Shown here: piece by piece, positions 1 through 64,000 of the stretch
Layout of the letters: each line of letters starts with the position of its first letter
How positions within the stretch are numbered: the stretch's first letter is position 1
DNA from: Sphingomonas rubra
GTDB lineage: Bacteria; Pseudomonadota; Alphaproteobacteria; Sphingomonadales; Sphingomonadaceae
Assembly (NCBI RefSeq): GCF_900115745.1
Contig: NZ_FOXP01000002.1
Coordinates: 310,001-374,000 of the forward strand
Reading direction: 5' to 3'
DNA length: 64,000 nt
Position numbers and translations under genes: made by a program
Notes under the pieces: model-generated
Told to the model about the DNA's origin: nothing
Database searches by the model: none
What the model saw: only the letters and a program-made list of their open reading frames with translations

Positions 1-881
1 AGGGCAAGGGCGAGGCCGAGCCGGAGGAGGACGAGGACGCGTTCAGCCCCGACGCGCCGTTGAAGCTGGCGATCGTCGGCCGCCCCAACGCGGGCAAGTC
101 GACGCTCATCAACAAGATGCTGGGTGAGGACCGCCTCATCACCGGGCCGGAAGCCGGCATCACGCGCGATTCGATCGCGGTCGACTGGCTGTGGCGCGAC
201 CTGAAGGGCGAGGACCACCGGGTCAAGCTGATCGACACCGCCGGCATGCGCAAGCGCGCCAAGGTGCAGGACAAATTGGAGAAGATGTCGGTCGCCGACG
301 GGCTCCACGCGGTCGACTTCGCCGAGGTGGTGGTGCTGCTGCTCGACGCGACGCTGGGGCTGGAGGCGCAGGATCTGCGGATCGCCGACAAGGTGCTGCA
401 GGAAGGGCGCGCGCTGATCGTCGCGCTGAACAAATGGGACATCGCGGAGAACGCGTCGTCGCTGTTCAACGGCGTCAAACGCGCGCTGGAGGACGGACTC
501 AGCCAGGTGAAGGGCGTCACCGTCATCACCGTGTCGGCGGCGACGGGCAAGGGGATCGACCAGCTGCTGGGCGCCGCCGTCGAGGTGCGCGACGCCTGGT
601 CGAAGCGGGTCGGGACGGGCGAGATGAACCGCTGGTTCGAGCGCGCGATCGAGGCCAATCCGCCGCCCGCGCCCGGCGGCAAGCGGATCAAGATGCGCTA
701 CGTCACCCAGGTGAAGACGCGGCCGCCGAGCTTCGTGATCTTCGGCACCCGCGTCGACCAGCTGCCCGCCAGCTACGAGCGGTACCTGGTCAATTCGATG
801 CGCAAGGAACTGGGCTTTGGCGCGGTGCCGGTGCGATTGTCGCTGCGGGCGCCGAAGAATCCGTTCGATTCGAAGGGCTGA
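1..881 (+). CDS. der: Ribosome-assembly GTPase Der (EngA), 3' part
   Basis: The frame is open from the left edge, so the N-terminal GTPase domain and the start codon lie outside the window. What is visible is an acidic linker (EPEEDEDAF), the second G domain and the C-terminal KH-like domain. The second G domain shows the P-loop GRPNAGKST, the Walker B/G3 motif DTAG and the G4 motif NKWD. The C-terminus has the expected KMRYVTQVKTRPPSF-type strand. Two tandem G domains followed by a KH domain are diagnostic of Der, which acts in 50S ribosomal subunit maturation. The acidic linker just before the P-loop is the normal inter-domain connection. Identity is secure; only the 5' truncation limits it. 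Confidence 0.95.
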   Translation, partial: GKGEAEPEEDEDAFSPDAPLKLAIVGRPNAGKSTLINKMLGEDRLITGPEAGITRDSIAVDWLWRDLKGEDHRVKLIDTAGMRKRAKVQDKLEKMSVADGLHAVDFAEVVVLLLDATLGLEAQDLRIADKVLQEGRALIVALNKWDIAENASSLFNGVKRALEDGLSQVKGVTVITVSAATGKGIDQLLGAAVEVRDAWSKRVGTGEMNRWFERAIEANPPPAPGGKRIKMRYVTQVKTRPPSFVIFGTRVDQLPASYERYLVNSMRKELGFGAVPVRLSLRAPKNPFDSKG

Positions 882-925
882 GAGGCTTTTTAGAAAATTG
901 GCGAAAGAGCCAGTTTCGTGCCGCC

Positions 926-948
926 GAAATGCGCCTTCAGCGCATTTC
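926..948. other. Short hairpin downstream of der
   Basis: A perfect 9-bp inverted repeat (GAAATGCGC / GCGCATTTC) with a 5-nt loop lies 45 nt after the der stop. There is no run of T after either arm, so a Rho-independent terminator is not demonstrated. It may be an RNA 3' end structure. The rest of the gap up to position 1023 shows nothing else clear. Confidence 0.35.
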
Positions 949-1023
949 CGAACGGACTCCGACAACGTCCTGTTTACCTGATCCGCGCTAACGCCTCGGC
1001 CGTAACACTATGCGAGGTAGCCG

Positions 1024-1437
1024 GTGTCGTTCGAAGGCAGCACGTTGGTGGATTGGCCGGTCTACGCCGCCGCGCGGGCCGAGCTGGGCACGGGGTTCGT
1101 GCGCATCCTGGGCTATTTCCGCGAGGACGGCGTGAAGTCGGTGGCGGCGGTCGAGGCGGCGATGCGGGCGTGTTCGGCCGCGCCGATGGTGATCCCCGCG
1201 CACACGCTGAAGGGCGAGGCGCGCCAGTTCGGGGCCGAGCCGCTCGCTCTCTTGGCCGAGCAGATCGAGGGGATCGCGCGCGACTGCGTCGAGCATCAGG
1301 ACACGCCGGACGAGGCGGTGGAGCTGGTCGCGCGGCTGCGCCCGCTGTTCGACCAGACGATGACCCTGCTGGAACGCGAGGCCAATCCGCTGGTCACGCG
1401 CCGGCCGGTGGGCGGCTTCGGTCGGCGTAGCGCATAG
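1024..1437 (+). CDS. Single-domain histidine phosphotransfer (Hpt) protein
   Basis: This 137-residue protein starts at GTG and looks like a stand-alone Hpt domain: a helical bundle with the phospho-acceptor motif AHTLKGEARQFGAEPL, where the His is about residue 60. Hpt proteins relay phosphate between hybrid histidine kinases and response regulators in the cytoplasm. The downstream helices (LAEQIEGIARDC, ELVARLRPLFDQ) fit the rest of the four-helix fold. No kinase or receiver gene is adjacent, so its partners are unknown. The last 44 bp overlap the convergent DUF418 gene on the other strand. The start is supported by the length of the fold; an upstream alternative would read through non-coding sequence. 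Confidence 0.8.
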   Translation: MSFEGSTLVDWPVYAAARAELGTGFVRILGYFREDGVKSVAAVEAAMRACSAAPMVIPAHTLKGEARQFGAEPLALLAEQIEGIARDCVEHQDTPDEAVELVARLRPLFDQTMTLLEREANPLVTRRPVGGFGRRSA

Positions 1438-2620
1438 GCTGCGGCCGACCCCGGGCCAGGCTGCGCCACAGCCATTCGAGCGGGCCGTAGCGACGTCGGT
1501 CGAGCCACGGCTTCGACCATAGCAGCATCCCCGCCCAGGCGATTGGCACCAGCGCGGTGAGCGTCGCGCGCGGCCAGGCGGCGAACTGGCCGAGGCCCCA
1601 TCCGTAGAAGATCGCGGTCATCAGCACGCTGGTGGCGAGGTAGTTGGTGAAGGCGGCGCGACCGGCCGCGGCGACACGCGCCGTCCACCAGCCGTCGCCC
1701 GCGAGCGGCACCAGCAGCGCCGCGTAGCCGACGAAGCCCAGCGTCCGCAGCGGCGGGCTGGCGCCGACCGAGCCGAGGAACACCCAGCGCTGATCGAAGC
1801 CGTGCGCGAGCGTGGCGAGACCGAGGATCGCGTAGCCGATGAGCGACGGTGCCAGGCAGGCGACCGCCCAGCGGCGATACCGCGCGCGCGGCCAGGTGCC
1901 CGTCAGGAACCCCGAGCGATAGCCTGCCATGCCGAGCAGCACCGCGCTCATCGTCTCCGGCCCGACCACCGTCAGCGAGACGAGCGGGCCGGTGGCGTGG
2001 CGCCACCGCCAGGCGAGCGCGTCCGCCCAGTCGCCGCGGGTGGCGGCGATCTCGGCGAGGAGCGCGGGGCGGGGCGGCACGCCGAAGCTGGCCGCGAACG
2101 CGTCCCACGTCGCGACCATCGCTGGTGTCGCGCGCGCGGCACTCCGCCACAGTATCGCCGTGCCGACGACGTCGCCGATCCACGTCCAGGCGAGGACGCC
2201 GAGGCCGAGCGCGACCAGCCAGCGCACCGACAGCCGACGGGCCATGTAGGCGAGCGCGCCGACCAGCGCGTAATGGGCCAGGATGTCACCCCACCAGACG
2301 AGGTAGAGGTGCGCGCAGCCGATCGCGAACAGCACCGCCATGCGGCGGAAGTGGACGCCGGCCGCGTCGTCGCAGGCGCGGTCGATGACGAGCAGCAGCG
2401 AGGCGCCGAACAGGAACGAGAACAGCCCGCGCAGCTTGCCCTCGACCAGCACGAAGGTCGCGAACCAGACCGCGATGTCGGCGGGCGCGGTGCCGCCCCA
2501 GGCGAGCGGTGAGAAATAGGCGGCCCGCGGCAGCGCGAAGGCGGGCAGGTTGGCGACCAGGATGCCCATCACCGCGACGCCGCGGAGGAAATCCAGCGAG
2601 GCGATGCGCGTTCCGCTCAT
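1394..2620 (-). CDS. DUF418 (YeiB-type) multi-pass membrane protein
   Basis: This 408-residue integral membrane protein opens with MSGTRIASLDFLRGVAVMGI, the typical N-terminus of the DUF418/YeiB family (RI..LDxLRGxAxxGIL). It has about ten hydrophobic segments. The C-terminal half carries the conserved AAGRAAFTNYLATSVLMTAIF stretch that defines DUF418. The family's function is not established; transport or acyl transfer have been suggested because of a resemblance to acyltransferase-3 proteins. Its ATG overlaps the stop of the upstream methyltransferase gene by 4 bp (ATGA), so both are probably translated from one purL-led transcript. The 3' end overlaps the Hpt gene. Confidence 0.82.
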   Translation of the reverse strand: MSGTRIASLDFLRGVAVMGILVANLPAFALPRAAYFSPLAWGGTAPADIAVWFATFVLVEGKLRGLFSFLFGASLLLVIDRACDDAAGVHFRRMAVLFAIGCAHLYLVWWGDILAHYALVGALAYMARRLSVRWLVALGLGVLAWTWIGDVVGTAILWRSAARATPAMVATWDAFAASFGVPPRPALLAEIAATRGDWADALAWRWRHATGPLVSLTVVGPETMSAVLLGMAGYRSGFLTGTWPRARYRRWAVACLAPSLIGYAILGLATLAHGFDQRWVFLGSVGASPPLRTLGFVGYAALLVPLAGDGWWTARVAAAGRAAFTNYLATSVLMTAIFYGWGLGQFAAWPRATLTALVPIAWAGMLLWSKPWLDRRRYGPLEWLWRSLARGRPQPMRYADRSRPPAGA

Positions 2621-3423
2621 CCCTCGACGCGGGTGGCGCGCCAGCCGCGGACGGTGCCGGGCGACGCGGCGGGATCGGGTTCGATCGCCGCATCGCCGAC
2701 CAGCGCCCGGTATCGCTGCCCATCCGCGGTGAAGCTCAGCTGCGTGCCGACCAGTGTCGCGCCCGTCAGCGGCCGGCCGTCGAGCGTGCCGCTCACCGCG
2801 CTGAACCGTTGTTCGAGGTTGAGCGCGCGGGCGCGACCGTCGGCGGTGACGAGGCGCCAGTCGCCGCCGGCGGTGGCGGGCACCGTCCAGCGATAGACGT
2901 GCTTCTCCTCGACCAGCCGGTGCTCCTCGGCCGGCCAGTCGCCCATGTCGAAGGCGTGGCTGACGATGCGCGTGCCGGGGCGAAGCTCAGTCAGCAGCTT
3001 GGGGCGGAGGCGCTGGTTGACGGCGGGGAGCAGGTAGAGCGTCACCACCGTGGCATCGCGCAGGCGGACGCCGAACAGGTCCTCGCGGCGGAAATCGACG
3101 CGCTCCGACACGCCCCGGTCGCGCGCGCGGGCGCGGGCGCGGGCGACTAGATCGCCGTCGATCTCGATGCCCAGCGCGCGGGCGCCGCGCTCCCCCGCCG
3201 CGATCGGGATGCGGCCGTCGCCCGAGCCGAGGTCGATCAGCACGTCGCCGGGGCCGACCTTCGCCATGTCGAGCATCGCCGCGACCACCGCGTCGGGGGT
3301 CGGCACATAGGGTACGTCGGCGCGCGGCTCGGGCGCGGAGAAGGTCAGGCCGCCGCCGCCCTGCCGCACCTGGCAGCCGGCGAGCGCCGCCAGGCAGAGG
3401 AGCGCGGCGGCGAACCGGCGCAT
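2617..3423 (-). CDS. SAM-dependent methyltransferase with a lipoprotein signal
   Basis: This 268-residue protein begins with a lipoprotein-like signal (positively charged start, hydrophobic core, lipobox LAGC with Cys at about 17). It is followed by a class I methyltransferase fold: motif I is VLIDLGSGDGRIPIAA, the acidic residue is in GIEIDGDLV, and a later motif reads GTRIVSHAFDMGDW. A class I methyltransferase is normally cytoplasmic, so export is unexpected; see the finding. The last 80 or so residues are beta-rich and outside the catalytic fold. Its start codon shares one base with the purL stop, and its stop overlaps the DUF418 start, indicating one operon. The substrate is not predictable. 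Confidence 0.75.
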   Translation of the reverse strand: MRRFAAALLCLAALAGCQVRQGGGGLTFSAPEPRADVPYVPTPDAVVAAMLDMAKVGPGDVLIDLGSGDGRIPIAAGERGARALGIEIDGDLVARARARARDRGVSERVDFRREDLFGVRLRDATVVTLYLLPAVNQRLRPKLLTELRPGTRIVSHAFDMGDWPAEEHRLVEEKHVYRWTVPATAGGDWRLVTADGRARALNLEQRFSAVSGTLDGRPLTGATLVGTQLSFTADGQRYRALVGDAAIEPDPAASPGTVRGWRATRVEG

Positions 3424-5627
3424 CAGCCCGCCATCAGCGCGGGGAAGAAGCCCTCGTGCGCGGCGCGCAGGTCACCCAGCGACACCACGTCGTCGCGGTT
3501 CGGCCGCTCGAAGATCAGCCGCTTGCCGCCGGTGCGGCCCATCGGCTCGACCTCGACCCCGGCGGCGTGCGCTTGGCCCAGGAAGTCGAGCATCGCGTGA
3601 TCCTCGATCGTGACGATGTAGACGCCCTGATCCTCGGCGAAGAAGCTGCCGGCGCAGTCGAACGGCTGCTTGCGGTCGATCATCGCGCCGATGTTGCCGG
3701 CCAGCGCCATCTCGGCGATCGTCACCGCGATGCCGCCGTCGGACACGTCGTGGACGGCGGTGAGCGCGCCGGAGCGGATGCCCTCGCGCACCAGGTCGCC
3801 GGCGGCCCGCTCGGCGACGAGGTCGACGGGCGGCGGCGGGCCTTCCTCGCGGCCGTGGCACTCGCGCAGCCACAGCGTCTGGCCGAGATGGCCGCCGCGC
3901 TTGCCGATCACCAGGATGATGTCGCCCGAGCCCTTGAAGGCGATGGTCGCCGACTTGCTCCAGTCGGGCAGCAGGCCGACGCCGCCGATCGCGGGGGTGG
4001 GCAGGATGGCGGAGCCGCCGCCGGTCGCCTTGGATTCGTTGTAGAGGCTGACGTTGCCCGACACGATCGGGAAGTCGAGCGCGCGGCAGGCGTCGGCCAT
4101 GCCGTCGAGACAGCCGACGATCTGGCCCATGATCTCGGGCCGTTGCGGATTGGCGAAGTTGAGGCAGTTGGTGATGGCGAGCGGCGTCGCGCCGACCGCC
4201 GACAGGTTGCGCCACGCCTCCGCCACCGCCTGGCGCCCGCCCGCTTCCGGATCGGCGAAACAGTAGCGCGGCGTGCAGTCGGTGGTCATCGCCAGCGCCT
4301 TGTCGGTCCCGTGGACGCGGACCACGGCGGCGTCGCCGCCGGGACGCTGGACGGTGTCGGCACCGACCATGTGGTCGTACTGTTCCCAGATCCAGCGCCG
4401 CGAGGCGAGGTCGGGGCAGGCCATCAGCGTGAGGAGGTCGGCGGCGATGTCGCGGCTCTCGGGCACGTTCACCAGCGCCTTGGGTGGCGGCGGGGCGGTG
4501 TGCGGCCGGTCGTAGAGCGGCGCCTCGTCGGCGAGGGGGCCGAGCGGGATGTCGGCGACGGTCTCACCCTTCCAGCGCAGCACCATGCGGCCGGTATCGG
4601 TGACGCGGCCGATGACGGCGAAGTCGAGTTCCCATTTGCGGAAGATCGCCTCCGCCTCCGCCTCGCGGCCGGGCTTCAGGACCATGAGCATCCGTTCCTG
4701 CGACTCGGACAGCATCATCTCGTAGGGCGTCATGCCCTCCTCGCGCTGGGGCACGTCGTCCATCACCAGCTCGATGCCGACGCCGCCCTTGGACGCCATC
4801 TCGACGGAGGAGGAGGTCAGGCCGGCCGCGCCCATGTCCTGGATGGCGACGATCACGTCGGTCGCCATCAGTTCGAGACACGCCTCGATCAGCAGCTTCT
4901 CGGTGAAGGGGTCGCCGACTTGGACGGTGGGGCGCTTGGCATCGGCATCGTCGCCGAAATCGGCCGAGGCCATGGTCGCGCCGTGGATGCCGTCGCGGCC
5001 GGTCTTGGAGCCGACATAGACGATCGGATTGCCGACGCCCGACGCGGCCGAGTAGAAAATCTTGTCCTGATCGGCGACGCCGACGGTCATCGCGTTGACC
5101 AGGATGTTGCCGTCATAGGCGGGGTGGAAGTTCACCTCGCCGCCGACCGTCGGCACGCCGACGCAATTGCCGTAGCCGCCGATGCCGGCGACAACGCCCG
5201 AGATCAGGTGGCGCATCTTGGGATGGTCGGGCCGGCCGAAGCGCAGCGCGTTGAGGTTGGCGACGGGACGCGCGCCCATGGTGAACACGTCGCGCAGGAT
5301 GCCGCCGACGCCGGTCGCGGCCCCCTGATACGGCTCGATGTACGAGGGGTGGTTGTGCGACTCCATCTTGAAGATCGCCGCCTGCCCATCACCGATGTCG
5401 ATCACGCCGGCATTCTCGCCGGGGCCGCAGATCACCTGCGGGCCGGTGGTCGGCAGCTTCTTCAGGTGGATGCGGCTCGACTTGTAGGAGCAATGCTCCG
5501 ACCACATCACCGAGAAGATGCCGAGTTCCACCAGGTTCGGCTCGCGGCCGAGGGCGTGGAGCAGGCGGTCATACTCGTCGGACGAGAGGCCGTGCTCGGC
5601 GACGATGTCGGGCGTGATTGCAGTCAT
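3423..5627 (-). CDS. purL: Phosphoribosylformylglycinamidine synthase II (FGAM synthase)
   Basis: PurL catalyses the ATP-dependent amidation of FGAR to FGAM, the fourth step of de novo purine synthesis, working with PurS and PurQ in the small-subunit type of complex. The 734-residue length is that of the stand-alone PurL subunit. Visible hallmarks are [20 protein letters not shown] near the N-terminus, [20 protein letters not shown], the repeated AIR-synthase-like halves, and [18 protein letters not shown] near the C-terminus. The ATG at 5627 was preferred over the upstream frame opening, which adds 34 residues without similarity to the family. No purS or purQ lies in this window. Two small genes follow with overlapping ends. 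Confidence 0.97.
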
Positions 5628-5810
5628 GGGCGCGGCTGTAGCGACCCTGCCGATCCGCGTCACCCCGGCCAATCTTGGATGCTCTTCGCCGCGATTGCAG
5701 CAGTTCGTCGCGCGCGCGCCTCGCCTCATGCCCGCGATCGAGCATGTTCATCGATGCTAAATCATTGTGGCGCAAGCGATTGTCGTGGTTGGGGTCAAGA
5801 GGTGGGGACG

Positions 5811-6848
5811 ATGAGGCAGGCTTATCGGTGCGCGGGCGCTGGCCTGATTCTGGTGCTGACGGCATGTGGGGGTGAATCCGGCGGGGCGGATGCGTCGTCG
5901 GCGGTGGGCGTGGTCACCGGACCGGCGGTCGCGCCGACGCCCACGCCCACGCCGGCACCGACCGCCACCCCCGCGCCGACGCCCACGCCGACGCCTGTAT
6001 CGGGGGCGCGGACGCTGGCCGATCTGTACGACGTGGTGCCGGACGTGGCGAACTGTCGTGCGGGGACGTTGAAGGCGAGCGTGAAGGCGGACCTGCTGGC
6101 GCGGCTGAACGCTATCCGCGCGTTGCACCGGTTGCCCGCGGTCACCTATTCCGACGCGGACGATCAGGCGGAGGCGGAATCGTCGCTGATGATGGTCGCC
6201 AACAACCAGCTGAGCCATACGCCGCCGACGACGTGGAAATGCTACACGGCGGCGGGCGCGGGCGGCGCGGGATCGAGCAACCTGTTCTCCAACTTTTCCT
6301 CGGCGGCGCGGATCACCTATACCGAGGACGACTATCTCGCCGGCTGGCTGCGCGAGGGCGGGTCGGCGAGCATCGGCCATCGCCGCTGGATGCTCGACCC
6401 GTTCCTCGGCAAGGCGAGCTACGGCCGGGTGACGCAGCTAGGCTCCGGCGGCGTGTCGGAGGCGGCGTCGTTGAGGGTGGTCGGTTTCACCGGCGGGACC
6501 GCGGTGCCGACCGGGTTGCCCGGGTTCGTGGCCTATCCGTACGGCGATTACCCGGTGCGTTACTTCGGCGCGGGTGATTACCTGTCCTTCTCGGTCGTGG
6601 CGAGCACCAGCGGACGCGGCGGCAATGCGGGTGTCGATTTCAGCCGCGCGACGATCACGGTCACCGGGCCGAACGGCAGTCTCGCGGTGTCGAACCAGAC
6701 GAGCGATACGGCCGGCTACGGCCTGCCGAACAACGTGCAGTGGAAGGTGGCGGGGTTGCAGGCGGGGGTGTCGTATACGGTCACGATCGGCGAGGTGTCG
6801 GGGGCGGCGCAGCGGCAGTATAGCTACACGTTCCGCATGGTCGGCTGA
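5811..6848 (+). CDS. CAP-superfamily lipoprotein with Pro/Thr linker
   Basis: This 345-residue secreted protein has a lipoprotein signal (VLTAC, Cys about 19). A low-complexity linker of alternating Pro-Thr and Pro-Ala follows at about residues 42-63, and then a CAP/SCP-like domain (about 85-215). In that domain LARLNAIRALHRLPAVTYSDAD, QLSHTPP and IGHRRWMLDPF are recognisable; the His and Glu residues fit the CAP cavity. The remaining C-terminal part is a beta-rich module (SFSVVAS, GLQAGVSYTVTIG). Bacterial CAP proteins are extracytoplasmic and mostly of unknown function. The ATG at 5811 is preceded by AGGTGGGG at good spacing. The same frame runs open upstream as an antisense shadow of purL, so the start rests on the signal peptide. 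Confidence 0.82.
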   Translation: MRQAYRCAGAGLILVLTACGGESGGADASSAVGVVTGPAVAPTPTPTPAPTATPAPTPTPTPVSGARTLADLYDVVPDVANCRAGTLKASVKADLLARLNAIRALHRLPAVTYSDADDQAEAESSLMMVANNQLSHTPPTTWKCYTAAGAGGAGSSNLFSNFSSAARITYTEDDYLAGWLREGGSASIGHRRWMLDPFLGKASYGRVTQLGSGGVSEAASLRVVGFTGGTAVPTGLPGFVAYPYGDYPVRYFGAGDYLSFSVVASTSGRGGNAGVDFSRATITVTGPNGSLAVSNQTSDTAGYGLPNNVQWKVAGLQAGVSYTVTIGEVSGAAQRQYSYTFRMVG

Positions 6849-6911
6849 TCGTGGGGTGAGACGCCGGATGATGATCGTCCGGCGTCGTCCCCTGGCGGCT
6901 CGCGCAACCTC

Positions 6912-7154
6912 TCAGCGCTTGCGCTCCACGGTCAGGCCCAGCTCCGCCCAGCGATCGGCCGAGCGGCATTCGCGCGGCAGGATACGGGTGCCGGTGGTGA
7001 CCGGGTTCGCCTTGTCGGTCAGGCAGTACCAGTCGCGCTTCGCGTCGTAGGTGGCGTGATACTGCGGCTTCTTCGGTGCGACCGACTTGACGTTCGCATG
7101 GGCGGTGCTGGCGACGGACGTGGCAGCGACGGCGAGCAGGATGATGGTCTTCAT
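6912..7154 (-). CDS. Small exported protein of unknown function
   Basis: This 80-residue product starts with a clean cleavable signal peptide (MKTIILLAVAATSVASTAHA). A short basic mature part with two cysteines (DWYCLTDKANPV and LPRECRSADRW) probably forms one disulfide in the periplasm. The start is set by the signal peptide and by a strong GGAGGAACCACC ribosome-binding site directly upstream. Longer in-frame starts would add sequence without coding character. I do not recognise the family. It is a single gene between a convergent CAP gene and map. Confidence 0.7.
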   Translation of the reverse strand: MKTIILLAVAATSVASTAHANVKSVAPKKPQYHATYDAKRDWYCLTDKANPVTTGTRILPRECRSADRWAELGLTVERKR

Positions 7155-7325
7155 GGTGGTTCCTCCCAGATCGGTCAGGCGAGGCTGCCTGTATCCGATG
7201 CTTTGCAGGAGGTGTGCCAGTCGAGTAACACACTGGTGTAGCAGGATTTTCGGTTTTCCGCCTTGTCCAGCGACTGGTGATATGCACCTAAAGTCGGCGA
7301 AACCCGCCAACAAGCGGCGGGTCCA

Positions 7326-8153
7326 TCAGCTATAGGGCGGCTGGTCGTAGCCTTTCGGGCTGGCGGTGAAGATCTCGCAGCCGGTCTCGGTGATGCCGAT
7401 CGAGTGTTCGAACTGTGCCGACAGCGAGCGGTCGCGCGTCACGGCGGTCCAGCCATCGTCGAGCAGCTTCACGTCGGGGCGGCCGATGTTGATCATCGGC
7501 TCGATCGTGAAGATCATGCCGGGGCGCAGCTCGGGCCCGGTGCCGGGCTTGCCGACATGGACGACCTCCGGCGCGTCGTGGAACAGGCGGCCGAGCCCGT
7601 GGCCGCAGAAATCGCGGACCACGCCGTAGCGATGCTTCTCCGCGTGGCGCTGGATGGCGTTCGCCACGTCGCCCATGCGGTTGCCGGGGCGCGCCTGCTC
7701 GATGCCGATCATCAGGCACTCGTACGTCACCTCGACCAGCCGGCGCGCCTTCAAGGGCACGTCGCCGATCAGGTACATGCGGCTGGAATCACCGTGCCAG
7801 CCGTCCAGGATCGGGGTAACGTCGACGTTGACGATGTCGCCCGATTTCAGTTGCTTGTCGCTCGGGATGCCGTGGCAGACGACGTGGTTGATCGAGATGC
7901 AGGTCGAGTGGGTATAGCCGCGATAGCCGAGCGTCGCGGGCACGCCGCCGCGGGCGAGCACGAAATCGTAGATCAGCCGGTCGATCTCCGCCGTGGTGAC
8001 GCCCGGCACCATGTGCGGCACCAGCATGTCCAGCGTTTCCGCGCAGAGCCGGCCGGCGGCGTGCATGCCGGCGAAGGCGGCGGGGCCGTGGAGCTTGATG
8101 GCGCCGGTGCGCGCGTCCGGCGCGTCGGAGGTGACGGTGACGTAATCGGTCAT
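7326..8153 (-). CDS. map: Type I methionine aminopeptidase
   Basis: This metalloenzyme removes the initiator Met from nascent proteins. The 275-residue protein shows the family pattern in order: THSTCISINHVVCHGIPSD (His), the metal ligands in GDIVNVDVTPILDGWHGDSS (two Asp), FCGHGLGRLFHDAP (His), IFTIEPMINIG (Glu) and SAQFEHSIGITETG (Glu). These are the five metal ligands of the pita-bread fold. ATG 8153 was chosen because MTDYVTVTSDAP is a normal length N-terminus; the open frame further upstream overlaps the divergent neighbour. The divergent gap to the CinA-like gene is only about 50 bp and must hold both promoters. Confidence 0.97.
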   Translation of the reverse strand: MTDYVTVTSDAPDARTGAIKLHGPAAFAGMHAAGRLCAETLDMLVPHMVPGVTTAEIDRLIYDFVLARGGVPATLGYRGYTHSTCISINHVVCHGIPSDKQLKSGDIVNVDVTPILDGWHGDSSRMYLIGDVPLKARRLVEVTYECLMIGIEQARPGNRMGDVANAIQRHAEKHRYGVVRDFCGHGLGRLFHDAPEVVHVGKPGTGPELRPGMIFTIEPMINIGRPDVKLLDDGWTAVTRDRSLSAQFEHSIGITETGCEIFTASPKGYDQPPYS

Positions 8154-8204
8154 GGGCGGCGATATAGCGTGGCGGCGGCGGTTTTGCGAGGCTATCGACG
8201 GGGC

Positions 8205-8984
8205 ATGGCCGATCCCTCCGAACGCATCTGGACCGCCGCGCTCGCCGTGATCGGCGACGAGATCCTGTCGGGCCGCACGCAGGATAGGAACGTCGCGCAG
8301 GTCGCCGCCTGGCTGAACGTGCAGGGCATCCGCCTGGTCGAGGTGCGCGTGGTCGCCGACTGGGAGGAGGCGATCGTCGAGGCGGTGAACCAGCTGCGCG
8401 CGCGCAACGATTACCTGTTCACCACCGGCGGCATCGGGCCGACGCACGACGACATCACCGTGGACGCGATCGCCGCGGCGCTGGGCGTCGGCGTGGTCCA
8501 TCATCCCGAGGCGATGGCGGTGCTGGAGCGCTACTACGCGACGCGCGGCGGGCTGACGGAGGCGCGCGCGCGGATGGCGCGGGTGCCGGAGGGAGCAGGG
8601 CTGATCGTCAACAAGGTGTCGGGCGCACCGGGCATCCGGATCGACAACATCTTCATCATGGCGGGCGTGCCGCACATCACCGCAGGGATGCTCGACGCGC
8701 TGACCGGCACGCTGGAGGGCGGCCGCCCGGTGGTGTCCAGATCGATCGGCGGCTGGATCGCGGAGAGCGAGGTCGCCGACCTGCTGCGCGCGTGCGAGAA
8801 GCAGTGGAACGACGAAGGCCGCGGCGGTGTCGCGATCGGCAGCTACCCCTTCTTCCGCGAGGGCCGGGTCGGCGCGAACTTCGTGGTGCGCGGGCCGGAC
8901 GCGGCGCTGGTCGACGCGTGCCTGGCCGATCTGGCGGAGCGGCTGGGGGCGGCAGGGTATGGGGTGACGGCCGGGGGCGTGTGA
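8205..8984 (+). CDS. CinA-type competence/damage-inducible family protein (MoaB/Mog fold only)
   Basis: This 259-residue protein has the molybdopterin-binding (MoCF) fold found in the N-terminal half of CinA. Visible are AALAVIGDEILSGRTQDRN at the start, then LFTTGGIGPTHDDITVDAIA, and VNKVSGAPGIRIDNIFIMAGVP. The C-terminal nicotinamide-nucleotide amidase domain of full CinA is absent, which is usual for the short alphaproteobacterial version (COG1058 type). Full CinA proteins act in pyridine-nucleotide repair; the role of the short form is less certain. The ATG is 51 bp from the divergent map start. No other gene belongs to its transcription unit. Confidence 0.83.
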   Translation: MADPSERIWTAALAVIGDEILSGRTQDRNVAQVAAWLNVQGIRLVEVRVVADWEEAIVEAVNQLRARNDYLFTTGGIGPTHDDITVDAIAAALGVGVVHHPEAMAVLERYYATRGGLTEARARMARVPEGAGLIVNKVSGAPGIRIDNIFIMAGVPHITAGMLDALTGTLEGGRPVVSRSIGGWIAESEVADLLRACEKQWNDEGRGGVAIGSYPFFREGRVGANFVVRGPDAALVDACLADLAERLGAAGYGVTAGGV

Positions 8985-9059
8985 AGCGTCCAGCCGTTCC
9001 CACGATGGCAGGGCGTTCTCGCAACGGTCCGTCAGCCTATCGACGGCAGGGCGGGCGAC

Positions 9060-9812
9060 CTACGCCGTCAGGAACCAGCGCTCCTCGCCCTCCAGCCCGA
9101 TCGCGGTGAGCGGGCCGCCGGCATAGGCGCCGGTATCGATACCGATGCGGTTGGATTGCACGTCGGGTTCGTCGGTGATCGTGTGGCCGTGGATCACCAT
9201 CACGCCGTGCGATCCGCGATGGCCGAGGAACGGGTCGCGAATCCAGCGCAGGTCGGCCCCGACCTGGTCCGCGAGCGGCACGCCGGGGCGGATGCCGGCA
9301 TGGACGAACAGGTAATCGCCGACGGTCAGATGCGGTCGCCCGGCATCCAGGAAGGCGCGGTGCGCGGCCGGCACGGAGGCGACGATCAGCGCCTCCAGCT
9401 CCTCGAACGAAGCCTCGTCATAGGCGACCGGATCGACGCCGTAGCTCATCAGCGTGTCGCGCCCGCCATAGCGGTTGAACAGTTGCAGCGAGGGGCGATG
9501 GCCGGCGGCGGCGCGCAGCAGCATCTCCTCGTGATTGCCCTTGAGCAGCGCGAAGCGGGGGTGTGCGGCGCGCCGCATCGCGTGCTCCAGCACGCCGCGC
9601 GTGTCGGGCCCACGGTCGACCAGATCGCCAAGCAGCACCAGCGTGGTATCGGCAGGGCCGCGCGCGGCGTCGTCCGCGTCGATCATAGCGAGCAGCTGCT
9701 CGAACTGGTCGGCACATCCGTGCACGTCGCCGACCGCGTACACGCGCTCGCCGTCGGGCACGCGGAACTGGGGCGTTTTCTTCTTGCGGAGAAAGGACTT
9801 GAGCACGGGCAC
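9060..9812 (-). CDS. Metallophosphoesterase, Ser/Thr phosphatase or ApaH-like
   Basis: This calcineurin-like phosphoesterase shows the three metal-binding blocks in order: GDVHG (about residues 28-32), GDLVDRGPDT and GNHEEM. A histidine-containing DYLFVHAGIRPG and VMVIHGHT complete the active site. This spacing is typical of the PrpA/ApaH group, which dephosphorylates proteins or cleaves dinucleoside polyphosphates; sequence alone does not separate these. The GTG at 9812 gives 250 residues. An in-frame ATG at 9863 would overlap the wecB end by 26 bp and is not excluded. It lies directly downstream of wecB on the same strand. Confidence 0.82.
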   Translation of the reverse strand: MPVLKSFLRKKKTPQFRVPDGERVYAVGDVHGCADQFEQLLAMIDADDAARGPADTTLVLLGDLVDRGPDTRGVLEHAMRRAAHPRFALLKGNHEEMLLRAAAGHRPSLQLFNRYGGRDTLMSYGVDPVAYDEASFEELEALIVASVPAAHRAFLDAGRPHLTVGDYLFVHAGIRPGVPLADQVGADLRWIRDPFLGHRGSHGVMVIHGHTITDEPDVQSNRIGIDTGAYAGGPLTAIGLEGEERWFLTA

Positions 9813-9837
9813 GCGGAACTGTTCGGGGGAGCGGGGC

Positions 9838-11061
9838 CTATAGGCGCACCAGCTGCGGGGCACAATCGCGCGCGACGACGATCGACGGCGGCGCGGCGCG
9901 CGCGGCGGGATCGATCAGCTCGACCACTACCGGGTCGTCGCGCACATAAGCGTGACGGAGCAGCGCCGCGATCCGCGTCGCCGCCTGGCCGTCGCCGAAC
10001 GGATTGTGCGCGCGCGCCATGGCGGCGTAGGCGGTGTCGTCGTCGAGCAGCCGCGTGACCTCGGCGACGATGCGGCCCTCGTCGGTGCCGACCAGGCGCG
10101 CGGTGCCGGCCGCGACACCCTCCGGCCGCTCGGTCGTCTCGCGCATGACGAGGACGGGCTTGCCGAAGGCGGGTGCCTCCTCCTGCACGCCGCCCGAATC
10201 GGTCAGCACCAGCGTGCACAGGCCGAGCGCGCGGACGAAGTGCGGGTAATCGAGCGGCGCGACGCGGGCGACGTTGGCGCGATCACCCAGCACGGCTTCC
10301 ATCACCGTGCCGACCGCCGGATTGGGGTGGACGGGGAACAGGACCGCGACGTCCGGCCGGTCGGCGATGCGGCCGATGGCACGCGCGATCGCCTCCATCC
10401 CCCCGCCGAAATTCTCGCGCCGGTGGGTAGTGACGAGGAGGAGCCGCTTGCGGGCGAAGCGCGCGGCGATCTCGTCGAGCCCGGCGGCGAGCGACGGATC
10501 GGCGGCGATGCGCGCCTCCGTCCAGCGCAGCGCGTCGATCACGGTGTTGCCGGTGACGTGGACGGTGGCGGGGTCGATCGTCTCGGCGAGCAGCGCGGCG
10601 GCGGCGGTCTCGGTGGGGGCGAAATGATGCGCGGCGATGGCGGCGACGATGCGGCGGTTCACCTCTTCGGGCCAGGGATGGAGGATGTCGCCCGAGCGCA
10701 GGCCCGCCTCCACGTGCGCGACCGGAACGCGCCGGTAATAGGCGGCGAGCGCGCCGGCCATCGCCGTGGCGGTGTCGCCGTGGACCACGACCAGGTCGGG
10801 CCGCTCGACGTCTATCGCCTCGCCGAGACCGGCGAGCAGGCGCGCGGTGAGCCGATCAAGGCTCTGCCCCGGCTCCATCAGGTCGAGGTCGATGTCGGGC
10901 ACGAGATCGGCGAGGTCCAGCACCTGGTCGAGCAGCCCGCGATGCTGCGCGGTGACGCAGGTGCGCACGCGGAAGCCGGGCGTCGCCGCCAGCGCGCGGA
11001 CGACGGGGAACAGCTTGATCGCCTCGGGCCGGGTGCCGAAGACGAGGAGGATGGTGATCAT
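9838..11061 (-). CDS. wecB: UDP-N-acetylglucosamine 2-epimerase (non-hydrolysing)
   Basis: The 407-residue protein converts UDP-GlcNAc to UDP-ManNAc, a precursor for surface polysaccharides. The N-terminus ITILLVFGTRPEAIKLFPVV is the family signature. It is followed by VVVHGDTATAMAGALAAYY, PVAHVEAGLRSGD with the catalytic-site Glu, EVNRRIVAAIAAHHFAPTE, and the UDP-binding LVLTDSGGVQEEAPAFGKPV with RETTERPEG near the end. The start at 11061 (MITILL) gives the standard length. The divergent neighbour galU also makes a UDP-sugar, so the pair probably serves exopolysaccharide or lipopolysaccharide synthesis. Confidence 0.95.
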   Translation of the reverse strand: MITILLVFGTRPEAIKLFPVVRALAATPGFRVRTCVTAQHRGLLDQVLDLADLVPDIDLDLMEPGQSLDRLTARLLAGLGEAIDVERPDLVVVHGDTATAMAGALAAYYRRVPVAHVEAGLRSGDILHPWPEEVNRRIVAAIAAHHFAPTETAAAALLAETIDPATVHVTGNTVIDALRWTEARIAADPSLAAGLDEIAARFARKRLLLVTTHRRENFGGGMEAIARAIGRIADRPDVAVLFPVHPNPAVGTVMEAVLGDRANVARVAPLDYPHFVRALGLCTLVLTDSGGVQEEAPAFGKPVLVMRETTERPEGVAAGTARLVGTDEGRIVAEVTRLLDDDTAYAAMARAHNPFGDGQAATRIAALLRHAYVRDDPVVVELIDPAARAAPPSIVVARDCAPQLVRL

Positions 11062-11156
11062 GGAGCCGGAGTAGCCGTTGACCATTTAAGGACCGGTCAA
11101 TCGTTGCGACCGAATAGGCGCGACGCTACGCGAGCCAGAGAGACAGGGAGAGTTCA

Positions 11157-12029
11157 GTGACGATCAAGCGGGTGCGCAAGGCGGTATTTCCGGTGGCGGG
11201 GCTGGGCACGCGATTCCTGCCGGCGACCAAGGCGATGCCCAAGGAGATGCTGACGGTCGTCGACAAGCCGCTGATCCAGTACGCGGTCGAGGAGGCGCTG
11301 GAGGCGGGGATCGAGCAGATCATCTTCGTGACCGGGCGCAACAAGTCGGCGATCGAGGATCATTTCGACATCGCCTACGAGCTGGAGGACACGATGCGCG
11401 CGCGCGGCAAGTCGCTGCGCGCAATCGAGGGTATTCGCATGGAGCCGGGCAGCCCCGTCTACATCCGCCAGCAGGAACCGCTGGGGCTGGGCCACGCGGT
11501 ATGGTGCGCGCGCGAGATCGTCGGCGACGAGCCGTTCGCGGTGCTGCTGCCGGACGAGCTGATGGTCGGCACGCCCGGCTTCATGAACCAGATGGTCGCC
11601 GCCTACGAGCAGGTCGGCGGCAACGTCGTCGGCGCGCTGGAAGTGCCGGACCAGGAGACGGACAAGTACGGCATCATCTCGCCCGGTGCCCGGGACGGCG
11701 CGCTGACCGAGGTGACGGCGCTGATCGAGAAGCCGAAGGCGGGCACGGCGCCGTCCAACCTGATGATCCCGGGCCGCTACATCCTCCAGCCGGAGGTGAT
11801 GCGCATCCTCGACGCGCAGGAGGCGGGCGCGGGCGGCGAGATCCAGCTGACCGACGCGATGGCGCAGATGATCGGGCAACAGCCGTTCCACGGCGTCACC
11901 TTCGTCGGCGACCGGTATGATTGCGGCGACAAGGCGGGGTACATCCAGGCCAACCTGGCGCTGGCGCTGGCGCGCGAGGATATCGGGCCGGCTGTGCGGG
12001 GATTCGCGGCGGCGTTGCTCGCGGGGTAG
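11157..12029 (+). CDS. galU: UTP-glucose-1-phosphate uridylyltransferase
   Basis: GalU makes UDP-glucose from UTP and glucose-1-phosphate. The 290-residue protein has the nucleotide-binding signature VFPVAGLGTRFLPATKAMPK, the metal-site LLPDELMVG, the loop EVPDQETDKYGIISPG and GEIQLTDAMAQMI near the end, all typical of GalU/CelA-type pyrophosphorylases. The start codon is GTG at 11157, preceded by AGGGAGAG. It is transcribed away from wecB with a gap of about 95 bp. Unlike GalF variants, the active-site Asp and Lys (KEML, EKPKAG) are present, so it should be active. Confidence 0.96.
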   Translation: MTIKRVRKAVFPVAGLGTRFLPATKAMPKEMLTVVDKPLIQYAVEEALEAGIEQIIFVTGRNKSAIEDHFDIAYELEDTMRARGKSLRAIEGIRMEPGSPVYIRQQEPLGLGHAVWCAREIVGDEPFAVLLPDELMVGTPGFMNQMVAAYEQVGGNVVGALEVPDQETDKYGIISPGARDGALTEVTALIEKPKAGTAPSNLMIPGRYILQPEVMRILDAQEAGAGGEIQLTDAMAQMIGQQPFHGVTFVGDRYDCGDKAGYIQANLALALAREDIGPAVRGFAAALLAG

Positions 12030-12083
12030 GTGGTTCGTTCTCGGGCGAAGCATGATGACTGCTCCTTGATCCGCCACCCTCAC

Positions 12084-12164
12084 CGTTCGTGCTGAGCGAA
12101 GTCGAAGCACAGGCCACGAGTCGCTCGCTTGCGGCCTGCCCTTCGACTTCGCTCAGGGCGAACG
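12084..12164. repeat. Palindromic intergenic repeat, family A copy 1
   Basis: Two 24-nt arms (12084-12107 and 12141-12164) are inverted copies that differ at two positions; the core is GAGCGAAGTCGAAG. A second, more diverged copy follows smr at 28024-28089. Such elements are common between genes in GC-rich alphaproteobacteria and can fold as a long hairpin in RNA. It lies just downstream of galU. No gene was found in 12030-12398; this repeat and the next one fill it. Confidence 0.75.
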
Positions 12165-12216
12165 TGGAGGGGGCAATTCGTGGCCATCATCCTCCAAGGC
12201 GCTAAGAAGAGAAGGG

Positions 12217-12363
12217 TGGTTCACGCGGAGGCGCGGAGGGGGTGCGATTGGCGTGCTTGTCGCGCCTTTTAAATTCGGTACGGTGAAGGGCGGCCTGCGG
12301 CGGCGAGGAGCGCGGCAGCCTTCGGTGTTTCTTCTCTGCGTCTCCGCGCCTCCGTGTGAACCA
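12217..12363. repeat. Long inverted repeat, family D
   Basis: The arms 12217-12238 and 12342-12363 are inverted copies of 22 nt with a single mismatch (core TTCACGCGGAGGCGCGGAG). The stem can be extended further inwards and outwards by partial matches such as AGAAGAGAAG with CTTCTCT. The 100-nt centre has no convincing open frame. This could be a non-coding mobile repeat or a terminator region between galU and the convergent moeB-like gene. Confidence 0.7.
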
Positions 12364-12398
12364 TTCTTCTCCGCGTCTCGGCGCGAGAACCTCTCGCC

Positions 12399-13163
12399 TC
12401 ACGAGCAAGCCGGACAGCCCGGATCCTTGGGCAACCGTACGGTGCGGAAGCGGAGGGCGAGGAGGTCGACGAGGAGGAGCTTGCCCGCGGGATCGTCGCC
12501 GAACGGGGCGAGCGCGCGCAGCACCTCCAGCGCGGCGAGGCTGCCGAGCACGCCGGTGACGGGGCCGAGCACGCCCGTCTCCGCGCAGCTCGCCTCGGGC
12601 CGCTCGGGTTCCGCGCCGACGAAGCAGCGGTAGCAGGGAAGCGCCGTCTCCCATCCGCGGAACACGCCGAGCTGTCCCTCGAACTGGCCGACCGCCGCCG
12701 AGACGAGCGGCACGCGGGCGGCGAGGCCTGCGTCGGCGACGACGAGGCGGGTGGCGAAATTGTCGCAGCCGTCCAGTACCACGTCGACCCCGTCCAGCAA
12801 CGCCGCAGCGTTGGCGGCGTCGATGCGGGCGCGGGCCGGCTCCACGACGACGTGCGGGTTGATCGCGCGCGCGGCGGCGGCGGCGGCGGCGGCCTTGCCC
12901 GCGCCGAGATCGGCGGTGCGGAAGATCACCTGACGCTGGAGGTTGGAGACGTCGACCGCGTCGTCGTCGATCAGCACGAGGCGACCGACGCCGGCGGCGG
13001 CGAGATACTGGATGGCGGGTGCGCCGATGCCGCCGCAGCCGATCACCGCGACGCGGCCCGCCTTTAGCCGCTTCTGCCCGGCGCCGCCGAGCTCGCGCAG
13101 CACGATGTGGCGGGCGTAGCGGGCAAGCTCCCCATCGGAGAGATGCACGCCGGAGAGCGTCAC
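12399..13163 (-). CDS. MoeB/ThiF/HesA family E1-like adenylyltransferase
   Basis: This 254-residue E1-like enzyme should adenylate the C-terminus of a ubiquitin-like sulfur carrier such as MoaD or ThiS. It has the Rossmann ATP-binding loop VAVIGCGGIGAPAIQYLAAAG, then LVLIDDDAVDVSNLQRQVIF with the conserved Asp and Arg. DVVLDGCDNFATR follows, and zinc-binding CxxC pairs are seen in LPCYRCFVG and GCPACS. The GTG start at 13163 overlaps the upstream stop as GTGA, so the three genes dut, the small exported protein and this one are one unit. MoeB and ThiF cannot be told apart here because no MoaD or ThiS gene is close. Confidence 0.87.
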   Translation of the reverse strand: MTLSGVHLSDGELARYARHIVLRELGGAGQKRLKAGRVAVIGCGGIGAPAIQYLAAAGVGRLVLIDDDAVDVSNLQRQVIFRTADLGAGKAAAAAAAARAINPHVVVEPARARIDAANAAALLDGVDVVLDGCDNFATRLVVADAGLAARVPLVSAAVGQFEGQLGVFRGWETALPCYRCFVGAEPERPEASCAETGVLGPVTGVLGSLAALEVLRALAPFGDDPAGKLLLVDLLALRFRTVRLPKDPGCPACS

Positions 13164-13537
13164 CACCGGTAGGAGACGGCGACCCGGTACCAACCGGGGG
13201 CGAGCGGCGCGGCGCCGGCGGGCAGGGTGCGGGTCAGCGACAGGAGGTAACCGACGGTATATTGCTCCACCGTAGAGCAGCCGATCGCCCGCGGCACGAT
13301 CCGCGACACGGTGCCGCCCGGCGCCACCAGCAGCGCGACGGGGGCGACCATGCGCGTGCCGTCCGGGTGCACGGGCGGCACCGCGCAGCGGCCCGCCGCC
13401 ACCTCGCCCCGCACGAAGGTGGCGCCGTCGCTGGTCGTCGCACCGCGCGGCAGCGGAAAGACGGGCAGCGGCGCCCAGTCATGCGGCGGCATCGGCGCCG
13501 GTGCCACCGCCGCCTGGAGGAGCATCGCGGCGATCAC
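13160..13537 (-). CDS. Small exported protein, TonB-C-terminal-like
   Basis: This 125-residue protein has a short hydrophobic N-terminus ([12 protein letters not shown]) and a Pro-rich start. Its C-terminal part, [29 protein letters not shown], resembles the beta-alpha-beta pattern of TonB C-terminal domains, with two cysteines possibly forming a disulfide ([15 protein letters not shown]). There is no long membrane anchor and no Pro-Glu/Pro-Lys linker, so it is not a standard TonB. Translation is coupled on both sides: its ATG overlaps the dut stop and its stop overlaps the moeB-like start. The function is unknown. Confidence 0.6.
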
Positions 13538-13977
13538 CGTCCGGTCGATCCGAAGCCGCCCGCACCCCGCTGCGTAGCGTCGAGCGACGCGACTTCCGCC
13601 AGCACGGCGCGCTGGACGGGGGCGGGAACGAGTTGCGCGATCCGCTCGCCGCGGACCACCGCGAACGGCTCCGTACCGAGATTGGCCAGAATGACCTTCA
13701 CCTCGCCGCGATAATCATGGTCGATCGTGCCGGGCGTGTTGAGGCAGGTGATGCCGTGCTTCAGCGCCAGGCCGGAGCGCGGGCGCACCTGCACCTCGTA
13801 GCCATCGGGAATGGCGATCGCGAAGCCGGTCGCCACCGCGGCGCGTGCGCCGGGGGCGAGCGTCAGGTCCTCCGCCGCCACCACGTCCATGCCCGCGGCG
13901 CCCGCGCTGGCATAAGCGGGAAGCGGCAGGTCCGCCCCGTGCGGCAGCCGTTGCAGCGCGATGGTGATCGCCGTCAT
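13534..13977 (-). CDS. dut: Deoxyuridine 5'-triphosphate nucleotidohydrolase (dUTPase)
   Basis: The homotrimeric dUTPase removes dUTP and yields dUMP for thymidylate synthesis. All five motifs are visible in 147 residues: SAGAAGMDV (I), [12 protein letters not shown] (II), [17 protein letters not shown] (III), [10 protein letters not shown] (IV) and [10 protein letters not shown] (V, the flexible C-terminal arm). The catalytic Asp and Tyr of motif III are intact. It sits 3 bp after coaBC in the same direction, an order frequently seen in alphaproteobacteria. Confidence 0.97.
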
Positions 13978-13980
13978 GCG

Positions 13981-15180
13981 TCAGTCCTTTAGCGCATCGG
14001 CGATGCGATGCGCGAGCCTTTCCGCAACCGCGCCTTTGGGCGCGCGCGGCCAGTGTTCGACGCCGTCGGCGGTGACCAGGTCGACGGCGTTGGCGTCGCC
14101 CCCCATCACGTCACCCGACACGTCGTTGGCGACGATCCAGTCGCACCCCTTGCGCCGTTGCTTGGCCGTGGCGTGCTCGATCACGCGCTCGGTCTCCGCC
14201 GCGAAGCCGACCACCAGGCGCGGGCGGCGCGGCGAGCGGGACAGGGTGGCGAGGATGTCGGGGTTTTCCACCAGGGCGAGGGTGGGGGCAGGGGCCGCGT
14301 CGCCCTTCTTGATCTTCTGCGCCGCAGTCTCGACGCGCCAGTCGGCGACCGCGGCGACCATCACCGCGGCGTCGGCGGGCAATGCGGCGTCGACCGCCGC
14401 CGCCATCTCGCGCGCGGTCTCCACGTCGATGCGGGTCACCCCGGCGGGCGTCGGCAGCGCCACCGGCCCGGCGACCAGCGTCACCCGTCCGCCGAGCGCC
14501 GCCAGCGCGCCCGCGATGGCGAAACCCTGCTGTCCGGAGGAGCGGTTGGCGAGGTAGCGGACAGGATCGATCGGCTCGTGCGTCGGCCCGGCGGTGACGA
14601 GCAGGTGCGCGCCCGCGAGCGGGCCTCGCGCGGGGGCATGGGCGGCGGGGGCGAACATCGCGTCGATCGCCGCCCCGATCGCCTCCGGCTCGGGCAGGCG
14701 GCCCGGACCGTATTCGCCGCACGCCATCGGCCCCTCGTCCGGCTCCATCACCGTCACCCCGTCGGCGCGGAGCTGCGCGACGTTGCGCCGCGTGGCGGCG
14801 TGGCCCCACATCCGCACGTTCATCGCAGGGACGGCGAGCACCGGCTTGTCGGTGGCGAGCAGCAGCGTGGTGGCGAGGTCGCCCGCCAGCCCGTTCGCCA
14901 TTCGCGCGAGCAGGTCGGCGGAGGCGGGGGCGACGACCACCAAGTCCGCCTCGCGGCTGAGCTGGATATGACCCATCTCGGCCTCGTCCTTCAGGTCCCA
15001 CAGCGTCGTGTAGACCTTGTCCTCCGAGAGCGCGGCGAGCGTCATCGGAGTGACGAAATGATGCGCCGCCTCCGTCATCACGCAGCGCACCGCGTGGCCG
15101 CGCCGGCGGAGTAGGCGGACCAGCTCGCACGCCTTGTACGCGGCGATGCCGCCGCCGACGACCAGGAGGATGCGCTTCAT
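13981..15180 (-). CDS. coaBC: Bifunctional phosphopantothenoylcysteine decarboxylase/synthetase
   Basis: This two-domain enzyme performs two consecutive steps of coenzyme A synthesis. The N-terminal flavoprotein CoaC (about 1-185) has GGGIAAYKACELVRLL, the catalytic His region EAAHHFVTP, PAMNVRMW and GMxCGExGxGR-like MACGEYGPGRL. The C-terminal CoaB domain (about 190-399) shows LLVTAGPTHEPIDPVRYLANRSSGQQGFAIA and VAAVADWR, plus KIKK for CTP and substrate binding. Its 399 residues equal the family length. It is followed tightly by dut. Confidence 0.97.
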   Translation of the reverse strand: MKRILLVVGGGIAAYKACELVRLLRRRGHAVRCVMTEAAHHFVTPMTLAALSEDKVYTTLWDLKDEAEMGHIQLSREADLVVVAPASADLLARMANGLAGDLATTLLLATDKPVLAVPAMNVRMWGHAATRRNVAQLRADGVTVMEPDEGPMACGEYGPGRLPEPEAIGAAIDAMFAPAAHAPARGPLAGAHLLVTAGPTHEPIDPVRYLANRSSGQQGFAIAGALAALGGRVTLVAGPVALPTPAGVTRIDVETAREMAAAVDAALPADAAVMVAAVADWRVETAAQKIKKGDAAPAPTLALVENPDILATLSRSPRRPRLVVGFAAETERVIEHATAKQRRKGCDWIVANDVSGDVMGGDANAVDLVTADGVEHWPRAPKGAVAERLAHRIADALKD

Positions 15181-15189
15181 CGCGCCTCC

Positions 15190-16320
15190 TTACCGCACAA
15201 TACGCGTCACCGTAATGCGGCGCGTGCCCGTAGCCGGGGCCGCGGCGGCGACGGCGAGATCGCGGAGCGCGCCGGGTGCGAAGACGAGGCCGATCGGCAG
15301 CAGCGGCGTGATCGCCAGCGCCCAGTAGAAATTGTCGCTGCGCGCGAACAGGGCGATCAGCGCGGCATAGGCGGCGATCGTCGCCGTCGCGCGCGTGCCC
15401 GTCGGATCGCGCCACGCCGCCCAGCCGAGCAACGCCGCGCCGATCAGCAGCGATGCGAGCCATTGCGCCACCATGTCCAGCGCGCAGGAGATGGTGGCGA
15501 GCCGGACGAAGAAGCCGAATCCCTCCAGCCCGCTCCACCCCTGCGACGCGAGGTCGTTGGGCCCGGCGAGCAGCGACATGGCACGCGCGTGGGCGGCGAG
15601 CACGACCGCGAAGACCGCGATCGACGCGAGCCAGCCGAGCGCCTCGCGTCGCCGCCCCTCGCGCCACGCCGCCGCCAGCATGACCAGCGCGTAGAGCAGC
15701 GCCGTCTCCCGGATCAGCATCGCGCACAGCCCCAGCGCGATCGCGACCAGCCCGTCACCGGGACGGCGCAGCGCCAGCGACAGGGCGATCAGCGGCCCGG
15801 CCCAGACCTCGTGAAAGACGATCTGGCCCGTGTCGAGATTGACGTAGAGGCCCGCGACCGCGAGCAGCGCCACCGCAACGACCGGCAGCGGCCGGCCCAT
15901 CGCGGGGCGGAGCCGCAGCGTCCAGGCCAGCACCGTGGCGGCGCAGAGCAGCAGCAGCAACGTCCGCACCAGCCGGGGCGGCAGGCTCGCCTGCACCACC
16001 GCCAGCGTCGGCAGCCGCATCGTGAAGAACGGCCGCAGCGGATAATGGCCCACCCGCTGCGCCGAGGCGGCGACGTCGTAGTAATCGCCACCCTGGCGCA
16101 CGCCGTCGACGATCGACTGGTAGAGCAGCAGGTCGGTCCGCCCCGGCGTGACGGCGGCGCCCGGCGTGCTCGGCCGCGGCCCCGGCGCATCGACGGCCGA
16201 CAGGCAGGCGGCGAGCAGCAGCGCGAACAGCACCAGCACGATCCGCGCGGGCACCGGCGCCAGCCCGGCGAAGCGGGTCGGGCCGGTCGACCAGATCGGT
16301 GCGCGGGCCTGCGCCGTCAT
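15190..16320 (-). CDS. Multi-pass membrane protein, possible GT-C/GT87-like
   Basis: This 376-residue protein has about nine hydrophobic segments. After the first there is an extracytoplasmic stretch with YQSIVDGVRQGGDYYDVAA and YPLRPFFTMRLPTLAVVQ. This arrangement recalls polyprenyl-sugar-dependent GT-C glycosyltransferases of the GT87/DUF2029 type, but no catalytic motif is certain, so only membrane topology is firm. The ATG overlaps the ubiB stop (ATGA), and coaBC follows after 9 bp; the gene is thus embedded in a housekeeping operon. Confidence 0.72.
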   Translation of the reverse strand: MTAQARAPIWSTGPTRFAGLAPVPARIVLVLFALLLAACLSAVDAPGPRPSTPGAAVTPGRTDLLLYQSIVDGVRQGGDYYDVAASAQRVGHYPLRPFFTMRLPTLAVVQASLPPRLVRTLLLLLCAATVLAWTLRLRPAMGRPLPVVAVALLAVAGLYVNLDTGQIVFHEVWAGPLIALSLALRRPGDGLVAIALGLCAMLIRETALLYALVMLAAAWREGRRREALGWLASIAVFAVVLAAHARAMSLLAGPNDLASQGWSGLEGFGFFVRLATISCALDMVAQWLASLLIGAALLGWAAWRDPTGTRATATIAAYAALIALFARSDNFYWALAITPLLPIGLVFAPGALRDLAVAAAAPATGTRRITVTRIVR

Positions 16321-17849
16321 CCAAAGATCAGCGTCGCGGCCACGCCCGCCGCCGCCGCGATCGCGGCGACCACGCCGTAGCGCCAGCCGCCGCCCAGCCG
16401 CACCACCTCCACCTCGCGCAAGGGGAGCGCAGGCGGCTCGCCGCCGGGCGCGGGGTAGCGCGCCTCGATCCGGCGGATCAGGTCGGGGAGGCCGGCGAGC
16501 GTGCGGAAATCGAGGATCAGCCGGTCGGCGATCGCGGCCTCCGGCCCCAGCTCGGTCCTGATCCACTCGCGCACGAAGGGCGCGGCCGAATCCCACAGGT
16601 TGATCTCGGGGTCGAGGCTGGTCGCGACGCCCTCCACCATCACCATGGTCTTCTGGAGCAGCAGCAGGTGCGGCTGCGTCACCATGTCGAAATCGCGGGT
16701 GATCGAGAACAGCCCGTCCAGCATCATGCCGATCGACATGTCCTTGACCGGCAGGCCGCGCATCGGCTCGCCGACGGCGCGCAGGGCGGTGGCGAACTCG
16801 GCGACATTGTGGTGCGGCGGCACGTAGCCCGCCTCGAAATGGATTTCCGCCACGCGTTTGTAGTTGCCGGTGATGAGGCCGTAGAGGATTTCCGCCAGCC
16901 ACACCCGTGCGCGCCGGTCGATCCGGCCCATGATGCCGAAATCGATCGCGGCGATCCTGTCGCCGGGCAGCGCGAACAGGTTGCCCTGGTGCATGTCGGC
17001 GTGGAAGAACCCTTCGGCGATCGCCTGGCGCAGAAAGGCGCGGACCAGCGTCTGGGCGAGTTTGGGCAGGTCGTAGCCGGCGGCGATCAGCGCCTCGCGG
17101 TCCGACAGCTTGATGCCGTCGATCCACTCGATCGTCAGCACGCGTGCCGTGGAGCGTGCCCAGTCGACCGCGGGGACGACGAAGTCGGGCTCGGCCGTCA
17201 TCGATTCGGCCAGTTCGGAAGCCGATGCCGCCTCGCGCCGGAAGTTGAGCTCGCGCAGGCTCCAGCGGCGGAAATTCTCGATGGTCAGGCGCGGGCGCAG
17301 GCGCCTGGCTTCCGGGCTCAGATGCTCGAGCTGCGCGGCGGCCCATTGATAGGTGTCGATCGCCTGGGCGAAATCCTCCTCCACGCCCGGCCGCAGCACC
17401 TTGACCGCCACCTGTCGCCCGTCGGTGGTAACGGCGCGGTGCACCTGCGCGATGGAGGCGGCACCGACCGGCGTCTGCTCGATGCGCTGGAACAGCCCGG
17501 CCGGATCGCGGCCGTAGCTGGCGGAGATGGCGGCGTGGATCGTCTCGAACGGCACCGCGGGCAGCTGGTCCTGCAGGCGCAGCAGGTCGCGCGCCGCATC
17601 CTCGCCGACGATGTCGGGGCGGGTGGCGAGCGTCTGGCCGAGCTTGATCGCGGCGGGGCCGATCGCCTGGAACGCGTCCGCGTAGCGCGGCACCGTGGGT
17701 ACGCGCGCACCGACGCGGGCGAGCCGCACCAGCCGTCGGAGCGGCGGGGGCGTGTTGGGATCGCGCTCGATGCCCTTCAGCGCGCCGTGGCGGGCGAGGA
17801 TGCGACCCCAGCGCAGCAGGCGCCAGACATGGGTGGTGGAGGCGGTCAC
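16317..17849 (-). CDS. ubiB: Ubiquinone biosynthesis protein UbiB (ADCK-like atypical kinase)
   Basis: UbiB supports ubiquinone synthesis as an atypical protein-kinase-like ATPase that handles lipid intermediates at the inner membrane. The 510-residue protein has the KxGQ motif (AIKLGQTLATRPDI, about 69-72), the Ala-rich nucleotide loop PVGAASIAQVHRA, invariant Lys in VAVKVLRP, catalytic loop FFHADMHQGNLF and metal-binding IAAIDFGIMG. One C-terminal hydrophobic segment (YGVVAAIAAAAGVAATLIF) anchors it. The gene follows ubiE by 7 bp, matching the functional link. Confidence 0.95.
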   Translation of the reverse strand: MTASTTHVWRLLRWGRILARHGALKGIERDPNTPPPLRRLVRLARVGARVPTVPRYADAFQAIGPAAIKLGQTLATRPDIVGEDAARDLLRLQDQLPAVPFETIHAAISASYGRDPAGLFQRIEQTPVGAASIAQVHRAVTTDGRQVAVKVLRPGVEEDFAQAIDTYQWAAAQLEHLSPEARRLRPRLTIENFRRWSLRELNFRREAASASELAESMTAEPDFVVPAVDWARSTARVLTIEWIDGIKLSDREALIAAGYDLPKLAQTLVRAFLRQAIAEGFFHADMHQGNLFALPGDRIAAIDFGIMGRIDRRARVWLAEILYGLITGNYKRVAEIHFEAGYVPPHHNVAEFATALRAVGEPMRGLPVKDMSIGMMLDGLFSITRDFDMVTQPHLLLLQKTMVMVEGVATSLDPEINLWDSAAPFVREWIRTELGPEAAIADRLILDFRTLAGLPDLIRRIEARYPAPGGEPPALPLREVEVVRLGGGWRYGVVAAIAAAAGVAATLIFG

Positions 17850-17856
17850 GTGCCGG

Positions 17857-18588
17857 TCAGATCTTCCAGCCGGAGTGGATCGCGACGAGGCCCCCCATGA
17901 TCGGCTCCACGGCCGTGTTCACGAACCCGGCGTCGCGGATCATGCCTTCGAATCGCGGCATGTCCGGGAAGCGGCGGATCGATTCGACCAGGTAGCGGTA
18001 GCTGTCGGCGTCGCGCGCCAGCAACTGGCCGAGCCTGGGCACCAAGTGATGCGAATAGGCATCGTACACGTCGGCGAAGCCCGGCCAGGTGACGGTGGAG
18101 AATTCCAGACAGTAGAAGCGCCCGCCGCGCCGCAGCACGCGGTGCGCCTCGCGCAGGGCCTTGGGAATGTCCGTCACGTTGCGGATGCCGAAGGCGATCG
18201 TGTAAGCGTCGAAGAACCGGTCGGGAAAGGTCAGCGTCTCGGCGTTCTGTTCCGACCAGACGAGCCCGTCCAGCCGGCGCTTGGCGGCGCGCTCCATGCC
18301 CACCTCCAGCATCGCCGGATTGATGTCGGACACCGTGATCGACGCGCCGCTCGCCGCCAGCCGGAAGGCGATGTCGCCGGTGCCGCCCGCCATGTCGAGG
18401 ATCTGCTCGTGCGCGCGCGGCTTCACCCGGCGGACGAACCGGTCCTTCCACAACCGGTGCATGCCCCCCGACATGGCGTCGTTCATCAGGTCGTAGGAGG
18501 AGGCGACGCTGGTGAAGACGCCGCCGACGCGGGCGGTCTTCTCGGCGGGTGCGACGTCTTCGTAGCCGAAGGAGACGGTGTCGGTCAT
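17857..18588 (-). CDS. ubiE: Demethylmenaquinone/2-polyprenyl-6-methoxybenzoquinol methyltransferase
   Basis: UbiE is the C-methyltransferase of ubiquinone (and menaquinone) synthesis. The 243-residue protein has the UbiE opening VGGVFTSVASSYDLMNDAMS, motif I ILDMAGGTGDIAFRLA, ITVSDINPAMLEVG, IAFGIRNVTDIPKALREAHRVLRRGGRFYCLEFS and the C-terminal GGLVAIHSGWK. The ATG at 18588 is preferred to an upstream in-frame ATG at 18624 because MTDTVSFGYEDV begins the family. It is divergent from mutM across a repeat-bearing gap and heads the ubiE-ubiB-coaBC-dut run. Confidence 0.96.
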   Translation of the reverse strand: MTDTVSFGYEDVAPAEKTARVGGVFTSVASSYDLMNDAMSGGMHRLWKDRFVRRVKPRAHEQILDMAGGTGDIAFRLAASGASITVSDINPAMLEVGMERAAKRRLDGLVWSEQNAETLTFPDRFFDAYTIAFGIRNVTDIPKALREAHRVLRRGGRFYCLEFSTVTWPGFADVYDAYSHHLVPRLGQLLARDADSYRYLVESIRRFPDMPRFEGMIRDAGFVNTAVEPIMGGLVAIHSGWKI

Positions 18589-18660
18589 GCGGGTGGCCCT
18601 AGCGGGCGGGGCGGGCGGTGGCAAAGGTGGTTTGAGGCGCGGCCACGTTCCCCTCGTTCG

Positions 18661-18764
18661 TCACCCCGGACTTGATCCGGGGTCCATGGCTCCACGAGGT
18701 CAACGCTTTAGCTTCAAGCCGCTACGCCCGCCGCACGATGGACCCCGGATCAAGTCCGGGGTGA
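18661..18764. repeat. Perfect palindromic repeat, family B copy 1
   Basis: The arms 18661-18687 and 18738-18764 are exact inverted copies of 27 nt; each contains CCCCGGACTTGATCCGGGG, itself nearly palindromic. The loop is 50 nt. The same motif occurs in a nested array at 24491-24750. It occupies the divergent gap between ubiE and mutM, so it may affect either promoter. No gene is seen in 18589-18817. Confidence 0.85.
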
Positions 18765-18817
18765 CGGTTAAGCGGCAGGGGTGACGCGCACGCCGCTGAC
18801 GCCCTATCTCCCACTCC

Positions 18818-19633
18818 ATGCCCGAGCTCCCCGAAGTCGAGACCACCGTCCGCGGCCTGACGCCCGTGCTCGCCGGCCAGCGCCTCGCCACCGTCGAGCC
18901 GCGCCGCGCGGACCTGCGCAAGGCGATCCCGCCCGACCTGCGCCAGCGCATGCAGGGCGCGGTGGTGACCGCGCTCGGCCGCCGCGCCAAATACGGGCTG
19001 GTCGATACCGACCGCGGCGACACCATGGTCTTTCACCTGGGCATGTCGGGCCGTTGGCGGGTCGATCCGGCCGAGCCGCTCGCCCACGATCACCTGTTGA
19101 TCGAGACGGAGGCCGGGCGCCGCCTGGCGCTGAACGACCCGCGCCGGTTCGGCTTCCTCGATCTGCTGCGCACCGACGCGGTGGACGCCTATCCGCCCTT
19201 CGCGGCGATGGGCCCGGAGCCGCTCGGGCCCGACTTCACCGCCGCCTATCTGCTGGACGCGCTTGCCGGCCGGGCCGCGCCGATCAAGGCGATGCTGCTC
19301 GACCAGCGGATCGTCGCAGGGTTAGGCAACATCTACGTGTGCGAGGCACTGCACATGGCGCGGATCGCGCCGTCGAGGGAGGCGGGCCGCATCTCGCTGC
19401 CGCGACTCGAGCGGCTGGCGGAGGCGGTGCGCGCGGTGCTGGTCTCGGCGATCGAGGCGGGTGGTTCCACCCTGCGCGATTTCGCCGCGCCGGACGGCGA
19501 GCTCGGCTATTTCTCCAAGCAGTTCCTGGTCTACGGCCGCGAGGGCGAGCCCTGCGCCTGCGGCGGAGCGGTGAAACGGCGGGCCGAATCGGGGCGCTCG
19601 ACCTTCTGGTGTCCGAGATGCCAGCGGAGTTGA
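18818..19633 (+). CDS. mutM: Formamidopyrimidine-DNA glycosylase (Fpg)
   Basis: MutM removes 8-oxoguanine and ring-opened purines and nicks the AP site. The 271-residue protein has the N-terminal PELPEVET with the nucleophilic Pro2 and catalytic Glu3, LGRRAKYGL with the conserved Lys, FHLGMSGRW, DQRIVAGLGNIYVCEALH and the DNA-binding GGSTLRDF. The C-terminal zinc finger retains four Cys (CACGG and WCPRCQRS). It is the first gene of a plus-strand series with rpsT and dnaA, a common alphaproteobacterial order. Confidence 0.97.
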   Translation: MPELPEVETTVRGLTPVLAGQRLATVEPRRADLRKAIPPDLRQRMQGAVVTALGRRAKYGLVDTDRGDTMVFHLGMSGRWRVDPAEPLAHDHLLIETEAGRRLALNDPRRFGFLDLLRTDAVDAYPPFAAMGPEPLGPDFTAAYLLDALAGRAAPIKAMLLDQRIVAGLGNIYVCEALHMARIAPSREAGRISLPRLERLAEAVRAVLVSAIEAGGSTLRDFAAPDGELGYFSKQFLVYGREGEPCACGGAVKRRAESGRSTFWCPRCQRS

Positions 19634-19729
19634 CCCGCAGGGCCGATTTGCCTAAGGGCGTCGCCTTGCCGAGGTGCCGGGTGTTCCCGACGCCTCCCAT
19701 CCCATTGAATACCTGAGGACCGAACCAGC

Positions 19730-19993
19730 ATGGCGAACACGCCGCAAGCCAAGAAGCGTATCCGTCGCAACGAGCGCCGCGCCGAGATCAACGGCGCCCG
19801 CGTCAGCCGCATCCGCACCTTCGTGAAGAAGGTGGAGGCGGCACTCGCGTCGGGCGACAAGGCGGCGGCCACCGCAGCGCTGACGGCGGTGCAGCCGGAG
19901 CTGCAGCGCGGCGTCGCCAAGGGCGTGCTCCACAAGAACACCGCGAGCCGCAAGTTCTCGCGCCTGACCAAGGCGGTGACCGGGCTCGCCTAA
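19730..19993 (+). CDS. rpsT: 30S ribosomal protein S20
   Basis: The 87-residue basic protein binds 16S rRNA early in 30S assembly. The opening [21 protein letters not shown] and [19 protein letters not shown], with a [20 protein letters not shown] end, are standard for S20. ATG 19730 is preceded by a gap of about 95 bp from mutM, enough for its own promoter. A Rho-independent terminator follows at 20021. Confidence 0.98.
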
Positions 19994-20020
19994 GCCGGTC
20001 CGCCACGGCGGAAATCGAGA

Positions 20021-20050
20021 CCCGTCGGGAGCGATCCCGGCGGGTTTTTT
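20021..20050 (+). terminator. Rho-independent terminator of rpsT
   Basis: A 10-bp stem (CCCGTCGGGA paired with TCCCGGCGGG, one G-U pair) with a GCGA tetraloop is followed directly by six T residues. It lies about 28 nt after the rpsT stop. It should separate rpsT transcripts from dnaA. Confidence 0.88.
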
Positions 20051-20226
20051 CGTGCCCCCGGCCGGCTCGCCGGGAACGGTTTCGGCAATGGCGGAAAACC
20101 GCCATTTTAATCGATTCAGCCGACTCCGAACGGCGGAACGTTTGTAGAAACATGAGTGAAAACAGCGGCTTGTGAGATTTTCGACGCGTTTCCGCGTGTC
20201 AATGCCGAATGTGACGATTTCGCGTC

Positions 20227-20345
20227 TTGATCGTTCGCGCCGGCCGCCTCTAACAAGGTCGGGCAGGCGGTGACCACCGCCCGCATCAAACCAGATGTGC
20301 AGGAGCCGGGAGGCCGTGTCGGCCGCCCTCGGGGGCTTTTTGTCT
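20227..20345 (+). promoter_or_regulatory. dnaA leader with promoter-like boxes and an internal terminator-like hairpin
   Basis: TTGATC (20227) and CTAACA (about 20250) are spaced like -35 and -10 boxes. Downstream a small perfect hairpin GGCGGT-GACC-ACCGCC spans 20266-20281. A GC-rich hairpin follows, made of GCCGGGAGGCC (from 20305) and GGCCGCCCTCGGGGGC, directly before five T residues at 20337-20341. Together these would produce a transcript of about 80-90 nt that ends before the dnaA start at 20402. It could be an attenuated leader or a separate small RNA. Only the shapes are seen; no expression data are available. No protein frame is convincing in 20051-20401. Confidence 0.5.
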
Positions 20346-20401
20346 GTCGGTCCAGGCCAGGCGGAGCATCGTGCTTTCGCCAACGGGGAAACGCGCGCGT
20401 G

Positions 20402-21832
20402 ATGCATTGGCAGGGAGGTGTGGCAAGCGAGCAGGCGAGAGCCTGGGATCGCGTGCGCGCTTCGCTGCGGGACCAGGCGGGTGCCCGGCTGTTCGACCAG
20501 TGGCTGAAACCGATCGAGCTGATCGCCGGCGACGAGCCCGACGCCGTGCGCCTGGCGCTGCCGTCCGCCTTCATGACCAACTGGGTGCGCAGCCATTATG
20601 CCGACCGGCTGCTGCTCGAGTTCCGCCAATATCTGCCGCACGTGCGCAGCTGCACCGTCGAGACGCGCATCGCCGCGCCGGTGGCCACGCTGACCGCCGA
20701 GCCGGCGCCCGCGCCCCTGGTCGAGGCTCCGGCGGCGATCGCGACCCCGGCCGCGGTCGAGTCGCCCGCGCCGGCACCCGCGGCGCCATCGGCGCAGGCC
20801 GCCGTCGACCGTCCGTCGCTCGACCCGCGCTACACCTTCGACCGATTCGTCGTCGACGCCGCCAACCGCGTCGCGTTCAACGCCGCGATGACGATCGCGG
20901 AGCCCGGCCCGCCGCGCTTCTCGCCGCTGTTCCTCCACGGCGGCACGGGGCAGGGCAAGACGCACCTGATGCACGCGATCGCGCACGCCTTCCTGGCGGC
21001 AAGACCGGCCGCGCGCGTGCTGTGCATGTCGGCCGAGCGGTTCATGTTCGATTTCGTCGCGGCGATGCGCGCGCGCGACACCTACGCCTTCAAGGCGCGG
21101 CTGCGCTCGGCCGACCTGCTTATCATCGACGACCTCCAGTTCATCGCTGGCAAGGACGCGACGCAGGAGGAGTTCTTCCACACGATCAACGAGATCGTCG
21201 GCACCGGCAAGCGGCTGGTGATCGCCGCCGACCGCTGTCCGCAGGCGCTCGACGGGGTCGAGCCGCGCATCGTCAGCCGCCTAGGCGCCGGTCTCGTCGC
21301 CGACATCAAGCAGGCCGACCTGCCGCTGCGCCGGGCGATCCTGGGTCGCAAGGTCGCCGACCTGCCCGATACGCGCGTGCCGGAGGACGTGCTCGACCTG
21401 CTCGCCGCGCGCATCCACCAGAGCGTCCGCGAGCTGGAGGGCGCGCTCAATCGCGTCGTCGCCTATGCCTCGCTGACGGGCGACCGGATCGACCTCGATT
21501 TTGCCATCCAGACGCTGGGTGACAGTTTGCGCGGCGCGCAGCGGCGGGTGACGATCGAGGAGATCCAGAAGCTGGTCTCCGCGCATTTCGAGCTGAAGCC
21601 GCTCGACCTCGTCTCCGCCCGCCGCAGCCGCGCAGTCGCGCGCCCGCGCCAAATCGCCATGTACCTGTCCAAGCGGCTGACGACCCGCTCGCTGCCGGAG
21701 ATCGGCCGCAAGTTCGGCGGGCGCGATCACTCGACGGTGATCCACGCGGTACGCAAGGTCGAGGAACTGCGCGACACCGATCGCGACATCGACGCCGCGG
21801 TACGCGTGTTGCTGCGCGAACTGGAAGCGTGA
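20402..21832 (+). CDS. dnaA: Chromosomal replication initiator DnaA
   Basis: DnaA binds oriC and loads the helicase. The 476-residue protein has domain I (1-90), a Pro/Ala-rich domain II (about 91-140), the AAA+ domain III with Walker A GGTGQGKTH (about 180-188), Walker B LLIIDDLQFIAG and sensor residues. Domain IV carries RPRQIAMYLSKRLTTRSLPEIGRKFGGRDHSTVIHAV. In Walker A the usual Leu of GGxGLGKT is Gln, a minor difference. ATG 20402 was chosen; GTG 20420 has a purine-rich stretch just upstream but too close. No cluster of DnaA boxes is visible nearby, so the origin is not placed here. Confidence 0.96.
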   Translation: MHWQGGVASEQARAWDRVRASLRDQAGARLFDQWLKPIELIAGDEPDAVRLALPSAFMTNWVRSHYADRLLLEFRQYLPHVRSCTVETRIAAPVATLTAEPAPAPLVEAPAAIATPAAVESPAPAPAAPSAQAAVDRPSLDPRYTFDRFVVDAANRVAFNAAMTIAEPGPPRFSPLFLHGGTGQGKTHLMHAIAHAFLAARPAARVLCMSAERFMFDFVAAMRARDTYAFKARLRSADLLIIDDLQFIAGKDATQEEFFHTINEIVGTGKRLVIAADRCPQALDGVEPRIVSRLGAGLVADIKQADLPLRRAILGRKVADLPDTRVPEDVLDLLAARIHQSVRELEGALNRVVAYASLTGDRIDLDFAIQTLGDSLRGAQRRVTIEEIQKLVSAHFELKPLDLVSARRSRAVARPRQIAMYLSKRLTTRSLPEIGRKFGGRDHSTVIHAVRKVEELRDTDRDIDAAVRVLLRELEA

Positions 21833-21898
21833 TCCGCGCCGCCCTCCGGCAGTGGAGGGCGGTGCTGGTCTATCTCTGGCGCGCGGTCGCCCTGCTGT

Positions 21899-22891
21899 TC
21901 AGACCTGGAGCCCCATCGCCTTCTGCGCCGCCAGCAAGGTCGGGCCTGCGAGCGTACGGGCACGCTCGGCGCCCTTCTCCAACGTCACCGCGACATGGTC
22001 ACGGTCGTCGAGCAGCCGGACCATCCGGTCGCGGATGGGGCCGAGCGTCGCGATCGCGAGGTCGGCGAGCGCGGGTTTGAACTGGCCGAAGCCCTGGCCG
22101 GCGAACTCGGCCAGCACCGCGTCGCCACCCGTCCCGGCCAGCGCGGCGTAGATGGTGACGAGGTTGCGCGCTTCCGGCCGCTCGGCGAGGCCGGCCATCT
22201 CGGCGGGCAGTGGTTCGGCATCGGTGCGTGCCTTGCGAAACTTGCCCGCCATCACGTCGTCCGAATCGACCAGGTTGATCCGCGAGGCGTCGCTGGGATC
22301 GGACTTGGACATCTTCGCCGATCCGTCGCGCAAGCTCATCACGCGCGGCGCGGCGGGGGAGATGAACGGCTCGGGCAGGGTGAACAGCTCCACGCCGAAA
22401 TCCTGGTTGAACTTGGTCGCGATGTCGCGCGCCAGCTCCAGATGCTGCTTCTGGTCGTCGCCGACCGGCACGTGCGTCGCCTGATAGGCGAGCACGTCGG
22501 CGGCTTGCAGCACGGGATAGGTGAAGAGCCCGACGCTAGCGCCCTCACGATTCTTGCCCGCCTTGTCCTTCCACTGCGTCATCCGGTTGAGCCAGCCCAT
22601 CCGCGCGGTGCCCTGGAGCAGCCAGCACAGTTCGGCATGGGCGGGAACACGCGCCTGGTTGAACAGGATCGCTCTGTCCGGATCGATGCCGGCGGCGATC
22701 AGCGTCGCGGCCATCTCGATCGTGTTCGACGCCAACTCCCTTGGGTCGATCACGACGGTCAGCGCGTGCAGGTCGGCCAGGAAGAACAGCGACTCGGCCC
22801 GGTCCTGCATGTCGACCCACTGGCGGATCGCGCCGAGATAATTGCCGAGGTGGAGGTTGCCGGTGGGCTGAATGCCGGAGACGACGCGCAA
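21899..22891 (-). CDS. trpS: Tryptophanyl-tRNA synthetase
   Basis: Class I aminoacyl-tRNA synthetase charging tRNA-Trp. The signature RVVSGIQPTGNLHLGNYLGA (HIGH block as HLGN), the ATP-binding AKMSKSDPSDASRINL (KMSKS) and TQWKDKAGKNREGASVGLFTYPVLQAADVL are present. Starting at TTG 22891 gives 330 residues, the normal length, and no ATG or GTG exists near the conserved N-terminus; AAGGACC lies about 6 nt before it. It begins 11 bp after the murJ stop, so both are probably cotranscribed. Confidence 0.95.
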   Translation of the reverse strand: MRVVSGIQPTGNLHLGNYLGAIRQWVDMQDRAESLFFLADLHALTVVIDPRELASNTIEMAATLIAAGIDPDRAILFNQARVPAHAELCWLLQGTARMGWLNRMTQWKDKAGKNREGASVGLFTYPVLQAADVLAYQATHVPVGDDQKQHLELARDIATKFNQDFGVELFTLPEPFISPAAPRVMSLRDGSAKMSKSDPSDASRINLVDSDDVMAGKFRKARTDAEPLPAEMAGLAERPEARNLVTIYAALAGTGGDAVLAEFAGQGFGQFKPALADLAIATLGPIRDRMVRLLDDRDHVAVTLEKGAERARTLAGPTLLAAQKAMGLQV

Positions 22892-22902
22892 GATCAGGTC
22901 CT

Positions 22903-24471
22903 TCAGGTGGAACGGCGGCGGAGCAGCCGCTTCAGTTCGGCGACGCGCACGGCGCCGGTGACGACGGTGGCGGCGGCGTAGACCAGCCCGCCCGCGCCGA
23001 CCAGCACGACGAGCGCGCCCCAGCGCTCGACGCTGGTGCCGACGACGTACGGCTCGAACAGGACATCGAGGAACCACATCACCGCACCCATCAGCACCGC
23101 CGCGACCGCCAATCGCGGCGCGCGGCGGCGCAGCTGCGCGTCGGCGACGAACTGGCCGCGCCGCGCCAGCGTGCGGTAGAGGAGGACGACGTTGACCGTG
23201 CTGGCGATCGCCGTGGCCAGCGGCGGGCCCATATGCCCCAGCGGCTTGATGAAGAGGAGGTTGAGCCCGAGGTTCACCGCCATCGACACGGTGGCGTAGC
23301 GCACCGGCGTCCTGGTGTCCGAGCGCGCGTAATAGCCGGGCGTCAGCACCTTGACGAGGATGTACGACGGCAGCCCGATCGAGAAGGCGGCCAACGCCTG
23401 CGCCGTGTAGAGGCTGTCGACCGCGTCGAAGCGCCCGTGCTGGAACAGCGCCGCGATGATCGGCACGCCGCAGACGATCAGCGCGACGGTGGCGGGCAGC
23501 GTCAGGAACAGCGCCAGCTCCATGCCCCGGTTCTGCGTCGCCATCGCCTCCGCCTCCTCGCCCCGGCCGAGATGGCGCGAGATGGTGGGCAGGAGGACGG
23601 TGCCGAGGCCGATGCCGATCAGCCCCAGCGGCAGCTGGTTGAGCCGGTCGGCGTAATAGATGTAGCTGACCGAGCCGGACGGCAGCAGCGTCGCGGCGAG
23701 CGCGGTGGAGACGACGAGGTTGATCTGCACCGCGCCCGCGCCCGCGGCGGCGGGCCAGATCAGCGACAGCAGCTTCTTCACGTCGGGGTTGAGGCTCGGC
23801 AGCTTGAGGCGAAGCACGATGCCGGCCCGGCGGCACGCGTGGATCAGCCACAGCAGCTGGAGCGCGCCCGACACCGTCACCGCGATCGCCTGGTTGCGGG
23901 CGGTGAACAGCGGCTCGTGGCTGTGGAACAGCAGCAGCGCCGCGATCAGCGTCAGGTTGAGCAGGATCGGCGCCGCCGCATTGACCCAGAAACGGTGCAG
24001 CGAGTTGAGGATGCCGCCGAGCAGCGACACCAGGCTGATGAACAGCAGGTACGGGAACGTGATCCGCGACAGCTCCACCGCGAAGGCGAACTCGTCGGCG
24101 CTGGCATCGTTGAACCCGCCCGACAGCAGCCAGGTCACCGGCCAGGCGGCGATCTCCATGGCGATCGTCATCACGATCAGCACCGGCAGCAGCACCGACA
24201 ACGCGTCCTCGGCGAAACGCACCCCGTCCTTCAGGCCGCCGCCGTCCTTCGCCGCGACCTTGTGGTTGAACATCGGGATGAACGCGGCGGAGAAGGCGCC
24301 TTCCGCGAACAGCGCGCGGAACATGTTCGGCAGGCGAAAGGCGATCAGGAAGGCGTCGGACGCGAAGCTCGCGCCGATGAACCGCGCGAACAGCGTGTCG
24401 CGGACCAGGCCCAGCACCCGGCTGGCGAGCGTCAGCCCGCCGACCGAGCCGAGCGCGCGGGTGAGGTTCAT
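22903..24471 (-). CDS. murJ: Lipid II flippase MurJ
   Basis: MurJ (MviN) flips lipid II across the inner membrane for peptidoglycan synthesis. The 522-residue protein contains about 14 transmembrane helices and the family landmarks SRVLGLVRDTLFARFIGAS, DAFLIAFRLPNMFRALFAEGAFSAAFIPMF with its conserved Arg, and GILNSLHRFWVNAAAPILLN. The MATE-like two-lobe arrangement is clear. It is upstream of trpS, an order often seen in alphaproteobacteria; a long palindromic-repeat gap separates it from secB. Confidence 0.96.
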   Translation of the reverse strand: MNLTRALGSVGGLTLASRVLGLVRDTLFARFIGASFASDAFLIAFRLPNMFRALFAEGAFSAAFIPMFNHKVAAKDGGGLKDGVRFAEDALSVLLPVLIVMTIAMEIAAWPVTWLLSGGFNDASADEFAFAVELSRITFPYLLFISLVSLLGGILNSLHRFWVNAAAPILLNLTLIAALLLFHSHEPLFTARNQAIAVTVSGALQLLWLIHACRRAGIVLRLKLPSLNPDVKKLLSLIWPAAAGAGAVQINLVVSTALAATLLPSGSVSYIYYADRLNQLPLGLIGIGLGTVLLPTISRHLGRGEEAEAMATQNRGMELALFLTLPATVALIVCGVPIIAALFQHGRFDAVDSLYTAQALAAFSIGLPSYILVKVLTPGYYARSDTRTPVRYATVSMAVNLGLNLLFIKPLGHMGPPLATAIASTVNVVLLYRTLARRGQFVADAQLRRRAPRLAVAAVLMGAVMWFLDVLFEPYVVGTSVERWGALVVLVGAGGLVYAAATVVTGAVRVAELKRLLRRRST

Positions 24472-24490
24472 GCGACCCGTCTCATTCTTC

Positions 24491-24750
24491 CGTCATCCCG
24501 GACTTGATCGGTATCTCTGCGAAACTCCTCGAGGGATAATTCTTCTTCGTCACCCCGGACTTGATCCGGGGTCCATGGCGCCCAGAAATCAACAGCTTAT
24601 TGGTTTGCGGCACGGTGGATGCCGGAACAAGTCCGGCATGACGAAGGAGTTTCGCAGAGGTCTCGACTTGATCCAGGGTCCATGGTTCCGCGTACCCAGA
24701 CATGGCTGCTCCTGCGGAACGATGGATGCCGGGTCCAGCCCGGCATGACG
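24491..24750. repeat. Nested array of family B palindromic repeats
   Basis: Arms of the GGACTTGATCCGGGGTCCAT type and their inverted partners occur at about 24491-24510, 24549-24578, 24614-24642, 24664-24685 and 24721-24750. A further inverted pair (TCTGCGAAACTCCT at 24515-24528 and AGGAGTTTCGCAGA at 24645-24658) encloses an inner complete unit. This looks like one repeat unit inserted inside another. It occupies the whole gap between murJ and secB; no gene is seen there. Confidence 0.78.
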
Positions 24751-24764
24751 AAGGTAGGAGCGGC

Positions 24765-25268
24765 TTACGCGTGGCCGACTTCACCCGCCTGGCCGCCCTG
24801 AGCCTGCGCCTGCTGCTGCAGGTAGAGCGCACCGAAATCGATCGGCTCCAGCAGCAGCGGCGGGAAGCCGCCGTCGCGCACGGCGTCGGCCAGCACGCGG
24901 CGGGCGAACGGGAACAGCAGGCGCGGCGCCTCGCCCAGCATGAACGGCTGGAGATGCTCGTCGGGCACGTTGCGGACGCCGAACAGCCCAGCGTAGGACA
25001 GGTCGACGATGAAGGCGACCTGGCCGTCCACCTCGGCCCGCACGTCGATCTTCAGCACCACCTCGTGCACCTCCTCGCCGACCTGGCCGGTGCCGATGTT
25101 GAACTGCACGTCGATCGCGGGGGCGTTCTGCACCTGGAAGATCGCGGGCGCGTTCGGGTTCTCGAACGACAGGTCCTTGATGTACTGCGAGATCAGGCCG
25201 ATCGCCGGGCCGGTATCGGCGCCGTTCGCCAGCGGCTGCTGCCCGGCGTCGAGGGTGTTGGCGTCCAT
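24765..25268 (-). CDS. secB: Protein-export chaperone SecB
   Basis: SecB keeps preproteins unfolded and hands them to SecA. The 167-residue acidic protein has SQYIKDLSFENPNAPAIF near the N-terminus, then FNIGTGQVGEEVHEVVLKI, LSYAGLFGVRNVPDEHLQPFML and LFPFARRVLADAVRDGGFPPLLLEPIDF, all characteristic. The C-terminus QAQAQGGQAGEVGHA is the usual flexible tail. Transcribed away from the Tim44-like gene. Confidence 0.97.
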   Translation of the reverse strand: MDANTLDAGQQPLANGADTGPAIGLISQYIKDLSFENPNAPAIFQVQNAPAIDVQFNIGTGQVGEEVHEVVLKIDVRAEVDGQVAFIVDLSYAGLFGVRNVPDEHLQPFMLGEAPRLLFPFARRVLADAVRDGGFPPLLLEPIDFGALYLQQQAQAQGGQAGEVGHA

Positions 25269-25426
25269 GAAGCGTTTTCCTTTGGGCAGAAAGGGAGCGA
25301 ACCGGCGGCGACGCGCGTTCGGTTCGATTGGCCCCGCGCCTAGCAGCGCCTCCGCGCGGTTTCAACGCTGCCGGGTTTGTATCGCGGGGCCGACGCGCCT
25401 ATGTTGCGGGCGAGATCGGAGGCCTG

Positions 25427-26074
25427 GTGCTGTACGTTGTAGTGTTCGCGATGATCGCCGCCTTTCTGGCGCTGCGTCTGTACGGGGTGCTGGGCAAGCG
25501 CACCGGGCACGAGCAGCAGCCGCTGCCGCGCACGGCCGAGGATCGTCCGGCGGTGGCTGCCGCCCCGCGCACGATCGAGGCGACGGCGGAGCCGCGCGCG
25601 CTGCCCACCCGCAACATCGAGCCTGCGGCCGAGGCCGGCTTGCGCGCGATCGTCGCGGGGGAGCCCGGCTTTGACGTGGCGCAGTTCCTCGCCGGCTCGC
25701 AGTCCGCTTATCGGATGATCCTGGAAGCGTTCTGGAAGGGTGACGAGGCGACGTTGCGCGACCTGGTCGAGGCGCCGGTGCTCGCCGCCTTCGCCGACGC
25801 GATCGCCGCGCGCGCCGAGGCGGGCGAGACGCTGGATAACCGTCTGGTCCGCATCGAGCGCGCGGTAATTTCCGACGCGACGTTGGAAGGCCGCGAGGCG
25901 CGCATCACCGTGCGCTTCGACGCCGACATCGCCGCCGTGACCCGCGGCGCCGAGGGGCAGGTCGTCGCCGGCTCGCTCACCGACGCGGTGGAGACGCACG
26001 ACGCCTGGACGTTCGTGCGGACGCTGAAGAGCGCCGACCCGAACTGGAAGCTCGCCGACACCGACGAGGCGTGA
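25427..26074 (+). CDS. Tim44-like domain protein
   Basis: The 215-residue protein has one N-terminal membrane segment (VLYVVVFAMIAAFLALRLYGVLG), then a Pro/Ala-rich linker, then a Tim44/TimA-like domain: FDVAQFLAGSQSAYRMILEAFWKGD, LRDLVEAPVLAAFADAI, and a beta-rich end ETHDAWTFVRTLKSADPNWKLADTD. In alphaproteobacteria such TimA proteins are inner-membrane anchored; their role is not settled. GTG 25427 has GGAGG at 5 nt. Its stop overlaps the mltA start (GTGA), so the two are cotranslated. Confidence 0.83.
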   Translation: MLYVVVFAMIAAFLALRLYGVLGKRTGHEQQPLPRTAEDRPAVAAAPRTIEATAEPRALPTRNIEPAAEAGLRAIVAGEPGFDVAQFLAGSQSAYRMILEAFWKGDEATLRDLVEAPVLAAFADAIAARAEAGETLDNRLVRIERAVISDATLEGREARITVRFDADIAAVTRGAEGQVVAGSLTDAVETHDAWTFVRTLKSADPNWKLADTDEA

Positions 26075-27411
26075 GCGGCGTGCGCAGCAGGGCAGGGCGC
26101 CTTACCGGAACCATCGCACTGGCGCTCGCGCTAGCCGCCTGTGGCGGTCGCATCGTGCCGCCCGGCACGGTCGCCGATACGGCGGAGCCGGTACGCCCGT
26201 CCTCCCGCCCGCCGGCGCGTCCTGTGCATTACCTCGCCCGGCCCGATCAGCCGCAGAACGTGCGCCCATCGGACGGCCGCATCGTCGCGGCGACGCCGAT
26301 CGCGGCGCAAACCGTCTACCCGGTCGCCGGGGCGACGACGGCCGCCACGGCCGGGCTGGTCGCCGGGCCGCCGATCGCCTCGCTGCCGATCACGCCTGCG
26401 CAGGCGGAGGCGGCGCGGATCGCCTTCGCGCGCTCCTGTCCGGGGCTTATGCGGCGGACGGACACGTCGGGCCTGACGCGCGGCGCCGACTGGCGGCCCG
26501 CCTGTGCCGCGGCCAGCGCCGGCAGCGACGCGCGTGCCTTCTTCGCGCAGTATCTGGAGGCGGTGCAGGTCGGCGACGGCCGCGCCTTCGCGACCGGCTA
26601 TTACGAGCCGGAGATCCGCGGCTCGCTGGAGCGGCGCCCCGGCTACGAGGTGCCCGTCTACGGCCGCCCGACCGACCTGATCGACGTCGATCTCGGCCGC
26701 TTCTCCGACGATCTCAAGGGCAAGAAGGTGCGCGGCCGCGTCGATGGCAGCAACCTCGTTCCCTATTTCGACCGCACGCAGATCGAGGAGGGCGCGCTCG
26801 CCCGCACCGCGCCGGTCATCGCCTGGGCGGCGGACCCGGTGGAGATGTTCTTTCTCCAGATCCAGGGCTCCGGCCGGCTGCGGCTGCCCGACGGCGGCGG
26901 GGTGCTGCGCATCGGCTACGACACGCAGAACGGCCGCGCCTATACCGGCATCGGCAGCCTGATGCGTCAGCGGGGCCTGCTCGCACCCGGACAGGCGTCG
27001 ATGCAGGGCATCGTCGCCTGGCTGCGTGCCAACCCGGACCAGGGGCGCGCGCTGATGCGCGAGAACAAGAGCTTCGTCTTCTTCCGTGAGTTGGACGGCC
27101 CGCCGCAGGGCGCGATGGGCTACGCCGTCACGGGCCAGGTCAGCGCCGCCGCCGATCCCAAGTTCGTGCCGCTCGGCGCGCCCGTCTTCCTGTCGCTCGA
27201 CCGGGCCGACGCCAGCGGGCTGTGGGTGGCGCAGGACACCGGCGGCGCGATCAAGGGCGCCAACCGTTTCGACACCTTCTGGGGCGCTGGCCCGAACGCG
27301 GAGCTGACCGCGGGCGGCATGTCCGGGCGCGGCACGGCGTTCCTGCTGCTGCCGGCGGGCACGCTCGCGCGGCTCAACCCGGGCGCGGGCCTTGCGCCGC
27401 CTCAACCCTGA
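26071..27411 (+). CDS. mltA: Membrane-bound lytic murein transglycosylase A
   Basis: MltA cleaves peptidoglycan between MurNAc and GlcNAc, forming 1,6-anhydroMurNAc. The 446-residue lipoprotein has a signal ending LALAACGG. The MltA barrel begins near FATGYYEPEIRGSLERRPGYEVPVY, continues with DPVEMFFLQIQGSGRLRLPDG and ends with the 3D domain, VFLSLDRADASGLWVAQDTGGAIKGANRFDTFWG, whose Asp residues are catalytic in the family. The GTG start overlaps the Tim44-like stop. The Smr gene starts inside its last 20 bp. Confidence 0.95.
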   Translation: MSGVRSRAGRLTGTIALALALAACGGRIVPPGTVADTAEPVRPSSRPPARPVHYLARPDQPQNVRPSDGRIVAATPIAAQTVYPVAGATTAATAGLVAGPPIASLPITPAQAEAARIAFARSCPGLMRRTDTSGLTRGADWRPACAAASAGSDARAFFAQYLEAVQVGDGRAFATGYYEPEIRGSLERRPGYEVPVYGRPTDLIDVDLGRFSDDLKGKKVRGRVDGSNLVPYFDRTQIEEGALARTAPVIAWAADPVEMFFLQIQGSGRLRLPDGGGVLRIGYDTQNGRAYTGIGSLMRQRGLLAPGQASMQGIVAWLRANPDQGRALMRENKSFVFFRELDGPPQGAMGYAVTGQVSAAADPKFVPLGAPVFLSLDRADASGLWVAQDTGGAIKGANRFDTFWGAGPNAELTAGGMSGRGTAFLLLPAGTLARLNPGAGLAPPQP

Positions 27412-28021
27412 CGAGGCGGCGGCCTGGGGCCGGGTGATGGCCTCCGTCCGCCCGCTGAAAGCCGCCATCGTCCCCGTCTCGCTCCCTCAGCGCGAGCAGG
27501 AAGTACCACGTCCGGCACGACTGGGCGGGACGGGTGAGGGCGATTTCCGCGATGGTCCCAGCGACCGGGCGACCTTCGCCGCGATGCTTTTCCCGCAGCG
27601 CGTCCGCACGCCTCCCATCATTCGCACCCCGATCGCCGCACCGAAGCAGAAACCCGACCGCCAACCGCAGAACACGCTCGACGGATCGTGGGACAAGAAG
27701 CTCGGCCGCGGCATGGTGCTGCCCGACAGCAGCATCGACCTGCACGGCCACACGCTCGCCTCCGCGCACGCGCTGCTCGACCAGGGGCTCGACCGCGCGG
27801 TCCGGCGCGGCGACCGCGTGCTGCTGCTCGTCACCGGCAAGCCGCCCCGGCCGGAGAGCGAGCGCCCGCACGCGCGCGGCGCGATCCGTGCGGCGGTGGC
27901 CGACTGGCTCGCCGCCTCCCGCTTCGCCGACTCGATCGCCGCCGTGCGCGGCGCCCATCCGCGCCACGGCGGTCACGGCGCGCTCTACATCGTGCTCCGC
28001 CGTCCGCGTGGCCTACCCTGA
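27392..28021 (+). CDS. Smr-domain protein
   Basis: The 209-residue protein carries a C-terminal Smr domain: SSIDLHGHTLASAHALLDQGLDRAVRRGDRVLLLVTGK with the LDLHG-type start and the GHPRHGGHGALYIVLRR end with the conserved Gly-rich loop. Smr domains are nicking nucleases linked to MutS2 or, alone, to RNA processing in E. coli SmrB. The N-terminal 100 residues are poorly conserved. The TTG start, giving LRRLNPDEAAAWGRV, overlaps mltA and suggests cotranslation. The mltA-smr pair is commonly neighbouring in alphaproteobacteria. Confidence 0.87.
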   Translation: MRRLNPDEAAAWGRVMASVRPLKAAIVPVSLPQREQEVPRPARLGGTGEGDFRDGPSDRATFAAMLFPQRVRTPPIIRTPIAAPKQKPDRQPQNTLDGSWDKKLGRGMVLPDSSIDLHGHTLASAHALLDQGLDRAVRRGDRVLLLVTGKPPRPESERPHARGAIRAAVADWLAASRFADSIAAVRGAHPRHGGHGALYIVLRRPRGLP

Positions 28022-28023
28022 TC

Positions 28024-28089
28024 CGTTCGTGCTGATCGACGTGCAGCACAGGTAAGACTCATGCCCTTCGACGTCGCTCAGGGCGAACG
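28024..28089. repeat. Palindromic intergenic repeat, family A copy 2
   Basis: The left arm begins CGTTCGTGCTGATCGACGT at 28024, and the right arm, 28066-28089, reads CTTCGACGTCGCTCAGGGCG and beyond. These are diverged inverted copies and match the repeat at 12084-12164. It starts 3 nt after the smr stop, so it could also act as that operon's 3' end. Nothing else is visible before 28185. Confidence 0.7.
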
Positions 28090-28184
28090 ATAATCCTGGG
28101 GCCGCGCCTTTCTCGTGTTCCGGGTCACCGCAGAAAACCGGATCGCTGCCGGAACGAACGGCGGCACGGCGCGTCCCGCCTTTG

Positions 28185-30014
28185 ATGCCTTCTTCCCCGC
28201 GCCTCGCCCGCATCGCCGGCTGGATCGGCGGCATCCTGCTGGTCTTGTTGTTGGCACTCGGCTTCTTCCCCTGGGGCATGCTCCGCACCACGATCGAGGC
28301 GCGCGCGGGTGAGCGGTTCGGTCGCCCGGTGACGATCGGCGCGATGGAGCGCGTCGACCTGTTCGGCTTCACCCCCACCGTCGCGATCCGCGACGTGCGC
28401 GTGCCGCAGGCCGCCTGGGCGGGGCAGGGCGACCTCGCGCGCGTCCGCGCGGTCACCGTCACCTTCCCCGTCTGGCCGCTCCTCATCGGCGCCTTCCGCC
28501 CGTGCGACGTCGTCGCCGACGGCGTCCGCCTCGCCCTGGTCCGCGACGCGCGCGGTCGCACCAACTGGAGCAAGGGCGAGGAACAGGGCGGCGGCGGTCG
28601 CCCCTCGCTGTCCGGGCTGACGATCCGCGACGCGATCGTCTCCTACGCCGATGCCAAGCAGGACCGGCAGGTCACTTTGCGCCTCGCCGCCGATCCCGTC
28701 CGCGGGCTGCGCGGGACGGGGGAGGGGGCCGTGCGCGGCGCCCCCGTGCGCGTCTCGCTCGCCGGCGCGGCGATCGGCGATGGCGCCTGGCCGTTCCGGG
28801 CGCGGATCGACGGCGACGCGCTCGCCATGCGCGCCAGCGGCACCATGGACCGCGCGCTCGACACCGGCGCGATGACGCTCGACGTCACCGCCCGCGCCGC
28901 CGACCTGAGATATATCGACGCGGTGATCGAGGCGGGGCTGTTCGCCACCCGCCCCGCCGCGATGCGCGCGCACGTCCGCCACGACGACCGCCGCTGGACG
29001 ATCACCGACCTCAAGGGAACGATCGGTCGCTCCGACCTCGCCGGCCGCCTCACCGTCGACCAGGTCGACGGCCGCAACAAGATCGACGGCGCGCTGGAAT
29101 CGCGCCGCTTCGCCTTCGACGACCTGTCCTCGGCAAGAGGCCGCGCCGAGGGGCGTGCGCTGGAGGCGCGGATCGGCCCGCGTCTCGTCCCCAACACGCG
29201 CATCGACATCGGCGGGATCGACTCCACCGACGGTCGCCTCGCCTTTCGCGTCCACTCGATCATCGGCGAGGGGTCGGAAACCGTGATCGACATGCGCGGC
29301 GTGATGGTGATGGATCACCAACTGCTGACCCTCGCGCCGTTGCGCATGCGGATCGCGCAGGGCGTGGTCACCGGGCGCGCCGTGATCGACCAGCGCGGTG
29401 ACCGCGCGGTGCCGACGCTCACGCTCGACCTCGCCCTCGCCGACGGACGGGTCGCGACCTTCGCCGGTGGCGGCCAGATCACCGGCCGCATCGCGGCGCG
29501 CGCCCGGCTGCGGGGGGATGGCGACACCATCCGCGCCGCCGTCGGCCGGTCGAGCGGCTCGCTCGGCTTCGTCGCGCGCGACGGATCGCTGCCTGCGCGC
29601 TACGCCGCCGCGCTGGGGTTTGACGCGGGGCGGGCGCTGCTCGCCGATGCGGGCGATCGCGCGGGCCTGCGCTGCCTGGTCGCGCGGCTCGACATGCGGG
29701 GCGGCACCGGCCGCGGCGACCCGGTGATCGTCGACACCGCGATCAGCCAGCTGACCGGCAGCGGCACCGTGACCTTCCCCGACGAACGGCTCGCCTTCAC
29801 CCTGCGCGGCGCGCCCAAGCGCGAGGTGATCCTGCGCATCCCCGGCTCGGTGCGGGTCGGCGGCACGCTCCAGCAGCCCACGCTCACCGTGCCGCCGCAG
29901 GTCAAGTCGATCGGCAACATCTTCAAGGCAATCGGCAACCGGATCAGCGGCAACAGCGGCCCCGTCGCCACCGACGCCAACTGCGCGGCACTGGCGGCGA
30001 GGGCGCTGCGCTAA
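28185..30014 (+). CDS. AsmA family protein
   Basis: The 609-residue protein has one N-terminal transmembrane helix (IAGWIGGILLVLLLALGFFPWG), then a long beta-rich body with the AsmA pattern VTIGAMERVDLFGFTPTVAIRDVRVP and repeated amphipathic strands such as TDLKGTIGRSDLAGRLTVDQ and VTGRAVIDQRGDRAVPTLTLDLALADG. This matches AsmA-type proteins with a chorein-like lipid groove, implicated in moving phospholipids to the outer membrane. ATG 28185 is preferred over TTG 28182. It is a monocistronic gene between two repeat-bearing gaps. Confidence 0.87.
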   Translation: MPSSPRLARIAGWIGGILLVLLLALGFFPWGMLRTTIEARAGERFGRPVTIGAMERVDLFGFTPTVAIRDVRVPQAAWAGQGDLARVRAVTVTFPVWPLLIGAFRPCDVVADGVRLALVRDARGRTNWSKGEEQGGGGRPSLSGLTIRDAIVSYADAKQDRQVTLRLAADPVRGLRGTGEGAVRGAPVRVSLAGAAIGDGAWPFRARIDGDALAMRASGTMDRALDTGAMTLDVTARAADLRYIDAVIEAGLFATRPAAMRAHVRHDDRRWTITDLKGTIGRSDLAGRLTVDQVDGRNKIDGALESRRFAFDDLSSARGRAEGRALEARIGPRLVPNTRIDIGGIDSTDGRLAFRVHSIIGEGSETVIDMRGVMVMDHQLLTLAPLRMRIAQGVVTGRAVIDQRGDRAVPTLTLDLALADGRVATFAGGGQITGRIAARARLRGDGDTIRAAVGRSSGSLGFVARDGSLPARYAAALGFDAGRALLADAGDRAGLRCLVARLDMRGGTGRGDPVIVDTAISQLTGSGTVTFPDERLAFTLRGAPKREVILRIPGSVRVGGTLQQPTLTVPPQVKSIGNIFKAIGNRISGNSGPVATDANCAALAARALR

Positions 30015-30067
30015 AGCATCCACGTCGTGGCGACGTATGACGTTGCGATACCGCAGCTTCTCTCCGC

Positions 30068-30153
30068 CTCCCCGGCGAAGGCCGGGGCCCAGCTGGGTAA
30101 CGGATCGAATTACTTGCAAACCTCACCCCTCTGGCCCCCGGCCTTCGGGGAAG
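30068..30153. repeat. Palindromic repeat, family C
   Basis: The arms 30068-30092 and 30131-30153 are near inverted copies (core CCCCGGCGAAGGCCGGGG against CCCCGGCCTTCGGGG). The loop is about 38 nt. It lies between the converging asmA-like and gpsA genes and may act as a shared 3' end. Confidence 0.7.
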
Positions 30154-30190
30154 ACGAGCGGAGTTTCGCGACCACCCCCTTCGCAGGAGC

Positions 30191-31168
30191 CTACGCCACC
30201 TCGTCCCTCAGCGGCCGCGCCAGCAGGTCGCCGATCACCGCCTCCACCTCCGCGCCGTCGAGCAGCCGGCACACCGCCTCGGTCACCGGCATGTCGACCC
30301 CCGCCTCCACCGCCGCCTGCGCCAGCACGGGCGCGGTGAACGCCCCTTCCGCCACCGTGCGCCGGTCGGCGAGCAGCGCCGAAGCCGCCCGTCCCTGGCC
30401 GAGCCCGACCCCCAGCGAGAAATTGCGGCTGCTGGTCGAGGAACAAGTCAGCACCAGGTCGCCCAGTCCCGACAGTCCCGCCAGCGTCTCCGCCCGCGCG
30501 CCGCGCGCCAGGCCGAAGCGCGTCATCTCCGCGAAACCGCGCGCGATCAGCGCCGCCCGCGCGTTCTGGCCCAGGCCCGCGCCCTCGACCACGCCGCAGC
30601 CGATCGCCAGCACGTTCTTGACCGCGCCGCCGATCTCCGCGCCGATCACGTCGCTGGACGCGTAAGGACGGAAATGCGGGCTGGCGAGCCGCTCCGCCAG
30701 CCTCGCGCGCAACCCCGCATCCTCGCAGGCCAGCGTCACCGCGGTCGGCAATCCCTGCGCCACCTCGTGCGCGAAGGTCGGCCCCGACAGCACCGCCACG
30801 GCCGCATCCGGGTGCGCTGCCCGCGCGACCTCGCCGACCAGCCGACGGCTGCCCGCCTCGATCCCCTTGGCGCACAACACCAGCGGCCGCCCGCGCACCG
30901 GCGTCTCGGCCAGCACCGCGCCGACGTGCTGCGCCGGCGCCACCACCAGGAACGCGTCGACCGCGTCCAGCTCGCCCAGCTCCCCCGTCGCGCGGATCGA
31001 CGGCGACAGGGCGACGCCGCCCAGGAACGACCGGTTGACGTGCTCGTCGGTGATCGACGCGACCACCTCCGCCTCGCGCGCCCACAACAGCACCTCGCGC
31101 CCGCCATGCGCCGCTACCTGCGCCAGGGCGGTGCCCCAGGCGCCACCGCCGATCACGCCGATTCTCAT
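30191..31168 (-). CDS. gpsA: NAD(P)H-dependent glycerol-3-phosphate dehydrogenase
   Basis: GpsA makes sn-glycerol-3-phosphate for phospholipids. The 325-residue protein starts with the Rossmann loop [18 protein letters not shown]. It continues with [56 protein letters not shown] with the catalytic Lys, and [22 protein letters not shown]. Its ATG overlaps the tsaD stop as ATGA, the widespread tsaD-gpsA arrangement. Confidence 0.97.
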
Positions 31169-32190
31169 GCCTTCACCCCCGCGCCCCTGACCGGCGCCGC
31201 GCCGGGATCGAGCGGCCAGCGCGGCCGTGCCGCCACGTCCAGCGGATCGACCAGCCCGGCCGCGAACCGTTCCGCTCCCGCCCAGGCGATCATCGCCGCA
31301 TTGTCGGTGCACAGCCACAGCGGCGGCGCGACGAAGCGGCGCCCATGCGCGGCGGCGAGGTCGCTCAGCGCGCCCCGCACCGCCGCGTTCGCCGCGACGC
31401 CGCCGGCGACCACCAGCGTCGACGCCTGCGGTGCCGCCGCCAGCGCGCGGGCGGTGCGGTCCAGCAGGCAGTCGACCACCGCCGCCTGGAACGACGCAGC
31501 CAGATCCTCGGACGAATGCTCGCCCACCGCGCGCGCCACCGCGCTTTTCAGCCCGGCAAAGGAGAAATGCGGCTCGGCCGCGCCCTTCAGCGGGCGGGGC
31601 AGGGGCACCGCGTGCGGGTTCCCCAGCGCCGCCGCCCGCTCCACCGCGGGGCCGCCGGGAAAGCCGAGCCCCAGCAGCTTGGCCGTCTTGTCGAACGCCT
31701 CGCCCGCCGCGTCGTCGATCGTCGTCGCCAGCCGGCGGTACGCGCCCACTCCCTCGACTAGCAACAACTGGCAATGCCCGCCCGACACCAGCAGCAGCAG
31801 GTAAGGGAAGTCGAGGTCCGGATCGGACAGCCGTGGGCTCAGCGCGTGTCCCTCCAGATGGTTGACCGCGACCAGCGGCTTGTTCGCGGCGTGGGCCAGC
31901 GCCTTGCCCGTGACCAGTCCCACCATCACGCCGCCGATCAGCCCCGGTCCGGCGGTGGCGGCGACCGCGTCGACGTCGGCCAGCGTCAGCCCGGCATCGG
32001 CGAACACCGCCTCGATCAGCGGCGGCAGCGCCTCGACATGCGCGCGCGCGGCGATCTCCGGCACCACGCCGCCGTACGGCGCGTGCGCCGCCTCCTGCCC
32101 GGCGAGCCGGTGCGCGAGCACGCGTCGGTCACCGGTTACCAGCGCGGCGGCAGTTTCGTCGCAGGATGATTCCAGCCCCAGGATCAGCAT
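31165..32190 (-). CDS. tsaD: tRNA N6-threonylcarbamoyladenosine transferase TsaD
   Basis: TsaD transfers the threonylcarbamoyl group to A37 of ANN-decoding tRNAs, with TsaB and TsaE. The 341-residue ASKHA protein has [45 protein letters not shown], the metal-binding [11 protein letters not shown] with two His, [13 protein letters not shown] and [13 protein letters not shown]. It is upstream of gpsA with coupled translation. The 200 bp between it and dapE show only an A+T-richer stretch around 32280-32350 and no gene. Confidence 0.97.
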
Positions 32191-32391
32191 GGCCCCGCTC
32201 TACGCGAAACGTGCCGCCTTGGGTATGCCGCCCGCGCGGTGCTCCTGCGGGCGCAGCGACACGGGTCTTTCCACTGTCCTACCAGCCGCCGATCGGCTTA
32301 TACTCGGTACGGATAATACGCTCGCTCTTTCTCATTATCGCTCATTCGGAAACGGTCGACCCGAACTGTTTTCGTCCAGGGGTCAATCGAG

Positions 32392-33507
32392 TCAAGCAAG
32401 TGTGACGCTGCGCGCGATCACGTCGGCGTAGATGTCGGCCAGCGCGCGCAGGTCGTCCACCGCCACCGCCTCGTCGACCTGGTGCATCGTCGCGTTGAGC
32501 AGCCCGAACTCCACCGTCGGGCACAGTCGCGACAGGAAGCGCGCGTCGGAGGTGCCGCCGGTCGTCGACAGTTCCGGCACCAGCCCCACCCTGGCCTCGA
32601 TCGCGGCGGAGACGACGTCCGACAGCGGCCCCGGCTCGGTCAGGAACGCCTCGCCCGATACGCGGGCGGTCACCGTGCCGCCATGCGCCGCCGCGAGCGC
32701 GCCGATCCGCTCGACCAGCGCGTCGCCGCGCTGCTCGTCGTTGAAGCGGATCGACAGCCGCGCCCGCGCCGATGCCGGGATGACGTTGGTCGCGGGATTG
32801 CCGACATGGAGGTCGGTCACCTCGATGTTCGACGGCTGGAACCAGCGATTGCGCCGGTCGAGCACCACCGCGTCGATCTCGGCCAGCAGCCGCACCAGTC
32901 GCGGCACCGGATTGTCGGCGAGGTGCGGGTAGGCGACGTGCCCCTGCCGCCCGGCCACCTCGATCCAGATGTTGACCGACCCGCGCCGCCCGATCTTGAT
33001 CGTGTCCCCCAGCGTCCGTGCCGACGTCGGCTCGCCGACCAGGCACCAGTCGGGCCTGATCCCCCGCGCGGCCATGCGCTCGATCAGCGCCACCGTGCCG
33101 AACGTCGCCGGTCCCTCCTCGTCGCCGGTGACGACCAAGCTCAGCGTGCCCCCGCGCTGCCGGTCCGCCGCCGCGACGAAGGCGGCGACCGCGCCCTTCA
33201 TGTCCACCGCGCCGCGTCCGTAGAGCAGCCCGCCGCGCACCTCGCCCGACCAGGGCGACCCGGTCCAGCCTTCGCCCGCCGGCACCACGTCGACATGGCC
33301 GGCGAACGCCAGGTGCCGCCCGCCCTCGCCGCGCAGGGCGAGCAGGTTCTCGACCGGCCCGTCCGGCGCCTCGCCCGCGACGAAACGCTCGACCGCGAAG
33401 CCGATCGCGGCGAGCGCCTCCTCCAGCACGTCGAACACCGCCCCGCGCGCCGGCGTGACGCTCTCCGCCCGGATCAGCGCGGCGGCCAGCGCGACCGGAT
33501 CGGTCAT
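32392..33507 (-). CDS. dapE: Succinyl-diaminopimelate desuccinylase
   Basis: DapE hydrolyses N-succinyl-L,L-diaminopimelate in lysine and peptidoglycan precursor synthesis. The 371-residue M20 metallopeptidase has FAGHVDVVPAGEGWTGSPW with the first His and Asp, LYGRGAVDMKGAVAAFV, VVTGDEEGPATFGTVALI with Glu-Glu, WCLVGEPTSA and the C-terminal NATMHQVDEAV with the last His. The start ATG 33507 shares one base with the preceding stop; GTG 33510 is an alternative one codon upstream. Confidence 0.94.
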   Translation of the reverse strand: MTDPVALAAALIRAESVTPARGAVFDVLEEALAAIGFAVERFVAGEAPDGPVENLLALRGEGGRHLAFAGHVDVVPAGEGWTGSPWSGEVRGGLLYGRGAVDMKGAVAAFVAAADRQRGGTLSLVVTGDEEGPATFGTVALIERMAARGIRPDWCLVGEPTSARTLGDTIKIGRRGSVNIWIEVAGRQGHVAYPHLADNPVPRLVRLLAEIDAVVLDRRNRWFQPSNIEVTDLHVGNPATNVIPASARARLSIRFNDEQRGDALVERIGALAAAHGGTVTARVSGEAFLTEPGPLSDVVSAAIEARVGLVPELSTTGGTSDARFLSRLCPTVEFGLLNATMHQVDEAVAVDDLRALADIYADVIARSVTLA

Positions 33508-34172
33508 CACGACTGGGCCGGCTGCTCATATTGTTCGAGCACCCATTCCTCCTCCTGCGCGCCCGCGATCCAGTCCTGCATGAAACGATGGCCCAGCACC
33601 GCCTGCATGTACCCGGCTGCGAAACGCGCGATCGGCAGCTGGTAGGTGACGATGCGGGTGACGACCGGCGCGAACATGATGTCCGCCGCGCCGAACTCCC
33701 CGAACAGGAAGTCGCCGCCGCCACCGAACCGCGCGCGCGCCTGCGCCCACAGTTCCATGATCCGGTGCAGCTCGACCAGCACCGCGTCGCTCGGCCGCTT
33801 GCCCTCGAACACCTGGCGGATGTTCATCGGATGCTCGCGCCGGAGATTGGGGAAGGAGGAATGCATCTCCGCCGCCATCGACCGCGCCATCGCGCGCGCC
33901 GCCTCGTCCGCCGGCCAGAACCGGTCGCGGCCGACCTTGTCGGCGAGATAGTCGACGATCGCCAGGCTGTCCCACACCACCGCCTCGCCGTCCCACAGGA
34001 TCGGCACCTTGCCGGACGAGGGCGCGAACTCATCGCCCTGCCGCCGCTGGTTCCAGTCGGCGTCGTACATCGGCACGACCATTTCCTCGAACGGGAGGCC
34101 CGACTGCCGCACGGCGAGCCAGCCGCGCAGGGACCAGGACGAATAGGCTTTGTTGCCGATGATGAGCTTCAT
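33507..34172 (-). CDS. Glutathione S-transferase family protein
   Basis: This 221-residue protein has the GST N-terminal thioredoxin-like domain (MKLIIGNKAYSSWSLRGWLAVRQ, a Ser-type active-site region) with PILWDGEAVVWDSLAIVDYLAD, the G-site Ser, and an alpha-helical C-terminal domain. It resembles the stringent-starvation/maleylacetoacetate-isomerase-like GST group, but the substrate is open. It overlaps the dapE start by one base. ATG 34172 begins the fold directly; longer starts would run into the divergent promoter region. Confidence 0.87.
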   Translation of the reverse strand: MKLIIGNKAYSSWSLRGWLAVRQSGLPFEEMVVPMYDADWNQRRQGDEFAPSSGKVPILWDGEAVVWDSLAIVDYLADKVGRDRFWPADEAARAMARSMAAEMHSSFPNLRREHPMNIRQVFEGKRPSDAVLVELHRIMELWAQARARFGGGGDFLFGEFGAADIMFAPVVTRIVTYQLPIARFAAGYMQAVLGHRFMQDWIAGAQEEEWVLEQYEQPAQS

Positions 34173-34273
34173 GCGCGCCGACCTATCGCCTGCGTGGGCC
34201 AGCGGCAACGGTGGGATGGACAGGCGGGGCAAGCCATGGTCTGCTGCCACAAAGGGCGAAAGGGGGCAGCGAT

Positions 34274-35842
34274 ATGCGGGTCGGCGGATGGTTGGGGGGA
34301 TTGTTGTTGACGACGGTCGCGGCGCCCGTCGCGGCGGAGCCCGACGATCCGTTGCAGATGACGGTCGATCCCGCCGACCGCGCGGTGATGGCGGAGGCGG
34401 CATCGGCCGTCGCCGGCAACCCGCCCGATCTGGCGCGGCTGGACGCGGTGCTCGCCAAGCTGCCGCGGCCGACGCCGCTGCGCGGCATGGTGCAGGCGGC
34501 GCGCGCGGCCGTGTTCGCCAGCAAGGACCGGGTCGGCGACGCCGTCACCGCGGTGGAGGAGGCGATGCGCCTCCTGCCCGACGATCCTCGGCCCAAGCTC
34601 CTCGCCGTGCACATCCTGACCTTCGCGGGATCGCCGCAGCGCGCCGCTGACCTGTGGATGCAGGCGAGCCGCGAGTCGCCGGAGCGCGCGCGATTGAGCC
34701 ACCATTACGTCATGTCGGCACTGACCGGTCGCCTGCTCGACCTGGGCGATCGCGAGCGGGCCGAGCGGATCAACGCCCGGCTGGGCGAGATCGGTTTCGC
34801 CACCAGCCTCGCGCCCGAACGGTCCAGCGCCGCGCTCGCCCGAACGTACGGCGAGGTGCGGGCCAAGCGGGACGACCTCGCGATCCAGAGCGTCACCGCG
34901 ATCGGCGATCCCGACGACCTGCTGACGCTGTACGTCGACCGCCGCTATCAGGCCCTGTGGCCGCGCATCGCGGAATGGGCGACGCCGACGCTCGACGGCC
35001 AGTCGCGCCGCTATCTGGAGGAGCTGCGCGCGGACTGGACGGCGGCCGACGATTTCGACACGGCGACGGCCTACGCTCGCCAACTAGCGAGCCTCGGTGC
35101 CTATCCGGCGGTCGTGTCGCTGTTCCTGCCGATGTTTGACCGGATCGTGCCCGGCGAGTACCGGGAGGGCACCGAGTTCCTGACGCCGGTGGTCGCGCGT
35201 TCGCTGGTCAAGGTGGGTCGGCCGGCCGATGCGCGTGCGCTGCTCGACAAGGTGGCCGCGGCGATGCCGACGAACAATGGCGGAAGCGACCTGAACATCC
35301 TCGCCGCCCGGATGATGCTCGACGCCAACCAGCTCGGCTGGGCAGCGACGCTCAGCCGGGCCGACGCCTTTCTGGCCCGGGCGAAGCAGCTGGGCTCCAG
35401 CATCAACAGCTCGGCGACGTTGCAGGTCCGCGCGATGCGCGCCTGTGCGCTGGCCGGGCTGGGTCGTGCCGGCGAGGCGCAGGAGGATACCGCCGGGGTG
35501 CTGATCGCGGAGGCGGTGATGCCCGGGCCGGCGATGCAGCTCCACCTCTGCCACCGCGACGCCGCCATGGGCCGAGCATTGATCGTCCGCCGCCTGGCAG
35601 ACGAACGCACCCGCGACTGGGCGATGCGCTTCGTTCAACCGATCAAGCCCGACGCCTTTACTCCCTATGAGAAGCTGACGGAGCCGGTCGCGGAGGCAAT
35701 ACGATCCGCCCCTGACGTGCGCGCCGCGGTGGAAAAGGTCGGGCGCATCCTGCCGCAGCCGGTATTGGAGTCGCTCCCCGACAGCTTCGACCCGTTCCGA
35801 TCACGTCCGACCGCCGAGCCGCTCGACGACAGTGCGATCTGA
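34274..35842 (+). CDS. Large exported helical-repeat protein of unknown function
   Basis: The 522-residue product has a cleavable signal peptide (about MRVGGWLGGLLLTTVAAPVAAEP). The rest is Ala/Leu/Arg-rich helix, with TPR-like alternation (for example GDAVTAVEEAMRLLPDDPRPKLLAVHILTFAG and GRAGEAQEDTAGVLIAEAV). I cannot assign a family. It is single, divergent from the GST gene by about 100 bp and convergent with engB with about 19 bp between the ends. The periplasmic location is inferred from the signal peptide. Confidence 0.72.
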   Translation: MRVGGWLGGLLLTTVAAPVAAEPDDPLQMTVDPADRAVMAEAASAVAGNPPDLARLDAVLAKLPRPTPLRGMVQAARAAVFASKDRVGDAVTAVEEAMRLLPDDPRPKLLAVHILTFAGSPQRAADLWMQASRESPERARLSHHYVMSALTGRLLDLGDRERAERINARLGEIGFATSLAPERSSAALARTYGEVRAKRDDLAIQSVTAIGDPDDLLTLYVDRRYQALWPRIAEWATPTLDGQSRRYLEELRADWTAADDFDTATAYARQLASLGAYPAVVSLFLPMFDRIVPGEYREGTEFLTPVVARSLVKVGRPADARALLDKVAAAMPTNNGGSDLNILAARMMLDANQLGWAATLSRADAFLARAKQLGSSINSSATLQVRAMRACALAGLGRAGEAQEDTAGVLIAEAVMPGPAMQLHLCHRDAAMGRALIVRRLADERTRDWAMRFVQPIKPDAFTPYEKLTEPVAEAIRSAPDVRAAVEKVGRILPQPVLESLPDSFDPFRSRPTAEPLDDSAI

Positions 35843-35861
35843 GAGCGGGGCGGGGCGGCCC

Positions 35862-36500
35862 TCAGGCCGCCACCGCCTCCAGCACCGCGGCGCGCAGTTC
35901 CGCGATGCCCATGCCGCCTTCCGACGAGGTGGCGATGATCTCCGGATGCGCGGCGGGGCGTTTGCGGGCCTCGTCGGCGGTGGCCTGGCGAACGGCGGCG
36001 AGGTCGGTCGCCTTGACCTTATCCGCCTTGGTCAGGACCAGGCGGTAACTCACCGCCGCCTTGTCGAGCATGCCCAGGATGTCGCGGTCGACGTCCTTGA
36101 TGCCGTGGCGCGAATCGATCAGCACCAGCGCACGCTTCAGCACGTCGCGGCCGCGCAGATAGTCGTTTACCAGGAAACGCCACTGCCGCACCACGTCCTT
36201 GGGCGCCTTGGCGAAGCCGTAGCCCGGCATGTCGACCAGCCGGAAGGCGAGGGGGTCGCCCACGTCGAAGAAGTTAAGCTCCTGCGTCCGCCCCGGCGTG
36301 TTGGAGGTGCGGGCAAGGCCGTTGCGGTTGGTCAGCGCGTTGAGCAGCGACGATTTGCCCACGTTGGAACGGCCGGCGAACGCCACTTCCGGTACGTCCG
36401 GCGGCGGCAGGTGCTCCAGCTTCGGCGCGGATTTCAGGAACGCGACCGGGCCGGCGAAGGTCTTCCGCGCGGCCTCGATCTCCTCGTCGGTGAAGCTCAT
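35862..36500 (-). CDS. engB: Ribosome biogenesis GTP-binding protein YsxC/EngB
   Basis: This essential GTPase is involved in 50S assembly. The 212-residue protein shows [20 protein letters not shown] (G1), [11 protein letters not shown] (G2), [14 protein letters not shown] (G3) and LTKADKV (G4), plus the [11 protein letters not shown] region found in EngB. Its ATG overlaps the yidC stop (ATGA), so it is the distal gene of the rpmH-rnpA-yidD-yidC-engB operon. Confidence 0.96.
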
Positions 36501-38197
36501 GCCGCCGGCTGCTGCAGGCCCGGGTGGCGCGCGTAGAGCAGCCGCTGCTGCAGGATCGACACGCAATTGGTGGTGATCCAGTAGACTTGCAGGCCGACCG
36601 CGAACGGCGCCATCACGAACATCAGCACCCAGGGCATGAACTTGAAGATCTGCGCCTGCGTCTCGTCCATCACCTGCGGATTGAGCTTGAACTGGAAGTA
36701 CATCGACACGCCGAGCAGCACCGGCACCACGCCGATCGCCAGGAAATGCGGCAGCGTGACGGGGATGTAGCCGAACAGGTTCAGGATCGTCGCGGGATCG
36801 GGCGCGGACAGGTCCTTGATCCACAGGATGAACGGCTGGTGCCGCATCTCGATCGTCAGCATCAGCACCTTGTAGAGGGCGTAGAAGATCGGGATCTGAA
36901 TTAGCGTCGGCAGGCAGCCGGCGAGCGGGTTGACCTTCTCCGCCTTGTACAGCGCCATCACCTCCTGCTGCATCCGGACCTTGTCGTCCTTGTACCGCTC
37001 CTGGAGCGCTTTCATCTTCGGTTGTACCGCGCGCATCGCGGCCATGGAGGCGAACTGGCGCTGCGCGATCGGGAACATCACGAGCCGGATCGTCAGCGTC
37101 AGCAGAATGATCGCCACGCCGAAATTGCCGACCATGCGGAACAGCCAGTCGAGATAATAGAAGATCGGCTTCTCGACGATCCGGAACCAGCCCCAGTCGA
37201 TCGCATAGTCGAGCTGGGCGACGTTCTCCCGGTCGGTGTAGCGGTCGAGCAGCCGCACTTCCTTGGCACCCGCGAAGAAGCGCGAGGTCTGGGTCAGCGC
37301 CTGGCCCGGCTGTACCACGCGCGGCTGCACGGTGAAGTCGGCCTGATATCCCTTGCTCGGCGTCGACCGGAACTGCCCCTCGAAGGTCGCCGACTGGTCG
37401 GGGACGAGCGAGGTTAGCCAGTATTTGTCGGCGAACCCCAGCCAGCCGCCCTTGGTCGTGAAGCGCTCGGGCCCGGTGTCGAGATCCTCGAAGTTAGGGC
37501 CGTAATGCGCCGCGCCGTTGTTGACCGACATGGGGCCGGTATGGATCGTCCAGCTGTCCGGGTCCTTGGACACGCCGGCACGATTGACGAAGCCGTAGGG
37601 CGCGACCGGAACGGCCCGGTCACCGGCATTGAGCACCGTCTGGCGCACGGTGAACATGTAGCCGTCGTCGACCGACAGCTGGATGCGGAAGCGCTGGCCA
37701 TTCGCGCCCGTCGCATCGAGCGTAACCGGCCGTCCCGGCGCCAGCACGGGCGACGAGGCGGACCACACCGTGCCTGCCGGCGGCGTCGCCAGCCCGTCCG
37801 CGCGCCAGCCGAAGCCGGCGAAATAGGCGTCCGGCGCTCCCGCGGGGGAGAGCAGGCGGATCGGCGCCGAGTCCTTAGCGACCGTTTCCTTGTAGTCGAC
37901 CAGCACCAGATCGTCGATGCGGGGGCCGCGCAGGTTGATCGAGCCGCGCATCGTCGGCGTCTCGATCCGCACGCGCGGCGTCTCCGCCAACACGACCTGG
38001 CGGTCGCGGATCGCGGCGGGCGTGTCGGCGGTGGGATCGGCGCCGGGCTTGGGCAGCGGCACCTGCTTGCCATCGACGATCTTGGTCGCGGGCGGGTTGG
38101 CGGTGGGGAAGAAGCGGTTCTGGACCAGCGGCCAGCCGAACAGGATCAGCGCCGCGATCACCGCGAACAGCACGAAATTCTGGCGGTCGTTGTTCAA
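36497..38197 (-). CDS. yidC: Membrane protein insertase YidC
   Basis: YidC inserts and folds inner-membrane proteins, alone or with SecYEG. The 566-residue protein has the first membrane segment ([23 protein letters not shown]), a large periplasmic beta domain (about 50-350) and the conserved C-terminal core with [24 protein letters not shown]-like [33 protein letters not shown] and [23 protein letters not shown]. It belongs to the rpmH-rnpA-yidD-yidC run common to bacteria. Confidence 0.97.
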
Positions 38198-38215
38198 GTC
38201 ACTTGCCCCAATCTG

Positions 38216-38428
38216 TCAGGGTACCGGGTCCGGCCCGCAGCCGCCCCAGGGATGGCAGCGCGCGATGCGCCTCGCCGCCAGCCAGCCCCCCTTCACCGCG
38301 CCATAGCGGGCAAGCGCGGTGATTGCATAGGCCGAACAGGACGGCTGGAAGCGGCAGGAGGGCGGCAGGATCAGCGACGGGCCCAGTTGCCACCCGCGCG
38401 CGACGAGGATGAGCAGGCGCGCGATCAC
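38216..38428 (-). CDS. yidD: Membrane protein insertion efficiency factor YidD
   Basis: The 70-residue YidD has the signature GPSLILPPSCRFQPSCSAYAITALARYGAVKGGWLAARRIARCHPWGGCGPDPV, with three conserved cysteines and a basic amphipathic helix that binds the inner membrane. The start is GTG at 38428 and overlaps the rnpA stop as GTGA. It sits between rnpA and yidC with an 18-bp gap to yidC, as in most bacteria. Confidence 0.94.
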   Translation of the reverse strand: MIARLLILVARGWQLGPSLILPPSCRFQPSCSAYAITALARYGAVKGGWLAARRIARCHPWGGCGPDPVP

Positions 38429-38820
38429 CGTTTCGGCTTGCCGCGTGGCGGCCGCGATGCGCCTTCGGGATTGCGCCCGATCTTGGCAAGCGCCTTGGTC
38501 AGTTCGGCACGGAGAAGCCCGTAGTCGCGCTCGACGCCGCCATCGCGGCCGATCAGCACGTGGTCGGCGCCGGCATGGCCGGCGGTCGGCAACAGTTCGC
38601 GCGCCAGGGCACGCAGCCGCCGCTTCATGCGGTTGCGGACGACCGCGTTGCCGATCTTCTTGGTAACGGTGAAGCCGACCCGCATGGCGGGATCGGCATC
38701 GCGCCGGTCGCGGACCAGCAGCACGAAGCCCGGCATGGGCTGTCGCCGGCCCGCGTTCGCCGCCAGGAAATCCTTGCGGCGGGTGAGCGTCGCGACCGCG
38801 ACGCCCGGCAGGTCGGTCAG
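38425..38820 (-). CDS. rnpA: Ribonuclease P protein component
   Basis: RnpA is the protein cofactor of the RNase P ribozyme. The body is unmistakable: [24 protein letters not shown] and [25 protein letters not shown] with the RNR motif. The start is odd. No ATG, GTG or TTG exists in this frame between the conserved N-terminus and the start region of rpmH. A CTG at 38820 overlaps the rpmH stop as CTGA and gives 131 residues, the family length; I use it here. The next standard start is ATG 38958, 7 nt before the rpmH start, which would place rpmH entirely inside rnpA. See the finding. Confidence 0.9.
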
Positions 38821-38951
38821 GCCGACAGCTTCTTGCGGCCGCGCGCCCGGCGTGCGCGGATCACCGCCCGGCCGCCCACCGTCGCCATCCGCGAGCGAAA
38901 GCCGTGCCGGCGCGCGCGGACCAGATTGCTCGGCTGGAAGGTGCGCTTCAT
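38817..38951 (-). CDS. rpmH: 50S ribosomal protein L34
   Basis: The 44-residue L34 reads [20 protein letters not shown] and ends GRKKLSA; it is a strongly basic protein of the large subunit. It is too short for a typical ORF cut-off. A GAGGA ribosome-binding site lies 7 nt before the ATG. It is first in the rpmH-rnpA-yidD-yidC operon, and its stop overlaps the rnpA reading frame. Confidence 0.95.
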
Positions 38952-39059
38952 CGTTCATTCCTCAGGTAATTCGTTCAAACGGAAAAGGGCCGCCACGACG
39001 GGCGACCTTGCTGGGAGCGCATAAGCGCAATTCCGCCGCCAAGTCAACGCGGGCCAGGG

Positions 39060-39338
39060 TCAACGCGGTAGGGCCGCTCGCGCGCGACGTCGCAGCGCGC
39101 TGCCGCGGCGCATCAGCCGATCCGCCAACGCCCCCGCGCGCGGCCAGCGCCGCTTGGCGCGCACGAACCGCCGCCGGGCCCATGCCGAATTGCGCAGCAC
39201 CAGCACCAGCCCGGCGACGAACATGACCGTCGCGCCGGGGCCGGGCAGCGGCGCCGTCAGCGGCGCCAGCAGGATCAGCAGGGTGCCCGCCGACAGCTGG
39301 CCCAGGCGCATGGCGGGATGGCGGACGGGGCGGGGCAT
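39060..39338 (-). CDS. Small membrane protein with PGPG motif
   Basis: This 92-residue protein has two hydrophobic segments around LLILLAPLTAPLPGPGATVMFVAGLVLVL, joined by a PGPG turn, and a very basic C-terminus (ARRRFVRAKRRWP). This recalls the PGPGW family of putative transmembrane proteins, but the final Trp is missing (PGPGA), so the assignment is tentative. ATG 39338 or 39312 could be the start. It lies between rpmH and the divergent comM. Confidence 0.6.
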   Translation of the reverse strand: MPRPVRHPAMRLGQLSAGTLLILLAPLTAPLPGPGATVMFVAGLVLVLRNSAWARRRFVRAKRRWPRAGALADRLMRRGSALRRRARAALPR

Positions 39339-39437
39339 GACGGCGATATGGTCAATATGGTCGTTGTTGCGAAGAGCCGTTCGATTGACTCGGGGATCGA
39401 CCGCCCCGACGGTCGCGCGCGTGAACGGGGGCAGGGC

Positions 39438-40472
39438 ATGACGGCGATCGTCCGGACGGTGGCGTATCTGGGGTTGGAGGCGCGCGCGGTCGAGGTGCAG
39501 GTGCAGCTGATCCCCGGGCTGCCCGCCTTCAACGTGGTCGGTCTGGGCGACAAGGCGGTGGGCGAGAGCCGCGAGCGGGTGCGCGGCGCGATCGCGGCGC
39601 TCGGCCTGGCGCTGCCGCCCAAGCGGATCGCGGTGAACCTGTCTCCCGCCGACCTGCCCAAGGAGGGATCGCATTTCGACTTGCCGATCGCGCTCGCGTT
39701 GCTCGGCGCGATGGCGATCGTCGACGTGGAAACGCTCGCCGACTACGTCGTGGTGGGCGAGCTCGGTCTGGACGCGCGCATCGCGCCGTCGCCGGGTGTG
39801 TTGCTGGCGGCGTTGCACGCCAGCGGGGAGGGGCTGGGGCTCGTCTGCCCCGCGGCGCAAGGGTCCGAGGCGGCCTGGGCCGGATCGGTCGAGGTCGTCG
39901 CCGCGCCCGACCTGCTCGCCCTGGTCAACCACTTCAAGGGGCATGGCCTGTTGCCCGCACCCGCCGCGGGCGAGGTGGAGGAGGCGGGGCACGGCCCCGA
40001 CCTCGTTCAGGTGAAGGGCCAGGAAACCGCCAAGCGCGCGCTGGAGATCGCCGCCGCCGGCGGTCACAATCTGCTGATGTGCGGGCCTCCGGGCGCCGGC
40101 AAGTCGCTGATGGCGGCGTGCCTGCCGGGCATCCTGCCGCCGCTCGACCCTGCCGAGGCGCTGGAGGTGTCGATGGTCCAGTCGGTGGCCGGCACGCTCA
40201 CCGGCGGCCGGCTGACACGGACGCGTCCGTTCCGCCATCCGCACCACAGCGCCTCGATGGCGGCGCTGACCGGCGGTGGGCTGAAGGTGAAGCCGGGCGA
40301 GGTCAGCCTGGCGCATCTCGGCGTGCTGTTCCTCGACGAACTGCCCGAGTTCGGCGGCACGGTGCTCGATTCGCTGCGCCAGCCGCTGGAAACGGGCACG
40401 GTCAGCGTCGCCCGCGCCAACGCGCACGTGACCTTTCCGGCGCGCGTCAAGCCTGCAACGCACGTAAACTGA
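39438..40472 (+). pseudogene. comM: comM (YifB), 5' part of the split gene
   Basis: ComM/YifB is a hexameric AAA+ helicase that extends branch migration in natural transformation. The first 337 codons are intact: the Lon-like N-terminal region (GLPAFNVVGLGDKAVGESRERV), Walker A GPPGAGKSLMAA, GRPFRHPHHSAS-like RPFRHPHHSASMAAL and Walker B GVLFLDELPEF. After AHVTFPARV the frame enters foreign sequence and stops at 40470-40472 after KPATHVN. The missing part resumes at 42109. This fragment alone keeps both Walker motifs but lacks the arginine-rich end, so it is unlikely to function normally. Confidence 0.93.
40443..40472 (+). repeat. Left-end repeat, copy 1 (comM junction)
   Basis: Thirty nucleotides beginning CGCGTC and continuing AAGCCTGCAAYGCACGTAAA recur at 41342-41371 with one difference (C at one site, T in the other). 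The first six bases are comM coding sequence, the rest belongs to the insertion. Weaker similarity extends about 22 nt further (14 of 22 matches). Confidence 0.9.
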
Positions 40473-40505
40473 AAAGGAGCGGTCGGAAATCGCAGAAAAC
40501 TGTGG

Positions 40506-40751
40506 CTATCTGACGAAGATGCGAGCGATCGTCTGCGCCGCGTTCGGTAGCGATAGCGTTTCAGGATACATGACGAAGCCGACCGCGAAGATCACCAGGG
40601 CTACGCCATAGAACGTGTTCCTAATGCACGCTGCGACGTCGATCTTGATGTCGCTGCGCTCGATGACGCGTTCCACCGGCGTGAGTTTCCCCGCCGCCCG
40701 CTTGGCCGGAATTACCTCCTGTTGAGGCTTCGGGGCGGGGGCGGATGCCAC
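40506..40751 (-). CDS. Small single-pass membrane protein (insertion cargo)
   Basis: The 81-residue product has a Pro/Lys-rich start (KPQQEVIPAKRAAGKLTPVERV) and one strong hydrophobic segment (TFYGVALVIFAVGFVMYP) near residues 48-66, followed by a short tail. The start is GTG. It follows the HTH gene by 5 bp on the same strand, so they probably form one transcript. I do not recognise the family. A role in phage-like or plasmid-like maintenance would be a guess. Confidence 0.55.
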   Translation of the reverse strand: MASAPAPKPQQEVIPAKRAAGKLTPVERVIERSDIKIDVAACIRNTFYGVALVIFAVGFVMYPETLSLPNAAQTIARIFVR

Positions 40752-40756
40752 GCGAT

Positions 40757-41200
40757 CTACGAGCCGTGGGTTTCCTGCGCCTGGATCACGTAGGCGGCAG
40801 GGACATCACGGGCGAGCTTCTCGACCAGACGGTCGAACTTGAAAACGCGGCGACCTTCTTCGGTAATGTCGCGCGAAAGAAGGCCGGCATTCTCCAATTT
40901 CTGCGTAGCGCGCTGAACGGTGCGCTTATCCACGCCCATGCGCTTCGCGATCGTGGTGGAGCGTGGATAGACCGCTCGTGCTGGGTCCCACCAATGCGCG
41001 AGGAGGTTGATCAGCACGAGCATGTCAGTGGGCGTCAGGTCGTATTTGGACTGTAGCCTGAGCAGCGCGACTGGCACGGCAACAAAGCCAGAGCCCTGCG
41101 TCACCGCGCCCTGCCACTTTTCTTTGATGGTGATGGGCGTCGCCTCGTCAGGCGAAGGCGCGGGTGCATCGGAGGCAGGTGTGTCGAGCAGAGCTTCCAT
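40757..41200 (-). CDS. Winged-helix/HTH protein (insertion cargo)
   Basis: This 147-residue protein has a Pro/Ala-rich acidic start, then GFVAVPVALLRLQSKYDLTPTDMLVLINLLAHW and a winged-helix DNA-binding core with YPRSTTIAKRMGVDKRTVQRATQKLENAGLLSRD, ending GRRVFKFDRLVEKLARDV. The pattern resembles HTH modules of plasmid replication initiators and of phage/plasmid regulators. No catalytic residues for replication or recombination are visible. It is the best candidate for the regulator or replication-associated protein of the element. Confidence 0.65.
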   Translation of the reverse strand: MEALLDTPASDAPAPSPDEATPITIKEKWQGAVTQGSGFVAVPVALLRLQSKYDLTPTDMLVLINLLAHWWDPARAVYPRSTTIAKRMGVDKRTVQRATQKLENAGLLSRDITEEGRRVFKFDRLVEKLARDVPAAYVIQAQETHGS

Positions 41201-41341
41201 GTGGGGTCAGTTAGGTGTTAGATAACAGAATGTGAAGGGATCTATTCCATAGGGTGACACTGGTGACGCGATTTTTTTACGCGAAGCGGGTTAAACGTGG
41301 GGGTTGGGCGCTGCGAAGAGCCGCTTCTTGTCTCTCTTCCC

Positions 41342-41371
41342 CGCGTCAAGCCTGCAATGCACGTAAACTGA
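41342..41371 (+). repeat. Left-end repeat, copy 2 (internal)
   Basis: This copy of the comM-junction repeat lies 899 bp downstream of copy 1 and includes the six comM-derived bases CGCGTC. It divides the insertion into 40449-41347 (HTH and membrane genes) and 41348-42108 (VOC gene), each with its own left end. The flanks of this copy do not continue comM. Confidence 0.88.
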
Positions 41372-41555
41372 AGGGCAGGGCGCGAAAGTCGCACTTTTAC
41401 GTGCGTTCTGCAGCTTTTGGGCGCAAAAGCGGACGTTCCGCTTACGCCCAATTGCGGACGTTTGGACGACGGGGGGGGGTGACCGCGTCCTATGGGCCGA
41501 TTAGGTGAGAAGGCTAGTGGCGGTCGGAAGTCGATCAGCCCGAAGGAGAGCCCGC

Positions 41556-41954
41556 ATGCTTTTTCACACCATGGTCGGCTCGAACGACATTGAACGGTCG
41601 AAGCGCTTCTACGACACGGTGCTCGCCACTTTGGGGGCAGGCGAAGGGACGCGGAACATCGCCGACAGCGGCCATACGCGGCTGATCTATAATAATGGCA
41701 ACGGAACCAACTTCATCGTCAGCCAGCCGATTAACGACGAACCGGCAAGCGTCGCCAACGGCAGCACCGTCGCCTTTTCGTGCAACTCGCCTGAACAAGT
41801 GAAGCAGCTTCATGATACCGCAGTCGCCAACGGCGGCACCTCGATCGAAGCCCCGCCCGGCCCGCGTCATACGGCATCGCTGGGGACAGTCGAACTCGCC
41901 TATTTTCGCGATCCAGACGGCAACAAACTATGCGGAATTCATTTTCCTGCATGA
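41556..41954 (+). CDS. VOC/glyoxalase-fold protein (insertion cargo)
   Basis: The 132-residue protein is a single VOC module: MLFHTMVGSNDIERSKRFYDTVLATLG at the start and VELAYFRDPDGNKLCGIHFP at the end, with His and Glu candidates for the metal site. Such proteins include glyoxalases and antibiotic-resistance or ring-cleavage enzymes; the substrate is not predictable. AAGGAG lies about 7 nt before the ATG. It is oriented like comM and sits in the second segment of the insertion. Sequences near 41425-41470 and 41975-42050 repeat GCGGACGTT-like words. Confidence 0.75.
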   Translation: MLFHTMVGSNDIERSKRFYDTVLATLGAGEGTRNIADSGHTRLIYNNGNGTNFIVSQPINDEPASVANGSTVAFSCNSPEQVKQLHDTAVANGGTSIEAPPGPRHTASLGTVELAYFRDPDGNKLCGIHFPA

Positions 41955-42108
41955 TCTGTCCGATGCGGGTTCGCTTTTGACCCTAGCGGACCCGGATTTT
42001 GCGATCGCGCCAGTGTCCGCTTCCCACCACAACCGGACGTTCGCGCGCTGCCGCGCCGCTCCCAAGAGCGGCTATTCAGGGCGGCTCATGGTTAACCCGG
42101 CATTGGTC

Positions 42109-42606
42109 CAGCTGGTCGCGGCGATGAACCCGTGCCGCTGCGGGCATCTCGGCGATCCCGGCCTCGCCTGCGCCCGCGCGCCGCGCTGCGCGGCGGACTA
42201 TCAGGCCAAGGTGTCGGGGCCGCTACTCGACCGCATCGACCTCCACGTCGACGTCGCCGCGGTCACCGCCGCCGACCTGGTGCTGCCGCCGCCCGCCGAG
42301 GGATCGGCCGAGGTCGCCGCCCGCGTTGCGGCCGCCCGCGCCGTGCAGGCGGAGCGCTACCGCGACCACCCCGTGCGCACCAACGCGGAAGCGGACGGCC
42401 CCCTGCTCGACGCCGTCGCCACCCCGGACGAGCAGGGCCGCCGCCTGCTCGCCCAGGCCGCGGAGGCGATGCGGCTGACCGCGCGGGGCTATACCCGCAT
42501 CCTGCGCGTCGCCCGGACGATCGCCGACCTGGCCGGCAGCGACGCGGCGACGCGCCTCCACGTCGCCGAGGCGCTCAGCTATCGCCGTCAGCCACCGCGC
42601 AACTGA
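42109..42606 (+). pseudogene. comM: comM (YifB), 3' part of the split gene
   Basis: This is the C-terminal third of ComM: QLVAAMNPCRCGHLGDP with the zinc-binding CxC, ACARAPRCAADYQAKVSGPLLDRIDLHVDV with the sensor Arg, and RGYTRILRVARTIADLAGSDAATRLHVAEALSYR. In the present sequence it has no start of its own. It is in frame with the 5' part once the insertion is removed. A functional product would need excision. Confidence 0.93.
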
Positions 42607-42656
42607 CGGCGACGGCTTGCGCGACGCCGCTCACCCGGCTAGCCGTGCCCACCGCT

Positions 42657-42740
42657 GCCCCTGTGGCGAAATGGTAGACGCGACCGACTCAAAATCGGTT
42701 GCCGCGAGGCGTGCTGGTTCGAGTCCGGCCAGGGGCACCA
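42657..42740 (+). tRNA. tRNA-Leu (anticodon CAA)
   Basis: An 84-nt class II tRNA. The acceptor stem GCCCCTG pairs with CAGGGGC, the D arm has TGGCGAAATGGTAGACGC, the anticodon arm ACCGACTCAAAATCGGT gives CAA, and the variable arm GCCGCGAGGCGT and T arm GGTTCGAGTCC are normal. The CCA end is encoded at 42738-42740. It reads UUG codons. Confidence 0.96.
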
Positions 42741-42770
42741 CCGATCAACCCGGAGCGACGCCGTTCGAGG

Positions 42771-42813
42771 GGCATCCGCCGACACGACCGATCCCGTCGT
42801 GTCGGCGGATGCC
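42771..42813. terminator. Perfect hairpin between tRNA-Leu and the GH3 gene
   Basis: An exact 18-bp inverted repeat (GGCATCCGCCGACACGAC and its complement) with a 7-nt loop. No T run follows on either strand, so intrinsic termination is not certain. It lies 30 nt after the tRNA and 40 nt from the end of the GH3 gene, in the right place to separate two convergent transcripts. Confidence 0.6.
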
Positions 42814-42852
42814 GCCGATGGATTGCGCCGCAGCAGGATCGGCGTCCGTCAC

Positions 42853-45147
42853 CTACGCCGCTACCAACTCGAAGCTTCCGGTGACGCCATCGCTCTCGCC
42901 CGAGGGCGCGATCCAAAGCTGGAAACGGCCGGGCTCGACCACCGGCCTGTTGTCGACGCCGATGAACGACAGGTCGCCGCGACGCAGGGTGAAGCTCACC
43001 ACCCGCCGCGCGCCGGGTGCGAGGCGAACCTTCTCGAACCCGCGCAGCTGCCGGATCGGCCGCGTGACACTGGCCACCACGTCGCGGACGTAGAGCTGGA
43101 CCACCTCCTCGCAGGCGCGCCGGCCGCGGTTGGTCACCGTCGCGCGCACGGTGAGGGCGCCGTCCCAGGCCATGGTGCCGCTGCCGAGGTCGAGGTCGGC
43201 ATAGGCGACGTCACCGTAGGTCAGCCCGTGGCCGAAGGCGAAGCGCGCCGCGTTGGGCGCCTCGCGCCAGCGTGCCTTGTAGGGCTGGAGCGGTCCCGGC
43301 CCGTTCGGCCGCCCGGTCGCCTTGTGATCGTAGTGATACGGCTCCTGCCCGCTGGCATAGGGGAAGCTGACCGGCAGCCGCGCCGACGGGCTCTCGCGGC
43401 CGAACAGCACGTCGGCGATCGCGTGGCCGGTCTCGCTGCCCAGGAACCAGGTCGCGAGGATCGCCGGCGCCTCCAGCACTGCGCCGGTCAGCGCGAGCGC
43501 GCGGCCGTGTTTCAGGACGACGACGACCGGCTTGCCCGTCGCCGCCACCGCTTCGGCCAGGGCCTGCTGCGGTGGCGGCACGACGATGTCGAGCCGCGAC
43601 TGCGCCTCGCCCGACATGACCTGACTCTCGCCGATCGCGAGCACCACCAGGTCGGCGGCGCGGGCCGCGGCCACCGCCGCCTCGATGCCGCCGGCGATCG
43701 GCTCCTCGATCCCCGATCCGGCCGCGACGGTGACGGTCGCGTTCGCGCCCATCGCCGCGCGCACCCCGGTCGCCAGGTCGATCGCCTCCTCGTCGGTGCC
43801 GTAGACATTCCACGGGCCGATCAGGTCGTGCTTGCCTGCCGCGAACGGCCCGATCAGCGCGATCCGCTTGCCCGAGCGCGGCAGCGGCAGCAGCCCGCCG
43901 TCATTCTTCAGCATCACGATCGACTTGACCCCCGCCTCGCGGGCGAGCGCGCGGTGGCCGGGGGTGAGGACGCGCGTCTTCATGCGCCGGGCATCGATGC
44001 GGCGGAACGGATCGTCGAACAGCCCCAGGCTGGCCTTGAGCTGGAGGACGCGCGTCACCGCCTCGTCGACACGGGCGATCGGCACCTCGCCCGCCGCGAC
44101 CAGCGCGGGCAGATGGTCGCGGTAGAGGCCGCTCTGCATGCTCATGTCGACGCCGGCGAGGAAGGCCAGCCGCGCCGCATCGCGCGCATCCCTGGCATAG
44201 CCCGCGTCGACCATCTCCAGGTCGCCGGTATAATCGGAGACGACGAGCCCTCTCCAGTGCCACTCGTCGCGCAGCACCTGTTGCAGCAGGAAGCGGTTGG
44301 CGGTCGCCGGAATGCCGGCGATCTCGTTGAACGAGGCCATGGTCGTCGCCGCGCCGGCGTCGAACGCCGCCTTGAACGGGGCGAGATACACTTCGCGCAG
44401 CGTCCGCTCCGAGAGGTCGACGCTGTTGTAGTCGAGCCCGGACTCGGCCGCGCCATAGGCGGCGAAATGCTTGGGGCAGCTCATTACCGCGTCGTCGGCG
44501 GTCAGGCCGCGCGTGCCCTGAAAGCCGCGGACGCGCGCCGCGCCCATGATCTCGCCGAGCAGCACGTCCTCGCCCGAACTCTCCACCGTGCGGCCCCAGC
44601 GGCTGTCGCGAGCGACGTCCACCATCGGCGCGAAGGTCCAGTCGATGCCGGCCGCCGTCGCCTCCACCGCCGCCGCGCGCGCGGTGCGCCGCGCCAGATC
44701 AGGCTCGAAGCTCGCCGCCTCGCCCAGCGGCACGGGGAAGATCGTGCGAAAGCCGTGGATCACGTCGGCGGCGAAGATCAGCGGCACTTTGAGGCGCGAT
44801 TCCCGCACGGCGGCGGTCTGCATCTGCCGCGCCATCTCGACCCCGTTGCCGTTGAACACGCCCGTCAGCCGGCCGGCGCGCACGTCGGCGAGTTGCGCGG
44901 CGAAGCCATCGCTCGGGCGGGTCGGGTTGAGCGCGTCGGCGGCGTTGCCGCCCCAGGCGGCGGCCATGATCGACAGCTGTCCCGCCTTCTCCGCGATCGT
45001 CATCCGTGCGAGCGCGTCGCGTGCCGCGGCGGGCAGGGGAGTGCCCGCCACCGCCTGCAACGCCGCGCGTAGCGGCGTCGCCGCCCAGGCGCTACCCAGC
45101 GCCGCGGCCGCGATCACCGACCGCCGTGTAACCCGTGCCTCGCGCAT
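42853..45147 (-). CDS. GH3 beta-glucosidase, exported
   Basis: The 764-residue family-3 glycosidase is BglX-like. A Tat/Sec-type signal (TRRSVIAAAALGSAWAATPLRA) is followed by the barrel with SGEDVLLGEIMGAARVRGFQG, PKHFAAYGAAESG, and the nucleophile region RGLVVSDYTGDLEM. The second domain has GKRIALIGPFA and AIGESQVMSGEAQSRLDI, and the C-terminal FnIII-like domain starts near TVRATVTNRGRRACEEVVQLYVRD. It removes terminal beta-glucose. ATG 45147 was chosen because the signal peptide follows; the long upstream frame is antisense to the lacI-type gene. The paired operators at 45208-45241 lie 60 bp before it. Confidence 0.92.
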   Translation of the reverse strand: MREARVTRRSVIAAAALGSAWAATPLRAALQAVAGTPLPAAARDALARMTIAEKAGQLSIMAAAWGGNAADALNPTRPSDGFAAQLADVRAGRLTGVFNGNGVEMARQMQTAAVRESRLKVPLIFAADVIHGFRTIFPVPLGEAASFEPDLARRTARAAAVEATAAGIDWTFAPMVDVARDSRWGRTVESSGEDVLLGEIMGAARVRGFQGTRGLTADDAVMSCPKHFAAYGAAESGLDYNSVDLSERTLREVYLAPFKAAFDAGAATTMASFNEIAGIPATANRFLLQQVLRDEWHWRGLVVSDYTGDLEMVDAGYARDARDAARLAFLAGVDMSMQSGLYRDHLPALVAAGEVPIARVDEAVTRVLQLKASLGLFDDPFRRIDARRMKTRVLTPGHRALAREAGVKSIVMLKNDGGLLPLPRSGKRIALIGPFAAGKHDLIGPWNVYGTDEEAIDLATGVRAAMGANATVTVAAGSGIEEPIAGGIEAAVAAARAADLVVLAIGESQVMSGEAQSRLDIVVPPPQQALAEAVAATGKPVVVVLKHGRALALTGAVLEAPAILATWFLGSETGHAIADVLFGRESPSARLPVSFPYASGQEPYHYDHKATGRPNGPGPLQPYKARWREAPNAARFAFGHGLTYGDVAYADLDLGSGTMAWDGALTVRATVTNRGRRACEEVVQLYVRDVVASVTRPIRQLRGFEKVRLAPGARRVVSFTLRRGDLSFIGVDNRPVVEPGRFQLWIAPSGESDGVTGSFELVAA

Positions 45148-45207
45148 GCCGTCTCCTCTGCCCCTGGCTCTAGCACAGGCCGCGACAACGGCCATCGCAC
45201 GCCTGCT

Positions 45208-45241
45208 TGTAACCGGTTCCACTCTGCTGTAAACGGTTACA
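45208..45241. promoter_or_regulatory. Paired LacI-family operator sites
   Basis: Two 14-nt palindrome-like sites, TGTAACCGGTTCCA (45208-45221) and TGTAAACGGTTACA (45228-45241), have centres 20 bp apart, about two helical turns. Both match the CG-centred operator type of LacI/GalR regulators. They lie in the 144-bp gap between the GH3 gene and the divergent regulator, upstream of both. Autoregulation and control of both sides is the natural reading. Confidence 0.82.
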
Positions 45242-45291
45242 AAGAACAAGGGCGCCGCTGGATCGGCGACGTCCGAGAGGGAGGACGGGCG

Positions 45292-46326
45292 GTGGCCCAG
45301 GCCACGATCAGGGACGTCGCACGCGAGGCCGCGGTATCGGTCGCGTCCGTGTCGCGCGTGCTGTCGGGCGGTGCCAACGTCCGTCCCGCTCTCCGTCACC
45401 GGGTCGTAGAGGCGATCGCTCGGCTCGGCTATGTTCCCCATGCGGGCGCGCGGATGCTCAGCCGTGCGGCACGTACCGATACGATCGGCGTGATCCTGCC
45501 CGACATGCACGGGGAGTTCTTCTCCGAGCTGTTGCGCGGCATGGACGTGGAGGCGTCCGGGCGCGGGCTGCAACTGCTGCTGTCGACGATGCATGCCGAC
45601 GCGAACCGCGGCGGCGTCGCCCTGCGATCGATGCGCGGGCGGGTCGACGGCGTGGTGGTGATGGCGCCGCAGATCGACCCGGACATCCTCTTCTCGCACC
45701 TGCCGCCGGGGGTGAGCGCCGTGCTGGTCAACTGCGCGCCGCATCACGAGCCGCGCGCCGAACTGCGCGTCGACAACGAGGCGGGGGCAGGAGAGATGAC
45801 GCGCCACCTGCTGGCCCTCGGCCGCCGCCGCATCGTCCACGTCGCCGGGCCGGCCGGCAACGTCGACGCCGACGGGCGCGTGCGCGGCTACGAGGCGGCG
45901 ATGGCGGCGGCGGGGCTGCCGACGCGCGTCCTGCCCGGCAACTTCCGCGAGGAGGCGGGGGCCGCCGCCGTCGCCACGCTGCTCCACGACATCGACCAGG
46001 TGGACGCGATCTTCGCCGCCAACGACCAGATGGCGATCGGCGCGCTGATCGCGCTGCGCGACGCCGGTGTCGACGTGCCGCGCCAGATCGCAATCGGCGG
46101 TTTCGACGACGTGCCGCTCGCGCGCCTCGTCTCCCCCGGCATCACCACGATGAGCGCCGACGCCTATGCGCTCGGCCGCCGCGCCGTGGAGCGGGTCGGC
46201 GGCCTCATCGCCGAGGCGCCGGACGCCGGGCTGGAGTGGCGGCGGCCGCTGCTGGTCGTCCGCGGCTCCACCGTCTCGCATCAGGAAAGCCCGAAGAACG
46301 GGCTCGAACAAGGGGAACGATCATGA
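45292..46326 (+). CDS. LacI-family transcriptional regulator
   Basis: The 344-residue repressor has the N-terminal LacI HTH (ATIRDVAREAAVSVASVSRVLSG) with hinge helix around NVRPALRHRVVEAIARLGYVPHAGARML. The periplasmic-binding-like effector domain shows IGVILPDMHGEFFSELLRGMD, VDGVVVMAPQ and AIFAANDQMAIGALIALRDAGVDVPRQIAIGGFDDVPLARLVSPGITTM. The start is GTG with GGAGGA upstream. Its stop overlaps the receptor start (ATGA). The likely ligand is a beta-glucan breakdown product. Confidence 0.92.
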   Translation: MAQATIRDVAREAAVSVASVSRVLSGGANVRPALRHRVVEAIARLGYVPHAGARMLSRAARTDTIGVILPDMHGEFFSELLRGMDVEASGRGLQLLLSTMHADANRGGVALRSMRGRVDGVVVMAPQIDPDILFSHLPPGVSAVLVNCAPHHEPRAELRVDNEAGAGEMTRHLLALGRRRIVHVAGPAGNVDADGRVRGYEAAMAAAGLPTRVLPGNFREEAGAAAVATLLHDIDQVDAIFAANDQMAIGALIALRDAGVDVPRQIAIGGFDDVPLARLVSPGITTMSADAYALGRRAVERVGGLIAEAPDAGLEWRRPLLVVRGSTVSHQESPKNGLEQGERS

Positions 46327-49300
46327 CCAGGACCATGGCCTTGCGCCTGTTACTCGGCAGCGCCGCGCTCGGCGCGACCGTCATCGCCGTCGCGCCCGTC
46401 GCGGCGCAGACCAGCGTCGGCAGCATCCGCGGCCAGGTGACCGACGCCGCCGGCGTACCCGCCGCCGCGGCCAGCGTCGTCGCGGTCAATGCCGCGATCG
46501 GTCAGACGCTGCGCGCTACCGCCGACGAGCGCGGCAACTACGCGCTGAACGGCCTGCGTCCCGGCACCTACGAGATCACCGTTACCGGCGCGAACGGCGG
46601 CACGTTCCGCCAGCGGGTGATCGTGTCGATTGGCCAGTCGGCGACGCTCGACGCGCGCCTCACGACCGCGCCCGCCGTCCCGGCCGCGGGTGAGGCGCCC
46701 GCCGCCGGTGACACCGCCGACACGCCGGAGGCGGGCGAGATCGTCGTCACCGGATCGCGCCTGGTGGAGACGCGCACCAGCGAGGTCGCGACCAACGTCA
46801 GCCAGGCGCAGATCCGCACGCTGCCCCAGACCGACCGCAACTTCCTTGCCTTCGCGGCGCTCGCGCCCGGCGTGCAATATGTCGACAGCGAGACCAACCG
46901 CGGCATCCAGTCGGGCGCCTCGACGCGCGCTGGCGTCAACGTCTTCATCGACGGCGTCAGCCTGAAGAACCAGGTGCTGGAAGGCGGCGTCGCCGGCCAG
47001 CAGGACAGCCGCGGCAATCCCTTCGGCCAGCTGGCGGTGGGCGAGTTCCGCGTGCTGACCCAGAATTTTAAGGCCGAATACGAGCAGGCGGGCGCCGCGA
47101 TCGTCACCGCGATCACTAAGTCGGGCACCAACGAGTTCCACGGCGAGGCGTTCGCTCAGTACACCGACCGCAGCCTCACGGCGAAGTCGATCTTCGACAA
47201 GCGCGACGGCAATCCGGAGCCCGAGTTCGAGCGCCGGCAATACGGCTTCTCGCTCGGCGGCCCGATCATTCGCGACCGGCTGTTCTTCTTCGGCGCCTAT
47301 GAAGGCAACGACCAGAACCGCGCCTTTACCGTCCGGGTCGGCAATCGCACGCCCGAGAACCTCGCCCGCTTCGGCCGGTTCGAGGGACAGTTCGTCAGCC
47401 CGTTCCGCCAGGACTTCTACTTCGGCAAGCTGACCTTCACGCCCGACGACAACCAGGTGTTCGACCTGAGCTATTCCAAGCGCAAGGAAACCGACATCCA
47501 GGGCTTCGGTGGCCAGACCGCGTTCGAGGCGGCGGAGAACAAGCGCAACAACGTCGACAGCTATCTGGGCAAATGGACCTATACGGGCGGTGACTTCGTC
47601 AACGAGCTGAACCTCTCCTACGTCAATTCCGACTTCAACCCGGCGGCGCTCAACCCCGACCTGCCAAGCCAGTTCTTTGACGGCGTCATCACCTTCGGCG
47701 GCAAGGACTCGACGCGCCAGTACGTGCAGGAGGTGTGGACCGGCCGCGAGGATCTGACCTATTCGGGCCTGGACGGTCACGTCATCAAGGGCGGCGTGCG
47801 TATGGGCGTGGTCGATTTCACCATCAACCGCACCGACGCGCCCGCCGGCCGCTACATCTACCGCCAGAACAACAACAACACGCCCAACGTCATCGCCGAC
47901 GACGTCGATTTCACCTTCCCCTCGGAAGTGCGGCTCGGCCTCGGCAACCCGCGCGTGTTCGCCTCCGACACCCAGATCGGTGCCTATATCCAGGACGATT
48001 GGGACGTGACCGAGACGGTGCAGCTCAACCTGGGCCTGCGCTGGGATTACGAGACCAACCCGTTCAACAACGGCTACGTGACCAGCGACCGGGCCGCGGC
48101 GGCACTGCGCGCGCTGCCCAAAACCTATTACTTCGATCCCGAGGACTACATCACCAACGGCAACGATCGCCAGCCATTCTGGAAGGCGTTCCAGCCGCGC
48201 GTCGGCTTCTCCTGGGACATCAAGGATGACCAGTCGACCGTCATCTTCGGCGGTGCGGGCCGCTACTACGACCGCAACGTCTTCAACCAGAGCTTGGACG
48301 AAGTCTTCCGCAACCAGTATCAGGCAGGCGTCTTCTACTTCTCGCGCGATGGAGACCGGCGCAATCCGTCCACCGACGCGAGCGGCAATGCCATTCCCGG
48401 CACCGGGCTGCCGACTGTGGTGTTCAACAGCAGCTACCTCGATCCTGCCAACCTCGCCGCACTACGTCAGAACGCGGTGACGGGCCTGCCCGAGCTGTTC
48501 GCGAACAAGAACGACGCCAAGCTGCCGCGCACCGACCAGTTCTCGGTCGGCGTGCGCCAGCGGATCGGCGTCTTCCAGGCGTCGCTGACCGGATCGTACA
48601 TCCGCGGCAAGAACGGCTACACCTATCTGTTCGCGACGCGCTCCAACAACGGCCTGGGCGGCTGCTGCAACACCGCGCCGCTCCAGCCGTTCGGCTTCGC
48701 CAACGCGCTGATCGGTTATGACGGGCTCGATACGCGCTACAAGGCACTCTACTTCACGCTCGACAAGAACTACAGTGAGGCGTCGGGCTGGGGCTTCAAC
48801 CTCAACTACACCTTCTCCAAGGGTGAGCAGAACGGTGGCGACCTGTTCAGCCTGGATGGTATCACGCCCGACGATTACGGCTGGCGTCCGCGCGCCGGCG
48901 ACGAGCGTCATCGCGTCGTCGTGTCGGGCATCGCCGACCTGCCACTCGGCTTCCAGTTCTCGACCCTGTCCACCTTCGGGAGCGGTCAAGCATATCAGGT
49001 GTTCGATGCCAGCGATCCGACTCGCGGCCGGGTGACATCGCGCTACGCCCGCAAGACCTGCATCAAGGGTGTGTTCGCCTTCTGCGAAGTCAATCTGACG
49101 CTGCAGAACAGGCAGCGGTTATTCGGTGAGAACGAGGTGACCTTCGCGGTCGACTTCTTCAACGTGTTCAACAACAAGAACTACACGGGCTTCGACGGAT
49201 TCTTCAACAATCAGGTCAACCCGGCCACGGGGCAGGCCTTTGACGAGTTGCAGGCGGCCGACCTGACCAGCGCCACGGGTCTCCTCACTCTGCCGCGACG

Positions 49301-49331
49301 CTTCCAGTTCCGCGTCGGTTACCGCTTCTAG
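46323..49331 (+). CDS. TonB-dependent receptor, Oar-like, for a carbohydrate
   Basis: The 1,002-residue outer-membrane receptor starts with a signal peptide ending PVAAQ. A carboxypeptidase-regulatory-like domain (about 30-115: SIRGQVTDAAGVPAAAASV) is followed by the plug from about residue 137 (EIVVTGSRLVETRTSEVATNVSQAQIRTLPQTDRNFLAFAAL). The barrel ends RRFQFRVGYRF with the terminal Phe. This Oar-like architecture is common in sphingomonads. Its ATG overlaps the LacI-type stop, so it is probably controlled by that regulator and co-transcribed with the downstream glucanase gene (about 47 bp gap). The substrate is inferred from neighbours only. Confidence 0.9.
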   Translation: MTRTMALRLLLGSAALGATVIAVAPVAAQTSVGSIRGQVTDAAGVPAAAASVVAVNAAIGQTLRATADERGNYALNGLRPGTYEITVTGANGGTFRQRVIVSIGQSATLDARLTTAPAVPAAGEAPAAGDTADTPEAGEIVVTGSRLVETRTSEVATNVSQAQIRTLPQTDRNFLAFAALAPGVQYVDSETNRGIQSGASTRAGVNVFIDGVSLKNQVLEGGVAGQQDSRGNPFGQLAVGEFRVLTQNFKAEYEQAGAAIVTAITKSGTNEFHGEAFAQYTDRSLTAKSIFDKRDGNPEPEFERRQYGFSLGGPIIRDRLFFFGAYEGNDQNRAFTVRVGNRTPENLARFGRFEGQFVSPFRQDFYFGKLTFTPDDNQVFDLSYSKRKETDIQGFGGQTAFEAAENKRNNVDSYLGKWTYTGGDFVNELNLSYVNSDFNPAALNPDLPSQFFDGVITFGGKDSTRQYVQEVWTGREDLTYSGLDGHVIKGGVRMGVVDFTINRTDAPAGRYIYRQNNNNTPNVIADDVDFTFPSEVRLGLGNPRVFASDTQIGAYIQDDWDVTETVQLNLGLRWDYETNPFNNGYVTSDRAAAALRALPKTYYFDPEDYITNGNDRQPFWKAFQPRVGFSWDIKDDQSTVIFGGAGRYYDRNVFNQSLDEVFRNQYQAGVFYFSRDGDRRNPSTDASGNAIPGTGLPTVVFNSSYLDPANLAALRQNAVTGLPELFANKNDAKLPRTDQFSVGVRQRIGVFQASLTGSYIRGKNGYTYLFATRSNNGLGGCCNTAPLQPFGFANALIGYDGLDTRYKALYFTLDKNYSEASGWGFNLNYTFSKGEQNGGDLFSLDGITPDDYGWRPRAGDERHRVVVSGIADLPLGFQFSTLSTFGSGQAYQVFDASDPTRGRVTSRYARKTCIKGVFAFCEVNLTLQNRQRLFGENEVTFAVDFFNVFNNKNYTGFDGFFNNQVNPATGQAFDELQAADLTSATGLLTLPRRFQFRVGYRF

Positions 49332-49378
49332 GAGGTTGTCCGGACGGCGTGTCGGTGGCACGCCGTCCCCCCATCATC

Positions 49379-50776
49379 ATGCTCACTCGTCGTACCCTGT
49401 TCGCGAGCGCCACTGCGGCGCTGGCCGCACCCGCGTTGCTCGCCCGCACGCCCGACCCGATCGTCGAGCTGGAAGAGCGGACGTTTCGCTTCTTCTGGGA
49501 CACGACCGACGCGCGCACCGGCCTGGCGCCCGATCGCTGGCCGACGCCGTCCTTCGCGTCGATCGCGGCGATCGGCTTCGCGCTCACCGCTTATCCGATC
49601 GGCGTGGTCAACGGCTGGGTGAACAGGGAGGCGGCGCGCGACCGCACGCTGGCGACGCTCCGCTTCCTCTGGGATCTGCCGCAAGGACCGGCAGCCACGG
49701 GCGTGGCGGGCCACAAGGGCTTCTTCTATCATTTCCTCGACATGACCCGCGGCCATCGTTTCGCCCGCTGCGAACTGTCGACCATCGACACCGCGCTACT
49801 GATGGCGGGCGTGCTGTTCGCCGGCACCTGGTTCGACCGCGCCGATTCGGCCGAGCGGGAGATCCGCGAACTCGCCGACCGGCTCTACGCGCGCGTCGAC
49901 TGGCGATGGGCGCAGGACCGGGCGGACGACCCGCGCCTGTCGATGGGCTGGCATCCGGAAACCGGCTTCATCGCCCGCCGCTGGAACGGCTATACCGAGG
50001 CGATGCTGCTCTACGTGCTGGCGCTCGGCTCACCGAGCCACGCGGTCGGGGCGGACGCGTGGACTGCCTGGTGCGCGACCTATCCCGACAGTTGGCGAGG
50101 GCAGGGGACCGCCCGCCACCTCGCCGGCGCGCCGCATTTCTGGCACCAGTATAGCCACGTCTGGATCGATTTCCGCGGCATCCGCGACGCGGCGATGCGG
50201 GACGCGGGCTTCGATTATTTCGAGAACAGCCGCCGCGCCACGCGGGCGCAGCGCGACTATGCGATCCGCAATCCCGGCGGCTGGGCGGGCTATGGCGAGA
50301 ATGTCTGGGGCCTGACCGCGTGCGACGGCCCCGGTGATCTCGTGGTGACGGCAGGTGGCCGCGAGCGCCGGATCGGCAGCTACGGCGCGCGCGGCCCGGT
50401 CGGCTTTCCGGACGGGCAGGACGACGGCACGCTGGCAGCGACGGCCGTCGCCGCATCGCTGCCGTTCGCGCCGGAACTGGTCGAGCCGGCGCTCGCCACC
50501 ATCCGCCAGCGTTACGGTGCGGCCGTGTGGAGCCGCTACGGCTTCCTCGACAGCTTTCATCCCACGCTGACCGATCCTCGTCTGCCCGTGCGCAAGGGCC
50601 GGGTTCACGCCGGTCTCTGCTGGGTGGACGACGACTATCTTGGCATCGACCAGGGCCCGATCGTCGCGATGATCGAGAATGCTCGCTCCGGTCTGGTCTG
50701 GTCGGCGATGCGCGACCGGGCGGACATCAGGCGCGGTCTGCGGCGAGCGGGCTTCACGGGCGGCTGGCTTTCCTGA
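49379..50776 (+). CDS. GH144-type exported glucanase (PF10091 family)
   Basis: The 465-residue protein carries a Tat-like or Sec signal (LTRRTLFASATAALAAPALL), then the alpha/alpha-barrel of the 'glycoamylase' family PF10091: ERTFRFFWDTTDARTGLAPDRWPT at the start, GFFYHFLDMTRGHRFARCELSTIDTALLMAG, PHFWHQYSHVWIDFRG, GYGENVWGLTACDGP, and YGFLDSFHPTL with VDDDYLGIDQGPIVAMIEN at the end. Characterised members (GH144) hydrolyse beta-1,2-glucan. The same segment fits the older annotation of glucoamylase. ATG 49379 begins the signal; the upstream GTG 49349 is an alternative. Confidence 0.85.
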   Translation: MLTRRTLFASATAALAAPALLARTPDPIVELEERTFRFFWDTTDARTGLAPDRWPTPSFASIAAIGFALTAYPIGVVNGWVNREAARDRTLATLRFLWDLPQGPAATGVAGHKGFFYHFLDMTRGHRFARCELSTIDTALLMAGVLFAGTWFDRADSAEREIRELADRLYARVDWRWAQDRADDPRLSMGWHPETGFIARRWNGYTEAMLLYVLALGSPSHAVGADAWTAWCATYPDSWRGQGTARHLAGAPHFWHQYSHVWIDFRGIRDAAMRDAGFDYFENSRRATRAQRDYAIRNPGGWAGYGENVWGLTACDGPGDLVVTAGGRERRIGSYGARGPVGFPDGQDDGTLAATAVAASLPFAPELVEPALATIRQRYGAAVWSRYGFLDSFHPTLTDPRLPVRKGRVHAGLCWVDDDYLGIDQGPIVAMIENARSGLVWSAMRDRADIRRGLRRAGFTGGWLS

Positions 50777-50845
50777 CGCAACGCTCCCGCCACGTGCCCG
50801 CCATTGAACCGCGAAACGCCGACCGGTCGATCGCTAGCCGCTGGA

Positions 50846-52009
50846 TCACGTGATGACGTGGGGGACGAACCGGGCCTTGTCGCGGGTGATGGCGACGTCG
50901 TCCTCCCGGATCGACATCGCGACGGGATCGGCCCCCACGATCCACGATCCGACCACGGGCCGGAAGCCGTCGAACACCGGCAGCGGCGCGAGTGCCTGCA
51001 CGATCGCACCCTCGCCACCGTAACCGCCGTCCGGCCCGCGCTCCACCGCCTCGCCGTCGACCAGCTCGATGTCCCAGCCCTCGCGCGAGAAAAAGGGTTT
51101 GCGCGCGTATCGCGGCCCGATCGCCGCGACGCCCGCGTCATCGTCGGCGAAGGCCGCCGGTAGCAGATTGGGATGGCCGCGATGCCGCTCCCACAGCAGC
51201 GGCAGCATCGCCTTGTTGGAGAGGATCGCCTTCCAGGCCGGCTCCAGGAACAGCGCGCGGGCGGTGGCGAGGTGCGCGGCGTAGGGCTCGCGCAGCATGT
51301 CCTCCCATGGATAGAGTTTGAAGATCGCAGAGATGATCGTGCGGTCCTCGTCGACGAAGCGGCCATCGGCGTCGACACCGATCCGGTCGACCGCGACGAA
51401 TTGCGGCTCCAATCCGGCCTGCCGGGCGACGTCCTCCAGGTAGCGGACGGTCTGACGATCCTCGGGATGGTCGGCGTCGCTGGCGAAGTGGAGCAAGCTG
51501 CCCGTCGTCAGGATCTCGCCCATCCGCCCGACCAGCGCGTCGTGCAGGCGGTTATACTGGTCGGCATCGGTCGGCAGCGTGCCGGCCGCGATCATGTCCT
51601 CCAGCCACTGCCACTGGAACAGCGCCGTCTCGAAGATGCTGGTCGGCGTGTCGGCATTATACTCCAGCAGCTTGGCCGGACCATGCCCGCCATAGCTGAA
51701 GTCGAAACGGCCGTAGAGCGAGGGCGCGGGGGCGGCCCAGCTGCGGGTGATCAGGTCGCGATGCGCTGTAGGGATCGCGATCCGTTCCATCAGCGACTCG
51801 CTGCGCACGACCTCGTCGACCAGGTCGAGGCACATCGCGTGCAGCTCGCCGCTCGGGCCTTCGATCTCCTTCTCCACTTCGTCGAGCGAGAAGCGATAAC
51901 AGGCGCGTTCGTCCCAGTACCGCTCGCCGCCGAGATGGTGAAAGGTGAAGCCCATCCGCTCCGCGGTATCGCGCCAGTCCGGGCGCTCCGCGACGACGAC
52001 GCGTTCCAC
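50846..52009 (-). CDS. yjfC: Glutathionylspermidine synthase-type ATP-grasp ligase (YjfC-like)
   Basis: This 387-residue ATP-grasp amide ligase resembles the synthetase half of GspS: AERMGFTFHHLGGERYWDERACYRFSL, LYGRFDFSYGGHGPAKLLEYNADTPTSIFE with the typical Gly-rich and Asn-Ala-Asp stretch, and SNKAMLPLLWERHRGHPNLLPAAF. The length matches E. coli YjfC. Its amidase half is absent, as in YjfC. The GTG start 52009 lies 7 bp after the pspA-like stop. Substrate unknown: either a spermidine-type amine or a peptide/protein C-terminus. It is the distal gene of the yjfI-yjfJ-yjfC side of the locus. Confidence 0.85.
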   Translation of the reverse strand: MERVVVAERPDWRDTAERMGFTFHHLGGERYWDERACYRFSLDEVEKEIEGPSGELHAMCLDLVDEVVRSESLMERIAIPTAHRDLITRSWAAPAPSLYGRFDFSYGGHGPAKLLEYNADTPTSIFETALFQWQWLEDMIAAGTLPTDADQYNRLHDALVGRMGEILTTGSLLHFASDADHPEDRQTVRYLEDVARQAGLEPQFVAVDRIGVDADGRFVDEDRTIISAIFKLYPWEDMLREPYAAHLATARALFLEPAWKAILSNKAMLPLLWERHRGHPNLLPAAFADDDAGVAAIGPRYARKPFFSREGWDIELVDGEAVERGPDGGYGGEGAIVQALAPLPVFDGFRPVVGSWIVGADPVAMSIREDDVAITRDKARFVPHVIT

Positions 52010-52016
52010 GGCGGCG

Positions 52017-52760
52017 CTATTCGCGCGGGAGCGCGCGCGGTTCCGCGCCCGGCAGGCGGGTCGCCTCGCCTCCGTCCTGCGGGCCGGAAAGCCGGCGCAG
52101 GATATCGTCGGCGCTGCTCGATCCCTCCAGCAGGCCGGCACTCCGCAGCTTGGCGTCCAGGTCGGCGCCGGTGCGCATGTCCTCCAGCTCGGCGGAGGCG
52201 CGGAACTTCTCGTCGCGGATCGCCTGCTGCTCCTTGATCCGCTTCAGGCTGTCCGCCGCCGAGCCCATCGACGAGATCGTGCCGCCGTAGCTGGCGGCGA
52301 CGCTCGCCTGCGCCTTTTGCACGCTCTCGTTGGCGCGGACCACCTCCACCTCGCGGGCGAGCGCCTGGATCTTGCCGTCGGATTGCTTGATGATGCCGCG
52401 GATACGATCCTCGGCGCCGCGCATGTCGGCGATCTGCGGCGTCTTGGTCGCCTGCTCGGACTCGATGGAGGCGAGCCGCTCGGCCACTTCGCGCGCCAGG
52501 TCCATGTCGCCGCGCTGCATGGCGGCGCGCGCCGATGCCTCGTACTTGCCGCGCTGGGCGGTGAGGGCGTCGAGGTCCTTCTCGATCAGCCGGCGTCGCG
52601 CGGTCAGCGTCGCTAGATCGTCGCGCGCCTTGCCCTGCGCTGCCTGGGCATCCCGGATCTGCTGGTCGAGAATGACGAGCGCGCGCTTGTCGACGACCGA
52701 TTGCCCCGCCTCGTGCGCGCTGCCGCGCAGCAGGGTGACGAGCTGATTCCACATGGACAT
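52017..52760 (-). CDS. yjfJ: PspA/IM30 family coiled-coil protein (YjfJ-like)
   Basis: The 247-residue protein is a PspA/IM30-like coiled coil: WNQLVTLLRGSAHEAGQSVVDKRALVILDQQIRDAQAA, then long heptads (DLDALTAQRGKYEASARAAMQRGDMDLAREVAERLASIES). PspA proteins bind the inner face of the membrane and help repair it under stress. The C-terminus is Gly/Arg-rich. ATG 52760 or 52754 can be the start. It follows DUF2170 (yjfI) with about 14 bp between and is upstream of the ATP-grasp gene. Confidence 0.88.
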   Translation of the reverse strand: MSMWNQLVTLLRGSAHEAGQSVVDKRALVILDQQIRDAQAAQGKARDDLATLTARRRLIEKDLDALTAQRGKYEASARAAMQRGDMDLAREVAERLASIESEQATKTPQIADMRGAEDRIRGIIKQSDGKIQALAREVEVVRANESVQKAQASVAASYGGTISSMGSAADSLKRIKEQQAIRDEKFRASAELEDMRTGADLDAKLRSAGLLEGSSSADDILRRLSGPQDGGEATRLPGAEPRALPRE

Positions 52761-52774
52761 GCGTTGGTGATCCT

Positions 52775-53191
52775 TCAGGCGGCGAACGCGGTGCGCAGAT
52801 CGTCGGCGGCGGAGATGGCGTTGTCGGCCAGCACCCGCAACTCCAGCACGATCATCTCGATCGGCGACTGCGCCGCCAATTCGCCGACCAACTCGTAATA
52901 GTCGCGTCCATCCACTTCCGTGATCGCGAAATTCGACAGCGGCACGACCTTCTGCGCCTTGAGGACGAAGCGGTTGAAGGCATCCGCGTCCTGCTGCTCG
53001 TCGACCGGCCACAACAGCGTGGAGACGACGATCTGGTCGCCCGCGGCACTGAGAAAGACGGCGAGGTCGCCGTGCTCGCGCATGACGACGTGCAGCACCG
53101 GCTCGTCGCCGCCGACCGCCTCGACTGCGAACTCGTCGCCGTGACCGCGCAGCGCGTCGGCGAGTTCCTCGATTGTCCAACTTTGCGCCAA
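52775..53191 (-). CDS. yjfI: DUF2170 protein (YjfI-like)
   Basis: The 138-residue cytoplasmic protein has TIEELADALRGHGDEFAVEAV, REHGDLAVFLSAAGDQIVVSTLLWPVD and FNRFVLKAQKVVPLSNFAIT, the features of DUF2170 (YjfI). The TTG start at 53191 has GGAAGGA 8 nt upstream and yields the family length; the longer frame, which crosses the divergent promoter, does not. It is the first gene of the minus-strand half of the locus, about 190 bp from the divergent yjfK-like start. Confidence 0.85.
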   Translation of the reverse strand: MAQSWTIEELADALRGHGDEFAVEAVGGDEPVLHVVMREHGDLAVFLSAAGDQIVVSTLLWPVDEQQDADAFNRFVLKAQKVVPLSNFAITEVDGRDYYELVGELAAQSPIEMIVLELRVLADNAISAADDLRTAFAA

Positions 53192-53382
53192 TGCTTCGTC
53201 CTTCCCGCTGCTCGTCGCTTGACACACCAAGCACGACCCCGCAGCACTTGCAACATGGCGGAGCACGATGCCGATGGCCGGGCGCCGGGACGTGGCGCAG
53301 GGGAGACGGACCTCGCCGCGGGCGATGGGCCGTCCCGCTTCGACGTCGATCACCTATTCCCCGCGAAGGAGCGGCTCGCTTC

Positions 53383-54021
53383 ATGATCTGGAAGGCCCTG
53401 TTCGGCAGCGGCGATCGCGCGCGTCCGTCGCGTCTCGCCGAGGTGCGCAACATCACGATCGGGCGCACGGTGACGCTCGACCCGCTCGCCTGGCGGATGC
53501 TGGAGAATAGCGGTTTCCAGCTCGACCGCGACACGCTGGAGATCACCGCCCAAGGGATTGTCAGGCTGGACGACGGCAGCCACGTGCACCGCTTCTACAC
53601 CGACGACGAGCTGATGCTGCAGGCGGTGAGCCAGCAGGCCGACGGATCGGACGCGGACGATTTCACGCTGTTTCGGCCATGGTCGAGCGACTATCCGGCG
53701 GACCGCGGCGACAAGGAGGCGTTTCTGCGTCGCCTGGCGCGACCGCGTTGGGAGCAGGACGGCCTGCCGCCGTTCCGCCGCTACTGGTACGAGGACGACG
53801 ATCGCGAGCAGCCGCCCGTGCAACTGTGGGAAGCGGTCTACTACGACCGCGATGCCGAGCCGGTCCGGCACATCCGGCAGACCTGCATGCTCTACGCCCG
53901 CGATCTCCGTCCCGCGGGACTGGAACTGCTGCTCGCGCTGGCGATGGAGCCGGAGGGCGGCGACTACACGCACGAGATCATGGTCGGCCTGCCGCTCGGG
54001 CCGGCCGAGTTCGGCGCCTGA
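53383..54021 (+). CDS. yjfK: DUF2491 protein (YjfK-like)
   Basis: The 212-residue soluble protein contains ITIGRTVTLDPLAWRML, DDELMLQAVSQQADGSDADDFTLFRPW and YPADRGDKEAFLRRLARPRWEQDGLPPFRRYWYEDDD, typical of DUF2491 (E. coli YjfK). It has no signal or membrane helix. AAGGAG lies upstream of ATG 53383. It heads the plus-strand part of the divergent locus. The function is not known; the family is usually found with PspA-like and ATP-grasp genes. Confidence 0.83.
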   Translation: MIWKALFGSGDRARPSRLAEVRNITIGRTVTLDPLAWRMLENSGFQLDRDTLEITAQGIVRLDDGSHVHRFYTDDELMLQAVSQQADGSDADDFTLFRPWSSDYPADRGDKEAFLRRLARPRWEQDGLPPFRRYWYEDDDREQPPVQLWEAVYYDRDAEPVRHIRQTCMLYARDLRPAGLELLLALAMEPEGGDYTHEIMVGLPLGPAEFGA

Positions 54022-54031
54022 GGGGGGAAGC

Positions 54032-54448
54032 ATGAACTATTATACCGACGTGTTCCTGTACGCGGCGGGGCATTTCGTCCTCGCCTTCGGCCTTGCCTGC
54101 CTGCTGCTGGCGGTGTTCAAGCGGCTCTACCAGATCTCCACGCCGTACGACGAGGCGCGGCTGATCGCGGAGGGCAACGTCGCCGCGGCACTGGCGCTGG
54201 GCGGCGCCATCATCGGCTTCGCGCTGCCGCTCGCCTCCGCGCTGACGGAGACGGCGGACCCGGTCGAGTTCGTCGCCTGGGCGGTGCTCGCCGGCGTGGT
54301 CCAGGTGCTCGCCTCGCTCGTCGTGCGCCGCGTGGTGGTGCGCGACATGGTCGCGCGGATCGAAGCGGGCAACGTGGCGAGCGGCGTGTACCTTGGTGCC
54401 ACCTCGATCGGCGTCGGCCTGCTCAACGCCGCTAGCATGACCTACTGA
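54032..54448 (+). CDS. yjfL: DUF350 membrane protein (YjfL-like)
   Basis: The 138-residue protein has four hydrophobic segments in a DUF350 arrangement (FVLAFGLACLLLAVFKRLYQI, GNVAAALALGGAIIGFALPLASAL, FVAWAVLAGVVQVLASLVV, NVASGVYLGATSIGVGLLNAASM). Its start follows the yjfK-like stop by 10 bp. E. coli YjfL is similar in size. DUF350 proteins may form small channels or scaffolds; nothing is proven. Confidence 0.84.
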   Translation: MNYYTDVFLYAAGHFVLAFGLACLLLAVFKRLYQISTPYDEARLIAEGNVAAALALGGAIIGFALPLASALTETADPVEFVAWAVLAGVVQVLASLVVRRVVVRDMVARIEAGNVASGVYLGATSIGVGLLNAASMTY

Positions 54449-54459
54449 GGAACGGCGCG

Positions 54460-55065
54460 ATGCACCAAACGCCCCGTCGCATGCGCTCCGCCGCCGCCGG
54501 CCTGACCGCCATCGGCTCCGCCGCGATGCTGTCCGGCTGCGACCCGAGCCCCGAGGAGCTTTCCCGTCGGCAATTCGGCGCGCCCACCGAGGTCGCCGCC
54601 TTCACCTCCGTCGGCGAGTGCGTCGCGAGCGGTGATTACAACCGGCAGCAGTGCGAGGATGCGCAGCGCACCGCGAACAACGACGACAATCGCGCCGCCC
54701 CGCGCTTCGCCGACCAGGACGTGTGCGAGGAGCAGTTTGGCAGCGGATCGTGCGCCGTGCGGACGGAGGGCAATCAGAGCTTCTTCACGCCGCTGCTCAC
54801 CGGCTTCCTGATCGGGCAGCTCGCGAACGGGGGTGGCTACCGTTACGGCGGCCTCTACCGCGACCGGCGCGACGATCGCTATTACACCGGCTCCGGCGCG
54901 TGGCTGTACAATGGCGGCTATGGCGGACGGGGCTACCGCTACCAGGTCGGATCGCGCGCGATCACGACGCCGGTGACGACCTCGCGAATCCAGACGCGCA
55001 GTTCCGTCGTGTCGCGCGGCGGCTTCGGTGGCCGGGCGAGCTCGCGCGGGGGCTGGGGAGGGTGA
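54460..55065 (+). CDS. yjfM: DUF1190 lipoprotein-like protein (YjfM-like)
   Basis: The 201-residue protein has a lipoprotein-like start (SAAMLSGCDPSPEELSRR). Four cysteines follow in VGECVASGDYNRQQCEDAQRT and DVCEEQFGSGSCAVRTEGNQSFFTPLLTGFLIGQ, then a Gly/Tyr/Arg-rich tail with RGGFGGRASSRGG. This matches DUF1190 (YgiB/YjfM). It would sit at the periplasmic face of a membrane. It is the last gene of the plus-strand half; its stop is 51 bp from the convergent GNAT gene end. Confidence 0.82.
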   Translation: MHQTPRRMRSAAAGLTAIGSAAMLSGCDPSPEELSRRQFGAPTEVAAFTSVGECVASGDYNRQQCEDAQRTANNDDNRAAPRFADQDVCEEQFGSGSCAVRTEGNQSFFTPLLTGFLIGQLANGGGYRYGGLYRDRRDDRYYTGSGAWLYNGGYGGRGYRYQVGSRAITTPVTTSRIQTRSSVVSRGGFGGRASSRGGWGG

Positions 55066-55116
55066 CCAGGGGCGAGGACGGATCGATGGAGGTCGATCCA
55101 CCCTCGCGGTCCACGC

Positions 55117-55659
55117 CTACGCCGCCATCGGCAGCGGCTCGGCGTCGGCGTCGAGATCCAGGAAATACTCGACGCTGGGTGCAGACGTGCCGCGCGCGCG
55201 CGAGTGGAGCGTGGCGGCGACCCCCGTGGGTCGAAAGCCGAGCTTGCGCAGGACACGGCCGGACGCGGGATTGTCGGTGAAGTGCCGCCCGCCCAGCCGG
55301 CGGATCGGCAAGGCATGGCGCGCCATCTCGACCACGGCGCGGCCCGCCTCCGTGGCGTAGCCGCGGCCCCAGCACGCCGGCGTCAACCAGTAACCGATCT
55401 CGGGTCCGCCGCCCTCGTCGACGATCGCGATGCCGCCGACCAGCTGCGGCCGATCGCCCTCGCGGGTCTCGATTACGAAGCGCGGTTCGTGCGCGCCGCG
55501 CGGCGCGCCGATCCACGCGTCGGCATCGATCAAGGTATAAGGGTAGGGCACGTGCGCCAGCATGCGCGCGACCTGCTCGTGGCCGATCGCCGCCGTCAGG
55601 GCGGGGGCGTCCTCCGGCCAGGCCGGGCGTAGCGTCAGTCTCTCCGTCCGCGCGAACAT
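55117..55659 (-). CDS. GNAT-family N-acetyltransferase (RimJ/RimL-like)
   Basis: The 180-residue protein opens with ARTERLTLRPAWPEDAPAL, the usual start of RimJ/RimL-type acetyltransferases. It shows GGIAIVDEGGGPEIGYWLTPACWGRGYATEAGRAVVEMA with the acetyl-CoA loop (GRGYATEA) and NPASGRVLRKLGF. The acceptor is unknown. ATG 55659 was chosen from family length. It lies between the convergent yjfM-like gene and the ribosomal protein operon. Confidence 0.87.
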   Translation of the reverse strand: MFARTERLTLRPAWPEDAPALTAAIGHEQVARMLAHVPYPYTLIDADAWIGAPRGAHEPRFVIETREGDRPQLVGGIAIVDEGGGPEIGYWLTPACWGRGYATEAGRAVVEMARHALPIRRLGGRHFTDNPASGRVLRKLGFRPTGVAATLHSRARGTSAPSVEYFLDLDADAEPLPMAA

Positions 55660-55740
55660 CTCGTGTCTTCCTCCTCGCGTCGCGTCGCCGCTGGCACACC
55701 AAGGTGACGGGCCGGCGACAATGCGGATGAAAGGAGCACG

Positions 55741-55772
55741 AAAAAAGGGAGGCCGGGGCACCCGGTCTCCCT
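55741..55772 (-). terminator. Rho-independent terminator of the rplU-rpmA operon
   Basis: On the minus strand a GC-rich stem (GGGAGACCGG with CCGGCCTCCC, one mismatch) closes a short loop and is followed by six T residues. It is 70 nt downstream of the rpmA stop and before the GNAT gene on the same strand. Confidence 0.85.
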
Positions 55773-55839
55773 TGCTTGGTTGGTTCCTGATCCGGAACCC
55801 CGGGTGCCCTGGTGGGCAACCCGGTGTGGTTGCCCGATG

Positions 55840-56109
55840 TTACTCGGCTGCCTGTGCCATCGGCACGACCGAGCAGAAGCTGCGATCGTTCTTGCCCTTG
55901 GCGAACGCGACATGGCCGTCGACCAGCGCGAACAGCGTGTGGTCGGTGCCGATGCCGACATTGGTGCCGGGATAGAATTTGGTGCCACGCTGACGGACCA
56001 GGATGTTGCCGGCGCGGCACTCCTGCCCACCGAACTTCTTCACGCCGAGACGACGGCCGGCCGAATCGCGACCGTTGCGCGACGAACCGCCTGCTTTCTT
56101 ATGTGCCAT
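55840..56109 (-). CDS. rpmA: 50S ribosomal protein L27
   Basis: The 89-residue L27 reads [20 protein letters not shown] and ends [23 protein letters not shown]. The N-terminal tail reaches the peptidyl-transferase centre. It is 25 bp downstream of rplU, the normal pair. Confidence 0.98.
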
Positions 56110-56134
56110 GTCGAGTAACTCCTGTTCGCGCGCT

Positions 56135-56431
56135 TCAGCCTACCGACACGATCTTGAGGATCGTGTGGTTCTGGCGATGGCCGTTCTTGCGGCGGTAGTT
56201 GTGGCGGCGACGCTTCTTGAACACGATGACCTTCTCGGCCTTCGCCTGCGCGACGATCTCGGCCGCGACGGTCAGACCCGCCACCGCCTTCAGCTCGGCA
56301 CCCTCGCCGGCGAGCAGCACGTCGCCCAGCGTGACCGACGCCCCGGCATCCCCGTCGATCTTCTCGACGACGATCTTGTCTCCGGCGGCGACGCGGTACT
56401 GCTTGCCGCCCGTGCGCACGACTGCGAACAT
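56135..56431 (-). CDS. rplU: 50S ribosomal protein L21
   Basis: The 98-residue L21 has [20 protein letters not shown] at the start and [21 protein letters not shown] near the end, diagnostic of the family. Its ATG 56431 was chosen over the upstream open frame because FAVV begins all L21 proteins. It is first in the rplU-rpmA operon. Confidence 0.97.
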
Positions 56432-56943
56432 GGCCTTTGTCTCTTTCAAATGCGTAGCCCCGCGCCCGACACGTGCCGGGCGGGGAAGAAGGGGCCGGTT
56501 AGGTCGCTGCGCAGCCAAAGTCAATCGGCCTCGACTGCCTTTATGCTGTCGACGTCGTCGCGCAACAGGCGCGGACTGCCGATCGCCGGGGCCACATCGA
56601 GAGTTGGCGGGATCGGCTCGACAGGCGTGGCCGGCAGGCCGGTGGCGGCGAGGGTGTCCCTCTATCTACCGTGGTTCCCTGATGGTCACCTGCGATCGCC
56701 AACGATGGTGCTGTCGGTCTAGTGCGAACCGCTCTCCACACGATGCATATCGGTCGTTGAGGGCAGGGGCCTAGCCGGCGAGCACCTGCCACTCCGCCAG
56801 TGCAGCGGAACGCCTCTCCCGATAGGTTTGCCCGTCGGTGAGGCGACGCTCCAGCCATGTCGAGCGAGAAGCACGCCTCGCAGATCACGCTCGGGCCGAC
56901 CGGGAAGATCACCCTCCTGAAACGCTGACCTTCCCTGCTGGCA
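56432..56943. other. Gene-poor gap upstream of rplU
   Basis: These 512 bp must contain the rplU promoter region. The only open frames are short or shadow-like. A minus-strand frame contains FPVGPSVICEACFSLDMA, faintly like a ClpX-type zinc finger, but lacks the first CxxC pair. No tRNA or hairpin was recognised. Confidence 0.4.
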
Positions 56944-57933
56944 TCAGACGTCCAGACGCCTGGCCGCACCGTGGGTCAGGTAGCCGAGCCCCGCCGTGAC
57001 GGCCGCGACGAAGACCATCCGATGGCGATCGGTGAAGAACTCGATGCTTCGCCGCCGTGAGCTGTCGTCGAACCGACCGTGCGCGCTGAAGTCGCCGGGT
57101 ACCGGCTCGAACAGGTTGGACGGGGCGTTCGCCGGCGTCGGCTCGTCCGTCAGCTGCCCCGCATAACCGGCCTTGGCGAGGTAGCGGTCGATCAGCCCCG
57201 GTGCGACCCGGTTGCCGAGGATTGCCTTCACCGAGGAGAAGCCCAGCCACACGTCACGGCGCTTATGGGTGGCGGCGTAGAAGATCGCTCGTGCGGGCAC
57301 CTCGGGCTCGAAGATCGGCGCGACCGGGCGCGCCTTCCTGCCCATCTTGTTGAGCGCCCAATCGAACTGCGGCGTGTTCACCGCCGGCAGGTCGACCATC
57401 GTCAGATGCACGTCGATCTTGTCGTGGATGATCTCGGAGCGCAGCGAGTCGGTGAAGCCGCGGATCGCTGCCTTGGCGCCGCAATAGACCGACTGGAGCG
57501 GGACCGACCGATAGGCCAGCGCGGAGCCGACGTTGACGATCGTCCCCCGGCGCGTCCGCATCCGCTTGAGCGCGCTCATCATGCCGTGAACCTGCCCCAG
57601 ATAGGTGACGCGGGTGCCGCGCTCCACCTCCTCCGGCGTCAGCTTCGCGACCGGGGCGAAGACCGTGGCCATCGCCACGTTCACCCACACATCGATCGGT
57701 CCCAGCTCCCGCTCCGTGCGGTCGGCCGCCGCCTCCACCGCGGCCGCATCCGCGACGTCCGTCGGGATCGGCAACGCCCGCACGCCGTGGCGTCGCAACT
57801 GCTCGGCTGCGCGCTCCAGCCGATCGGGGTCGCGCGACAGCAACGCGACGTCATAGCCTTCGCTCGCGAACTTCTCGGCGGTGGCGCGGCCTACTCCAGC
57901 ACCAGCTCCGGTGACGACGACGACTCTGCCCAT
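56944..57933 (-). CDS. Short-chain dehydrogenase/reductase (SDR)
   Basis: The 329-residue protein has the classical SDR cofactor loop VVTGAGAGVGRATAEKFASEG, an NNAG-like NVAMA, the catalytic Ser in NVGSALAYRSVPLQSVYCGAKAA and the YxxxK pair (YCGAK). An 85-residue C-terminal extension with a hydrophobic end (FVAAVTAGLGYLTHG) is beyond the normal SDR length. It is divergent from the GMC gene by about 90 bp. The substrate cannot be told. Confidence 0.88.
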   Translation of the reverse strand: MGRVVVVTGAGAGVGRATAEKFASEGYDVALLSRDPDRLERAAEQLRRHGVRALPIPTDVADAAAVEAAADRTERELGPIDVWVNVAMATVFAPVAKLTPEEVERGTRVTYLGQVHGMMSALKRMRTRRGTIVNVGSALAYRSVPLQSVYCGAKAAIRGFTDSLRSEIIHDKIDVHLTMVDLPAVNTPQFDWALNKMGRKARPVAPIFEPEVPARAIFYAATHKRRDVWLGFSSVKAILGNRVAPGLIDRYLAKAGYAGQLTDEPTPANAPSNLFEPVPGDFSAHGRFDDSSRRRSIEFFTDRHRMVFVAAVTAGLGYLTHGAARRLDV

Positions 57934-58026
57934 GCTGCGCTCCTAATTGATCGAGGTTGGGAACAGCATTTCGTCGCTGGGGTTCCGGCTCTGCCACGAT
58001 GGCATCACCTCGCAGCGGACGCGTGA

Positions 58027-59600
58027 ATGGCCGAGAACACCCATTACGACCTCATCGTGATCGGCAGCGGGCCGGGCGGCGCGGCGCTCGCTCAACGGCT
58101 TGCACCCACGGGCAAGCGCATCCTGATCTTGGAGCGCGGCGACTACCTGCCGCGCGAGGAAGCGAACTGGAGCGCGCAGGCGGTGTTCGTCGACGGCAAA
58201 TATCAGGCCGACGAGCAGTGGGTGAACAAGGACGGCGAAACGTTCGCGCCGTAGCTCCACTACAACGTCGGCGGCAACTCCAAGGTTTACGGCTCCGCGC
58301 TGTTTCGATTGCGTGAACGCGACATCGAGGAAGTCCATCACGCGGGCGGCTTATCGCCGGCCTGGCCGCTCTCCTACGTGGAATTCGCACCTTGGTACGA
58401 CGAAGCGGAGGCGCTGTTCCATGTCCACGGCCGCCGCGGCGAGGACCCGCTCGATCCCGGCAGCACCGCTTATCCCTTTGTGCCGGTCAGGCACGAGCCC
58501 AAGGTGCAGGAGCTTTCCGACAAGCTGACCCAATTGCGGCTGCACCCGTTCCACCTGCCGCTCGGCATCCTGCTCGACCAGAAGGAGGACGGGTTCGCCA
58601 CCCCCACCAGCGTGTGCATGCGCTGCTCCTACTTCGACGGCTTCCCGTGCCTGCTCAACGGCAAGGCGGACGCGCAGGTGATGTGCGTCGATCCGATGCT
58701 CCGGATCACCCGAATGTGACGCTGCTGACCGGTACCTATGCGGAACGACTGGAGACGGACGCGAGCGGGCGACGCGTCGAAACCGTCCTGGTGGAGCGTG
58801 GCGGTCGGCAGGAACGCTACAGCGCGGACACGGTGGTCGTCGCCTGCGGTTCGCTGTCGTCCGCGCTGCTGCTGCTGCGTTCGGCCAACGAACAGCATCC
58901 GAACGGCCTTGCCAACGGCTCCGATCAGGTCGGCCGAAATTATATGCGGCACGAGATGTCGATCGTCATGGCGGTGATGAAGCACGTCAACGAGACGGTG
59001 TTCCAGAAGACGCTGGCGCTGAGCGACTTCTACTTTGACAGCGGCGACCCAGACTATCCGCATCCGCTCGGTCTTATCCAGATGTGCGCCACCAGCCACG
59101 CCGACCAGATCAAGGGCGAGGCACCGCTGGCCGCGCTGGTAAAGCATCTGCCCGACATGCCCTTTGCCGAGATAGCGCGGCATTCGATGGATTTCTGGCT
59201 CCAGACCGAGGACCTGCCGATCTCTGAGAACCGGGTCTATTATCAGGACGGGCAGGTCCACCTCGACGTGACCGAGACGAACGAGAAATCGTTTGATCGC
59301 CTCAAGGCAAAGCTGAAGCAGATACTGTCCGACATCGGCTGGCCCGCGGTGCTGGTCGAGCGCTCGCTGTACCTCGGCAAGGACATACCCTTGTCGGGGA
59401 CCGCCCATCAGGCAGGCACCTGCCGCTTCGGCGCCGATCCGTCGACCTCGGTCCTCAACCTCGACTGCCGCGCGCACGAGGTCGACAATCTCTACGTCAC
59501 CGACGCGAGCTTCTTTCCCTCGATCGGCGCGGTCAACCCGACCTTGACGATCATCGCCAACGCGCTGCGGGTCGCGAGCATCATCGAGGCGCGGCTGTGA
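58027..59600 (+). pseudogene. Broken GMC-family flavoprotein oxidoreductase
   Basis: The coding sequence reads as a GMC oxidoreductase in pieces. MAENTHYDLIVIGSGPGGAA with the FAD-binding GxGxxG comes first, then an in-frame TAG at 58252-58254. It continues HYNVGGNSKVYGSALFRLRERD to about 58695. The frame then shifts and runs on as HPNVTLLTGTYAERLE, ending SGTAHQAGTCRFGADP with TDASFFPSIGAVNPTLTIIANALRVA, the C-terminal GMC signature. The intact version would be about 520 residues. Two lesions make a functional product improbable unless one is a sequencing error. It is upstream of the DoxX-like gene with GTGA overlap, so the operon itself looks original. Confidence 0.88.
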
Positions 59601-60055
59601 CCACTGCGGCCGTTGCCGCGCTGATCGTGCGCTACGGCATCGTCATGCTGTTCCTGCCGTTCAGTGCGCTCGACAAGATCCTGTCGTTCAACCACGCCGT
59701 GAAGCAGGCGCAGCAGGTCTTCTCGCCGCGTCAGCTGGCGATCGCCGTGCTGATGGTCGGCCTGTTTGTCGAGATCGTCTGCTGCGGCGCGATCGTGCTC
59801 GGCGTCGCCGACCGGGCCGCGGCCTTCGTGGTCGCAGGCTACTGCGCGGTGACGGCGATCCTTTACAAGCAGTTCTGGAAGCCGGGCGACTTCTTTGCCG
59901 ATCCGGGCGGCAGGGGACGCACCCTGTTCTGGGACTTCCTCAAGAATCTGTCGCTCGGCGCCGGTTTCCTCCTCCTCGTCGTCGGCACCGATGGATCGGG
60001 GCTCCAGCCGTTCCTCGACGCCCCCTTCGCGTCCAGTCATCGTTACGGGAGATAA
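59597..60055 (+). CDS. DoxX-like membrane protein
   Basis: The 152-residue protein has four hydrophobic segments (YGIVMLFLPFSALDKILSF, LAIAVLMVGLFVEIVCCGAIVLG, AAFVVAGYCAVTAILY, LFWDFLKNLSLGAGFLLLVV) and the pattern LPFSALDK... KQFWKPGDFF seen in DoxX-like membrane proteins. The GTG start overlaps the GMC stop. Function unknown; DoxX proteins often accompany oxidoreductases. Confidence 0.78.
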   Translation: MTTAAVAALIVRYGIVMLFLPFSALDKILSFNHAVKQAQQVFSPRQLAIAVLMVGLFVEIVCCGAIVLGVADRAAAFVVAGYCAVTAILYKQFWKPGDFFADPGGRGRTLFWDFLKNLSLGAGFLLLVVGTDGSGLQPFLDAPFASSHRYGR

Positions 60056-60056
60056 C

Positions 60057-60503
60057 ATGATGTCCGACGCCGGTCCCAAGCCCTCCGTTCCCTATCAGCA
60101 CCTGTACGTCGACGACGAGGGCGTCAGCCGGTTCAGCAAGTGCGCATTGACCGACTATGAGCTAAAGGGCGTGGGGCCCGCCGATCCGCAGTGGAACGAC
60201 AAGATGGAGCGTGGCGAGGCGACCGTCGTCTTCACCGTCCAGCCGGTGGGCTGGGTTGGAGACTGGCACGAGAACCCCGCGCCGCAGTGGATCGTCGTGC
60301 TGTCGGGCCGCTGGTGGATCGAAGCGATGGACGGCACCCGCATCGAGCAGGGGCCAGGAGAATTCTCCTTCGGAGGCGATCAGGGTTGCGTCGAGAGGGA
60401 CGGCAAAAAGGGGCACAAGTCCGGCACGATCGGGGACGAGCCATGCCGCCTGATGACGGTGCAACTACACCGCGACCCGGTCGGGCGGTGCGATTTCACA
60501 TGA
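60057..60503 (+). CDS. Cupin-fold protein
   Basis: The 148-residue protein has a small cupin core: DWHENPAPQWIVVLSGRWWIEAMDGTRIEQGPGEFSFGGDQ. One His (DWHENP) plus Gln replaces the classic HxH, so the metal set is incomplete or altered. Its C-terminal part is short. It starts just after the DoxX-like stop and overlaps the VOC start (ATGA), so the cluster GMC, DoxX-like, cupin and VOC is one operon. The substrate is unknown. Confidence 0.72.
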   Translation: MMSDAGPKPSVPYQHLYVDDEGVSRFSKCALTDYELKGVGPADPQWNDKMERGEATVVFTVQPVGWVGDWHENPAPQWIVVLSGRWWIEAMDGTRIEQGPGEFSFGGDQGCVERDGKKGHKSGTIGDEPCRLMTVQLHRDPVGRCDFT

Positions 60504-61303
60504 CCTTCGCACGCATCGCGGCGTTTCGCCTCGTGACGCAGCAGCCGGAGGTCCTCGTCGCCTTCTACGCGGCGCTCGGCTTTACCGTCGGTAATCCGCG
60601 ACCGATCGACGCGGATGAGTTGGCGATGCTCGGTGTCATGGGCGCAGGGGTGCGCTGGTCCATGCGGCTGGGTGAGGCGACGGTTGAGCTCGACCGCTAC
60701 GATCGGCCTGGCCGCGCCTATCCCCCCGACGCGAATGCGGCCTCGATCTGTTTCCAGCACCTCGCACTCGTCACCGACGATGTGGAGGCGGCCTGGTCAC
60801 GCGCCCGGTCGGCTGGTGCGACGCTGATCAGTGATGCCGGACCGGTGACCCTGCCCAGGTCCTCGGGCGGTGTCACCGCGGTCAAGTTTCGTGATCCGGA
60901 AGGGCACCCGCTCGAACTGCTCAGCTTCCCCGACGCAGCGGAGAAGGGCTGGCGCGGCCGCGGAATGCTCGGCATCGATCACAGCGCGATCGTCGCCGGT
61001 GACCGGGCCGCGAGCGAAGCCTTCTACACCGCTCACGGCCTGACCCGGGGCGACGCCACAGTCAATCAGGGCGGCGAGCAGGCGGCACTCGACGGCCTGG
61101 AAAGCCCTGTCGCCGATGTCGTGCCGATGAAGCCGACCGCGGCTCCTCCTCACGTCGAACTGTTGCACTATCGCCGACCATCCGGCGCGTCGTCCGAGCC
61201 CGTCGCGGTCGAGGACGTCGCAGCGACGCGGATCGTCTGGCACGGCGAGTTGCCGGCGCTGCTGCGGGACCCGAACGGGCATCTGCATCAGACCGGCGGC
61301 TGA
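60500..61303 (+). CDS. Two-module VOC (glyoxalase/dioxygenase-fold) protein
   Basis: The 267-residue protein has two VOC modules: RIAAFRLVTQQPEVLVAFYAALGF up to FRDPEGHPLELLSFP (about 1-140), then LGIDHSAIVAGDRAASEAFYTAHGL to LLRDPNGHLHQ (about 150-267). The metal ligands appear mostly in the second half (IDHSAI His, VELLHY Glu). It is the last gene of the GMC-led operon and converges with the GH15 gene, whose stop is directly adjacent. Confidence 0.8.
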   Translation: MTFARIAAFRLVTQQPEVLVAFYAALGFTVGNPRPIDADELAMLGVMGAGVRWSMRLGEATVELDRYDRPGRAYPPDANAASICFQHLALVTDDVEAAWSRARSAGATLISDAGPVTLPRSSGGVTAVKFRDPEGHPLELLSFPDAAEKGWRGRGMLGIDHSAIVAGDRAASEAFYTAHGLTRGDATVNQGGEQAALDGLESPVADVVPMKPTAAPPHVELLHYRRPSGASSEPVAVEDVAATRIVWHGELPALLRDPNGHLHQTGG

Positions 61304-63079
61304 TCAGACCGCGCCGCGCTGCACCACCGGGCGTGACAGGAACAGGGTGGAGTTGACCACGCCCAGATGGGTTAGCGCCTGGGGCACGTTGCCGATCAGC
61401 CGACGTGTGGGGACGTGGAACTCCTCGCTCAGAAGCCCAACGTCATTGCTGAGGCCGATCACGCGGTCGATGATCGTCGTTGCCTCGTCGCGCCGCCCCT
61501 GCATCGTCATGCAGTCGGCGAGCCAGCATGAGCAGGCCAGGAACGCGCCTTCATCATGACCGTCGCCCTTTGCCGCCTTGCGCCGAACGAGCCCGCCTTC
61601 CATCAACTCGCGCTCCACAGCCGCGATCGTGCCAGCGATACGCGGGTCCCCGGCTGGGAGGAATCCGACCAGGGGCAGCAGGAGCAGCGACGCATCGAGC
61701 GTCTCGCCGTCGTAGCGCTGCACGAAGTGCCCTGCGCCGGATGAATAGCCTCGCTCGCACACGGTCTGGTGGATCTGCGTCCTCAACCCGCGCATCCGCC
61801 CGACCAACTCCTCGCCCGCCGCCGCGCGCATGATGTCACTCTCGACGAAATGGTTGATGCCGACCCACGCCATCGCCTGCGAATAGGTGTAACAGCCCGG
61901 GTCGCCGCGGCTCTCCCATATGTCCGCACCCGGCTTGTCCCAGGCGCCCTCCAGATGCTCGATCAGCGCGATCTCCACCGCGATGTCGCGCGGCGTGCGC
62001 TCGACGCCCGCGCGGGCACCGACGTGGAAGCTGTCGATCAGCTCGCCGTAGACGTCGAGCTGCGTCTGGGCCGACGCCGCGTTGCCGACCAGCACGGGCT
62101 TCGCGCCCCCATGCCCGGACAGCCACGTCGCTTCATATTCCCGCAGTCGGCGCCCACCGTCGATCCGGTACATGATGCGCATGTCGCGCGGGTCGCCGGC
62201 GATCGCGCGCAGGATCCAGTCGCGCCAGCGCACCGCCTCCTTGCCGAACCCCGCGTTCAGCAGTGCGGTGAGCGTGAAGGTCGCGTCGCGTAGCCAGCAG
62301 AAGCGGTAATCCCAGTTCATCGCGCCACCGGGGACTTCCGGCAGTCCCATCGTCGCGGCCGCCACCAGTCCGCCGGTGCGTCGGTCGATCAGCGCCTTCA
62401 GCGTCAGCAGCGAACGCTTGAGCGGCGTGGCCCAGCGCTCGGGCGCCTCGAACCGGCCGATCCAATCTCGCCATGCCTTGTCGGTTTGCTTCAGCAGTGA
62501 CGTCGTGTCCGGCTTCTTCGGCAGGTCCGCGTAGGAGAGTGCGTAGGACAGCGCGAACGCGAGCCGTTCGCCCTTCTTCACGCTGAAGGTGGCGCGCGCA
62601 TCTCCATTCGCGACCTCGAGCGCACAAAGTGCGTGGAGCACAATTTGGTGCGGGCCGGCATCGGCGCACAAGCCACCGTCGAACGATCGCATCCACGGCG
62701 GCACGCGTCCGTAGTCGAAGCGCGGCCGCAGCAGGCTCGCCATCTCGACCTCGCCCGACAGGCCCTCGACCGTCCGGATCACCATGGGATCGCCATCGTG
62801 CCACGGCATGAAATCCGTGACGCGCACCGCGCCACTCTCGGTCGTGTGATCGGTTTCCAGGATCAACGTGTCGCCGCGGTAACGACGCTCGACCCCCGTC
62901 ACGAAGCCGGTGGGCGCGATCTGCCAGCAGCCGTTCCCCTGATCGCCCAGCATCGCAGCGAAGCACGCGTCGCTGTCGAAATGGGGAAGGCACAGGAAGT
63001 CGATAGAACCGGCACGCGAGACCAGCGCCGCCGTGCGCCCGTCGCCGATCAGAGCGTAGTCCGCGATGGGAGAAGTCAT
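61304..63079 (-). CDS. Glycoside hydrolase family 15 protein (trehalase/glucoamylase-like)
   Basis: The 591-residue GH15 protein has the N-terminal beta domain from SPIADYALIGDGRTAALVSRAGSIDFLCLPHFDSDACFAAMLGD. In the catalytic alpha/alpha-barrel, MNWDYRFCWLRDATFTLTALLNAG, IWESRGDPGCYTYSQAMAWVGINHF with the catalytic Glu of the WExRG motif, and DEGAFLACSCWLADCM are all present. Bacterial members hydrolyse trehalose or alpha-glucans. There is no signal peptide, so it is cytoplasmic. Its ATG overlaps the SMP-30 stop, indicating one operon. Confidence 0.92.
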   Translation of the reverse strand: MTSPIADYALIGDGRTAALVSRAGSIDFLCLPHFDSDACFAAMLGDQGNGCWQIAPTGFVTGVERRYRGDTLILETDHTTESGAVRVTDFMPWHDGDPMVIRTVEGLSGEVEMASLLRPRFDYGRVPPWMRSFDGGLCADAGPHQIVLHALCALEVANGDARATFSVKKGERLAFALSYALSYADLPKKPDTTSLLKQTDKAWRDWIGRFEAPERWATPLKRSLLTLKALIDRRTGGLVAAATMGLPEVPGGAMNWDYRFCWLRDATFTLTALLNAGFGKEAVRWRDWILRAIAGDPRDMRIMYRIDGGRRLREYEATWLSGHGGAKPVLVGNAASAQTQLDVYGELIDSFHVGARAGVERTPRDIAVEIALIEHLEGAWDKPGADIWESRGDPGCYTYSQAMAWVGINHFVESDIMRAAAGEELVGRMRGLRTQIHQTVCERGYSSGAGHFVQRYDGETLDASLLLLPLVGFLPAGDPRIAGTIAAVERELMEGGLVRRKAAKGDGHDEGAFLACSCWLADCMTMQGRRDEATTIIDRVIGLSNDVGLLSEEFHVPTRRLIGNVPQALTHLGVVNSTLFLSRPVVQRGAV

Positions 63080-64000
63080 GTTCCGGCTTCCAGGTCGAGC
63101 GCGAGCAGACGGCTGCCCGCCGCGATGAAGAGGCGGCGGCCATCGGAACCGCCGAAGGATAGATTGGACACGGTGGCGCCGATCGGCACGAAGCCCAGCC
63201 GAACCCCCTCGGCGGACCAGACGTGAACGCCGTCGGCGGCACTCACCCACAACCAGCCCCTCTCGTCGGTCGCGAAGCCGTCGGGATAGCCGTGATCGGT
63301 CCTGCAGAAGCGGGCCCGTCCTCCCCACCCGCCGTCCGACCGGCGTGTGAAGCGCTCCACCTCGTGCTTGGACCCGGCCGAGAAGCCAGGCACCTCGCCG
63401 AGCGACAGCGACGTGTCGGACACGTAGAGCGTCGCGCCATCGGCCGACAGCGCGACGCCGTTGGGCTGTTCGAAGTCCGCAACCCTGGTCAGCTCGTCGA
63501 GCGCGGGGTCGAAACGATATACGCTGCGATGATCGAGCTCGGGCTGGGCGAGCGCGCCCTGGCTTGGCATGACGATGCCGAAGATCGGATCGGTGAACCA
63601 GATCGACCCGTCCGGCGCCACCGTCACGTCGTTGGGGGAGTTGAGCCGCCTGCCTTCGAAATGGGTAACGATCGGCACGGGCTCGCCGTCGAAGTCCGAA
63701 TTCGATCGGCTGATGCACCGGCGCCCATGCTCGCAGTGCCACACCGACCCGTCCGCCGCGACGGCGTTCCCGTTCATGAACCAGGTCGCGTCGATCACCA
63801 CCTCGACGCGCGCGTCCTCCTCGTACCAGGCATTCAGGCGTCGGTTCGGCACGTCGGAGAACAGCAGCCGCCGGTGCGATGCCTGCCACGCCGGGCCTTC
63901 GGCGTGGATCGTGCCTGCGTGCAGCACCAGCAACGGTGCGTCCGGCGACAGCACCCGCGCGAGCTGGGGGTCATCGATCTGACAGCCTCGGAAACGGGCG
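63076..64000 (-). CDS. SMP-30/gluconolactonase family protein, 5' end beyond window
   Basis: This six-bladed beta-propeller lactonase has HAEGPAWQASHRRLLFSDVPNRRLNAW, LNSPNDVTVAPDGSIWFTDPIFG, PNGVALSADGATLYVSDTSLS and YPDGFATDERGWLWVSAADGV; the Glu, Asn and Asp that hold the metal are in place. The frame stays open to the edge (FRGCQIDDPQLARVLSPDAP precedes the first in-window start GTG 63954), and that stretch fits the family's N-terminus, so the true start is outside. It is translationally coupled to GH15. Confidence 0.88.
   Translation of the reverse strand, partial: ARFRGCQIDDPQLARVLSPDAPLLVLHAGTIHAEGPAWQASHRRLLFSDVPNRRLNAWYEEDARVEVVIDATWFMNGNAVAADGSVWHCEHGRRCISRSNSDFDGEPVPIVTHFEGRRLNSPNDVTVAPDGSIWFTDPIFGIVMPSQGALAQPELDHRSVYRFDPALDELTRVADFEQPNGVALSADGATLYVSDTSLSLGEVPGFSAGSKHEVERFTRRSDGGWGGRARFCRTDHGYPDGFATDERGWLWVSAADGVHVWSAEGVRLGFVPIGATVSNLSFGGSDGRRLFIAAGSRLLALDLEAGT

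Follow-up and report, generated by a model that had tools for sequence, protein, structure and literature searches.

The window analysed here is a stretch of 64,000 nucleotides from Sphingomonas rubra (contig NZ_FOXP01000002.1). Between positions 50846 and 55065, all six yjf-type families were found in one neighbourhood, each above its Pfam cut-off in a profile search and with nearly the full profile length covered for each of the six proteins. The original prediction that all six components are present, including DUF2170, DUF2491, DUF350 and DUF1190, is thereby borne out. The Pfam matches are placed at 50849-52009 (GSP_synth), 52020-52760 (PspA_IM30) and 52778-53191 (DUF2170) on the minus strand and at 53383-54018 (DUF2491), 54032-54445 (DUF350) and 54460-55062 (DUF1190) on the plus strand. 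The genes and features are as follows:

50846..52009, minus strand: YjfC/YgiC-type ATP-grasp ligase, 387 aa, GTG start (GSP_synth, 461.3 bits; cut-off 29.3)
52017..52760, minus strand: PspA/IM30-family (YjfJ-type) protein (PspA_IM30, PF04012, 149.4 bits; cut-off 33.9)
52775..53191, minus strand: DUF2170 protein (YjfI/BacA type), TTG start (144.4 bits; cut-off 27)
53192..53382, no strand: divergent intergenic gap, 191 bp (from the sequence)
53383..54021, plus strand: DUF2491 protein, YjfK type (164.9 bits; cut-off 25)
54032..54448, plus strand: DUF350 membrane protein, YjfL type (118.2 bits; cut-off 26)
54460..55065, plus strand: DUF1190 lipoprotein, YjfM/YgiB type, 201 aa (PF06693, 121.5 bits; cut-off 22)
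54970..55062, plus strand: disordered C-terminal tail, residues 171-201, candidate ligase substrate (predicted-structure pLDDT)
55015..55029, plus strand: RGGFG motif, residues 186-190 (conservation in 37 sequences)
55057..55062, plus strand: terminal Gly-Gly, residues 200-201, candidate acceptor carboxylate (GG ends of ligase-locus tail proteins)

The spacing between genes inside each half is 7 to 14 bp, and two short operons are therefore likely. The divergent halves with a shared gap of about 190 bp were correctly anticipated; the gap measures 191 bp between presumed starts, a putative TTG at 53191 (minus strand) and an ATG at 53383 (plus strand). E. coli K-12 has the same six families in yjfI-J-K-L-M-C, all on one strand as had been stated, and its ligase gene adjoins DUF1190, whereas the window ligase gene is grouped with PspA and DUF2170. 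The gene set is also that of the third CesT/Tir-PspA group in the relevant section of Ravi et al. 2024 (PMC11237479), and the P. aeruginosa bac operon of six genes contains the same DUF2170 and PspA pair (relevant part of PMC10948618). Divergence is an ordinary arrangement in our sample. The layout of the window recurs in 31 of 196 compared ligase loci and a second divergent form in 13 more, and because 44 of 196 are divergent, co-directional order is not taken as defining for a yjfIJKLMC-type locus. Coordinate control of the two halves, suggested in the original prediction, is at most conjectural. Motifs were searched for in the 23 of 45 divergent gaps with an estimated length of 100-450 bp, gap lengths above 1 kb being an artefact of poorly guessed starts (L156 was checked). 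Neither sigma-54, EcfG, RpoE-like or palindrome patterns nor shared 9-mers were common to these 23 gaps beyond groups of relatives.

The genome carries a single PF06693 match and a single PF03738 match, both in the locus. DUF2170 has a CesT/Tir-like chaperone fold according to parts of PMC11237479 and PMC10948618; the window protein scores 117.8 bits against the NCBIfam BacA model, below the cut-off of 300. The DUF2491 model is confident and all-beta-rich (pLDDT 91.9), and Foldseek gave no match to the PDB at E ≤ 0.001. Triphosphate-tunnel-type proteins were among the rows of a second search for DUF2491 fold relatives and were rejected, the best Z of 4.4 being too weak. For the DUF1190 model, Foldseek likewise found no match at E ≤ 0.001.

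The window ligase is a standalone full-length GSP_synth domain, and its closest PDB relatives are YgiC (7uk8, E 4.5e-113) and YjfC (7uk6, E 2.5e-110), with the bifunctional GspSA far behind. It contains R101, D103, E116, N118, K231, K266 and K304, which we take to be the active-site residues of the fold. The first four align with R316, D318, E330 and N332 of E. coli GspSA and are conserved in 273-275 of 278 non-GspSA rows. Four acids lie close to the polyamine pockets of GspS, and among these the E391/E392 region alone is clearly conserved; at the position of window E183, Glu occurs in 266 of the 278 non-GspSA rows and in 12/12 GspSA. The window ligase thus has the synthetase family, the Arg/Asp/Glu/Asn set and one polyamine-site Glu in common with GspSA, but at 387 aa (the proteins of the 12 GspSA loci have 621-656 aa) it is without the amidase domain, and it scores 127.5 bits against NCBIfam PRK10507 (cut-off 882). 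By domain and active-site residues it appears to belong with the YjfC/YgiC peptide-spermidine ligases, and the same activity is predicted. In RefSeq, YjfC and YgiC of E. coli carry the name peptide--spermidine ligase, which they reportedly are, to go by the title of Pederick et al. 2023. The original prediction that reaction and substrate are unknown is outdated for the reaction, which is reported for this class, while its second half stands: the natural peptide seems open in the literature searched.

The feature of the locus with the most information, absent from the original prediction, is the C-terminal pattern RGGFG-x(n)-GG-COOH of the DUF1190 protein. This protein combines a PF06693 match above cut-off, a lipobox and the RGGFG...GG tail; lipid attachment is predicted. 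Across 37 aligned sequences, Cys27 of the lipobox-like MLSGC is invariant, as are C54, C65, C89 and C98 and, in the tail, G188, F189 and G190; R186 is nearly so. In the structure model, pLDDT is 46-54 in the tail blocks vs 87-97 in residues 31-150. The E. coli counterparts end alike, YgiB (of ygiBC) in RGGFG...SMGG and YjfM in RGGYG...HWGG. Neither the C-terminal pattern nor a role of DUF1190 as ligase substrate was found in the open-access literature searched, and neither occurs in the section on the third group in PMC11237479.

Ligase and tail protein are paired. Of the 207 loci, roughly half entered the sample through DUF1190 and cannot by themselves be evidence of pairing; counts for the ligase-chosen sets are therefore given separately. 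When bacterial loci were picked by ligase alone (the best 80 of at least 590), a tail protein was found nearby in 77/80, with a GF-type motif in 76 of these, exact RGGFG in 59 and a GG end in 68, the tail patterns having been broadened after the first tails had been inspected. An RGGFG-like tail protein is present in 18 of 20 further ligase loci (19 in genomes without a Pfam DUF1190 match and one second ligase), and both Actinomycetota loci examined pair the ligase with RGGFG/RGGLG tails. Altogether, 187 of 195 non-GspSA ligase loci have a tail protein by automatic picks followed by hand curation; in one locus (L165) the DUF1190 protein has a GG end without a GF-type motif. No tail protein was findable in five of the 195 (L145, L155, L224, L246 and L247), where contig and ligase are intact; of the other three, L161 and L162 lie on cut-off contigs and the ligase of L248 looks broken. 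PF03738 matches 61 of 63 genomes with DUF1190 vs 30 of 335 others. Of 22357 ORFs from six-frame translation of the bacterial sample, 145 carry RGGFG within the last 45 residues, two of these being, in our judgement, something other than tail proteins. In each of three complete genomes that lack the ligase (G041, G817 and G555), a DUF1190-like gene is present with neither RGGFG nor GG. The motif is retained in ligase-less L236, L238 and L239, each on a contig that ends where a ligase could lie.

The pairing extends to viruses. When viral loci were picked by ligase alone (the best 80 of 99 relatives), on contigs that may include bacterial DNA, 73 of the 80 had a tail protein nearby. The seven loci without an assigned one include L273, L316 and L329, in which the contig begins at or close to the ligase, and L340, with a downstream ORF ending in RDGFGSSGHSSIGG; the others are L274, L317 and L325. 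Phage Motura carries three successive genes, for homospermidine synthase, the tail protein and the ligase; glutathionylhomospermidine has been suggested for phage hss-gss clusters (PMC9992855).

We consider it somewhat more probable than not, from the sequences compared, that the locus is a divergent alphaproteobacterial form of E. coli yjfIJKLMC in which the ligase amidates the C-terminus of the DUF1190 tail with a polyamine and the tail is displayed outside the membrane. The ligase would recognise the tail via RGGFG, phosphorylate its C-terminal carboxylate with ATP and couple the carboxylate to a polyamine through one of the latter's primary amines; the polyamine would be spermidine in E. 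coli and perhaps homospermidine here. Such chemistry would parallel GspS acting on the glycine carboxylate of glutathione. It would also resemble SUMO/ubiquitin-spermidine conjugation, in which the polyamine is likewise placed on a protein's C-terminal Gly-Gly carboxylate (C-terminal Gly + spermidine = +127.147 Da), although that system uses E1/E2 enzymes and the window locus has one ATP-grasp ligase (relevant part of PMC12270671). The modified tail may form a lipid-anchored polycationic arm outside the cytoplasmic membrane, where DUF350, PspA, DUF2170 and DUF2491 may act together with it. Timing is a problem for tail amidation, because the ligase is presumably cytoplasmic and the lipoprotein is exported; modification would take place before export.

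The terminal residues bear on this reading. A GG end is present in 152 of the 187 tail proteins of bacterial ligase loci. Among representatives, which are still related by ancestry, it is found in 64 of 92 vs 7.0 expected from tail composition (maximum of 16 over 2000 shuffles), and in 19 of 25 vs 1.5 expected for the ligase-chosen set (best 80 of at least 590). Among tail proteins, 35 of 187 bacterial ones and 40 of 73 viral ones (best 80 of 99 loci) have other ends, mostly S, A or T and five E, which rules out a strict C-terminal-GG rule. Ends such as SSS, GA and GE seen beside a ligase show motif-ligase coupling independent of the terminal residue, as expected if the tail were a docking arm whose RGGFG brings the ligase (or DUF350) to the membrane, with polyamine being conjugated to other peptides. 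We regard this as unlikely, since it leaves unexplained both the GG excess and the nearly exclusive small terminal residues, and the motif sits on that side of the lipoprotein which is exported.

A poorer prospect still is that the ligase product is a small soluble peptide-polyamine, with the lipoprotein as a separate metal-chelating or sensing part. The ligase is homologous to GspS, the maker of glutathionylspermidine (relevant part of PMC6272389), and DUF1190 has been called a metal-chelating lipoprotein (section of PMC11237479). However, Gsp synthase activity is reported absent from YgiC (relevant part of PMC12506659), the active-site motif is NADTPT in the window ligase vs NADSAS in GspSA, and the tail protein found near nearly all other ligases is seen in 0/12 loci of true GspS enzymes (bifunctional GspSA). 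That the C-terminal pattern reflects shared descent and Gly/Ser-rich composition with no link to the ligase is very improbable: the tail proteins may form a single family, a KRS...MG N-terminus also being kept, by eye, in several, and their tails are rich in Gly and Ser, but composition accounts for 7.0 of the 64 GG ends, the tail is retained without a DUF1190 profile match in 22 of 187 bacterial proteins and, for the best 80 of 99 viral loci, in 26 of 73, and motif and GG are both missing in the three complete ligase-less genomes.

Tail amidation is supported by pairing in the ligase-chosen sets, the 20 further ligase loci and the Actinomycetota, the GspSA control, the scarcity of RGGFG ends among ORFs, the GG excess, the association of PF03738 with DUF1190 across genomes, the ligase-less genomes, the E. 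coli tails, Motura and the Glu at the position of window E183. Counted against it are the five ligase loci without a tail protein, the three ligase-less loci with the motif, the GG end not being universal, and the less clear conservation of polyamine-pocket acids outside the E391/E392 region. Polyamine supply is a further point against it, since PF01564 (SpeE), nspC and PF16653 gave no match in the window's genome; its PF01916 match is one deoxyhypusine-synthase-family gene, and homospermidine as the host amine is only a guess.

A wider proposal, to which we give slightly less than an even chance, is that a dedicated protein-polyamine conjugation is common to bacteria and many large phages. 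In this one-enzyme, ubiquitin-like chemistry, the ATP-grasp ligase would read RGGFG and attach spermidine or homospermidine as a cap to a C-terminal Gly (or Ser/Ala), giving polycationic lipoproteins on the membrane's outer face. Tail protein and ligase, often with DUF350, would be the movable core, with PspA, DUF2170 and DUF2491 as host add-ons, and some phages would bring their own polyamine synthase. If true, DUF1190 would gain a function, bacteria a new protein modification and large phages a reason for their ligase and tail genes, and polyamines would be linked to PspA-type membrane stress. The enzyme class was already named; what is new here is a candidate natural substrate for it. Genes of the YgiC/YjfC kind are present in nearly all E. 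coli: of 5426 genomes, 5375 have a match to a yjf-type query, in 5281 of them over at least 80% of the query.

The gene families and layout of the locus (window positions 50846–55065) are certain. All six components that the original prediction placed there were recovered by profile search, above Pfam cut-offs and with near full-length matches, and they are split between two strands:

Minus strand: genes for a YjfC-type ATP-grasp ligase, a PspA-family protein and a DUF2170 protein
Plus strand, divergent from the other three: genes for DUF2491 (53383–54021), DUF350 and DUF1190 (54460–55062)

The genes are spaced by 7 to 14 bp inside either half, and 191 bp separates the halves (190 in the original prediction). 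The six K-12 genes are co-directional, as had been stated for E. coli. In the available text of PMC11237479, Ravi et al. 2024 describe this gene set as their third CesT/Tir-PspA group. In a comparison sample that was not random, about half of the loci having been picked via DUF1190, the window's divergent layout occurs in 31/196 ligase loci; this class comprises three printed variants of one order, taken as sorting differences of overlapping open frames. A second divergent layout, with PspA and DUF2170 flipped away from the rest, was found in 13/196 and the co-directional layout in 22/196. The remaining loci are mostly smaller, with a minimum of the ligase and a protein bearing a DUF1190-like tail, often together with DUF350. 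The divergent layout is thus ordinary among the compared ligase loci. A scan of the divergent gaps found no common regulatory motif. The window's gap holds an inverted repeat, GCTTG-ACACAC-CAAGC (53217–53232), and among 22 other gaps scanned a loosely similar pattern occurs only in loci L168 and L201. The predicted DUF2491 model is very confident and mostly beta, with no clear PDB relative; weak second-look structural matches include triphosphate-tunnel-type proteins.

The reaction had been called unknown, which holds only in part: its class is known, and in the K-12 record of RefSeq both YjfC and YgiC carry the name peptide--spermidine ligase. The source of this naming is reportedly Pederick et al. 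2023 (Biochemistry 62:899). The title of that paper is cited in the accessible parts of PMC12568646, PMC10948618 and PMC12270671; the first of these terms YjfC and YgiC bacterial peptidylpolyamine synthetases, and a table in PMC12506659 gives YgiC as lacking Gsp synthase activity. YgiC and YjfC are the nearest PDB relatives of the window ligase, in which the conserved active-site set is kept in the alignment. R316, D318, E330 and N332 of the bifunctional glutathionylspermidine synthetase/amidase (GspSA) presumably have active-site roles; they correspond to window R101, D103, E116 and N118. GspSA numbering comes from aligning the window ligase with GspSA, where window E183 equals E391 or E392, hinging on the placement of one gap. 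By majority residues, NADTPT, Lys260, Glu310 and Trp356 of non-GspSA ligases are NADSAS, Thr, Cys (in 11/12) and Phe in GspSA, whereas both groups have an acid that aligns to the region of Glu391/Glu392. These near-substrate differences therefore set the two groups apart, with the acid shared; Glu391 is named for spermidine binding in the text seen of PMC6272389. Two ligase genes appear degenerate. A ligase-like protein adjoining a DUF1190 gene (L103:2714-3850) has lost the Glu116 and Asn118 equivalents, carries Arg for Lys304 and is likely dead; its genome has a second ligase elsewhere (L155), without a tail neighbour. The second ligase gene of genome G650 (L248) is split across two frames and is probably broken.

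The DUF1190 protein of the window ends in RGGFGGRASSRGGWGG. In the AlphaFold model, a folded domain is followed by a tail predicted with low confidence, starting near residue 171. When 37 diverse members are aligned, strong conservation in the C-terminal third is confined to two spots: the RGGFG motif, in which GFG is invariant and R almost so, and the final Gly. These two lie 7 to 48 residues apart in the representatives. This conservation of the tail is certain. Within the Sphingomonadaceae, a GG end is present in 18/19 DUF1190 proteins; the remaining one (L067, genome G041) terminates in EGS and has KGGVG at the RGGFG position. Besides the lipobox Cys, C54, C65, C89 and C98 are invariant in the 37 sequences, which suggests two disulfides or a metal site.

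The pairing of ligase and tail is likewise certain. Twenty non-GspSA ligase loci were taken, 19 from ligase genomes without a DUF1190 match and one being the second ligase L155 of a DUF1190 genome; an RGGFG-like tail protein lies near the ligase in 18/20 (missing in L145 and L155). When genome contigs were scanned by ligase alone, 77 of the best 80 of at least 590 loci had DUF1190 or a tail protein, with a GF-type motif in 76 and exact RGGFG in 59; the other three are L224 and two contigs truncated at 3.5 and 5 kb. The same scan of viral contigs gave a tail protein close to the ligase in 73 of the best 80 of 99 loci, 26 of the 73 being unmatched by the DUF1190 profile made here. In the sequence stretches around 12 bifunctional GspSA loci, the RGGFG tail and other yjf profile matches were absent in 12/12. 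Outside the Pseudomonadota, both Actinomycetota records examined pair a tail protein with the ligase: that of Nonomuraea ends in QRGGFGRSWTGGS, and that of Tsukamurella reads RGGLG...SSGS, the ligase there being followed by DUF350. A record labelled Bacillus subtilis (L235) has a tail nearly identical to that of Stenotrophomonas record L232, and is probably a contaminated assembly.

The preference for a GG end is strong in cells and lesser in viruses. It was found in 152/187 tail proteins of ligase loci and in 65/94 representatives (<60% identity). Every tail was shuffled downstream of the motif 2000 times, kinship being handled only by the 60% cut: 64 of 92 motif-bearing representatives had GG ends versus 7.0 expected (maximum 16 in any shuffle). 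The ligase-chosen genome set (best 80 of at least 590) gave 19/25 versus 1.5 expected, and viral representatives (best 80 of 99 loci) 21/51 versus 5.4. A strict GG rule is wrong, as the last residues of the 187 proteins are G (153), S (27), T (5), A (1) and E (1), and the 73 viral tails from the best 80 of 99 loci end in GG (33), S (26), A (10) or E (4).

The window's genome has a single DUF1190 and a single GSP_synth copy, both in this locus. The distribution is patchy, since DUF1190 occurs in 0/6 other genomes listed for the genus and in 19/199 of the family. Among 398 genomes of the phylum, DUF1190 is present in 63, GSP_synth in 91 and both in 61. Across the searches, six genomes had a DUF1190 match without GSP_synth. 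G041, G555 and G817, 100% complete by the tables, have DUF1190-like proteins lacking both RGGFG and GG, the G555 match being weak and limited to the profile's first half. G751, G855 and G862 keep the motif, with a GG end in 0/3; a contig end adjoins the locus in 3/3, which may mean that a ligase gene exists but was not assembled. Additional weak DUF1190 matches without tail region or GG (three in G380, one in G567) occur in genomes whose ligase lies elsewhere, adjoining its own tail protein.

Taken together, the tail is likely the substrate of the ligase. In GspS, the C-terminal carboxylate of glutathione is phosphorylated and then attacked by spermidine N1 (PMC6272389, in part); such chemistry on the tail would leave the lipoprotein carrying a terminal polyamine. 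SUMO and ubiquitin offer a precedent for spermidine on a protein Gly-Gly end, according to the available portion of PMC12270671. Modification would precede or accompany export, because ATP is cytoplasmic. DUF2170 has a secretion-chaperone-like fold in the text seen of PMC11237479 and PMC10948618 and could hold the precursor; this is speculation, because small loci do without DUF2170. Such a polycationic arm might form a link with anionic lipids or LPS. Up-regulation of yjfIJKL in heat-evolved E. coli, described in the accessible part of PMC12492005, is consistent with a role in the envelope. The literature searched yielded no mention of the tail, or of DUF1190 as a ligase substrate; the key enzyme paper, Pederick et al. 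2023, may discuss it.

In Achromobacter phage Motura, a homospermidine synthase gene stands directly before a tail-protein gene; the ligase gene comes next, then a small gene and one whose product looks DUF350-like by eye. The position of the tail-protein gene between the synthase and ligase genes suggests that its product is the acceptor. The hss-gss cluster is noted in PMC9992855, where the text seen suggests glutathionylhomospermidine. PF01564, nspC and PF16653 gave no match in the window's genome, and a PF01916 gene is present. Since PF01916-family members form homospermidine in some bacteria, homospermidine is a guess for the amine in this host. Many viral contigs (L270–L349), several >200 kb, carry the ligase and a tail protein, often with DUF350. 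A phage collection gave a ligase match in 134 records, including Motura and T4-like Aeromonas phages. In Aeromonas phage 25 (L352:3182-5227), a lipoprotein-like gene whose product ends in SSGGFGKSGGFGSSGG lies directly before the ligase, and the following gene carries a lysis-inhibition annotation.
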